Source: an uncultured Pseudomonadota bacterium | GTDB taxonomy: Bacteria > Myxococcota_A > UBA796 > SXON01 | Length of the DNA: 32,438 bases | Direction of reading: 5' to 3' | Assembly (NCBI GenBank): GCA_903844155.1 | Contig: CAIMSU010000109.1 | Coordinates: forward strand, 1 to 32,438 | Shown: positions 1 through 32,438 of the stretch, piece by piece | Layout: each line of letters begins with the position of its first letter | Position numbering within the stretch: position 1 is the stretch's first letter | The notes under the pieces: model-generated | Seen by the model: only the letters and a program-made list of their open reading frames with translations | Told to the model about the DNA's origin: nothing | The model's database searches: none | Program-made: the position numbers and the translations under genes

Positions 1-226
1 GGGACGGCCTACCCCCCGCTGACGAATTCGATGAATTCCAAGCCACCGAGCGGCGCTTCCGGACTCCTCCCGGTTTCGTGGCCCTGGGACGGGCGCGCCG
101 CCCGGTGGTTGACTAATACGAAACTGGGTGTGACGACCCTCGGCCGATCACGTTCAGATCGAAGCCTTACCGTCTTTTCTGAGGGGAGCGCCTGCCCGGC
201 GCCCCCCCTCCGGCCGCCAGTTTCAT

Positions 227-234
227 GATAGCCG
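227..234 (+). promoter_or_regulatory. Putative leaderless -10 box upstream of the cyclophilin gene
   Basis: GATAGC begins at 227; the TA (229-230) lies exactly 12 nt before the ATG at 241, so a -10 hexamer placed at -12 would start transcription on the A of the start codon. It is preceded by T, giving an extended TGATA. No -35 hexamer and no Shine-Dalgarno sequence is visible. The call rests on the same spacing at seven other loci in the window. The rest of 1-226 shows no convincing gene. Confidence 0.5.
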
Positions 235-240
235 CGCGCG

Positions 241-999
241 ATGACTGCCCGCGCCCTCCTCCCATCCGCCGCCCTCCTCCTCGCCCTCTGCGCGTTCGTC
301 GGCTGCAAAGACCAGGCGACGATCGACGAAAACGCCCACCTCACCCAGCGCGTCGCTGATCTCGAGCGCACGAACAAGCGGCTCGAGGCCGACAACGAGG
401 CGCTGACCGCGAAGGTCAAGGCGGTCGACGAAGCCGGCGAAAAAGCCAGGAAGGCCGCGATGTTCGAGGCGCTCGGCGTGCACGGCGCGCAGAAGCTGCA
501 TGCAACGTTCCAGACGTCACTGGGCGACATCCACTGCACCCTGCGCCACGAGCAGGCGCCCGAGACCGTGCTCAACTTCGTGCAGCTCGCGAAAGGCGAA
601 AAGCAATGGACGGACCCGCGCACCAACAAGCCCAGCACCGCGAAGCTCTACGACGGCACCATCTTCCACCGCGTGATCCCGAGCTTCATGGCGCAGGGCG
701 GCGACCCGCTCGGCAAGGGCACCGGCGGCCCCGGCTACGAGTTCAAGGATGAGGTTGGTGACTTCAGCCTTTTTGACCACCCCGGCATCCTCGCCATGGC
801 GAACTCCGGGCCCAACACGAACGGCTCGCAGTTCTTCATCACCGAAGGCACGCCGGACTACCTCAACGGCAAGCACACGATCTTCGGGGACTGCGAGAAC
901 CTCGACATCGTCAAGAAGATCACCCACGTCGACCGCAACAAGGACGACCGGCCGCTGACGGACGTGGTCCTCAAAACCGTCGTGATCACGGTCCAGTGA
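241..999 (+). CDS. Cyclophilin-type peptidyl-prolyl isomerase lipoprotein
   Basis: This 252-residue protein catalyses cis-trans isomerisation of prolyl bonds and probably acts on envelope proteins. Residues 1-21 form a lipoprotein signal peptide with lipobox FVGC, so Cys22 would be lipidated. Residues 25-70 are heptad-like and charged, a likely coiled-coil spacer. Residues 88-252 are the cyclophilin domain, with the signature FHRVIPSFMAQGGDP (catalytic Arg), a GSQFFIT core and NGKHTIFG near the C terminus. The gene has no Shine-Dalgarno sequence but a GATA -10-like box at leaderless spacing. Its stop overlaps the region of the next start, so the cytochrome c gene is probably co-transcribed. 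The family assignment is firm; the coiled-coil extension is less usual for cyclophilins. Confidence 0.93.
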   Translation: MTARALLPSAALLLALCAFVGCKDQATIDENAHLTQRVADLERTNKRLEADNEALTAKVKAVDEAGEKARKAAMFEALGVHGAQKLHATFQTSLGDIHCTLRHEQAPETVLNFVQLAKGEKQWTDPRTNKPSTAKLYDGTIFHRVIPSFMAQGGDPLGKGTGGPGYEFKDEVGDFSLFDHPGILAMANSGPNTNGSQFFITEGTPDYLNGKHTIFGDCENLDIVKKITHVDRNKDDRPLTDVVLKTVVITVQ

Positions 1000-1010
1000 T
1001 GGGAGCCGGC

Positions 1011-1484
1011 ATGCCGACCCGGGCGCTCGTGGGGCTTCTGGCCTTCGCGTCTGCCTCGGCGTTTGCGGCGGACACCTTCTCTGTGCCGTCCAAACGGCCG
1101 CCGGATCAGGAGGTCGCGCAGGCGCTCTGGGTGCAGTCGTGCGCCGAGTGCCACGGTGCCAAAGGGCTTGGCGACGGGGCGTTGGCCGCAGCGCTCGGTG
1201 GCGTCGAGAGCTTGAACGGCCGCATCTCGACGGACAACATCAACGCGATCATCGACGTCGTGCGCAACGGCAAGGGCAAAATGCCCGCCTACAGCGAGAC
1301 CATCGACGCTGGCGACGCCCGGCGCATCCTGGAATGGATCCGTGACATCTCCTCGGGGAAGATCCAGCCGAAAGTGCCGACGCCTCCGAAGCCGCCGGCG
1401 CCACCGACGCCGCTGAAGGCAACGACCCCGGCGGACGACGAGGCAAAGTCCGAAGTCAAGGCCGAGGCGGCGGACGAGGAGTAG
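1011..1484 (+). CDS. Secreted class I c-type cytochrome
   Basis: About 157 residues. An N-terminal signal peptide (MPTRALVGLLAFASASAFA, cleavage before ADTF) is followed by one cytochrome c domain with haem motif CAECH and a likely axial Met in GKGKMPAY. The C terminus is a low-complexity Pro/Ala/Lys/Glu tail. It should be a periplasmic one-electron carrier; the partner cannot be told from the sequence. I chose ATG 1011 because GGGAG lies 5 nt upstream and the signal peptide starts cleanly there. GTG 996 or ATG 999, overlapping the previous stop, are in frame and possible. The 3' end overlaps the convergent trmO gene by 29 nt. Confidence 0.88.
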   Translation: MPTRALVGLLAFASASAFAADTFSVPSKRPPDQEVAQALWVQSCAECHGAKGLGDGALAAALGGVESLNGRISTDNINAIIDVVRNGKGKMPAYSETIDAGDARRILEWIRDISSGKIQPKVPTPPKPPAPPTPLKATTPADDEAKSEVKAEAADEE

Positions 1485-2034
1485 TCGTCGGCCGGTAGAG
1501 ATCGGGTTCCGTGGGCACCAGGCCGGTGAGCCAGCCGACGGCCGAGTCCGGGAAGGCATCGGTGTACGGGACGTAGGGCTTGACGTCGAGGATCGGCGTG
1601 CCATCAAGAAGATCGATGCCGCGGACGTGCAGGATGTGCCCGTCGACGCGCACGAGGCGCAACGCCGAGAGCGCCAGTGGGTTTGGACGGTGGGGCGCCC
1701 GGGTGCTGAGGACGCCACGACGAACCCGGGGACCACGCGGCGGCGTAACGGTGAGCGGCGATGGCCGGTCCCCCGCGTTGAGGTGCAGCCAGGCGATCAC
1801 CCAGATGCGGTCGAACCCTGCGAGGTCGGCGACCGCGGCGGCGAGGTCGGGCCGGAGGACGATCTGGGCGTCCAAAGCGGCGTCCTCGAGGACCTGGTCG
1901 GTGACGCCGGGCTGCCGCGGCGTGCCGAACCGCTCGGTGTAGGGCGACCGGACCACGCCGATCGGGGTCAGGGTCACCTGCGCAACGGCCTCCACGCTGG
2001 AGGTGTGGTCCTGGACCGGCTTTGAGCGCAGCAA
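1456..2034 (-). CDS. trmO: tRNA (adenine(37)-N6)-methyltransferase TrmO
   Basis: 192 residues of the TrmO/TsaA (YaeB, UPF0066) family, a SAM-dependent beta-barrel methyltransferase that converts t6A37 of certain tRNAs to m6t6A37. Visible family motifs are TPIGVVRSPYTE near the N terminus, TRAPHRPNPLALS in the middle, and GIDLLDGTPILDVKPYVPYTD near the C terminus. The far C terminus is a short Pro/Arg/Thr-rich tail. The longest reading starts at TTG 2034; GTG codons at about 1995 and 1980 are in frame and closer to the conserved core, so the start is uncertain. It lies 6 nt downstream of the DUF2059 gene and is probably co-transcribed with it. The end overlaps the cytochrome c gene tail-to-tail. 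Confidence 0.9.
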   Translation of the reverse strand: MLRSKPVQDHTSSVEAVAQVTLTPIGVVRSPYTERFGTPRQPGVTDQVLEDAALDAQIVLRPDLAAAVADLAGFDRIWVIAWLHLNAGDRPSPLTVTPPRGPRVRRGVLSTRAPHRPNPLALSALRLVRVDGHILHVRGIDLLDGTPILDVKPYVPYTDAFPDSAVGWLTGLVPTEPDLYRPTTTPRPPPRP

Positions 2035-2040
2035 CGCCGG

Positions 2041-2625
2041 CTACTTCGGGAGCGGCGTTGCTGGGCTGACCGGCGCATCGGGCACCGCGGGCGGGACGGG
2101 CGGCCCCTGGACCGCCGGTGCGGCGTTCAGCATGTTCTGGACGACCTTTTGCGCGACCTGCTGCCCCCACTGCTGGCCGACCACGGTCGCCTCCTGCATC
2201 AGCGCGGGCGTCTCCGTCACAAAGCGCTTGCCGACGGGCGACTCGTAGAACTTCGTCAGCGCGCGGATCTCCTTCTCGTCAAAGTGCCGCGCGTAGACGG
2301 GCACGAGCATCTCCACAAGGCCGTTGGCATCGACCTCGGCGGCGAACTGGGTCCAGAATTCCGCGGGGATGTCCGGGCGCACGAGCTTGAGCTGCGCCAC
2401 CATCGTCTTGAGGCTCTGCACCGCGACGTCGCCCGCGCCCGTCGCCTTGAGAAGCTTGCGGATGGAGGCGGCGGAGGCGGGCGAGATCCCGGGCGTCGGC
2501 GCAACGGCGGGCGTCGACGCCGTGGAGGCCGGCGTGGTTGCGGCGGTGGATGGCGCGACGGGGTCGGCGGCGAGCGCGCCGGGGAGGCAGAGGCGAAGGA
2601 GAAAAGCGAAGACGATGGTGGACAT
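2041..2625 (-). CDS. Secreted DUF2059-family protein
   Basis: About 194 residues. An N-terminal signal peptide (MSTIVFAFLLRLCLPGALA) is followed by a Pro/Ala/Thr-rich linker to about residue 48, then a helical domain containing EKEIRALTKFYESPVGKRF and TPALMQEATVVGQQW, the pattern of DUF2059 proteins, and a Pro-rich tail. DUF2059 has no established biochemical activity, so only secretion can be inferred. ATG 2625 is preferred over the in-frame GTG at 2634 because it gives a standard signal peptide. The gene is divergent from the receiver-like gene at 2667 and heads a likely two-gene unit with trmO. Confidence 0.8.
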   Translation of the reverse strand: MSTIVFAFLLRLCLPGALAADPVAPSTAATTPASTASTPAVAPTPGISPASAASIRKLLKATGAGDVAVQSLKTMVAQLKLVRPDIPAEFWTQFAAEVDANGLVEMLVPVYARHFDEKEIRALTKFYESPVGKRFVTETPALMQEATVVGQQWGQQVAQKVVQNMLNAAPAVQGPPVPPAVPDAPVSPATPLPK

Positions 2626-2652
2626 CCACGCCACTAACCTGCGCGGTTTCCT

Positions 2653-2660
2653 GATACTTC
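2653..2660 (+). promoter_or_regulatory. Putative leaderless -10 box of the receiver-like gene
   Basis: TGATACT occurs at 2652-2658. The TA (2655-2656) is exactly 12 nt before ATG 2667. No Shine-Dalgarno sequence lies in between. Same arrangement as at 229, 10463 and 32203. Confidence 0.5.
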
Positions 2661-2666
2661 CCCGAC

Positions 2667-3119
2667 ATGCGCGTTCTGGTCGTCGAAGACGGCGAAGAGT
2701 ACACCCGCACGCTCACGCGCTTCTGCACGGACGTCTTCGCGTTCACCCGCGCCGGCGACGGCCCGGAGGCGCTCGCCATCCTCGCAGACGAGCCCACGCA
2801 CGGCATCTTCGACCGTATCTTCCTCGATATGCGCTTTGACCGCGTCTCACCCGCCGTCCTGCTCGGCGACCTCGGCCCGACCGCCGAGCGCTTCAACGGC
2901 GACCCGAACCGCGCCCGCCAGTTCCTCGAAGACAACCAGGGCGCCTACATCCTCGCGGCCATGCGCGCGGCAGGCCACGACCTTCCTGTGGTCTTCTCGC
3001 ACGACTTCGACGCCGAACCCCGCCGCTGGGCCAGCATCGAGCGCATGTACGCGCCGGTCCGCTACCTGCCGGACAACGCGTCGGCGGACGCGATCCGGGC
3101 GGCGCTGTTGGGGCTGTGA
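2667..3119 (+). CDS. Stand-alone response-regulator receiver-like protein
   Basis: 150 residues. The N terminus (MRVLVVEDGEEYTRTL) supplies the acidic pair Glu7/Asp8, FLDMRF supplies a candidate phospho-acceptor Asp54, and VVFSHD supplies the conserved Ser/Thr position (Ser111). Between strands 3 and 4 there is an extra segment (about 58-93), and the usual Lys near residue 130 is not evident (YAPVRYLPDN). There is no output domain. It is therefore a divergent single-domain receiver; whether it is phosphorylated is unknown and no histidine kinase is in the window. It ends shortly before the lipoprotein gene at 3138. Confidence 0.6.
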   Translation: MRVLVVEDGEEYTRTLTRFCTDVFAFTRAGDGPEALAILADEPTHGIFDRIFLDMRFDRVSPAVLLGDLGPTAERFNGDPNRARQFLEDNQGAYILAAMRAAGHDLPVVFSHDFDAEPRRWASIERMYAPVRYLPDNASADAIRAALLGL

Positions 3120-3125
3120 AGCGGC

Positions 3126-3131
3126 TATCTT
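3126..3131 (+). promoter_or_regulatory. Putative leaderless -10 hexamer TATCTT
   Basis: TATCTT occupies -12 to -7 relative to the GTG at 3138, exact leaderless spacing. It lies just after the stop of the preceding gene (3119). The hexamer TATCTT also occurs at 14741-14736 upstream of the subtilase gene. Confidence 0.45.
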
Positions 3132-3137
3132 CCCGCC

Positions 3138-3743
3138 GTGCTCCTCCTGCTCACCGCGATCGTCCTCACTGCCTGCTCGCCACCGAGCACGCCGCCAACT
3201 GCGCACGGGCCGAGCGCGCCGATGGACCGGGCACCCGGTGGCACCACATCCTCGGCCGCCTACGCCGCGATCGTCAAGGAGGGCGGCGATCTCTACCTCC
3301 AGACCCCGACGACCACCCGTCTCATCGACACCGGCGTAGACCCGCGCGTGGCCATTTCCCCCGATGAACGCCAGCTCGTCTACGCGAAGCAGGGTTTTGT
3401 GCAGGAGACCGATCTCTGGACCGTTGCGCTGCCGGATGGGATCCCCACCCAACTCACGGACTGGCGCGGGTCCGAGGATCGCCCCACCTTCTCGCCCGAC
3501 GGCGCCCGCCTCGTCTTCGTCTCCGGGTTCACCGGCGTTGCATCGGTCTATGTCGTCGACCACCCGGGCACCGGCATCGTCGCCCGCGAGCACGCGCGCC
3601 AGGTGACCAACGCGAACCTTGGACCCAAGCGACCGGGCTTCGCGCCGAAGAACTTCGTCCCTCCCCCGACCGGCACCGACTACGCCTGGACCGGCGACAA
3701 CCTGACCTGGAACGCCGATGGTCTGCGGACGGTGACACCGTGA
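3138..3743 (+). CDS. PD40/TolB-like beta-propeller lipoprotein
   Basis: 201 residues starting at GTG. The signal peptide MLLLLTAIVLTAC has lipobox LTAC, so Cys13 would be lipidated. After a Pro-rich linker come propeller-type repeats with the PD40 signature: DPRVAISPDERQLVYAKQG and RPTFSPDGARLVFVSGF, then YAWTGDNLTWNADG. Only about three blades are present, fewer than a closed propeller, so it is either a truncated member or oligomerises. Its stop overlaps the GTG of the M23/MopE gene by 4 nt (GTGA, 3740-3743), indicating translational coupling with that protein. The specific ligand is unknown. Confidence 0.72.
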   Translation: MLLLLTAIVLTACSPPSTPPTAHGPSAPMDRAPGGTTSSAAYAAIVKEGGDLYLQTPTTTRLIDTGVDPRVAISPDERQLVYAKQGFVQETDLWTVALPDGIPTQLTDWRGSEDRPTFSPDGARLVFVSGFTGVASVYVVDHPGTGIVAREHARQVTNANLGPKRPGFAPKNFVPPPTGTDYAWTGDNLTWNADGLRTVTP

Positions 3744-5896
3744 TCGCGCTGCTCCTCGCGGTGATGCTCGGGTCGGACCATGCGCGCGCAACAACTTTCT
3801 CCATGCCCACCACGGCCGACTGGTACAGCACCTTCGTGGTTTCGGCCTATTATGACCATGGTGGGGTCACTGACTGGGACTGCGGATCCAACAGTTATTC
3901 CGGTCACCAAGGCACCGATTTTGCCATCTATGGCACGTGGACGACGATGGCGGAGGGCGTGGACATCGTTGCGGCGGCAGATGGCGTGGTCTATTCGACC
4001 AATGACGGTGAGCCGGACACCTGCACCAGCGGCGCCTGCGGGACAGCCAACTACGTGATCCTGCTACACGACGACGGCCACTACACGATCTACTGGCACA
4101 TGAAGACCTGGAGCGTTGCCGTCTCGCCCGGGCAGACCGTGAGCTGCGGCGAAAAGCTCGGCGAGGTCGGGTCGTCCGGCGATTCCACCGGACCGCACCT
4201 GCACTTTGAGCCGTTGCTCGGTGGCTCGACGGGCTTCGATCCGTTCGACGGACCGTGCAACAGCATCACGTCCTATTGGAATGAGCAGGGCAGCTACGAT
4301 GGGCTCCCCGGCATCACCTGCGCGGCTGCGGACACCGACGGCGACGGCTACACCGTCTCCGCGGGCGATTGCGACGACCACAACGCAGGCGTCCACCCCG
4401 GCGCCACCGAGTACTGCGACGGAATCGACAACAACTGCGACGGATCCATCGACGGTCCGGACTCCGTCGACGCAACCCAGTATTACGTGGATGCGGACGG
4501 CGACGGCTATGGGGACCCAAGCCAGCCCGTCAAGCTCTGCTACCCCACTGTCGGATATTCTCTGGACAACACCGACTGTAACGACAGCTACAACCTTGCC
4601 TATCCGGGTGCTTTCGAGCTGTGCGACGGCATCGACGACAACTGCGACGGCGTCATCGACGAGGGCTACGATCAGGACGCCGACGGGTATTCCACCTGTC
4701 AGGGCGACTGCGACGACACGGACCCTGCCGTGAACCCTGGTGCGCCCGAGATCGCCGACGGTGTCGACAACAACTGCAACTACAAGGTGGATGAGGGCAC
4801 GAGCGGCTACGACGACGACCGCGACGGCTGGACTGAGGACGCCGGTGACTGCGACGACGCCGACGCGTTCACCTACCCGGATGCCCCGGAGCTCCCAAAC
4901 TTCAAGGATGACGACTGCGACGGCGTCGTCGACGAGGGCACGACGCTCTACGACGATGACGGCGACGGTTTTTCTGAGGCCCAGGGCGACTGCGACGACG
5001 CCGACCCCGGCATTTACCCGGGCGCCACAGAGATCGCCGACAACCTTGATGGTAACTGCAACGGCGTGGTGGACGAGGGCACGCCAAACGCCGACGCGGA
5101 CGGCGACGGTTGGACCGGCGCCATGGGTGACTGCGACGACGCAAACATGTACGCCTTCCCCGGCGCGATCGAGGTCGTTGACGGCGCGGACAACGACTGT
5201 GACGGCATCGTCGACGACCACACGGAGGTCTACGACGACGACGGAGACGGGTTCTCTGAGGCTCAAGGCGACTGTGACGACGCGGTTGCGACCACGTACC
5301 CGCGCGCCACCGAACTCCCAAATGGCGTAGACGACGACTGCGATCACCTCGTGGACGAGGACACCGTGCTCTCGGACGACGATCATGACGGTTGGACCGA
5401 GCAAGCCGGCGATTGCAACGACGCCGACCCCCTCGCCTTCCCGGGCGCGGATGAGCGTGTGAACGGCCTCGACGATGACTGCGACGGCCGCATCGACAAC
5501 GGCACAACCGCCTTCGATGACGACGGGGACGGCTTTTCAGAGGAGCAAGGCGACTGCAACGACGCCGTCGCCACGATCTACCCGGACGCGCCCGAGGTGG
5601 TCGACGACATCGACCAGAACTGCAACGGCCTCATCGACGACCAGACGGACGTCTTTGACGACGACGGCGACGGCTGGACCGAGCAGCAGGGCGACTGCGA
5701 CGACATGAACGCCCAGATCCACCCCGGGGCGCTCGAGCAGACCAACGGCCGCGACGACAATTGCGACGGGGTCAGCGAGGCGCCCGAGGGGTGGTCGTGC
5801 GGGGCGATCCACGGAGGCGGCGACGGGCTCCTTCCCACCTTCGCGGGCCTGGGCTTGCTTGGGATCGGGTTGCGGCGGCGCAAACGTTCCCGCTGA
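3740..5896 (+). CDS. Secreted M23 metallopeptidase with ten MopE-type repeats and MYXO-CTERM-like tail
   Basis: 718 residues. An N-terminal signal peptide is followed by an M23 (LytM-type) domain, about 35-190, with zinc ligands His56 and Asp60 (GHQGTDF) and His155 (GPHLHFE); His120 fits the second catalytic His. From about residue 198 to 680 there are ten repeats of the pattern D-x-D-G-D-G, G-D-C-D-D, P-G-A-x-E, D-G-x-D-N-x-C-D-G-x-x-D-E, matching the Cu-binding MopE / putative metal-binding motif family; calcium or copper binding is plausible. The end WSCG, then a hydrophobic segment, then RRRKRSR resembles the MYXO-CTERM surface-sorting signal. The likely role is a surface-attached cell-wall endopeptidase stabilised by metal. 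It is coupled by overlap to the upstream lipoprotein. Repeats are diverged at DNA level, so recent duplication is unlikely. Confidence 0.9.
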   Translation: MIALLLAVMLGSDHARATTFSMPTTADWYSTFVVSAYYDHGGVTDWDCGSNSYSGHQGTDFAIYGTWTTMAEGVDIVAAADGVVYSTNDGEPDTCTSGACGTANYVILLHDDGHYTIYWHMKTWSVAVSPGQTVSCGEKLGEVGSSGDSTGPHLHFEPLLGGSTGFDPFDGPCNSITSYWNEQGSYDGLPGITCAAADTDGDGYTVSAGDCDDHNAGVHPGATEYCDGIDNNCDGSIDGPDSVDATQYYVDADGDGYGDPSQPVKLCYPTVGYSLDNTDCNDSYNLAYPGAFELCDGIDDNCDGVIDEGYDQDADGYSTCQGDCDDTDPAVNPGAPEIADGVDNNCNYKVDEGTSGYDDDRDGWTEDAGDCDDADAFTYPDAPELPNFKDDDCDGVVDEGTTLYDDDGDGFSEAQGDCDDADPGIYPGATEIADNLDGNCNGVVDEGTPNADADGDGWTGAMGDCDDANMYAFPGAIEVVDGADNDCDGIVDDHTEVYDDDGDGFSEAQGDCDDAVATTYPRATELPNGVDDDCDHLVDEDTVLSDDDHDGWTEQAGDCNDADPLAFPGADERVNGLDDDCDGRIDNGTTAFDDDGDGFSEEQGDCNDAVATIYPDAPEVVDDIDQNCNGLIDDQTDVFDDDGDGWTEQQGDCDDMNAQIHPGALEQTNGRDDNCDGVSEAPEGWSCGAIHGGGDGLLPTFAGLGLLGIGLRRRKRSR

Positions 5897-5932
5897 CCAA
5901 CGCCCGCCTCTCGTCCGGGGTGTTCGGCAGGA

Positions 5933-6517
5933 TCAGAGCTTCTTGGCCTGTGCCGAGCGAACGGCGATCTCGGCCATCACGCCCTCCGCGCTGGTCGTGC
6001 TCTTGAGCTCATCGAGCTCCGGGTCGCTGGCCTCGGCGATCTCCATCTTGTCGGCGATCGCGTCCACCAGGCGAAGGATCCGCGTGATCTCGTACTCGGA
6101 GAGCAGGTTTATCTGCAGGTCGAGGTCCGCCCGGCTGTCGGCCACCTCGCCCATCTTGTTCTGGGAGATGAGCACGAAGGTCGAGAGGAAGATGGCCTCC
6201 AACGAGACGATCATCGTGAGCAGGCCGAACGGGTAGGGATCGAAGCCGATGATGGGGTGCTCGCCCACGTTCACCGTGATCCAGATCCCAAACCAGACGC
6301 CGTGCATGTACAGGAACCCCATGCTCCCTGAGAATCTGGTGATGGCATCGGCGATGCGGTCCTGCCGCGTCTTCCGCAGCTCCACCTGCCTCCGGATCTC
6401 GGCGACCGTGCAGATGTTGTGCTCGATCGCGTCCGCGAGCGCAGGGTTGGTGGCGCGTTCAAGCTTTCCGTTGAGGTCGCGCGCCTTGTAGCGGTGAAGG
6501 AGGTCGTCGAGGGGCAT
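5933..6517 (-). CDS. DUF1003 family inner-membrane protein
   Basis: 194 residues. The central part carries the DUF1003 signature: FLYMHGVWFGIWITVNV (first membrane segment), DPYPFGLLTMIVSLEAIFLSTFVLISQNKM (second membrane segment), then RADLDLQINLLSEYE and a charged C-terminal helix. The N-terminal 70 residues are soluble and helical. No biochemical function is established for the family. It is monocistronic as far as can be seen, convergent with the M23/MopE gene and 46 nt from the amidase gene stop. Confidence 0.9.
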   Translation of the reverse strand: MPLDDLLHRYKARDLNGKLERATNPALADAIEHNICTVAEIRRQVELRKTRQDRIADAITRFSGSMGFLYMHGVWFGIWITVNVGEHPIIGFDPYPFGLLTMIVSLEAIFLSTFVLISQNKMGEVADSRADLDLQINLLSEYEITRILRLVDAIADKMEIAEASDPELDELKSTTSAEGVMAEIAVRSAQAKKL

Positions 6518-6523
6518 GCGTGC

Positions 6524-6531
6524 TGCTTATC
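6524..6531 (-). promoter_or_regulatory. Putative leaderless -10 box of the DUF1003 gene
   Basis: On the minus strand GATAAG runs from 6531 to 6526; its T (6529) is exactly 12 nt before the A of ATG 6517. No Shine-Dalgarno sequence is present in the 8-nt gap. Confidence 0.5.
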
Positions 6532-6563
6532 CGCCAAATGGCAACGCAGTCGTCCCCGACCCG

Positions 6564-8024
6564 TCAAAGCGAGGCGTCGATCGCCACTTCGTAGTCGATG
6601 TTCCCAACGTCGCCGCCGATCTCCTCGCTGCCGGAGAACCGGGCGCTGACGCTACCGTCGTCGGCCTCGGAGCCCGTGAAGTCCGCGGAGTGCCCGTCGA
6701 CGGTCATGCGACCGGCGATCACGCCGCTTGCGATCGTGCCAGACCACGTCACGGGAAGGTCGCCAGACTTGTCCGGGTGGTTGACGAGCGTGCACGTGCC
6801 CGTCAGGTACAGCTGACCGTTGTTGACAGCGCCGCTGATGTCCCCCGCGCAGGTGTCCGTCTCCCCGTACGTCGACGACGACACGCTCGCCGAGAAGGTG
6901 CCGTGGCGCGTGCCGTCCGTCGAGGCGGAGCCGGACCCGCTGGTTCCGTCCGGGAATGGGCTGGACGACGTCGTCGAACCCGAAACCAGCGCCATGTACT
7001 TGTCCCAGTCCCAGCCGTCGCCGGGGTCGGTATGGCAGCTTGAACCGCCACCGTGGCCGGTTGAGCAGCCGGGGACCTCATAGTGGCCGATGATGTGCGA
7101 GCGGTCGATGGGGATGCTGTACCGCGTGCAGATGTCCTTGGTCAACGCCGCGGACTGCGTGTACATGGCATCTGTGTACCAGGTGGTCGGGTCGGCCACG
7201 TAGCCCTCGTGCTCAATGCCGATGGAATGCAGGTTGGTGTTCCAGTCGCCCGCGTGCCAGGCGACGTCTTCTTCCTGGATCATCTGGGTGATCTGGCCGT
7301 CGCTGGAGCGGATCACGTAGTGCGCGCTCGACTGGGCGCTGGCGTTCTGGAACCACGAGATCGTCCCGGCGTAGCTGCCTTCCGTCGTGTGGATGACGAC
7401 CTGGGTGATGTCGCCGACGCCGCGGTTGTAGTCGCTGTAATTGGCGCTGCTCGCCGCGACGAACTGGTCGACCAGCCCGGAGCCGGTCGTGGCCAGCCTG
7501 CGCCAGGGCATCGAGATCGGCGTGATCTCCACGAGCTCACCGCTGGGCGCCTCGCCGACGAGCCCGAACTGCAGCCAGTCGTAGACCTGGTCCGCATACC
7601 CGTCGGCGATCAGCGGGTCGCTCGCCCCCGAGTACCAGGCGGTCACGGCGTACCACTCCTGCCAGGTGTCGACGCGGTTTCCGGTGAGCGCGAGGTATTC
7701 GTCGGCGTGTTTGGCCATGAGGGCGGCCGCGCCGTTGATGCTGTCGGCGTCATGGTCGCCGATCTGTGCGGGATCAACGCCGATAGCGTCGGCCGCGTCG
7801 ACGGCGCTCGGCATCGTCCCGTCGGCGTGCAGGTTCATGATGCCGACGGCACCTTCGGTGTTCGCGCTGCCGCCCCGATCGTTCAACCGCGTGCCGGTCC
7901 AGGCGATCGCGGCCAGCAATTCCTGTGGGACGCCGTACTGCTCCGCCGCGGAGGCGATGGCGTCGTTGATCTCGGTGGACGACGTGTCCGGGTGAGCGCA
8001 GCCGAACAGGGTGAACAGGAGCAT
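6564..8024 (-). CDS. N-acetylmuramoyl-L-alanine amidase lipoprotein with degenerate transglycosylase-like module
   Basis: 486 residues. A very short leader MLLFTLFGC carries a lipobox (Cys9). Residues about 20-150 resemble a lytic transglycosylase (SLT-like) domain, but the position of the catalytic Glu is Gly44 in AIAWTGTRLN. Residues about 195-345 are an Amidase_2/PGRP-type zinc amidase: His212 (VVIHTTEG), Glu271 (IGIEHEG), His314 (IIGHYEVPG) and Asp333 (HTDPG). The C-terminal 130 residues, after a Ser/Gly linker, form a Cys-containing beta-rich domain that I do not recognise. It should cleave the amide bond between MurNAc and the stem peptide, with the N-terminal module perhaps only binding glycan. 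Divergent from the VWA gene. Confidence 0.87.
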   Translation of the reverse strand: MLLFTLFGCAHPDTSSTEINDAIASAAEQYGVPQELLAAIAWTGTRLNDRGGSANTEGAVGIMNLHADGTMPSAVDAADAIGVDPAQIGDHDADSINGAAALMAKHADEYLALTGNRVDTWQEWYAVTAWYSGASDPLIADGYADQVYDWLQFGLVGEAPSGELVEITPISMPWRRLATTGSGLVDQFVAASSANYSDYNRGVGDITQVVIHTTEGSYAGTISWFQNASAQSSAHYVIRSSDGQITQMIQEEDVAWHAGDWNTNLHSIGIEHEGYVADPTTWYTDAMYTQSAALTKDICTRYSIPIDRSHIIGHYEVPGCSTGHGGGSSCHTDPGDGWDWDKYMALVSGSTTSSSPFPDGTSGSGSASTDGTRHGTFSASVSSSTYGETDTCAGDISGAVNNGQLYLTGTCTLVNHPDKSGDLPVTWSGTIASGVIAGRMTVDGHSADFTGSEADDGSVSARFSGSEEIGGDVGNIDYEVAIDASL

Positions 8025-8043
8025 GACAGCCTCGGGAGCGACG

Positions 8044-8049
8044 ATTCTA
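8044..8049 (-). promoter_or_regulatory. Candidate -10 hexamer TAGAAT upstream of the amidase gene
   Basis: Minus-strand TAGAAT (8049-8044) matches five of six positions of TATAAT. It would start transcription near 8037, giving a leader of about 13 nt before ATG 8024. No clear -35 is seen. Confidence 0.35.
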
Positions 8050-8089
8050 CCAGCAAAACCCGCTTCCGGACCGCGCCTGACGGGCGAAA

Positions 8090-9649
8090 ATGATGATAGT
8101 CAGCCACCCGATGCTCCTTGCCCTCCTAAGCCTCGCGCCGCATTTTGCCGCGCTGGCCGCTCCGCCTGCAAAGCCACCGGCACCGCCGCCGGTGCTGGCC
8201 GCCCCGCCGGCGATGGAGACGGGCGCGAATCCGATGGTCTCGACGATCCTCGCCCACAAGCCGGGGCCCGCGGACTGGTACTTCATCCTCGACACCGCCG
8301 GGAGCATGCTCCCCATCGCCCAGGCCGCGCGCAAGGACATCGCCAGTCTCGTCGAGGTCATGCCCGAGGGCGACCGCGTCTCCGTCGTCGCGATGCACAC
8401 CCGCCCCAGCGAGGCCCTACCGCTTTCGCGAATCGACGCCGTCAACCGCACCACGCTCTCCCAGAAGATCGCGGCCCTCGACCTCACCAGCGCGAAGGAC
8501 GTCGACCTCGGCGGCGCCCTCTCCTGGGCCGTCCACCACCTCACCGATCCCGACGCCGCCAACCTCTCGTTCATCGTGATGGCGAGCCCGTTCTGTCACA
8601 GCCCCTCGGTCGCCTCGGACTACGACAGCGGCGGCCGCGGCTGCCGGCCCATCCGCGGGCTCGACAAGATCGCCTCGACCTACGCCGAGAGTCAAGGCGG
8701 GCGCATCCTGGCGACGACGCTGATCGAGCTCGCTCCGCCCGACGGCGTCGTCGATCCCGTCGGCGTGGACGCAGTCAGGAAGGTGTTCCCGGGTGCCGTG
8801 ACGATCGACGGCAAGACCGAACCATTCGCCACCTGGGCGGCTGATTTTCGCCAGCGGCTCCCGCTCCAACGGGTCCTACCGCTCGCCCACCACGACGCCG
8901 AACGCACCGCACTCCTCGTCCGGGTCGATCACCCCCCGACCGCCGAGTCGCCCATCGCGACCGTCACGCTGACCTCGGGGATGAACCTGCTGGATCTCCA
9001 CCTCTCCGCCCTCGACATCAACGGGACGGACGAGGGCGAGACGGACCTGCGGCCGACCGCCTCGTTTCAGGTCCCGATCGACCTCCCGCCGCAGCCCTTC
9101 CGCCTCCTCCCCGCAGAAGAGAGCGTCAACCTGCCGATCCGCGTGACGGCGACGGGGGAGCTGCGGCCAGCCGACGGTCTGTCCGCCGTCGGAATCGACC
9201 CCGCGCGACCGGCGCTGACGGCCACCGGGACCGCCGTGGTGACCCGCAGGATCGGGCCGAGCTGGCCGGAGGTGGTGCTCGCCGGCATCCTTGGCGTTGC
9301 GTTCATCGGGATGGCCGCCACGCTCCTGCGGTCGCGAGCGCGAAAGCCGGTGTTGGAAGGTCAGTTCAGCTATCGACGCCTCGGGCAGGCGCGCCAGACC
9401 CTCCCGCTCGCCGGGTTGACCGAGGCCGGGGTCCGCGCGGAGCCAAACGGCGATCTGGTCGTCGCCGGCACGGAGGAGGCCATCCTTGTGTTCCGCATGA
9501 ACAAGACCAGCCTCGGGGCGACCGCAGAGGTCGAGGTGCGACGGGAGGGGGTCGAGATCAACTCAAAGCCAGTCGCCATCGGCGTTCACGCGGTGCGGGT
9601 CGGGGCGACGAGCCTGCAGTTCGACGACTACCGGTTGACGTGGGAATGA
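8090..9649 (+). CDS. Membrane-anchored von Willebrand factor A domain protein
   Basis: 519 residues from ATG 8090; ATG 8111 gives a cleaner signal peptide (MLLALLSLAPHFAALA) and has TGATAGT at 8094-8100 just upstream, so the shorter start is plausible. After a Pro-rich linker, residues about 62-260 are a VWA domain with a modified MIDAS DTAGSM (Asp68, Ala70 in place of the first Ser, Ser72). A beta-rich middle region follows, then one transmembrane helix at about 393-414 (VVLAGILGVAFIGMAATLL) and a C-terminal domain of about 100 residues, possibly cytoplasmic. The Cys pair in FCHSPSVASDYDSGGRGC may form a disulfide. The likely role is protein-protein binding at the envelope; the partner is unknown. 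Signal peptide plus one helix places the VWA part outside the inner membrane. Confidence 0.78.
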   Translation: MMIVSHPMLLALLSLAPHFAALAAPPAKPPAPPPVLAAPPAMETGANPMVSTILAHKPGPADWYFILDTAGSMLPIAQAARKDIASLVEVMPEGDRVSVVAMHTRPSEALPLSRIDAVNRTTLSQKIAALDLTSAKDVDLGGALSWAVHHLTDPDAANLSFIVMASPFCHSPSVASDYDSGGRGCRPIRGLDKIASTYAESQGGRILATTLIELAPPDGVVDPVGVDAVRKVFPGAVTIDGKTEPFATWAADFRQRLPLQRVLPLAHHDAERTALLVRVDHPPTAESPIATVTLTSGMNLLDLHLSALDINGTDEGETDLRPTASFQVPIDLPPQPFRLLPAEESVNLPIRVTATGELRPADGLSAVGIDPARPALTATGTAVVTRRIGPSWPEVVLAGILGVAFIGMAATLLRSRARKPVLEGQFSYRRLGQARQTLPLAGLTEAGVRAEPNGDLVVAGTEEAILVFRMNKTSLGATAEVEVRREGVEINSKPVAIGVHAVRVGATSLQFDDYRLTWE

Positions 9650-9686
9650 AGTCCGGCCGTTCGCGGCGAGCGACGGAAGGGGCGGA

Positions 9687-10406
9687 TCAAAGCGAAAAGT
9701 CAGCGCCGAAGTAGCGGGCCCGGGCATGCGGGTTCGCGGCGACCTCGGCCGGCGTCCCCCTGGCGTGGACAACCCCGGCGTCGACGAGAACGGCGGTGTC
9801 GCAAACGGCGAGGGTCTCGCGAACCGCGTGATCGGAGATCAGCACGCCAACGCCCGTTGCGGCTATCGTGCGGACCAACGCCTGAAAGCCGGCGACGGCG
9901 ATGGGATCGACACCCGCAAAGGGCTCGTCGAGCAGCAACACCCGCGGTGCGATGCCGAGGAGCCTGGCGATGGCCAGACGCTTGCGCTCACCACCCGACA
10001 GCCCGGAGACCGAGCGCTTCGCCAGGCCCCCAAGGCCCGCCTGGTCGAGCAGATCGTCGGGTTTGAGGCCGGATCCGGAGAGGTCGACGGCGAGGGCGAC
10101 GTTGTCGCGCACGGAAAGATCGACAAGCAAGGTGTCCTCTTGCGGGAGGTAACCGAGCCCCGCCCGCGCCCGAGCTGCGAGGCTCATGCCGTTCAGGATG
10201 GTACTTCCAAGCCGGACATCGCCGCGATCGGGCGCGACCACGCCCGTCAGCATGCGAAACGTCGTCGTCTTCCCCGCGCCGTTCGGGCCGAGAAGCCCGA
10301 CCACGCGCCCCGGCTCGACCACGATCGACACATCGTCGACAACCACACGCCCACCGTACGTTTTTCGCAGGTGGTCAGCGACGAGGGCGAGCGGGGCGGT
10401 GGGCAC
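9687..10406 (-). CDS. lptB: LPS export ABC transporter ATP-binding protein LptB
   Basis: 239 residues of an ABC ATPase. Walker A is GPNGAGKTT (about 40-48), followed by GLGYLPQEDTLLVDLSVRDNVALAV, the signature LSGGERKRLAIARLL, Walker B VLLLDEPFAGVDPIAV, ISDHAVRETLAVCD and the C-terminal ARARYFGADFSL. This combination is characteristic of LptB, the cytoplasmic ATPase that with LptFG powers transport of lipopolysaccharide to the outer membrane. None of lptA/C/F/G lies in the window. It starts at GTG 10406 with no Shine-Dalgarno sequence and a -10-like box at exact leaderless spacing; it is divergent from the nitrilase-family gene. Confidence 0.92.
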   Translation of the reverse strand: MPTAPLALVADHLRKTYGGRVVVDDVSIVVEPGRVVGLLGPNGAGKTTTFRMLTGVVAPDRGDVRLGSTILNGMSLAARARAGLGYLPQEDTLLVDLSVRDNVALAVDLSGSGLKPDDLLDQAGLGGLAKRSVSGLSGGERKRLAIARLLGIAPRVLLLDEPFAGVDPIAVAGFQALVRTIAATGVGVLISDHAVRETLAVCDTAVLVDAGVVHARGTPAEVAANPHARARYFGADFSL

Positions 10407-10412
10407 GATGGG

Positions 10413-10420
10413 CAGGTATC
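10413..10420 (-). promoter_or_regulatory. Putative leaderless -10 box of lptB
   Basis: Minus-strand TTGATACC; the TA lies at 10418-10417 and the T is exactly 12 nt before GTG 10406. It is the mirror image of the box at 10461, so the two create the apparent inverted repeat CTTGATACC/GGTATCAAG of this divergent intergenic region (10407-10474). Confidence 0.52.
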
Positions 10421-10460
10421 AAGGGGGCGCACCCGGCCCGTGTCGGCCCCCGGCTTTCTT

Positions 10461-10468
10461 GATACCAC
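10461..10468 (+). promoter_or_regulatory. Putative leaderless -10 box of the nitrilase-family gene
   Basis: TTGATACC at 10459-10466; T10463 is exactly 12 nt before GTG 10475. It mirrors the lptB box on the other strand. No -35 hexamer is evident. Confidence 0.52.
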
Positions 10469-10474
10469 CGCCCG

Positions 10475-11260
10475 GTGAAGGTCGCGCTCGTACAACTCGA
10501 TCTCGCGTGGGAGGACCCCGCAGTCAACCGTCAGCGCGCGGAGCGGCGATTGCGCGAAGCGGCGGCGCTTGGAGCGCGGCTCGTGGTGCTGCCGGAGATG
10601 TTCACGTGCGGGTTTTCGATGCGCGCGACGGCCGAGGCGGAGGGTGGCGAGACCGAAGCGTGGATGGCCGAGGCGGCGGCCGGGATGGACCTGTGGATCC
10701 TCGCCGGCGTTCCGCAGCTCTCGGCGGAAGGACGGCAGAATCGGGCGGTGCTGATGTCGCCGACGGGCGCGGTGCAGCGGTATTCCAAGCTCCACCCCTT
10801 CTCGATGGCCGACGAGCACCACCACTACGCGCCGGGCAGCGAGACTGTGACCTGGGACGTGGAGGGGCTGCGCCTCACCCCCTTCATCTGCTACGACCTG
10901 CGTTTTCCCGAGGTGTTCCGGGCCACCGCGGCGCACACGGACCTGTACTGCGTCATCGCCAATTGGCCGGAGCGTCGGCGGGCGCACTGGCAGGCCCTGC
11001 TCCTCGCCCGCGCCATCGAGAACCAGGCGTTTGTCGCCGGGGTAAACCGGGTGGGCGACGGCGACGGGCTGCACTATGCGGGCGACAGCGCGCTGGTCTC
11101 GCCCTGGGGCGAGCGCATCGTGTCCGCCGCGGAGGCCGAAACCGTGGTCGTCGGCGAGGTTTCCAGGGAAGCCGTCGCCAACGCGCGCCTGACCTTCCCG
11201 GTCCTGAACGACCGCCGGCCGCCCGTCCCGCACCGAACCTCGTCAGATAGCCAGGGATGA
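10475..11260 (+). CDS. Carbon-nitrogen hydrolase, YafV-like omega-amidase
   Basis: 261 residues of the nitrilase superfamily. The catalytic triad is visible as Glu41 (VVLPEMFTCGF), Lys105 (YSKLHPF) and Cys139 (PFICYDLRFPE). The LPEMFTxGFSM and DEHHHYAPG segments and the length fit the YafV/Nit2-like omega-amidases, which hydrolyse 2-oxoglutaramate and 2-oxosuccinamate to free the methionine-salvage transaminase pathway of its by-product. Substrate is inferred from family resemblance. It starts at GTG, apparently leaderless, and its last 4 nt overlap the start of the RNA methyltransferase gene (ATGA), so the pair is co-translated. Confidence 0.87.
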   Translation: MKVALVQLDLAWEDPAVNRQRAERRLREAAALGARLVVLPEMFTCGFSMRATAEAEGGETEAWMAEAAAGMDLWILAGVPQLSAEGRQNRAVLMSPTGAVQRYSKLHPFSMADEHHHYAPGSETVTWDVEGLRLTPFICYDLRFPEVFRATAAHTDLYCVIANWPERRRAHWQALLLARAIENQAFVAGVNRVGDGDGLHYAGDSALVSPWGERIVSAAEAETVVVGEVSREAVANARLTFPVLNDRRPPVPHRTSSDSQG

Positions 11261-12738
11261 AGCACCACAAGCATCGCACGCCGCGCGAGGTGGTCATCGA
11301 CCGGATCGACGCGAAAGGGCGGGGTGAGGGTAAGGATGAGGGCGGGCGAAGCTGGGCTATCCGCGGTGCGCCGGTGGGAGCGACGGTCCTGGCAGCAGGC
11401 CGCAATTTTGACGGCGTGCGGCTGGCGACGGTGCGGCCGGCCGACGACGCCGTCAGCCCGCCGTGCCCGGTTTTCGGTGTTTGCGGCGGGTGCCAGTGGC
11501 AGGAGATGCCGGTCGGGCGGCAGCGCGAGGAGAAGGCGCGGATGCTGGGACGGATGCTCGGCGAGCTAGCCGGGACGGACCACGGCATGCTTCACGCCGG
11601 GCCCGAGTACGGCTACCGCAACAAGATCGAGTTGACGTTCGGCACGGCCCGGTACCTGCTCGCGGACGAATTGAACACGGAGATCGGCCGGATTGGCCGC
11701 TGGCTCGGCTTTCACGCCCCCGGACGGTACGACCGGATCGTCGACGCGCCCGCGTGCGCCCTCGCCTCGCCCGCGATCAACGCCGTGTACCAGCGCATTC
11801 GCGCCGACATCATGGCTTCTGACCTGCCCTTCTGGGACGCCGACGCCCACATCGGCTTCTTCCGCAACCTCGTCCTCCGCTCCGGCGACCTATCAAAAGC
11901 GACGACGTCGCTTTTGATACATCCCCAGGGGCAGGTCCTCGTTGCGGTCTACACGGCACCGGGCGACGACGCGCAGGCGGCGTGGCTGCGGGAAAAGGCG
12001 CCGCGCTGGGGCGCGACATGCGTTGGCTGGTTCGAGAACGCCGGGCCAGCCGACGCCGTCGGCGGGGAGCTGCGTGAGGTGCTCGTCGGCGGAGAGCTGG
12101 CGATCACCGACGGTATCTCGGGGCTGGTGTTCCGACTGTCGCCGACCGCGTTCTTCCAGGCCAACGCCATCGCCGCGGAGGAGATGGTGCGGGTTGTCCG
12201 GGAGTACCTGGCCCTGGACCGACCGAGCTCGTCGGATTCGCGCCCAACCGTGCTCTGGGATCTGTACTGCGGCGCGGGCCTGCTCGGCCTGGCCTGCGCC
12301 GCGTCGTTCGACGAGGTCGTCGGCATCGAGACCGTCGCAGCCGCCGTCGCGGACGCTGAAGCCAACGCCGTTGCCAACGCCGTCCACAACGCCAGGTTCG
12401 TCGCCGGCAACGTCGAACACCTGGTCGCCGATCTCCTCGCCACCACCCCGCCGGACGCCGTCATCGTCGACCCGCCGCGCAACGGCCTGCACCCCGACGC
12501 CCTCGCCGTCCTCACCCGCCTCGCCCGCCCCTCGACGGGCCACGCGCCTCCCGTCCTCGTCTACGTGGCGTGCAAGCCCACGTCGCTCCTCCGCGACGGC
12601 CGGGCGCTGATCGCCGCGGGCTGGACGTGCACGGACCGCGTCGCCATCGACCTTTTCCCGCAGACCGCGCACGTGGAGGTCGTGAGCCGCTGGATTGTCA
12701 ATCGCTCAATCACGCCGGTCGGACCGCCGTCACCCTGA
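11257..12738 (+). CDS. 23S rRNA/tRNA m5U methyltransferase (RlmD/TrmA family) with in-frame palindrome insertion
   Basis: 493 residues. An N-terminal OB/TRAM-like region (about 10-65) is followed by a four-cysteine iron-sulfur site (Cys70, Cys76, Cys79, Cys167), a Rossmann methyltransferase core (LWDLYCGAGLLGLA, about 333-347), VDPPRNG (404-410) and nucleophile Cys439 in YVACKP; AFFQAN (about 298-303) is also typical. It would methylate C5 of a uridine in rRNA or tRNA; which site cannot be told. Residues 211-224 (DLSKATTSLLIHPQ) interrupt a region that in the family normally runs straight from the LR-x-G turn into the next strand, and are encoded by a 29-bp palindrome also found in the CoA-transferase gene. 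The 3' end overlaps the convergent 68-aa gene by 29 nt. Confidence 0.9.
   Translation: MKHHKHRTPREVVIDRIDAKGRGEGKDEGGRSWAIRGAPVGATVLAAGRNFDGVRLATVRPADDAVSPPCPVFGVCGGCQWQEMPVGRQREEKARMLGRMLGELAGTDHGMLHAGPEYGYRNKIELTFGTARYLLADELNTEIGRIGRWLGFHAPGRYDRIVDAPACALASPAINAVYQRIRADIMASDLPFWDADAHIGFFRNLVLRSGDLSKATTSLLIHPQGQVLVAVYTAPGDDAQAAWLREKAPRWGATCVGWFENAGPADAVGGELREVLVGGELAITDGISGLVFRLSPTAFFQANAIAAEEMVRVVREYLALDRPSSSDSRPTVLWDLYCGAGLLGLACAASFDEVVGIETVAAAVADAEANAVANAVHNARFVAGNVEHLVADLLATTPPDAVIVDPPRNGLHPDALAVLTRLARPSTGHAPPVLVYVACKPTSLLRDGRALIAAGWTCTDRVAIDLFPQTAHVEVVSRWIVNRSITPVGPPSP
11891..11919 (+). repeat. In-frame palindromic element, copy A
   Basis: A perfect inverted repeat with 14-nt arms (11891-11904 and 11906-11919) around a single A at 11905. 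The left arm is TATCAAAAGCGACG. It lies wholly inside the RNA methyltransferase gene and is translated as part of GDLSKATTSLLIHP. The copy at 15565-15593 has 28 of 29 identical bases and is read in the same phase in another gene. Shared flanks (GGCGAC before, ATCC after) suggest a full unit of about 42 bp, that is 14 codons. Confidence 0.85.
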
Positions 12739-12916
12739 GCTGCGGCCCCTGCATGAAGATCCCGAAGCCCTCCTCCCGCTCCCCGTCGACAATCACCTCG
12801 CGCCCGTCCAGGTCGCCGGGAACCACGCCGACGAGCACGAAACGCTCTTTTCCCGCGGTCAACACCCAAGTGCCCCCCTCAAGCCGGTTCTTCTCCAGCC
12901 GCCCGCGGACCGTCAC
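12710..12916 (-). CDS. Small beta-rich protein, DUF5818-like
   Basis: 68 residues starting at GTG 12916: VRGRLEKNRLEGGTW, then LTAGKERFVLVG, LDGREVIVDGE, GIFMQGPQLRVTAV. The alternating hydrophobic pattern predicts a small beta barrel. The EGG-x-W and late GPxLRV elements resemble short DUF5818-type proteins; this is a weak resemblance. Its GTG overlaps the TGA of the upstream subtilase (GTGA, 12913-12916), so its synthesis is coupled to that membrane protease. GGGGGCGG just upstream may act as ribosome site. It has no signal peptide or membrane segment and so would be cytoplasmic. The end overlaps the methyltransferase gene by 29 nt. Confidence 0.6.
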   Translation of the reverse strand: MTVRGRLEKNRLEGGTWVLTAGKERFVLVGVVPGDLDGREVIVDGEREEGFGIFMQGPQLRVTAVRPA

Positions 12917-14721
12917 GACGCCGCCCCCGGCTGACGCAACCGCAGCATCCCCGACCCCGCAAGCGCTGCGACGAGCGCGACCGTCCCGTTGACGGTCAGC
13001 CACGTCCGCCCCCAGATCATCGGCAGCCAAAGCGGAATATCGCTCGTCGCCGCACCGTAGAGCAGGTAGGTGCCGACCCCAAGCGCGAGGCCGACGGCGA
13101 GCGGGCCGAGGTAACGGGAGGGAGAGACGAAAATCACCGCGAGCGCCGGCACGATCGCGGACTGCCACAGCGGAAAGCCAGCGACGGCGACCCCGAAGAA
13201 CGAGGCCGTGGGCCACTCCTGGAAGGGGCGCTGGACGAGATCGCCCAGCATCGTCGGCGGCAGCGGGAGCAGCGGGAGGACGAAGAGGCCGCCAGCGGCC
13301 ACGCCCGCCGAGAGCACGGTCCCCAAACGGGCCCAGCCCCGCAGCCCGGCGAGCAGGCTGACGGCGAAGGCAATCGCAGAGCCGACGGCGAACAGCAGGC
13401 CCTGGCGTGCGAACAGCAGCGTCCGGACCGCCGCGGAGACATCCAGCTTTCCAGCGCCGAATTTCACGGCGTCGTCGGCCGCGCCGGGGCCCGGGGCCGC
13501 GTGGTCGAGGAGCAAGCACTCGGCCTCCGTTGGCGTCGCCCCCATCCCGAGCAGCACGGCAGCGGCGCCGGCAACGTGCGGGCTCGCCATCGACGTGCCC
13601 TGGAATTCCGTGAGGTTGACCTTGCCGTCCGTCACCACGGCCTGCGTGATCCCGCCGCCCGTCACGGTCTTGTCCCCGCCCGGACCGGCGATCTCGACGC
13701 CCTTGCCCCAACTTGAGTACGGCGCCAGCGCGCCCGTCGGCCCGAACGCGCTGACCGCCAGCGCATGCTCTGCGTCGGCCGGGCTGCCGATCCCCTCCCC
13801 GCCGCTGTTTCCAGCCGCAGCGACGACGATGACGCCACGCCCGCGCGCCCGCTCGACCGCGTTGACCAGCACATCGCTATGTCCGCCTCCCAGCGACATG
13901 TTGATGACCTGCGCGCCGTGGTCGACCGCGTAGTCGATGGCCGCGGCGATCCACGCAGTCTGCCCGGAGCCGCTGGCGGAGAGCACCTTCAGCGGCAAGA
14001 TCGTCGCGTTCGGCGCCACCCCGGCCACCCCGATCCCGTTGTCAGTTGCCTGCGCGATGGTGCCGGCAACGTGGGTGCCGTGCCCGTTGTCGTCGGCCGA
14101 CGAGGTCCCGCCGGGCACGAACGTCGCGCCGGGGAGCACGTTTTTCAGCTCGGCGGACGGCGTCACGCCGGTGTCGATGACGGCGACGACGACCCCTCGT
14201 CCACCCCCCGCGCGCCACCCCGTGCTCGCGCCGATCGCGGCGAGGTTCCACTGCGCCGACAAACCCGGGTCGTCGGGGAACCCGAGCCAAGCAGTCGGCC
14301 CGGCGGGCACCTCCGTCGCCGCGTAGCTCTGCTCGGGTTCAGCAGCTTCGACCAGCCCTCCGCCGATCGACTGCAGAACGGAGATTGCTTCGGCATCCGT
14401 CTCGCCGGCCGGCAGTTCCGCGACATAGAGGCCCGCGTCGGCGGTTTCGGGCCCAGCCAGCATGAGCGGGGCCCCAAGCGCCGCCGAGACCGTGGCGACC
14501 TGCTCCGGCGTGGCGCCGTCGACGAGGTCGATGACGAGCGGCGTGCCCTCGGCGATCGCGACCGGGAAGGCCTCAGCGGCGACGTAGGGCACCGGCGCAG
14601 GCGACGGCGACCAGAAGAGCGCGGCCACGGCGACAGCGCCGATGCCCGCGGCCACGATGCGGGCGGCGGGAGCGACGGGGGGTGCGCCAGGAATTCGGGC
14701 GGAGCGGATGAGCTTGGCCAT
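12913..14721 (-). CDS. S8 (subtilisin) family serine protease with polytopic membrane tail
   Basis: 602 residues. An N-terminal membrane segment (about 20-37) is followed by an inhibitor-like pro-region (about 45-140) and a subtilase domain (about 150-440) with Asp183 (VAVIDTG), His214 (DNGHGTHVAG), oxyanion Asn305 (AAAGNSGG) and Ser377 (EFQGTSMASPHVAG). All catalytic residues are present. Residues 440-592 contain about four to six hydrophobic segments (LLFAVGSAIAFAVSLLAGL, VLSAGVAAGGLFVLPLL, AIVPALAVIFV, LAVGLALGVGTYLLYG, VALVAALAGSGML), so the protease is tethered to the membrane at both ends. Polytopic tails are uncommon in subtilases. The substrate is unknown. The gene is translationally coupled to the 68-residue gene downstream. 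Confidence 0.9.
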   Translation of the reverse strand: MAKLIRSARIPGAPPVAPAARIVAAGIGAVAVAALFWSPSPAPVPYVAAEAFPVAIAEGTPLVIDLVDGATPEQVATVSAALGAPLMLAGPETADAGLYVAELPAGETDAEAISVLQSIGGGLVEAAEPEQSYAATEVPAGPTAWLGFPDDPGLSAQWNLAAIGASTGWRAGGGRGVVVAVIDTGVTPSAELKNVLPGATFVPGGTSSADDNGHGTHVAGTIAQATDNGIGVAGVAPNATILPLKVLSASGSGQTAWIAAAIDYAVDHGAQVINMSLGGGHSDVLVNAVERARGRGVIVVAAAGNSGGEGIGSPADAEHALAVSAFGPTGALAPYSSWGKGVEIAGPGGDKTVTGGGITQAVVTDGKVNLTEFQGTSMASPHVAGAAAVLLGMGATPTEAECLLLDHAAPGPGAADDAVKFGAGKLDVSAAVRTLLFARQGLLFAVGSAIAFAVSLLAGLRGWARLGTVLSAGVAAGGLFVLPLLPLPPTMLGDLVQRPFQEWPTASFFGVAVAGFPLWQSAIVPALAVIFVSPSRYLGPLAVGLALGVGTYLLYGAATSDIPLWLPMIWGRTWLTVNGTVALVAALAGSGMLRLRQPGAAS

Positions 14722-14735
14722 GACGCCTCATGAGG

Positions 14736-14741
14736 AAGATA
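14736..14741 (-). promoter_or_regulatory. Candidate -10 hexamer TATCTT upstream of the subtilase gene
   Basis: Minus-strand TATCTT runs 14741-14736, predicting a start near 14729, 8 nt before ATG 14721. It is the same hexamer as at 3126. The short palindrome CCTCATGAGG lies between it and the start codon. The gap 14722-14850 holds nothing else I can support. Confidence 0.35.
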
Positions 14742-14850
14742 GCCACCGTTTATGCGCCGTCCCCAACAACGGGGCCGCGGCCGGGTGGAGGGCGAGTGCA
14801 AGGACGGTGCAGGAGGGTGACACGCGAGAACGCCGGTAGGTTCCCGGAAC

Positions 14851-15996
14851 TTACGGGGACGCCAGGCCGCCCAGCTCCGCGATCACCTCGGCAGTGTGCT
14901 CACCAAGCGCGGGCGGGGGACGAAACGCGACCATCGGGAGCGGCGGGGCGGGAAATGTCCATGGACCAAGCTGCGTCGTCCGCGCGAGGGGGTGCGCGAG
15001 CGACTGCTCCACCGACAACGCCGCGCCGCACGGCACGCCTGCTGCGGCAAGGCGCGCGTCCCAGACGGCCACGGCATCGCTGGCGAGGACGGTTTCAATC
15101 GCGGCGTCCAGCCGGGAGCGGTCGGCGACACGCTGGGGGAGCGACGCCCACGCGGGATCGCGCGGAAGGTCGAGGGACGAACGCAGCTTTTCCCATAAGC
15201 CGTCGTTCGCACAGCAGATCGCGAGCCAGCCGTCGCGGCAACGATAGAGGTTGTAGGGGGCGATGGACGGGTGCGCGTTGGAGGGCAGCGGCGGCGAGAC
15301 ACCCGCGTTCAACCAGGCAGATGCGTAGTAGGCAAGGAGGTGGTGCTGGACATCCAGCATCGAGATCACGCGCCGACAGCCCAGACCCGTGCGCGCCCGG
15401 TCCAGAAGCCCGAAGAGCACCGCCTGCACGGCCACCTGCGCGCTCGCCAGGTCGGCGATGCTCGGCCCGGCCTTCCGCGGCGGATCCCCGGTCAACGCCG
15501 CGATCCCGCCCACGCTCTGGAGCACGAGGTCGTACCCCGCCCGCCCTGCCCACCCGTCCGGATCTATCAAAAGTGACGACGTCGCTTTTGATACGTCGCC
15601 GAATGCATGGATCGCCACCGAGACCAGCCCCGGGTTTTCCCGGCGAAGCTCCTCGTCTCCGAGCCCGAGGCGCTCCATCACCCCCGCGCGGAAGTTCTCG
15701 ACGACGACGTCGGCGGTCCGCACCAGCCGGCGCGCGAGGTCGAGCCCCTCGGCGGTCTTCAGATCGAGGACGATCGACCGCTTGTTTCGGTTGGTACAGG
15801 CGAAGTAGACGCTCATCCGCTCACCCGGTTCGCCGCCCGGCCCCGTCGCCATGATCGGCAGGAACCGCCGCGTCTCGTCGCCCTCCGGCGCCTCCACCTT
15901 GATCACGTCAAAGCCCTGATCCCCGAGGATCTGCGTCGCCCAGGGCCCGGCCAGCACGCGCGTGAAGTCAATGACGCGGAAAGGCCGACTGGTCAT
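14851..15996 (-). CDS. CaiB/BaiF family (type III) CoA-transferase with in-frame palindrome insertion
   Basis: 381 residues. Family features are RVIDFTRVLAGPWATQILGDQGFDVIKVE at the N terminus, TNRNKRSIVLDLK, ADVVVENFRAGVMERLG, and GPSIADLASAQ, whose Asp182 is the expected catalytic Asp that forms the acyl intermediate. It transfers CoA between carboxylic acids; the substrate pair is not predictable. Residues 134-147 (DVSKATSSLLIDPD) split the usually continuous FG to GRAGYD segment and are encoded by the palindrome at 15565-15593. Its start overlaps the ABC ATPase stop by 4 nt, making it the last gene of a four-gene unit; why an acyl-CoA enzyme travels with this exporter is unclear. Confidence 0.88.
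   Translation of the reverse strand: MTSRPFRVIDFTRVLAGPWATQILGDQGFDVIKVEAPEGDETRRFLPIMATGPGGEPGERMSVYFACTNRNKRSIVLDLKTAEGLDLARRLVRTADVVVENFRAGVMERLGLGDEELRRENPGLVSVAIHAFGDVSKATSSLLIDPDGWAGRAGYDLVLQSVGGIAALTGDPPRKAGPSIADLASAQVAVQAVLFGLLDRARTGLGCRRVISMLDVQHHLLAYYASAWLNAGVSPPLPSNAHPSIAPYNLYRCRDGWLAICCANDGLWEKLRSSLDLPRDPAWASLPQRVADRSRLDAAIETVLASDAVAVWDARLAAAGVPCGAALSVEQSLAHPLARTTQLGPWTFPAPPLPMVAFRPPPALGEHTAEVIAELGGLASP
15565..15593 (-). repeat. In-frame palindromic element, copy B
   Basis: A 29-nt inverted repeat with 14-nt arms, one mismatched pair and one central base, 28/29 identical to the copy at 11891-11919. On the coding (minus) strand it is read as part of GDVSKATSSLLIDP. Of its frames, one contains a stop (TGA), and both copies use the same stop-free frame. 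Confidence 0.85.
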
Positions 15997-16910
15997 CCCG
16001 GGCCCGACGTGTCCGCCAGCACCCGCGCTTCGAGCGATGATCCCTGTCGAACCTCCACGACCCGCGCGCCGACGGCGAGCAGCTCCGCCAGCCGGGCAGA
16101 CGTCGCCTCGGGCAACGAGCGGGGGTCGTCCGCGACCAGCCGCAGCAGCACCGTCCCCGGTCGCCCGTCCACGAACGCCACGCCCACCGGAAACGGCGGC
16201 GCCAGCGTGATCGTCACCTCCCGGTCAGCGCCCGTCACCGCCGCCATCTCGCCCTCGCGCACGCACCGCCCGTGGTCGATCACGACGACGCGATCGCACA
16301 GCGACTCCAATTCCGCGAGGTTGTGGCTGCTCACCAGCACGGTCGTCCGCCCACGCAACGACGCCAACGACTCGCGCAGGTGCCTGGCCTGCGCCGGATC
16401 GAGCCCGCTCGTCGGCTCATCGAGAAGCACGAACGCCGGATCCCCAACGAGCGCCGAGGCGACGGTCACCCGCCTGCGCATGCCGTGCGAGAGCGTGCTG
16501 ATGCGCGCGTCCGCGCGATCCCCGAGCAACACCGACGCGAGCACGCTGTCAACGGCGTCGCCGATCCGCGCGCCGGGAATGCCCTGAAGCCGGCCCCAGA
16601 CCGTCAGCAACTGCCGCGGGGTGCTCGCCAGCGGTAATTCGGCGTCCTGCGGCAGGATTCCGACGCGGCCAGCGTGCCGTACAGGGTCAAACGGACCCAT
16701 TCCGAGGAGGTCGACTGTACCGCCGTCGGCCTGCAGGTAGCCGGCGATGATCGACATCGTCGTGGTCTTGCCCGCGCCGTTCGGACCGATCAACCCGCAG
16801 ATGCTGCCTTCGGGCACGGAAAAAGCGAGCGCGTCCAACGCCTGGTGCCGGCCAAAGCGCTTCATCAGACCAACGATGCTGAGCGCCGTCCCGGACGCCG
16901 GCCCGTTCAC
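15993..16910 (-). CDS. ABC transporter ATP-binding protein
   Basis: 305 residues. Walker A is GPNGAGKTT (about 42-50), signature LSHGMRRRVTVASAL, Walker B FVLLDEPTSGLDP and switch His in VLVSSHNLAELE. The ATPase domain is about 1-215; the C-terminal 90 residues (after EGEMAAVTGADREVTITLAP) are a divergent extension of the kind seen in ABC-2 type exporters of the drug, gliding or Nos subfamilies. It energises the permease encoded just upstream; its first codon overlaps the permease stop by 4 nt. Substrate unknown. Confidence 0.92.
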   Translation of the reverse strand: MNGPASGTALSIVGLMKRFGRHQALDALAFSVPEGSICGLIGPNGAGKTTTMSIIAGYLQADGGTVDLLGMGPFDPVRHAGRVGILPQDAELPLASTPRQLLTVWGRLQGIPGARIGDAVDSVLASVLLGDRADARISTLSHGMRRRVTVASALVGDPAFVLLDEPTSGLDPAQARHLRESLASLRGRTTVLVSSHNLAELESLCDRVVVIDHGRCVREGEMAAVTGADREVTITLAPPFPVGVAFVDGRPGTVLLRLVADDPRSLPEATSARLAELLAVGARVVEVRQGSSLEARVLADTSGPG

Positions 16911-17824
16911 AGGTCACGCCGCTGAAAACGGGCGAAGCCGGCTGCGAAAAACACGGTCGCCAACAGCGCGCTGCGCCCGAGCGCCGCCGCCAGGACACCC
17001 GGGTCCGTCGACCAGAAGTCGGCCCAGTACTCGGTCGGGATCGCCAGGGCGACGAAATCGCAGAGCCGGCCGACGCCGTCCGCGCCATGCCGACGCACCA
17101 ACTCATGAAGGATCGCCGCCGCCATCGGCATGAAGAAGAAGGTCAGCGCCGAGAGTACGCGAGCGCCGTTCGGGTTCCCGATCAGGAGGCTCGCCCCCAC
17201 CGCCATCCCCAAAAAGGGCAGGGAGAACGCGACCGACCACGCCGTCCGAACGCAGAGCGTCAGGAACAGGGCCAACGGCGGGTTCCCGCTCACCATGAAC
17301 AGCCCCATCCCCCACGCCAGCACGATCCCGAGCGCCGCGGCCGTAACGCCAAGCGCAAGCTGCCCAAAGAGCTTGCCGAACGCGATCTCCAACCTCCCCG
17401 TCCGCACCAGCAGGAACCGGATCGACCGCGAGCGAACCTCCGCGCTCACGGTGCCCGACGCCGTAAAAACCAGCACCATCGGCAACAATCCCATGCTGAA
17501 GATGCCCACCCAGAGCCCCAGCACCGGCTGGCTCAACAGCGCGTGCGCCGCATCGTCGCCGCCAACGAAGGGCGACAGCCACTGCTGGATGTCGCCGTTC
17601 TGGAGCAATTGCGGCAACATGGCGCCCGGTTTCGTGGTGGCCGGCACCCCTAGCGTCTCCGCGAGCTGCGCCTCGGCCGATGCCAGGATCTTGGCGTACA
17701 ACCATACGGAGAAGCCGATGCCGCCAAGGTAGGCGAGGATCACGAGCTGAAAGAGGCGCGTCCGCACCGCCTCGCCAAGCTCGTAGACCGCCACCCACAT
17801 CGTGTCCAGCAGCGATCGGATCAC
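16907..17824 (-). CDS. ABC-2 type transporter permease
   Basis: 305 residues with about six membrane segments: LFQLVILAYLGGIGFSVWLY near the N terminus, a soluble loop (about 47-100), then LGLWVGIFSMGLLPMVLVFTA, LALGVTAAALGIVLAWGMGLFMV, LALFLTLCVRTAWSVAFSLPFLGMAVGASLL, VLSALTFFFMPMAAAIL and a last one near LLATVFFAAGFA. The segment SAEVRSRSIRFLLVRTGRLEIAFGKL between helices is typical of ABC-2 permeases. It overlaps the upstream anchored protein gene by 4 nt. It probably forms the exporter with the following ATPase. Confidence 0.85.
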   Translation of the reverse strand: MIRSLLDTMWVAVYELGEAVRTRLFQLVILAYLGGIGFSVWLYAKILASAEAQLAETLGVPATTKPGAMLPQLLQNGDIQQWLSPFVGGDDAAHALLSQPVLGLWVGIFSMGLLPMVLVFTASGTVSAEVRSRSIRFLLVRTGRLEIAFGKLFGQLALGVTAAALGIVLAWGMGLFMVSGNPPLALFLTLCVRTAWSVAFSLPFLGMAVGASLLIGNPNGARVLSALTFFFMPMAAAILHELVRRHGADGVGRLCDFVALAIPTEYWADFWSTDPGVLAAALGRSALLATVFFAAGFARFQRRDL

Positions 17825-18543
17825 TGAAAGTCCGGGATTTCCTTCAGGTTCGCGAGGCCGGGAACGGCGTCGCCCGAGATGTACGAGAAGGGGTCGACCG
17901 CCTCGGGGTCCACGGTGTCGTAGACGTCCGCCGGGATGATGTCCCGCATCTTGTCGTCCGCTGCGATCACGGCGTCCAGCGTGTTTGCGGCGAATTCCAT
18001 GGCGTCGCGCCGGTCCGGGTCCTGCCCGCCGTTGGACGCGGTGACAAAGTCGTCCACCTCGGTCTTGAGCTTGCCGTTCATCTCGCTCATCGCGGCGTCC
18101 ACGGCCGCTACCTGGTCGTCATTCAGGTTCGCCTGCTCGGTCAACGCAGCGAGCGCTTGCGAGCGGCGGGCGTCGAGGGCCGCCTGCATTTCGGAGACGC
18201 TCTTCTTGATCTCCTCGGGGGTGAGCGGCGGGGCCGGCGGGGCGTCTCCGTCTTTCGTCGGCGGATCGACCGGTTTTGCTTCGCCAACCTGCATTTTAAG
18301 GTGCGCGCGCTTCTTCGGCTCTGCGTCATCCGCGGCGGCGTCTTGAAGCTCCTCCGGCGCCTTCGCGTGCAGCAGGTCCCGGATCCCATCCAGCGCCTTT
18401 CCCCCTCGACAATCGCTGTTGTGTGCCTTCGCCCGCAGCTCATCCATCTGCTTGCGCGCATCGAGCAGCTCCCCCCGCGGCTCCCACGCGCCAAGCACGA
18501 TCCCCACAACGAGCGCGATCACGGCGGGCACGAAGGACTTCAC
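17821..18543 (-). CDS. Membrane-anchored helical protein of unknown function
   Basis: 240 residues from GTG 18543. A single N-terminal membrane anchor (VPAVIALVVGIVLGAWEP) is followed by a helical, charged region (about 25-60), a Pro-rich linker (about 85-110), a long helix (about 110-175, EEIKKSVSEMQAALDARRSQALAALTEQ), and a C-terminal acidic region ending in DPFSYISGDAVPGLANLKEIPDF. I do not recognise the family. It is the first gene of the unit with permease, ATPase and CoA-transferase (4-nt overlaps throughout), so it may be a periplasmic adaptor of the exporter. No Shine-Dalgarno sequence; a GATA box has exact leaderless spacing. Confidence 0.72.
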   Translation of the reverse strand: MKSFVPAVIALVVGIVLGAWEPRGELLDARKQMDELRAKAHNSDCRGGKALDGIRDLLHAKAPEELQDAAADDAEPKKRAHLKMQVGEAKPVDPPTKDGDAPPAPPLTPEEIKKSVSEMQAALDARRSQALAALTEQANLNDDQVAAVDAAMSEMNGKLKTEVDDFVTASNGGQDPDRRDAMEFAANTLDAVIAADDKMRDIIPADVYDTVDPEAVDPFSYISGDAVPGLANLKEIPDFQ

Positions 18544-18549
18544 CGATTC

Positions 18550-18557
18550 GGCCTATC
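18550..18557 (-). promoter_or_regulatory. Putative leaderless -10 box of the ABC unit
   Basis: Minus-strand GATAGG from 18557 to 18552; T18555 is exactly 12 nt before GTG 18543. No -35 hexamer is recognisable. Confidence 0.5.
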
Positions 18558-18612
18558 CCGCGCAGGGGGACGCGCGCGTGCAGGCTCGGTGCACGGGGTC
18601 TTCCGGATCCCT

Positions 18613-18755
18613 TGGGCGGCTCGCTCCGAGGGGGCCGCATACGAAAACGGACGACGTCACTTTTGGCACATCGGAATGTGCCAAAAGCTGACATCGTCCG
18701 TTTGCGTACGCGGCCCACGCCGATCCAGAATCCATATGGAACGCCGCGTTGCCCC
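18613..18755. repeat. Dispersed repeat, copy 1, interrupted by a large hairpin
   Basis: The left end TGGGCGGCTCGCTCC (18613-18627) is identical to 32106-32120, and the right end (18733-18755, containing GGAACGCCGCG) matches 32143-32165 at 19 of 23 positions. In copy 2 the two ends are 22 nt apart; here they are 105 nt apart, with the 85-nt hairpin 18632-18716 in between. The two ends are roughly inverted with respect to each other (GGGCGGC versus GCCGCCC in copy 2), as in small non-autonomous elements. Confidence 0.6.
18632..18716. repeat. 85-nt near-perfect hairpin related to the in-frame palindromes
   Basis: Arms 18632-18671 and 18676-18716 are complementary except for three mismatches and one bulged base, around a 4-nt loop CGGA. 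It contains the 16-nt core CAAAAGTGACGTCGTC on the minus strand, differing from the core of the in-frame palindromes by one base. Read on the minus strand in the same phase it would give DVPKVTSSVFV, comparable with DVSKATSSLLI in the CoA-transferase. Here it is intergenic. There is no T-run, so it is not a typical terminator. Confidence 0.8.
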
Positions 18756-18804
18756 AGCGCCGTCAACGGAGCGGAGACTGCTCGGGGTTCGCTGCCGAAC
18801 AACT

Positions 18805-18891
18805 CTTGACACGTCAAGGTCACCTTCCGTGTCAACCCTAAAACAAAATTCGCGTCCTACTCTTGACGTGTCACCCCCAACGTGGTTCATT
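18805..18891 (+). promoter_or_regulatory. Candidate promoter with paired TTGAC-n-GTCA operator-like sites
   Basis: Site 1 CTTGACACGTCAAG (18805-18818) and site 2 TTGACGTGTCA (18863-18873) are near-palindromic variants of each other, with a half-site GTGTCAA at 18829-18835 between them. The TTGACG of site 2 (18863-18868) is followed after 17 nt by TTCATT (18886-18891), a plausible -35/-10 pair. This stretch is markedly AT-richer than its surroundings. A 58-nt site-to-site distance suggests cooperative binding of a dimeric regulator. The regulator is not identifiable. From 18892 to 19069 the DNA is a C-rich, A-poor leader without any gene I can support. Confidence 0.45.
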
Positions 18892-19069
18892 GTCCGGACC
18901 GCCGCGTGATCCGCGACGGTCCGGTCTCCGGTCGCTCCCCGCCCCCTGCTCCCCGTCGACGGTCTCCCCCATCGTCGCCTGCTCCCCGCTCCCCGCCCGA
19001 CCTCCCCGGTCGACCCCGCGCCGACCCGCTCGCCGCCCGCTTCCCTCCCCGCCGCTCCCCGAGGCCCCG

Positions 19070-20164
19070 ATGCTGCCCGACCTTTTCTCCGAAAACGCCC
19101 CCTCCCCCGCGCCGATGAACCTCAAGCCCTGGCTCATCATGGGCGCCATCGGCGTTTCCCTGGCGTTGAACCTTGCTCTCGCCGTGCGACTCTCCATGCC
19201 CGGCGCCTCCGCGACGCCCGCCCCCGCCGCCGGCTCCGTCGTGCAGGCCGTCGCTCCCCCGGCGACCCCCGACGCCGCCGTGATCGGCGACGACACGACC
19301 GTCACGAACGCGCCCATCCCGCCCGCCCAGGTCGCGCCGCTCCCGCCACCGCTCGGCGCCGCCACGGAGGCCGGCTCGCACGTCTACTCAGGCGTCGTCA
19401 CCTCCTCGATCTCGGCCACGTTCACAGGTGTGACGGAGACGTCCCCCACCGCGCTCTCGGCCGTCTACACGCGCTTGTTCGCGTGGGACCTCGACATGCG
19501 CAAGGACCTGCACAAGGGCGATCTCGTGAAGGTGCTCTATGAACAGCCGCAGGGCGAGGAGCCGCTCGTGCTCGCCGCGACGTTCACCAGCCAGACCGGC
19601 ACGCCCCAGGAGCACGTCTACACCGCGTACCGCTGGCAGGCGCCCGGCGACCGGTTCCCCTCGTACTGGTCGCCCGATGGCACCGAGGTGCCCAAGCGCC
19701 TCGTCGCCGGCCCCCTCGAGGACTACGAGCAGGTCACCAGCCTGCTCAAGGACCGGCCGACGCACGAAGGAATGGACTTCAAGACGCCGATCGGCACGCC
19801 GGTCGAGGCCCCGCGCGCTGCCGTCGTCACGCGGATCAACTGGAACGAGCCGGCGAACGGCAACTGCGTGGAGCTTCGGTACACCGCAGACGGCATCATC
19901 GCCAAGTTCCTGCACCTGAACGAGATGCTCGTGAAGGAAGGGCAGACGCTCGCGGCCGGCACCGTGTTCGCCAAGACCGGGAATACCGGGCATTCAACCG
20001 GCGGACATCTGCACTACCAGCTTGAGCGCAACGGCAACGTGATCGACCCCGTCGACTACCACGGCACCCTGCGTCGCCAGCTCCAGCCCGACGCGATGGA
20101 CCGCTTCCACACCGAGACTGCAACCCTCCAGCAGCAGCTCAACGGGCAGGTCGCGGAGCGCTGA
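19070..20164 (+). CDS. Membrane-anchored M23 family metallopeptidase
   Basis: 364 residues. A cytoplasmic N terminus (about 1-18) is followed by a transmembrane anchor (PWLIMGAIGVSLALNLALAV, about 20-39), a Pro/Ala-rich periplasmic linker to about 100, an intermediate domain (about 103-225) resembling the OapA/Csd3-type region (VTSSISATFTGVTETSPTALSAVYTRLFAWDLD), and the M23 domain (about 228-330) with His232, Asp236 (HEGMDF) and His315 (GGHLHYQL). It probably cleaves peptidoglycan cross-links or, like several anchored homologues, shapes the wall. ATG 19070 has GAGG 5 nt upstream and matches the domain start; ATG 19115 is an alternative. The in-frame sequence upstream to 18863 is Pro/Arg-rich and looks non-coding. 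Convergent with arsC. Confidence 0.87.
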   Translation: MLPDLFSENAPSPAPMNLKPWLIMGAIGVSLALNLALAVRLSMPGASATPAPAAGSVVQAVAPPATPDAAVIGDDTTVTNAPIPPAQVAPLPPPLGAATEAGSHVYSGVVTSSISATFTGVTETSPTALSAVYTRLFAWDLDMRKDLHKGDLVKVLYEQPQGEEPLVLAATFTSQTGTPQEHVYTAYRWQAPGDRFPSYWSPDGTEVPKRLVAGPLEDYEQVTSLLKDRPTHEGMDFKTPIGTPVEAPRAAVVTRINWNEPANGNCVELRYTADGIIAKFLHLNEMLVKEGQTLAAGTVFAKTGNTGHSTGGHLHYQLERNGNVIDPVDYHGTLRRQLQPDAMDRFHTETATLQQQLNGQVAER

Positions 20165-20185
20165 CCAGCCGCGGAGAATCGGGCG

Positions 20186-20608
20186 CTACGTCGCCCGTTC
20201 CCAGCCATTTTCGGCGATGAACACGGAGACTCGGCGTTGGACGTCGTCGCGGATCTCGCGGACGCGCGCGACGCTCTTGCCCTTCGGATCCTCAAGCGGC
20301 CAGTCCAGCCGCCGAACATGCCCAGGCGCGACCGGGCACTCCTCCCCACAGCCCATGGTGACCAGCCAACCGCAGTCGGCGACCCGCTCAGGCGTCAATT
20401 TCTGGGGCTTCACCGCCGAAAGATCGATGCCAAGCTCCGCCATCGTCGCGAGCACCTCGAGGTGGACTCGCTCGCCGGGCTGGGTACCGGCGGAGATGCC
20501 GCGAGCTTTGGCCGGATCGACGAGCTGATTGAAGAACGCGGCCGCCATCTGGGAGCGACCAGCATTGTGGACGCAGGCGTAGATGACGGTCGTGGGCGCC
20601 GCGCTCAC
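20186..20608 (-). CDS. arsC: Thioredoxin-type arsenate reductase ArsC
   Basis: 140 residues of the low-molecular-weight phosphatase fold. The active-site loop is CVHNAGRS (Cys12, Arg18), with redox cysteines among Cys79 (VADCGW), Cys87 and Cys91 (MGCGEECP), and the general acid in LDWPLEDPKG. It reduces As(V) to As(III) with thioredoxin as electron source. The start is GTG 20608, overlapping the aquaporin stop (GTGA). Placement directly behind an aquaporin fits the AqpS-ArsC scheme described for Sinorhizobium meliloti, where arsenite made by ArsC leaves passively through the channel. No ArsB or Acr3 pump is present here. Confidence 0.93.
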   Translation of the reverse strand: MSAAPTTVIYACVHNAGRSQMAAAFFNQLVDPAKARGISAGTQPGERVHLEVLATMAELGIDLSAVKPQKLTPERVADCGWLVTMGCGEECPVAPGHVRRLDWPLEDPKGKSVARVREIRDDVQRRVSVFIAENGWERAT

Positions 20609-21303
20609 GACGGGCTCCCCGTCGGGCTCGGCGTGTCCAAAGTGACCGGGACAAGCCAGGAAAACATCGCGGTCGCGGCGAGGGCCCCGAGGACCTGCGC
20701 GACGACAAAGCCTGGAACGTCCGACGGCCGGATCCCGGCGAAGGTGTCGGTCAGCGAGCGGGCGAGGGTGACGGCCGGATTGGCGAAGGACGTCGACGCC
20801 GTGAACCAGTACGCGGCCACGATGTACGCCGCGACGGCGAAGGGCGTGGCAACAGGTGTGCGGCGGGAGACGCCGAAAATCGTCGCGATGAGGCCGAAGG
20901 TGGCGACGAACTCGGCGAGCCATTGCGCTGGACCGGTCCGTACATGGGACGACAGGGTGAACGCCGGAAGTTCGAACATGAGGTCCGCGAGAGCGACGCC
21001 CAGGACCCCGCCGAGCACCTGCGCGACGAGGTAGCCCGGCACGTCCCGCCACCGGGTTCCGCCGCCGGCCGCATCCGCGAGCGTGACCGCGGGGTTGAAA
21101 TGCGCCCCCGAAACCGGCCCAAACGTGAGGATCAACGCGATGAGTCCTCCGCCCGTCGCCAACGCGTTGCACAGCAGCGCCAGACCCATGTTTCCGCCAC
21201 AGAGCCGCTCCGCCATGATCCCGGAGCCAACTACTGTGGCGAGGAGCAGTGCCGTCCCCAGGCCTTCAGCGACGAGGCGCTGGGCAAGCGTGGTCACTCG
21301 CAC
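20605..21303 (-). CDS. MIP family aquaporin/glyceroporin (AqpS-like arsenite channel)
   Basis: 232 residues with six membrane helices and two NPA loops (SGAHFNPAVTLAD and TSFANPAVTLARS). Starting at GTG 21303 it overlaps the arsR end by 10 nt, and its stop overlaps arsC. The gene order arsR-aqp-arsC indicates arsenite permeation, by analogy with AqpS. Known aquaglyceroporins conduct undissociated As(OH)3 down its gradient, so detoxification would work when arsenate enters through phosphate transporters. The assignment to the family is certain; the substrate is inferred from context. Confidence 0.9.
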   Translation of the reverse strand: MRVTTLAQRLVAEGLGTALLLATVVGSGIMAERLCGGNMGLALLCNALATGGGLIALILTFGPVSGAHFNPAVTLADAAGGGTRWRDVPGYLVAQVLGGVLGVALADLMFELPAFTLSSHVRTGPAQWLAEFVATFGLIATIFGVSRRTPVATPFAVAAYIVAAYWFTASTSFANPAVTLARSLTDTFAGIRPSDVPGFVVAQVLGALAATAMFSWLVPVTLDTPSPTGSPS

Positions 21304-21665
21304 GCCGTCTCGCCCTTGCTCGCGACGAGGCGACTCCGGTCCGCCACGGCCCCCTCGGACTCAGCAAAGCCCTCGAGCACCGCCCGCAGGATCCGGGCAC
21401 GCGCCGGATCGGGCTCGTTGGCGAGGCGGTAATGGATCCAGCTTCCCTGCCGACGACTCGCCACGACGCCCGCGTTCCGCAGCACGGTGAGGTGCTGGGA
21501 GGCGTTCGGCTGGCTCAGCTCGAGCGCGGAGGAGATGTGGCAGACGCAGACCTCGCCGTGCGCCAGCAGCGCCACGATGCGCAGCCGGGTGTCATCCGCG
21601 AGCGCCTTGAGGAGCGCGCTGGCGGGTCGGACGTCGGGGAGCGTGGGAGCTTCGGTCATGCGCAT
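21294..21665 (-). CDS. arsR: ArsR/SmtB family metalloregulator
   Basis: 123 residues, winged-helix. The sensor motif in helix 3 is GEVCVCHIS, with Cys40 and Cys42, the As(III)-binding arrangement of ArsR; the third cysteine of the E. coli type (ELCVCDLC) is Ser45. The DNA-reading helix is SQPNASQHLTVLRNAGVV. It would repress until As(III) binds. ATG 21665 is used; a second ATG at 21659 is in frame. It begins 12 nt after the copper membrane gene, so it can be transcribed from the csoR promoter as well as from a possible own promoter (minus-strand TATTCG near 21676). The palindrome GCGCATATGCGC (21660-21671) covers the start codon and might be an operator. Confidence 0.9.
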   Translation of the reverse strand: MRMTEAPTLPDVRPASALLKALADDTRLRIVALLAHGEVCVCHISSALELSQPNASQHLTVLRNAGVVASRRQGSWIHYRLANEPDPARARILRAVLEGFAESEGAVADRSRLVASKGETACE

Positions 21666-21677
21666 ATGCGCGAATAC

Positions 21678-22865
21678 TTATGGCAACGGCCCGCCGCCCG
21701 CAAGCCCCGCGGCCGGCGCGACCACCTCGTACCCAAGCCGCGCGATCCGGTCTTCCACCGCCTCCAACCCCGCAAACCCGTCGCCCCACGAAATCCGGAC
21801 GCGCCCGGCGTCAACGTCGACATCGACTGCAGACACGCCGGCGACCTCTCCCAGCTTGCGGACCACCTTGAGCCTGCACGCGTCGCACGTCATCCCTTTC
21901 ACCCGGATCATCGCGGAGCCTTGCTGGACAACGCCATCCGCGACCGGCGCCGCCGTCACCCGCTCCTGGCCCGCCCCGTCGCCCACAGGCGTCACTGCAT
22001 ACCGCCCGCGCATCACGAACGCCCACGAGAATCCGGCGATCACCACGCCGCCAGTGACGCACGCCGCGATGGCATTCACCCCCATGATCGCCAGCATTCC
22101 GCCGATCATCCCGGACGGCATCCCGCCCATCATCCCCGCCATCAGCGCCATCGCCGAGACCATCACGGGGTTGTCGTGGTCCGGGTGGCCTTCGTGCTCG
22201 TCCAGCAGCCCCGCGAGCCAGCCACCCAACATCCCCCCGATCATCGTGCCGAACATGCCGTACATCATCGGCGCCATCATCACGGGGTGGCCGAGATCGC
22301 TGCCCATCATCAGCGCCATGACCATCGTGAGCGCGAGGATGACGACGGCGGAGATGGCGAGGAGGACGCTGACGCGGTCGGGCATGCGGAGCGGTTGGCG
22401 AGGGAGCGGGCGACCGTCGGGGCCGAGGAGGCGCCCTCGCTTGTCGAGGGTCGGCGCGCGGGAGACGCGGAGGGGGCGGAAGTGGCCGAGGAGGGCATGG
22501 CCGAGGGCAAAGGCCGTGAACCCGGCGAGGACCACCGCCCAGGGCAGGGTGACGAGGGCGAGGCCGGTGAGCGCCGTGCCGATGAGCCCTGCCGAGAGCG
22601 TGCCGAGCATCGATCCCATCGACGAGAGCACGCCCATGTCGAGGTCCGAGCAGCAGTCCTCCTCCATCATCGCGCCAAGGTAGCCGCCGACCCGCGCGCC
22701 GAAAAAGCAGCTCCAGGCCCCGTAGAACGTGAGCTGCAGGAGCACCATGTCCATCGCGCTGCCCGCGAAGCGCCAGCCGGCGAGGCCACCGCCGAGCAGC
22801 GTGAACGCTGAGAAGCCCAGGAAGATGTCCCGGGAGAGGCGACGACGGGCGGACAATGCGGGCAC
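21678..22865 (-). CDS. Met-rich polytopic membrane protein fused to a C-terminal HMA domain
   Basis: 395 residues. About eight to ten hydrophobic segments are arranged in two halves separated by a charged loop (about 135-165). The second half is very Met-rich (MVMALMMGSDLGHPVMMAPMMYGMFGT, then MVSAMALMAGMMGGMPSGMIGGMLAIMG), with His in GHP and DEHEGHPDHD. An acidic EEDCCSDLD lies in the first half. Residues 320-385 are a heavy-metal-associated domain with MTCDAC (Cys327, Cys330). Met and His in membrane segments plus HMA point to Cu(I) handling, perhaps a passive copper channel or a donor to CopA encoded 6 nt upstream. I know no established family name for the membrane part. Confidence 0.75.
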   Translation of the reverse strand: MPALSARRRLSRDIFLGFSAFTLLGGGLAGWRFAGSAMDMVLLQLTFYGAWSCFFGARVGGYLGAMMEEDCCSDLDMGVLSSMGSMLGTLSAGLIGTALTGLALVTLPWAVVLAGFTAFALGHALLGHFRPLRVSRAPTLDKRGRLLGPDGRPLPRQPLRMPDRVSVLLAISAVVILALTMVMALMMGSDLGHPVMMAPMMYGMFGTMIGGMLGGWLAGLLDEHEGHPDHDNPVMVSAMALMAGMMGGMPSGMIGGMLAIMGVNAIAACVTGGVVIAGFSWAFVMRGRYAVTPVGDGAGQERVTAAPVADGVVQQGSAMIRVKGMTCDACRLKVVRKLGEVAGVSAVDVDVDAGRVRISWGDGFAGLEAVEDRIARLGYEVVAPAAGLAGGGPLP

Positions 22866-22871
22866 AGCCTT

Positions 22872-25487
22872 CTACTTCGCGGTGACCGGAGCGGGCGGCG
22901 TGGCGATCGAGGCGGGGGGGTTGAGGGCGGGGGTGACGGCGTCGTCCTCCCGCGCCTTGAACCCCCGGAGCCGCAGCGCGTTGGTGACCACCGAGACGGA
23001 CGAGAACGCCATCGCCCCGGAGGCGATCATCGGGGAGAGCAGGCCAAACGCCGCGACCGGGATGCCGACGGTGTTGTAGGCGAACGCCCAGAACAGGTTC
23101 TGCTTGATGATGCGGATGGTTTCCTTGGAGAGCTCGATCGCCGTCGCCACCTTGGCGATGTCGCCCTTGATGAGCGTGAGCGAAGCGGCCTCCATCGCAA
23201 CGTCCGTGCCGGTGCCGATCGCGAAGCTCACGTCAGCCGCGGCGAGCGCCGGGGCGTCGTTGATGCCGTCTCCGACCATGCCGACGACCTTGCCCTGCGC
23301 CTGCAGCTTGCGCACCAGCGCCACCTTTTCGCCTGGGGACGCCTCCGCCAGCACCTGTTCGATGCCTACCGCCTTGGCAATCGCCTCTCCGGTCCGGTGG
23401 TTGTCGCCGGTCGCCATGATGAGCTGCACGCCCATCCGATGAAGCCGCGCGACCGCCCCGGCGGAGCTCTCCTTGAGCGTGTCCGCCACGCCGATGACCG
23501 CGAGCGCGGAGCCGTCCATCGAGGCGAGGATCGCCGTGCGGCCTTGCTCCTCGATGGAAACCGCCGCCGCGTCGAGCGTGGCAAGCTCGACCCCAGCCTC
23601 GCGGAGCAACCGGCGGTTGCCCACCAGGATCGTATGCGGACCGGTGCCGTCCACCGCAGGCAACGTGGCGCGAACGCCCTGGCCCGTCACGGAGACGAAC
23701 TCGGTCGCGTCGACGATCGTGAGCCCGCGGGCCTTTGCGTGCGCGACGACCGCCTCGCCGAGTGGGTGTTCGGAGTACCGCTCAGCCGCTGCGACGAGCG
23801 CGAGCACGGCGTCCTCGGTGAGCGCCGTGAACCGCACGATGTCCGTGACCGCCGGCTCCCCTTTGGTGAGGGTGCCGGTCTTGTCGAAGATGAGGACGTC
23901 GATCTTCTGGGCCCGCTCCAGCGCCTCGGCGTTGCGGACGAGGATGCCGTTCTCCGCCGCTTTTCCCGTGCCGACCATGATCGCGGTGGGCGTTGCCAGG
24001 CCAAGCGCGCACGGGCACGCGATGACGAGGACCGCGACTGTCGGCACCATCGCCCCGACGAACCCCGCGCCGGCCAGCAGCCAGCCCACGAACGTGATGC
24101 CCGCCGCAACGAGCACGCCCGGCACGAAGCGCCCGGAGACCTCGTCCGCGAGCCGTTGGATGGCGGCCTTGGACCCCTGCGCGTCCTCGACCATGCGGAT
24201 GATCTGCGCCAGCGCGGTGTCGGCGCCAACGCGCGTGGCCTCGACCACCAGTCTGCCGTTGCGGTTCACGGTGGCGCCGATGACGACGTCGCCGGGTTCA
24301 CGCATCACCGCGAGGCTCTCGCCCGTGATCATCGACTCGTCCACCGCGGAGCTGCCCTCGCGCACGAGCCCGTCGACGGGGATGCGCTCGCCCGGGCGCA
24401 CGAGCACGCGATCGCCGACGATCACGGCCTCGACTGGGATCTCGCGCTCAACGCCGTCGCGAATCACGGTCGCGGTGCGGGGCTGGAGTCCGGCCAGCTT
24501 GCGGATCGCGTCGTTCGCCTGGGTCTTCGCGCGATCTTCGAGGTACTTGCCCAGCAAGATGAGCGTGACGATGACGCCGGCGGTCTCAAAGTAGAGGCCC
24601 ATTCCGGCCGCAGCGAGGAGCTTGTTGCCCATGAAAAAGAGGGCGTAGACACTGTACGCGTACGCTGCGCCCGTGCCGATTGCGATGAGCGTGTCCATGT
24701 TCGCGGAGCGGTTGCGCGCGAGCCTCCAGGCGATGCGGAAGAACTCGCGCCCGGCCCAGAACACGACCGGCGTCGTCAGGACGAACTGCACGAGCGCCGC
24801 GCCCGGAAACATCAGGTCCAACATGGCGATCGCCAGGACCGGGGCGGTCAGCACGCTGGCGACGATGAGCTTGCGCTTCAGATCTCGCAGGTGGTCCTGC
24901 TCGCGCACACGCACGTCGTCGGGGCGGCTGCCCGCCAACCCGCGCGACTCCGAAAGCGTCGGCCGCGGATCAATCGCTTTGTACCCGGCCTTCTCGACCG
25001 CTGCGAACAGCTCGCCCCAGGTCGCATCGCCCTCCACCGTCGCCTTCGCCGTGGCGATGTTCACCACCGCCGACCGCACCGTCGGCAGCTTCCCGAGCAC
25101 CTTCTCGATACGCGCCGCGCACGATGCGCACGTCATCCCTTCCACGGCGAACGTGACTTTGTTGGGGATGTGGTCGTCGAGTGAGGGCATGGGGTCCTGC
25201 AGCGGGGCGAGGCGTGAGCCCCGCGGACCGGCGACCCAGGTAGTAAGCGCGGCCGTCACAACGGCGAGTCGGTCCAGCAGCCGAGGCTTCGGCGAAACCT
25301 CCGGGTCAAAGCGCACCAACACCGAGCCGGTGACAGGGTTGACGCCAACGTCCAGCACCCCCGGCTCCGCGATCAGCGCCTCGCGCAGCTCCAGCGCGGC
25401 CTCGGGCGACCCGCGCATCGCCGGAACGCGGAGGCGCAGGCGGGAGCGGAGCTGATGCTGGATCGTGTACGCGGGAGCCAGGGTCAT
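22872..25487 (-). CDS. copA: Copper-exporting P1B-type ATPase CopA
   Basis: 871 residues. Residues 1-90 are an HMA-like domain without CxxC; about 108-175 is a standard HMA domain with MTCASC (Cys120, Cys123). The ATPase core has TGES (388-391), CPC (491-493) in the sixth helix, phosphorylated Asp535 (DKTGTLT), an SEHPLGEAV segment in the nucleotide domain, [10 protein letters not shown], and terminal helices with [12 protein letters not shown] and a NALRL-type end. CPC with these helices identifies Cu(I) transport out of the cytoplasm. Length exceeds the usual 750-830 because of the extra N-terminal domain, which resembles the separate protein encoded 4 nt upstream. Central enzyme of the copper part of the cluster. 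Confidence 0.95.
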
Positions 25488-25491
25488 CGGG

Positions 25492-26019
25492 TCATCCAGG
25501 CAGGAGGCGGGTGGCTTTGATGGGGCGCCGGTGCGTCCAGACGCTGAACACCATCAGCGCCCAGAACCACCACAATCGGACGGGAGACCGGAGCGCCGAC
25601 CGGAAGACCCACAGGTGTACCCAGACCAGGAGGCCCAGGTACACCACCCGCGCGGCACGCTCGGCCAGCTCCGCACGCCGGACGTCGCGCTGCTCGACCA
25701 GCGCGGTCGCGAACCTGGCCTCGTCCATCCGGTCCAGCAGGGGCGAGGCCTGCGAGTCGATGAGGAGCAGCGAAGCCCGGTCGTCGGTGAGGAGCGGGTC
25801 GTAGAAGATGGACAGCCGCGCGCGTTGCCGGTCGACGGTCACCCGGCGCACGCCCCGCAGCGCGATCAGGGCCTTCTCCAGCTTGATCCCGAGGGCTGGC
25901 GCATAGAGCAGGGGCGGGAGGTGGAGGCGCAGGTAGCCAGCGGTGCGCCTGGTCACCAGGATCTCACGCGGCCAGGTCCCGTGCTCGGTCTGAGCGACGG
26001 GCATCCGTTCGACGCTCAC
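25492..26019 (-). CDS. HMA-like domain membrane protein lacking CxxC
   Basis: 175 residues. Residues about 18-90 have a ferredoxin-like HMA fold pattern ([51 protein letters not shown]) without the metal-binding cysteines, the HMA_2-type. A helical linker follows, then one or two membrane segments ([30 protein letters not shown]). It looks like the N-terminal domain of the adjacent CopA encoded as a separate membrane protein and may dock on that ATPase. It starts at ATG 26019, overlapping the 79-aa gene by 4 nt. Confidence 0.68.
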
Positions 26020-26255
26020 GATGTCCCCGGTCGTGGCGGGGGTTCGGCGATGGCGTCCGCGATGCGTTTGGGATCGTCGTCCGGGAGGGCATCGCGGATG
26101 GCGTCGGAGAGGCGCAGGGCGCGACGGGTGGCGCCCTTCAGGAGCCAGCGCCCGATCTGGTCCTGCGGAATCCCCCGCTTCTGGGCCGCGTATCCAACGG
26201 CAACACCGGCGCCGAAGAGGCCGACCGTGACGGCACCCGCGATCTTCCAGTTCAT
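26016..26255 (-). CDS. Small single-span membrane protein of the copper cluster
   Basis: 79 residues from ATG 26255, whose ATGA overlaps the ferredoxin stop. One N-terminal hydrophobic segment (IAGAVTVGLFGAGVAVGYAA) is followed by a basic amphipathic region (KRGIPQDQIGRWLLKGATRRALRLSDAIRDAL) and a Pro-rich tail. I do not recognise a family. The tight coupling on both sides says it functions with the copper proteins. A longer upstream start is possible in frame but would run through the ferredoxin gene. Confidence 0.6.
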   Translation of the reverse strand: MNWKIAGAVTVGLFGAGVAVGYAAQKRGIPQDQIGRWLLKGATRRALRLSDAIRDALPDDDPKRIADAIAEPPPRPGTS

Positions 26256-26536
26256 GGCCGCACCTCCACCCGAACGTCGCCCCACACGAGCGCCATGCAG
26301 CCGATCCGCTCGCCAGGAAGGAAGCACAGCTGCGTCAGCTTGGCCGATTCAAGCGCGTCGGGCGTCGAAAGCCCCTCTTCACCCTCCCAGATCGCCACAC
26401 GGCATTTTCCGCACGCGGGTGTGATGCCACAGCAACGCACGTCCGTCTCCCCGGCCTCCTCGGCGGCCTGCAGCAGGGACGCACCGGAATCGACGTCGAC
26501 CACCATGCCCGAGGGCTCAAAGCTCACGGTTGGCAT
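26252..26536 (-). CDS. [2Fe-2S] ferredoxin
   Basis: 94 residues of plant-type ferredoxin fold: VSFEPSGMVVDVDSGASLLQAAEEAG, then the cluster loop CCGITPACGKCRV and a fourth Cys in RIGCMA. It would carry electrons; no obvious partner oxidoreductase is encoded in the window. Within a copper operon it could supply an electron donor for a detoxification or repair step, or sense copper damage, because Fe-S clusters are copper targets; both are speculation. It starts at ATG 26536, 10 nt after the metal-binding lipoprotein gene. Confidence 0.82.
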   Translation of the reverse strand: MPTVSFEPSGMVVDVDSGASLLQAAEEAGETDVRCCGITPACGKCRVAIWEGEEGLSTPDALESAKLTQLCFLPGERIGCMALVWGDVRVEVRP

Positions 26537-26546
26537 GCGCGCTCCC

Positions 26547-26774
26547 TCACTTCACGGCAACGGGCACGAGATCCATCCCGCAGATCGGGCATTTTCCAGC
26601 GTTCGCCGCTTGCACCTCGGGGTGCATCGCGCACGTCCAGCCGGCCGTCGCATTTTGATTCGCCCGCTTGGTCGCCTGCGCGCGATCCACGGCCACCCGC
26701 GCCGGGTTCACCGCGTTCGCGCACGCGCTCACCGCCAGCAACGCCACGATCCCCGCCAGTCGCGCCGCGTGCAT
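26547..26774 (-). CDS. Small lipoprotein with heavy-metal-binding domain
   Basis: 75 residues. Signal peptide MHAARLAGIVALLAVSAC with lipobox VSAC (Cys18). The C-terminal half is a heavy-metal-binding module: WTCAMHPEVQAANAGKCPICGMDLVPV, with Cys, Met, His, then CPIC and GM ligands, as found in CusB-like and SilB-like proteins and some P-type ATPases. It probably captures copper in the periplasm. It is translated 6 nt after the preceding gene in the cluster. Confidence 0.85.
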   Translation of the reverse strand: MHAARLAGIVALLAVSACANAVNPARVAVDRAQATKRANQNATAGWTCAMHPEVQAANAGKCPICGMDLVPVAVK

Positions 26775-26780
26775 CGCCGT

Positions 26781-27047
26781 TCACGCCGGCTTCGGCTCGG
26801 TCGGGGGCGCCGACGCTCCCTTCCCGCGCGCCTCCTCCTCCTCGCGGATCTCGGCGACGAGATCCGAGAACTTCTCGCTCTGCTCGTGGTAGGCCTCGCG
26901 CCCCTTCTCCAGGAGTCCGCTCCCGGACTTCATCACCCCGCGGAGCAGCGGCCGGGTGACCTCCCGGATCTTCGGCCAGTTCTTCGAGACGAGCACGCCG
27001 GCCGCGACGCCGAGCGTAAAGGGTAGGATGTAGTTGCGTAATGCCAT
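26781..27047 (-). CDS. DUF5132/YtxH-like small membrane protein
   Basis: 88 residues. An N-terminal hydrophobic segment (YILPFTLGVAAGVLVSKNW) is followed by a helical charged region with LLRGVMKSGSGLLEKGREAYHEQSEKFSDLVAEIREEE, matching the pattern of DUF5132-type proteins often found near metal P-type ATPases. Function unknown. It starts at ATG 27047, 36 nt after csoR, and is the first structural gene of the cluster. Confidence 0.66.
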   Translation of the reverse strand: MALRNYILPFTLGVAAGVLVSKNWPKIREVTRPLLRGVMKSGSGLLEKGREAYHEQSEKFSDLVAEIREEEEARGKGASAPPTEPKPA

Positions 27048-27083
27048 GAGGGGCTCCGGTACGGGCGGGGGAGAACAGCGGGA

Positions 27084-27386
27084 CTAACGGGGCTTCCCGT
27101 TCTCCCAGTCAAAAAGGGTGAGGATCTCGGCGACCTTCTCGGCTCGTAGCTCGGGCGTGCCGTCCGCGAAGGCCTCGGTAACGCAGGTGTTGAGGTACGA
27201 CGCGAGGATGTTGCGCTCCACGCGGCGAACGGCAGCGTGGATCGCGCGGGTCTGCGTCAGGATGTCCACGCAGTACCGCCCCTCGACGATCATCGCCTTC
27301 ACTCCGCGCACCTGCCCCTCAATGCGCGCGAGCCCTTCAAGCTCGGCGGAATGATCGGGCATGTGGCAGTTGGACTTGTCCTTCAC
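27084..27386 (-). CDS. csoR: CsoR/RcnR family metal-responsive repressor
   Basis: 100 residues from GTG 27386, which has GGAG 6 nt upstream and the family N terminus KDKSNCHMPDHS. Core motifs are LARIEGQVRGVKAMIVEGRYCVDILTQ and ASYLNTCV. The sensor cysteines are Cys39 and Cys68; the His that completes the Cys-His-Cys copper site of CsoR is Tyr64 here. The N terminus offers Cys7, His8 and His12 as possible substitutes. It heads the 11-gene cluster and should repress it until metal binds; a matching operator overlaps the promoter at 27414-27442. A persulfide-sensing CstR-like role is the main alternative, but the neighbours are copper genes. Confidence 0.88.
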   Translation of the reverse strand: MKDKSNCHMPDHSAELEGLARIEGQVRGVKAMIVEGRYCVDILTQTRAIHAAVRRVERNILASYLNTCVTEAFADGTPELRAEKVAEILTLFDWENGKPR

Positions 27387-27413
27387 GGTGGCTCCGGTGT
27401 CGTAGACATGGCG

Positions 27414-27442
27414 ACCATACCCCATCCGGGGTAGGGTAGCAA
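27414..27442 (-). promoter_or_regulatory. Promoter and CsoR-type operator of the copper-arsenic cluster
   Basis: On the minus strand a -35-like TTGCTA (27442-27437) and a -10 TATGGT (27419-27414) are separated by exactly 17 nt. The spacer region carries the inverted repeat TACCCC-ATCC-GGGGTA (27418-27433), the form of known CsoR-family operators (TACCCC...GGGGTA). Bound repressor would block RNA polymerase. The predicted start near 27407 leaves a leader of about 21 nt with Shine-Dalgarno GGAG for csoR. The remaining 27443-27515 holds no other feature I can support. Confidence 0.72.
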
Positions 27443-27515
27443 GCGGAGGTGTTCGCTGATCGTCGATTCCCCCACGCGCCCCCCCCGCGCGAACGGAGCC
27501 CCCCGGCATCCTGCC

Positions 27516-28448
27516 GTGATGGTCGAGGCTGGGCACTACTCGCTCGCCGCGCGCCGATGCGCCGAGGACGCTGAAGCCATCGAGGTTCCCGGTCTCGGGC
27601 GTTGGTGGGGCGCGACCAGCGGCACCACCCGGGCCTCATTCAATCGCGCGGCGGACGCGGTGCGACGCTGTCGAGCGGCCGGACAGTCGGCGCGTCTCGG
27701 CCTGATGGTCGGCGATCTCGCCATTCCCGGTGGCACCAGGCCTGCGGCTGCCGCGTGGGCGCTGCCCGAGAGCTACCGAACGATCCTTGCCGCAAACACG
27801 CTCAACGATCAGGACGTCGACGTCTGGGGCGAGGCCGCCTGCCGAAACCTCGGGCGTCGACGTCTCCTTGACGTCGCTCGACACCGGCACGCCTCCGGGC
27901 CCGCGTCGTACGCCGCGTGGGGCTGGGCGCTGCTCCACGACGGGGAAGGGATCCGCCTCGTGTCCGACGTCTCGCTGGACTGGGAGGGGGACGTTCGCGC
28001 GGCGGTGCTCACGCGGGGCGTCGCCGCCCTGTGTCCGCTCGTGTTCGCCGGGCTGAAGGAGGCGATCTTCCGCGCCGGGTACGCCCGCCACGTCGCGATC
28101 TACGCGCTCGCCGACGACCCGTGGATCGACGTGAAGCTTCGCGCTGCCGCAGCGGCAGTCGCCCAACTTCGCCTCGGAGACGTTGGCGAACAGGTGGACG
28201 AGCTGCTCGCCGGCGAGCGTTGGCGGGAGACGCGATGGCTCGCGGCCGACCTCGTCGCCCCCGGTGAGCGGGCGTGGCCCGACTTCCTGGCGGCTGCGCG
28301 CTGCCACCATCCCAGCCTGTGTGAGCTTTCTTTGATGCTTCAAGTCGGCCTTTCGGAGAGTCCATGCCCCGCGAACCCCGAGCTACCCGCCCTCCCGTCA
28401 GCCCCAGCGTGCGCGGGGACGAAGAAAACTTCCCGCTGCTCCGCCTGA
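27516..28448 (+). CDS. Unrecognised protein, possible helical-repeat fold
   Basis: 310 residues from GTG 27516 (ATG 27519 equally possible). There is no signal peptide or membrane segment. The N-terminal third is rich in Ala/Arg with RWWGATSGTTRASFNRAADAVRRC; the middle contains WALPESYRTILAANTLNDQDVDVWGEAACRNLGRRRLLDVARHRH; residues about 190-260 are helical and HEAT-like (DDPWIDVKLRAAAAAVAQLRLGDVGEQVDELLAGERWRETRWLAADLV). I know no family. It overlaps the next gene by 85 nt, and its last 28 residues, which lie in that overlap, are Pro/Ser-rich and look untypical, so the functional part may end near residue 282. It is divergent from csoR. Confidence 0.5.
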   Translation: MMVEAGHYSLAARRCAEDAEAIEVPGLGRWWGATSGTTRASFNRAADAVRRCRAAGQSARLGLMVGDLAIPGGTRPAAAAWALPESYRTILAANTLNDQDVDVWGEAACRNLGRRRLLDVARHRHASGPASYAAWGWALLHDGEGIRLVSDVSLDWEGDVRAAVLTRGVAALCPLVFAGLKEAIFRAGYARHVAIYALADDPWIDVKLRAAAAAVAQLRLGDVGEQVDELLAGERWRETRWLAADLVAPGERAWPDFLAAARCHHPSLCELSLMLQVGLSESPCPANPELPALPSAPACAGTKKTSRCSA

Positions 28449-29110
28449 TCGACGCCACGCGCGCCGACGAGGCCCGGATCGCCGAGAAGGTCGCGCTCCG
28501 CCGTCACCTCCTCGCCGAGCAGACCGGGCTGTCGGGCCGTGCGCTCACCGAGGAGCTCGCCACCGAGCTGATCGAGGACGCCAAGCTCCGATCCGCGGCG
28601 ATCGGCGCCGGCTTCGCGCTCCCGTGGACGATCCCGCTGGTCGGCTTCTGGGGATCGATGGCGTTGACCGTCCTCGGCGCGGCGCTCTGGCAGACCACCA
28701 ACGAGGTTGAACTCGTCTACGAGCTGGGGTACGCGTACGGCACCGCGCTGAGCCCCGAGCAGAAGCGCGTCACGGCGTTCTGGCTCGTCCAACTGACCAA
28801 TTACGACGATCTCCGGCAGCGCGCGTTGACGACCGGCGTGAACCTTACTGTTCGCAAGCTCGTCCAGAAGCTCGTCGCCGTTGGCCTGATGCGCGCGTAC
28901 GCGGCGAGCGCGCACACGGTGATGGTGGCGCGGATGGTCGGCGGCAAACCGTCACAACCCTGGTACGTGCGGGCGACCGAGTACCTCGGCGTGCCCGTGC
29001 TCTTCTACTTCGGCTGGAAAAGCACGAGCGGCGTGGCGAAACGGGCGGTCGCCTACTTCCGGGAGGAGGTGGGCTTCGAGGTCATCGAGGGCGGACGGCC
29101 GCGCTCCTGA
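28364..29110 (+). CDS. EcsC-like protein (tentative) with hydrophobic segment
   Basis: 248 residues. ATG 28364 is supported by GGAGAG starting 9 nt upstream. The N-terminal 70 residues are charged and helical; a hydrophobic stretch lies at about 82-112 (GAGFALPWTIPLVGFWGSMALTVLGAALW), then LVYELGYAYGTALSPEQKRVTAFWLVQ, LTVRKLVQKLVAVGLMRAYAAS, and LGVPVLFYFGWKSTSGVAKRAVAYFREE. The pattern loosely resembles EcsC family proteins, but I cannot show a diagnostic motif. It overlaps the previous gene by 85 nt in another frame and the convergent surface protein gene by 58 nt. Confidence 0.5.
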   Translation: MPREPRATRPPVSPSVRGDEENFPLLRLIDATRADEARIAEKVALRRHLLAEQTGLSGRALTEELATELIEDAKLRSAAIGAGFALPWTIPLVGFWGSMALTVLGAALWQTTNEVELVYELGYAYGTALSPEQKRVTAFWLVQLTNYDDLRQRALTTGVNLTVRKLVQKLVAVGLMRAYAASAHTVMVARMVGGKPSQPWYVRATEYLGVPVLFYFGWKSTSGVAKRAVAYFREEVGFEVIEGGRPRS

Positions 29111-30873
29111 CGCCTCGGGCGTCGCCGCAGGCCTGCGCCTCCAAAGAACAACAGCGCCATCGTTCCACTGCAACAACTTCCGGACCCGCAGTCGGTCTGC
29201 GTGGCGGTGCCGGGGTCCGACGACCCGCAGCCGGTGTACCCGACGTCGCCGCCGGAGGGGCTGGTGTCGAGCGCGCCGCTGTCGCCAAGGGAGGCGATGG
29301 CCTCGAAGTCAAACTCCGTGGACACCACGCCGCCGTCGCCGTCCTCAACCGAAAGGGTGATCGTCCACCGACCCTCATCCTGAACGTCGATCACCACGGA
29401 TCCGTCCGGGGCAACCTGGAAAAAGTCCGGTCCGCCGCTGGAGGAGAACGTCAGCGGATCGGCGCCCGGATCGCTCCCGACGATGTCGCCGCCCCACCAG
29501 TCGCCCACGCGCATCACCAGGCTGCCGTCGCGCAGAAACGACGGGAGCGTCATCGATGGGATGACGTTGTTGATGGTGAGCACATCGTCGAGGGTGTCGA
29601 CCACCGCGCCGGAGGAGTCCGTCGCCACGACGTGGAGCGACAGATCCCCGTCGTCCAGGGTGAAGCAGTCCAGCGTCGCGCCGCTGATCGTGCAGGACGC
29701 CAGGGGCCCGGAGGGGTCCGTCCAGGTCCACGTCAGCCCGGGGTCACAGCCGTCCGTGCCCGCCCAGGCGAGGGTCTCGTCGCCTTCGGAGACGCTGGCG
29801 AGGTGGGTGATCGACGCTGTGCCGGGCTCGTCGACGACGCCGTCGCAGTTGTTGTCGATGCCGTCGCAGAGGTCGGGGGCGCCCGGGTAGACGCTGGGGT
29901 CGGCGTCATTGCAGTCGCCGTCGTCCACGCTCACGCCGTCGCCGTCTGCGTCCGGGGCGACGGGACAGCCGCCGATGCGCAGGACGTCGAGCTGAGCGGC
30001 GCTCGGGTCGCCGATGACGAGGTCGTTGCAGCCATCGCCGGACACGTCTGCGGTCGTCAAGAGCGTGGCGCCGACCGGGACATCCGCGCTGACAACCCCA
30101 GAGCCGTCCCCCGGGAACACCTCCACGCGGTCGGCTTCGAGCACGATCAGCTCGTCGAGGCCGTCGGCGTCGAGATCGGCCTGCAGCATGCGGACAGGCA
30201 CCGCAGCGAGCGCCGTGTCGCCGCCGTCGAGATCGCGGATCACCTGCGCGTCCGAGAGGGCCACGCGCCATGACATGCCGTTGCCGATGACGTCGGCCAG
30301 AACGCCGCCGAGCGCGAGGCTGGAGACCCCGCGGCTGCCGAGGTCGCCGAGGGTGTCGCCGCCGACGGCGGAGGCGGCCAGATCGGTCGCGTTCATGGCG
30401 ACGCGGACGGTGCCGGTCGCGACGAGGTTCGTGGCGGTCGGCCCGGTGAAACCCCCGCCACCGTCATCCGTCCAGAGCGTCACCGTGCCATCGCCCGCGA
30501 CGGCGATGCCCGGCGCTCCGCCAAAGTCCTCGGAAAAGACGCCGGAGCACGCTGATCCGTCGACGACCACCGGGGCGTCGGGCATGGCCCCCGACCACGA
30601 CGACCGGACGAGCCCTGCGTCCCCGCAGCTCACGAGATCGTCCCAGCCGTCGCCGTCGAGATCGTAGGCGAGGGTGGCCAACTCGGCGTCCACCGATCCG
30701 AGCGCGGTTCCGCTGGCGTCCAGGAGCTCCGTCGACGTCGCCGCAGAGGCGAGCAGCCGTCGGCCCTCGGGCCGAAGCGCGGTTGTCAGGGCGGTCGGGA
30801 CCTCGTCGACCGGGATCGCGGTCGCGGGCACGAGCGTGAACGCCCGGGCCTGCGCGACAAACAGTAGCAACAT
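29053..30873 (-). CDS. Secreted FG-GAP/MopE-motif protein with MYXO-CTERM-like tail
   Basis: 606 residues. ATG 30873 has GGAG 5 nt upstream and gives a short signal peptide (MLLLFVAQARA). Residues about 30-300 hold degenerate FG-GAP-type repeats with calcium-loop patterns DLDGDGWDDLV, DLDADGLDELIV and DVSGDGCNDLVIGD, suggesting an integrin-like propeller. Residues about 308-349 are one MopE-type motif (DADGDGVSVDDGDCNDAD, then DGIDNNCDGVVDE). Two beta-sandwich, cadherin-like or PKD-like segments follow (about 350-530). The C terminus has CGSGSCC, a hydrophobic stretch and RRRPRR, resembling MYXO-CTERM, then 18 extra residues encoded over the convergent gene. A cell-surface protein; ligand unknown. 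It is divergent from the caspase-like gene. Confidence 0.82.
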   Translation of the reverse strand: MLLLFVAQARAFTLVPATAIPVDEVPTALTTALRPEGRRLLASAATSTELLDASGTALGSVDAELATLAYDLDGDGWDDLVSCGDAGLVRSSWSGAMPDAPVVVDGSACSGVFSEDFGGAPGIAVAGDGTVTLWTDDGGGGFTGPTATNLVATGTVRVAMNATDLAASAVGGDTLGDLGSRGVSSLALGGVLADVIGNGMSWRVALSDAQVIRDLDGGDTALAAVPVRMLQADLDADGLDELIVLEADRVEVFPGDGSGVVSADVPVGATLLTTADVSGDGCNDLVIGDPSAAQLDVLRIGGCPVAPDADGDGVSVDDGDCNDADPSVYPGAPDLCDGIDNNCDGVVDEPGTASITHLASVSEGDETLAWAGTDGCDPGLTWTWTDPSGPLASCTISGATLDCFTLDDGDLSLHVVATDSSGAVVDTLDDVLTINNVIPSMTLPSFLRDGSLVMRVGDWWGGDIVGSDPGADPLTFSSSGGPDFFQVAPDGSVVIDVQDEGRWTITLSVEDGDGGVVSTEFDFEAIASLGDSGALDTSPSGGDVGYTGCGSSDPGTATQTDCGSGSCCSGTMALLFFGGAGLRRRPRRQERGRPPSMTSKPTSSRK

Positions 30874-30892
30874 GGGGGCTCCATCTCGGGGC

Positions 30893-30898
30893 ACGATA
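30893..30898 (-). promoter_or_regulatory. Candidate -10 hexamer TATCGT of the FG-GAP gene
   Basis: Minus-strand TATCGT (30898-30893) predicts a start near 30886, leaving a 13-nt leader that contains the Shine-Dalgarno GGAG. It contrasts with the leaderless genes, which lack such a site. Confidence 0.35.
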
Positions 30899-30950
30899 GC
30901 CGGGATTCGGCGGCGACCGCGCGCCGTGGATCCCGCGTCGCCTCGCGTGT

Positions 30951-30956
30951 TACCCT
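30951..30956 (+). promoter_or_regulatory. Candidate extended -10 (TGT-TACCCT) of the caspase-like gene
   Basis: TACCCT at 30951-30956 is preceded by TGT (extended -10). It predicts a start near 30963 and an 18-nt leader carrying GAAGG before ATG 30981. Confidence 0.35.
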
Positions 30957-30980
30957 CCACCGCTCTCCGAAGGCAGGTAG

Positions 30981-32075
30981 ATGGCCCGCAGACCCCTGAT
31001 CGCCGCCACGGCGCTGCTCGCCTTTCTGGCAGCCGGTCATGCCCAGGCCGCCGACGGTCGCCGCATCGCGCTCGTCATCGGCATCTCCGACTACGAGCAC
31101 CTCCCCCCGACGGCGAGGGTCGACAATGCCAGGTCCGAAGCCGCGGATCTGCAACGCGTGTTGGAGCAGAGCGGCGGCTACTCGGAGGTGCGCCTCCTGA
31201 CCGACGCATCCGCCACCCTCGCGAACCTGCAGACCGCGCTCAAGGACCAGGCCGCGGCCGAGGCCGGCGTGAACGACACGTTCCTCCTGTATTTTGTCGG
31301 TGAGGGGGTTGGCGCGGACTACGGTGATCCGCGCATCCTCCTCTACGACAGCGACCCGGACGCCCTCGAGGCCACCTCGATGTCCATCGCCGATCTCGAT
31401 GGCTACATCGAGAAGTACGTGCATTGCAAGGGCTACAGCGTCGTCCTCGACGCCGCGCACGAGGGCTCCCTCAACAAGCTCGCGCTCCTTGGCCCGACCG
31501 GCGACCAGTGGCCCGGAAAAGGTCGGTCCGACTTCGTTGTTTCGGCTGCAGGCCCGCACCAGGCCGGGAAGCCCGGCGTGTTCGCCGGCGCCTTCCTCGA
31601 CGGCATCGCCGGACGTGCCGACTCCAACAGCGATGGGACAGTCACGGCGTCCGAGCTCAACAACTACCTGGTCAAGATGGTGCCCGCAGCCAGCGGCGGC
31701 GCGCAGACGCCCACCGTCGTCGCCAGCTATGACCCCACCCTCGTCCTCGCGGTGGCCCCACCGAAGGTCGCGGTCGTGGAACCGACCAGCCCGACCGCGC
31801 CGACGCCGACCCCCACAGTCGCCCACGGCCGCGTCGACAAGGCAAAGTTCGTGTTTCAAGGCGGCACACACCAGACCGTGTCCTGTGCTGGGGCCGCACC
31901 CGTGGCCTGCGATCCCGCCTGCTACGTCTGGGACGTCCCGGCTGGCGACTGCACCGTGAACATGACGGTTGGCGGCCAGGATCTCACCGGCACCATCGCC
32001 GTGCTCTACCGCGGGGCGTACGCCTGCGGGGGCTTCGAAGGTGGCCTGCGCTGCTCCAGCCCCCCGCCGCCATAG
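30981..32075 (+). CDS. Secreted caspase-fold (peptidase C14-like) protein without catalytic residues
   Basis: 364 residues. The signal peptide MARRPLIAATALLAFLAAGHAQAA precedes a caspase-like domain (about 26-240): RRIALVIGISDYEHLPPTARVDNARSEAADLQRVL is the classic start, LLYFVGEG replaces the usual YFSGHG so the catalytic His is Glu108, and VLDAAHEG replaces DACHSG so the nucleophile Cys is Ala159. The C-terminal 110 residues follow a Pro/Thr linker and contain six Cys, possibly three disulfides, in a beta-rich domain. It cannot be an active cysteine peptidase and may be a decoy, inhibitor or binding protein. Divergent from the FG-GAP surface protein gene. Confidence 0.85.
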   Translation: MARRPLIAATALLAFLAAGHAQAADGRRIALVIGISDYEHLPPTARVDNARSEAADLQRVLEQSGGYSEVRLLTDASATLANLQTALKDQAAAEAGVNDTFLLYFVGEGVGADYGDPRILLYDSDPDALEATSMSIADLDGYIEKYVHCKGYSVVLDAAHEGSLNKLALLGPTGDQWPGKGRSDFVVSAAGPHQAGKPGVFAGAFLDGIAGRADSNSDGTVTASELNNYLVKMVPAASGGAQTPTVVASYDPTLVLAVAPPKVAVVEPTSPTAPTPTPTVAHGRVDKAKFVFQGGTHQTVSCAGAAPVACDPACYVWDVPAGDCTVNMTVGGQDLTGTIAVLYRGAYACGGFEGGLRCSSPPPP

Positions 32076-32105
32076 TCCGCATCAGCGCGGGGTTTTGAGG
32101 TCCTC

Positions 32106-32165
32106 TGGGCGGCTCGCTCCCGTCCTCACGGGTTCAAGGTCGCATGCGGAACGCCGCGCCGCCCC
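32106..32165. repeat. Dispersed repeat, copy 2
   Basis: A 60-nt unit: the left end TGGGCGGCTCGCTCC (32106-32120) is identical to 18613-18627, and the right end 32143-32165 matches 18733-18755 at 19 of 23 bases. The ends are imperfect inverted repeats, with a small inner stem CCGT/ACGG. It lies between the caspase-like gene and tRNA-Sec. Confidence 0.6.
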
Positions 32166-32200
32166 CAAGCGGGAAGCGCTCGCACCCCGGAACGGACCCG

Positions 32201-32208
32201 GATACCGG
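32201..32208 (+). promoter_or_regulatory. Putative -10 box of the tRNA-Sec gene
   Basis: GATACC at 32201-32206; T32203 is exactly 12 nt before the first base of the mature tRNA (32215). Transcription would then begin on the tRNA 5' end with no leader for RNase P to remove. No -35 is evident. Confidence 0.5.
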
Positions 32209-32214
32209 GGATTC

Positions 32215-32312
32215 GGCAGGCCGTGCCGCGCTGGTGCAGGCCCCGGTCTTCAAAACCGGTCGGGGCGTCCCGGAAGGAGGCGCCCGGTGAGTTCGATTCT
32301 CATGGCCTGCCG
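32215..32312 (+). tRNA. selC: Selenocysteine tRNA, anticodon TCA
   Basis: A 98-nt tRNA with all marks of bacterial tRNA-Sec. The 8-bp acceptor stem pairs GGCAGGCC (32215-32222) with GGCCTGCC (32304-32311), with discriminator G32312. The anticodon arm is CCGGT-CTTCAAA-ACCGG with TCA at 32250-32252. The extra arm (about 32263-32287) is long, with a stem of about 7 bp. The T arm is GTGAG-TTCGATT-CTCAT. The D stem can be drawn as five pairs with one bulged A. The 3' CCA is not encoded (CCCA follows), so it must be added. It reads UGA as Sec together with SelB and a SECIS element; selA, selB, selD and any obvious selenoprotein lie outside the window. Confidence 0.95.
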
Positions 32313-32438
32313 CCCATACTTTTCGAGACCGGGCGTTTCCGGCCTGTTTCGCGCGGAGAACGCCGATTTACTCGCTTGCGTTTCGGGTCGTTCGAGGGCG
32401 TTTCGGGAGCCGTTGGACGTCTCCCGATGTACCCGGGA
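32313..32438. other. Window end without recognisable gene
   Basis: After tRNA-Sec no reading frame with coding character is seen. GGCGTTTC occurs at 32332-32339 and again at 32397-32404, with GCGTTTCGGG variants between them. There is no T-run that would mark a terminator. Confidence 0.4.

Follow-up and report, generated by a model that had tools for sequence, protein, structure and literature searches.

Features of the analysed window

The window, i.e. the whole stretch of DNA that was analysed, comprises 32,438 nucleotides and equals the whole contig C109 of the draft genome (G000). Two unrelated enzyme genes, encoded on opposite strands, each contain a copy of the same short palindrome (Table 1). 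The 29-bp core of copy 1, TATCAAAAGCGACGACGTCGCTTTTGATA, is a perfect palindrome centred on A, and the core of copy 2 is identical to it at 28 of 29 positions with one mismatch; positions and identity had been given correctly in the initial annotation. In 100 shuffles of the window the number of matches to the 29-bp palindrome at up to 3 mismatches was 0. A third copy consists of two inverted units, for which an RNA fold of −49.3 kcal/mol (z −8.9) was predicted. The mobile unit had initially been estimated at about 42 bp including the flanks GGCGAC and ATCC. The conserved unit is instead about 35 bp long (AYV-29mer-YRT), and the GGCGAC...ATCC flanks, common to both window copies, were not seen in other copies. 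Elsewhere in the window, an ORF with ten MopE-type repeats is located, which probably explain the 141-bp DNA repeats.

Table 1. Positions of genes, palindrome copies and further features in the window.
Feature	Position	Strand	Description
M23 peptidase domain ORF	3740-5896		718 aa; ten MopE-type putative metal-binding repeats
23S rRNA uracil-C5-methyltransferase, RlmD-like (host gene 1)	11257..12738	+	493 aa; TIGR00479, E 7e-60, above cut-off
Palindrome copy 1	11888..11922 (29-bp core 11891-11919)	+	single 35-bp unit inside the RlmD-like gene, read as SKATTSLLI
Family III CoA-transferase (host gene 2)	14851..15996	-	381 aa; PF02515, E 7e-94
Palindrome copy 2	15562..15596 (29-bp core 15565-15593)	+	single 35-bp unit inside the CoA-transferase gene, minus-strand reading SKATSSLLI
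Third palindrome copy	18640..18708	.	two inverted units 40 bp apart; one long hairpin between divergent genes
Caspase-like (Peptidase_C14) domain ORF	30981-32075		
Selenocysteine tRNA gene	32215-32311		Rfam tRNA-Sec, 65.6 bits

Copy number, structure and distribution of the repeat

In the genome (8.13 Mb, 375 contigs) the exact core AAAANNGACGACGTCNNTTTT was found 114 times and the reversed pattern, used as control, 0 times. At up to 3 mismatches, at least 135 units were located at 89 sites within 1.18 Mb of examined sequence, which comprised the surroundings of the copies and a few other contigs; the counts are approximate, as the draft consists of 375 contigs. Further copies, whose genome-wide absence had been named in the initial annotation as an argument for coincidence, are thus abundant. 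The sites comprised 44 single units, 44 doublets and one triplet. The doublets had either a period of 31 bp (24 of 44) or a spacing of 39-47 bp (20, with exactly 40 bp in 15 of them).

The consensus of the single unit, about 35 bp in length, is AYV-TATS-AAAA-NN-GACGACGTC-NN-TTTT-SATA-YRT. The core GACGACGTC is nearly invariant and the palindrome near-perfect, but the two NN positions usually form a mismatch between the arms (of 132 units, 77 showed C-C and 61 C-A). Copy 1 of the window, which is fully paired, is a variant of this usually mismatched unit. The predicted folds of single units ranged from −12.9 to −18.5 kcal/mol and are strong hairpins with U runs. At many single units (L113-L180) a C-rich run was observed to the left and a G-rich run to the right, possibly reflecting a target preference or older hairpins.

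The family is private to this genome within the material compared: none of 57 relatives, which include four congeners, contained the exact core. When about 85,000 named genomes were scanned, the matches listed were almost all scattered single ones, which were taken as background, apart from at least one other family, in Omnitrophota. No match to the core pattern was present in viral contigs, neither the doublet nor the RAYT described below was matched in plasmids, and no Rfam family covered the palindromic element. A CRISPR-like array was rejected because the copies are dispersed rather than arrayed, and an assembly artefact because the copies vary in sequence and homologues without them exist. 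Five contigs (C73, C201, C213, C293 and C335) terminate in a palindrome copy or only a few bases away from one, which suggests that the hairpins break the assembly.

A RAYT-like transposase gene flanked by the repeat

A match to PF01797 (Y1_Tnp) was located at G000:C268:23798-24133, exactly between two palindrome doublets (L158:15694-15753 and 16591-16650), which are mutually inverted (left A,A; right T,T) and of which the right one overlaps the stop codon of the gene. The 265-aa product carries the HUH motif HLHVL and the tyrosine motif YIHANVNPRA. Its best NCBIfam match was NF047646, REP-associated tyrosine transposase (E 3.8e-10), with a score of 39.8 bits below the cut-off of 80; its Pfam Y1_Tnp score of 27.3 lies just above the cut-off of 23. 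A sequence comparison with solved structures gave no match for the RAYT. One such RAYT-like Y1 HUH gene with the repeat on both sides was found in the genome. An insertion sequence of the IS200/IS605 type was rejected, as the flanked gene is RAYT-like and accompanied by dispersed repeats. A second, weak Y1_Tnp match (L326, G000:C113:46399-46722) has no copy of the palindrome nearby; a 31-bp hairpin, CTACCACAAGTGC...GTTGTGGTAG, lies close to it.

Position of the repeat relative to genes

Genes were called with a simple self-trained predictor and the fetched sequence served as background, so that the site classes are approximate. Among the 70 intergenic sites for which both neighbours were available, 43 are located no more than 30 bp behind a stop codon, where 15.9% would be expected (p 9e-18), and at 12 sites the stop codon adjoins the element or is part of it. 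Convergent gaps were enriched (25/70 vs 16.7% expected, p 1.4e-4), while divergent gaps were depleted (12/70 vs 38.4% expected, p 1.8e-4).

This strong placement after stop codons and between convergent genes, together with the U-run hairpins and their predicted stabilities, would also be expected of a dispersed bidirectional terminator or mRNA 3′-end hairpin that is kept for its function and is not primarily mobile. However, the four congeners have the same need for terminators and lack the core, and the palindrome also occurs within open reading frames and flanks a transposase gene, making a primary role of this kind very unlikely. A secondary role as terminator or mRNA 3′-end structure is plausible, as the folding predictions support stable hairpins. 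A binding site for a nucleoid or regulatory DNA-binding protein, spread by selection, would agree with the near-perfect palindrome and its nearly invariant core, but is extremely improbable given the avoidance of promoter-bearing divergent gaps, the absence of the core from the congeners, the doublets of fixed 31-bp or 40-bp period and the inverted copies around the RAYT gene.

In-frame copies within genes

In the four congeners, the orthologues of the RlmD-like protein (66-70% identity) and of the CoA-transferase (80-83% identity) carry no insert, and the solved homologues of both window proteins show a gap at its position. The methyltransferase has a net gain of 12 residues relative to three congeners and of 7 relative to G002, the CoA-transferase of 9 to 10 residues relative to the congeners. 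The initial annotation had assigned about 13 added residues to a short turn; the short, variable loop was recognized in the homologues, while the gain is smaller than this figure. The other eleven host genes were likewise aligned with homologues and a clear added block was visible in most; for an RND gene (L174) the insert-free comparison was a paralogue from the same genome. Altogether, the insert is missing from orthologues or a paralogue for all 13 genic sites, with caution being due for L143 and L165, whose alignments are loose and show no clean added block. At L151 and L165 the insert is located at the C-terminus. The insert residues are therefore not carried by homologues, as a reading as ancestral loops would need, and the initial description of a mobile-looking palindromic element residing in frame in unrelated genes was borne out by the insert-free homologues and the many further copies in the genome. 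The alignments, from which exact insertion boundaries and a target duplication had been hoped for, allowed neither to be fixed. The 13 in-frame insertions with their insert-free homologues provide a measure of the tolerance of enzymes to small hairpin insertions.

The 17 units in these 13 genes are read in the two open frames at a ratio of 8:8, and one unit, a variant without stop, is read in the third frame. This split is as predicted by the removal of broken genes, and the frame pattern may be due to selection. That both window copies are read in the same phase had been seen correctly in the initial annotation; it is a coincidence of two copies and carries no weight, since both open frames are used equally overall.

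The initial annotation had pointed to behaviour known from RPEs and to a possible selfish element. The inserts of about 10-25 residues, which occur in frame in 13 unrelated predicted genes and are missing from their homologues, would fit an RPE-like selfish element that is specialised for in-frame entry into genes and has no transposase of its own. But predicted genes, which make up 91% of the sequence examined, hold 13 of the 89 sites, or about one in seven; the usual place is intergenic, behind stop codons; the frames are distributed as expected if only broken frames were removed; and the RAYT gene has the repeat on both flanks. The intergenic majority and the flanked RAYT largely refute this explanation, which is regarded as most improbable; neither the identification as a Rickettsia palindromic element nor specific targeting of genes was upheld. 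The genic copies resemble insertions that happened to survive more than the outcome of a strategy.

Proposed spread of the repeat

It is highly probable that the palindrome belongs to the RAYT-type repeats and is non-autonomous, having probably been copied around the genome by the RAYT-like Y1 transposase that it flanks. The palindrome-flanked RAYTs of other genomes described below, above all that of the congener G002 with its private repeat, agree with this reading. According to the literature, TnpA-REP cleaves REP hairpins in single-stranded form, and a given RAYT is usually paired with a repeat of its own (PMC8266576, PMC6006769). By analogy, the repeat, present as an imperfect hairpin of about 35 bp in single units or doublets, would be bound by the putative mobiliser encoded on contig C268 while the DNA is single-stranded, e.g. 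during replication; the transposase would then cut beside the hairpin and join it to a new place. Copies disrupting genes would be lost, so that the remaining copies would be found mainly directly behind stop codons, and a genic minority would persist where the frame is kept, stops are avoided and the site is a variable loop or the C-terminus. The mobility of the palindrome itself is deduced from the comparison of sequences.

Comparison with known repeat families

Di Nocera et al. 2013 (PMC3733652) described TIRtrons as RAYTs flanked by non-GTAG inverted repeats, and also reported self-complementary TIR families in dimers, REPs at gene 3′ ends and, separately, in-frame intragenic REPs such as RPE-4/6. 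Among the RAYT-linked repeats described there, the present family is a new member. It combines a RAYT-like Y1 HUH gene that lies between copies of the repeat with a dispersed high-copy palindrome, single or in dimers, located mostly in intergenic regions at gene 3′ ends, which are the broad features of REPtrons and TIRtrons. It resembles TIRtrons/TIRYTs in that the RAYT-type gene lies between inverted repeats unrelated to GTAG REPs, and in that some TIRs are self-complementary, dispersed and found in dimers or clusters. In contrast, the GGGGWSAS motif, common to some TIRs, is missing from the palindrome, and the family comprises at least 135 units and occupies 13 genic sites, in a lineage outside the cited study; the GGGGTCAG of the congener G002 does fit this motif.

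With GTAG REPs, BIMEs and REPINs the family shares imperfect palindromes of 20-40 nt in more than 100 copies, inverted dimers, the flanking of a RAYT and the location behind genes, between co-directional and convergent ORFs; the mismatched pair of positions within the stem is also known from E. coli REPs. However, the foot of the hairpin lacks the conserved GTAG/GGAG tetranucleotide: the base following TA in 39 single units was T in 32, C in 6 and G in 1, and no conserved guide tetranucleotide of the GTAG type was found beside the hairpin. RPE-4 and RPE-6, which are CGTC REPs, are likewise short palindromes in frame in unrelated genes, and CGTC is contained within the core; in-frame insertion in unrelated genes, as in RPEs, is seen here at a minority of the sites. 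In the single unit of the present repeat, CGTC lies centrally and is base-paired within the stem, whereas it is an unpaired end tag in CGTC REPs. The stem, loop and tail also differ from those described for CGTC-1 to -4, the CGTC REPs having a stem of 8-9 bp, a loop of 4-5 nt and a CCA tail. Moreover, a RAYT is flanked here, while none has been reported for CGTC REPs. Because the end tags were not recovered, the family was filed under neither the GTAG nor the CGTC superfamily nor the RPEs.

Palindrome-flanked RAYTs in an Omnitrophota genome and in relatives of the analysed bacterium

The Candidatus Omnitrophota STD1_183 MAG (G058) contains a palindrome family, AGTTGACAAAAGAGACGACGTCTCTTTTGTCAACT, with the same core in different arms (L088, L053, L071, L089 and L104), and an Omnitrophota RAYT on its contig C74 sits between two core-sharing palindromes. 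The RAYTs of the two genomes share no more than 28% identity over 114 aa and neither is the best match of the other, so that the core is not necessarily shared by descent. Should the common core be beyond coincidence, it bears on the question which transposase, if any, spreads CGTC-type repeats. It is conceivable, though rather unlikely, that the GACG-A-CGTC core, which occurs in palindromes around distantly related RAYTs in two phyla, is a recognised signal and that these repeats represent REPs of the CGTC type that possess a transposase of their own; CGTC is located at the foot of a hairpin only in doublets, where this hairpin forms between the two units. CGTC REPs, including the Rickettsia RPE-4/6, would thereby gain the dedicated enzyme that they have been reported to lack.

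Among the congeners, both the repeat of G000 and Y1_Tnp matches were missing from G001, G003 and G004. In G002 (L199, G002:C206:65791-66842) a different RAYT, 26% identical to the C268 RAYT over 160 aa, has on either side a copy of a further palindrome, GTCAGGTTGTTACCATTACAC..., which is about 60 bp long, forms about 40 inverted pairs in that genome and was absent from 23 other genomes. Since one species has a private RAYT-linked repeat and its congener carries another RAYT with another palindrome, it becomes directly testable how enzyme and repeat are paired. The RAYTs of G014 and G028 are likewise flanked by palindromes, the palindrome of G014 occurring in three copies at relaxed match.

Follow-up and report, generated by a model that had tools for sequence, protein, structure and literature searches.

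A long intergenic hairpin that is probably a REPIN-type element, and its palindrome on both sides of a RAYT-like transposase gene

Between two divergently transcribed genes of the 32,438-nt stretch of DNA analysed here (the window) lies an 85-nt sequence, at 18632-18716, that can fold on itself almost from end to end, and this raises the question of whether it serves the adjacent genes or is a copy of a mobile element. The first-pass annotation had placed a hairpin at exactly these positions, had grouped it with two shorter palindromes inside genes, and had suggested that it represents a composite or full-length form of that family. The hairpin proved real, with 37 pairs. Folded as RNA, it reaches -65.5 kcal/mol (z -9.5, with none of 200 shuffles equally good), and folded as DNA it gives -42.7 kcal/mol for one strand and -44.9 kcal/mol for the other (z -12 on either). 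Its 16-nt core, CAAAAGTGACGTCGTC, occupies minus-strand positions 18650-18665, and both in-gene copies differ from it by one base in minus orientation, at 11901-11916 and 15575-15590; the window holds 5 matches to this core against 0.33 expected. The outer stem and the CACAT-CGGA-ATGTG segment that had been described are likewise present.

Examination of the fold, together with the alignment and covariation of long copies from the same genome, reveals that the whole of 18632-18716 is made up of two inverted copies of the short palindrome, a doublet comparable to a REPIN, plus an added outer stem. The first unit, ATACGAAAACGGACGACGTCACTTTTGGCACAT, occupies 18639-18671 on the plus strand and contains the conserved core AAAACGGACGACGTCACTTTT at 18644-18664. 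The second, GACATCGTC, at 18676-18709 on the minus strand, is inverted, diverged and carries an extra C. These two units of ~33 nt stand head-to-head round a CGGA loop (18672-18675) that is identical in 10 aligned long copies, and they are enclosed by a 7-bp stem with the arms GGGCCGC (18632-18638, +) and GCGGCCC (18710-18716, +), which differ in sequence from copy to copy with their pairing preserved. The hairpin is thus composite, as had been suggested, but it is not a separate full-length element; the short unit is either its building block or a collapsed derivative. In the phase that had been pointed out, translation of its minus strand indeed gives DVPKVTSSVFV, but the site is intergenic (18544-19069); the peptide is therefore not expected to be made, and the comparison with an encoded peptide is irrelevant to this copy.

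The consensus of the short unit is AYNTATSAAAACCGACGACGTCACTTTTSATACNTC (N, S and Y as in the IUPAC code), with an invariant palindromic core, GACGACGTC. A search with the pattern AAAANNGACGWCGTCNNTTTT, allowing up to 2 mismatches, returned 148 matches in the 8.1-Mb draft and none for a reversed-pattern control, which bears out the kinship of the hairpin with the in-gene elements. These counts refer to one draft genome of the species, and 148 is probably an undercount, because several contigs (for example C201, C213, C82 and C298) end inside the palindrome. The same pattern gave one spurious 2-mismatch match in seven relatives, and the exact core gave no copy apart from two chance matches in 57 relatives, four of them of the same genus. 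These two, loci L113 and L114 in genomes of the same order, were rejected because the palindrome is absent from them. Across 84,980 species genomes and IMG/VR the core had no exact match outside the records of its own genome. The family is thus confined to one species and spread over many of its loci, which disposes of the concern that conservation might be limited to this site. We conclude that it is a new, species-private family of REP/REPIN elements, a type of miniature mobile DNA that is already known.

In a sample of 79 clusters, taken for the most part from the first 100 places listed and hence biased towards exact cores, 40 were singles and 39 doublets, 27 of the latter being inverted and 12 direct. 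Cores are spaced by 31, 39-40 or 46-47 in the inverted doublets and mostly by 31 in the direct ones. Copies bridging the short and long forms, on which the proposed kinship had been made to depend, are plentiful: they include inverted doublets of several spacings, direct doublets and the locus L098, a single, centrally collapsed palindrome. The latter sits at the same site of the host repeat R2 (see below) and retains an outer stem of the same kind (GGACGGC/GCCGTCC), suggesting that the long form can probably shrink to the short one. Palindromes occur in all gene orientations and are mostly extragenic, with 7 of the 62 sampled sites of resolved context (11%) inside called genes. Monomers and direct doublets have no excess flank pairing, and stem extension by flanking palindromes was accordingly rejected as a family-wide property.

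Given the suggestion that a RAYT might accompany the family, the genome was searched with Pfam Y1_Tnp, and this uncovered a RAYT-like gene (G000:C268:23789-24592) with palindromes of this very family on both sides, a direct doublet upstream and a direct doublet of opposite orientation downstream. Its product matches Y1_Tnp (PF01797) at 2.5e-6, above the cutoff, and its sole NCBIfam family match is REP_Tyr_transpos (3e-10; 40 bits, under the 80-bit cutoff), which 6 of 8 RAYT homologues match at E up to 0.001. The HUH histidines and the YI tyrosine, the latter the predicted catalytic residue, are invariant in all 8 homologues, and the C-terminal part has weak HTH-like similarity. A PDB search with the single sequence gave no match, and one with a profile gave weak matches to solved IS200-type transposases (E about 0.01). 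Comparison of the protein with 84,980 genomes yielded no passing relative.

The genome has four paralogues of the gene, and two sister species contribute three close homologues. The sister RAYT genes G001:C152 and G004:C19 have other palindromes on both sides, with 38 matches in G001 and 18 in G004 respectively, which are absent from the other four genus genomes searched; neither sister palindrome forms a repeat outside the genome with its RAYT. Palindromes adjoining two further paralogues in our genome also recur elsewhere in it. The paralogue C113:28362 has its own palindrome, GTCAAGAGCCGGATCTGAGCAGCTCAGATC (L178 1416-1456), with a small array at C308 (L153 63-160), and the paralogue C113:46393 is followed by CTACCACAAGTGCTCTCCGCAGTTGTGGTAG (L045 1984-2014), which recurs at another locus (L202 488); both palindromes are predicted to represent REP families of their own. 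This private palindrome per RAYT is the strongest evidence for the mechanism proposed below, and the pairs in the sister species offer a clean comparative test of the open question of whether RAYTs drive the spread of REPs.

In light of these observations, we propose, with a probability of about 0.88, that the hairpin is a REPIN-type element, that is, two inverted RAYT-associated REP palindromes that could fold into one single-stranded DNA hairpin. It would belong to the non-autonomous miniature mobile elements and would rely on the divergent RAYT of contig C268 to copy or move it in trans. This enzyme would bind the folded single-stranded palindrome and recognise it by its conserved imperfect core; doublets would then be copied or moved to intergenic sites, singles being remnants or building blocks. 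The palindrome has very probably spread through the genome by means of the transposase gene that it flanks, and binding, cleavage and transposition of the element by this RAYT are the steps that we infer. Within the stem, a C-A mispair (18655/18693) is invariant and an unpaired base (18688) holds a fixed position in 10 of 10 aligned long copies, the behaviour that a feature recognised by a transposase would be expected to show. For the REPs of E. coli a mispaired bulge is required (PMC8266576). Counting against the explanation, the consensus starts with NTATS and has no GTAG tag of classical REPs, the C268 RAYT is flanked by direct doublets and not by the long inverted form, and its product falls under the NCBIfam cutoff and reaches solved IS200-type transposases only at the E-value given above.

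The hairpin interrupts a second, unrelated intergenic repeat, R2, which is marked by two nearly invariant blocks, GGGCGGCTCG and GGAACGCCGC. Repeat alignment places its left half, containing TTGGGCGGCTCGCTC, at 18593-18631 (+) and its right half, containing CGCCGATCC...GGAACGCCGC, at 18717-18760 (+), with GGAACGCCGC itself at 18738-18747. This genome has at least 107 copies of R2, nearly all uninterrupted, and one sister species has 7 weaker copies. They are intergenic, often 4-22 nt past a stop codon on the same strand. The long hairpin is borne by about eight R2 copies and the collapsed form by one, always at one and the same position within the repeat; as R2 makes up ~0.1% of the genome by a rough estimate, this association is far from random. 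Outer-stem pairing in the R2-borne group (n=10, of which L052 has a doubtful R2) is 6.4/8 compared with 4.9 after shuffling (0/2000). None of seven R2 loci matches an Rfam model at E up to 1, and RNAalifold recovers only an invariant GCGGC/GCCGC stem with no compensatory change; we therefore do not claim R2 as an RNA. The analysis has thus brought to light a second abundant intergenic repeat that has no Rfam description. An identification of R2 as an attC site was dropped, since no GTTRRRY/RYYYAAC ends were seen and the copies are dispersed rather than arrayed.

R2 varies in presence and absence between species. One copy is kept at the orthologous place in our species and the sister G003 (L185 and L150; 89% over 471 nt), and another G003 copy lies after the orthologue of window gene 2667-3119, a place at which the window has none (L193 against window 2667-3126). 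The window itself contains a second, empty R2 copy at 32087-32170, about 11 nt past the stop codon of gene 30981-32075, with a tRNA-Sec gene (32215-32311) following shortly downstream.

The spacer that holds R2 and the hairpin separates a gene without a Pfam match (17821-18543, -) from one for an M23 peptidase (19070-20164, +). Both have orthologues in G001, G002 and G005, with identities of 67, 60 and 49% for the left gene and 77, 76 and 62% for the right. The orthologous spacers there are 187, 113 and 103 nt long and lack both R2 and the hairpin, as against 527 nt in our species. We therefore propose that R2 and the hairpin reached this divergent promoter spacer after the species had split from its sisters. 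G001 and G003, and in part G002, conserve a promoter-like region of the M23 gene, near 18842-18905 round CTCTTGACGYGTCACCCCC, which lies ~140 nt downstream of the hairpin. Two partly palindromic TTGACACGTCAAG / TTGACGTGTCAC motifs occur upstream of the same gene at 18805-18870; the second of them, which sister species conserve, may be a promoter with an operator.

Given the regular nesting in R2, it is possible, at somewhat less than even odds in our estimate, that R2 and the hairpin spread as one mobile unit rather than by repeated insertion of the hairpin into R2. Such composite amplification would refine the REPIN explanation, and both can coexist. It would account for the single internal site and the same kind of outer stem in every R2-borne hairpin, and is in keeping with the presence and absence of R2 between species. 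The R2 flanks of the bearing copies are also somewhat more alike than random (5/2000 permutations on the right, 45/2000 on the left). However, some bearing copies are as near to an empty R2 as to another bearing copy (L064: 0.90 vs 0.86), and long hairpins of the same subfamily occur outside R2 (L014, L015, L043 and L071). More speculative still, and on balance doubtful, is a broader picture in which R2 and the inverted doublet form a composite mobile element, or the RAYT targets R2 via a folded loop, making the palindrome family specifically parasitic on R2, with RAYT/palindrome pairs of this genus turning over so fast that sister species share no family.

We consider it improbable that the hairpin is instead a functional RNA, transcribed and serving one of the neighbouring genes as terminator, attenuator or mRNA stabiliser. 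The very stable fold would suit such a role, which has been proposed for REPs in other bacteria (PMC3733652), as would strong pair covariation. In the ten aligned long copies 95% of the cells pair, and 9 pairs have changes in both partners, amounting to 16 cells (4.1 on average after shuffling; 0/500). Selection on RNA is expected to leave G-U intermediates; however, none were seen among the covarying pairs of these ten copies, nor was one-sided variation. The full Watson-Crick swaps favour a DNA-level mechanism over an RNA role, and in these ten related sequences their symmetry would fit template-switch correction of palindromes or the processing of single-stranded hairpins. Furthermore, no intrinsic terminator (GC-rich stem with a T run) is present in 18400-19150, Rfam recognises only the tRNA-Sec in the whole window, and the hairpin lies between divergent genes, with the conserved M23 promoter-like region downstream of it and empty orthologous sites in relatives. 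The RNA-stability role raised by the first-pass annotation is hence not supported. On the REPIN reading, the paired stem would be kept by DNA-level processes, and the copy at 18632-18716 would have no selected function at its locus; the likeliest reading is that of selfish DNA lying in a promoter spacer, rather than a regulatory RNA.

The palindromic, invariant core GACGACGTC could also point to a symmetric protein-binding site, such as an operator or nucleoid-protein site, multiplied by selection for binding. We regard this as very unlikely: such a site should be common to sister species with the same promoter, whereas the palindrome is species-private, lies in all gene orientations and in genes at 11% of sampled sites, and flanks a RAYT on both sides.

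The two in-gene copies of the window, both single REP palindromes recognised by sequence match, lie at 11887-11926 (+) in a methyltransferase-like gene (11257-12738) and at 15561-15600 (-) in a CoA-transferase III gene (14851-15996), and are explained as members of the same mobile family. The second corresponds to about 9-10 extra residues relative to the proteins of the nearest genus relatives, G001, G002 and G003, which are 81-83% identical overall (the L218 and L219 rows were mis-framed and left out of this comparison). A palindromic element of the Rickettsia type (RPE), which adds peptides to proteins and leaves decayed intergenic remnants, would fit these two in-frame copies and the residues added to the CoA-transferase, but is the least likely reading of all, since only 7/62 sampled sites are genic, even though the same gene caller marks nearly all of the window as coding, and since the family has an associated RAYT, while CGTC/RPE repeats are reported without one (PMC3733652).

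Among known systems, the closest resemblance is to the REPINs and RAYTs of Pseudomonas fluorescens SBW25 (PMC3116915), which likewise comprise lineage-private extragenic palindromes, singlets as well as inverted doublets that form hairpins, and a RAYT flanked by the same palindrome. Unlike those, the present family lacks the GTAG tag, has frequent direct doublets (12/39), and has loops so short that a doublet forms one long near-perfect hairpin; its RAYT is divergent, with only the weak C-terminal HTH-like similarity. The GTAG- and CGTC-tagged REPs (PMC3733652) are of the same size class and also include some copies in genes, and dimers nested in other palindromes are known among them (A. variabilis GTAG-15, T. 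roseum GTAG-23 and H. neapolitanus CGTC-1). Here neither tag is terminal. The GTAG sub-class was rejected on account of the NTATS 5' edge, and a CGTC-tagged REP or RPE because CGTC sits mid-unit and a RAYT is associated, in contrast to the CGTC families, which are reported without a transposase (PMC3733652). E. coli TnpAREP and its BIMEs (PMC8266576) share with our system a Y1/HUH single-strand transposase relative, pairs of REP and inverted REP, and conserved stem imperfections; the E. coli REPs differ in carrying GTAG and an AA/GC bulge and are unrelated in sequence, and the RAYT here is a predicted one. With RPEs the family shares in-frame insertion into genes, here minor in frequency, and differs in being mostly extragenic and accompanied by a RAYT. 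High copy number in one genome, mostly extragenic position, mainly inverted doublets, and a RAYT with Y1_Tnp domain, HUH motif and tyrosine flanked by the same palindrome make up the testable REP/REPIN features apart from the GTAG tag, which places the family among the REPs/REPINs (PMC3116915, PMC3733652) in an unusual nested setting.

Elsewhere in the window, the gene at 3740-5896 contains a seven-copy, 141-nt tandem coding repeat (4700-5827) that specifies Asp/Cys-rich protein repeats of the GDCDD type.
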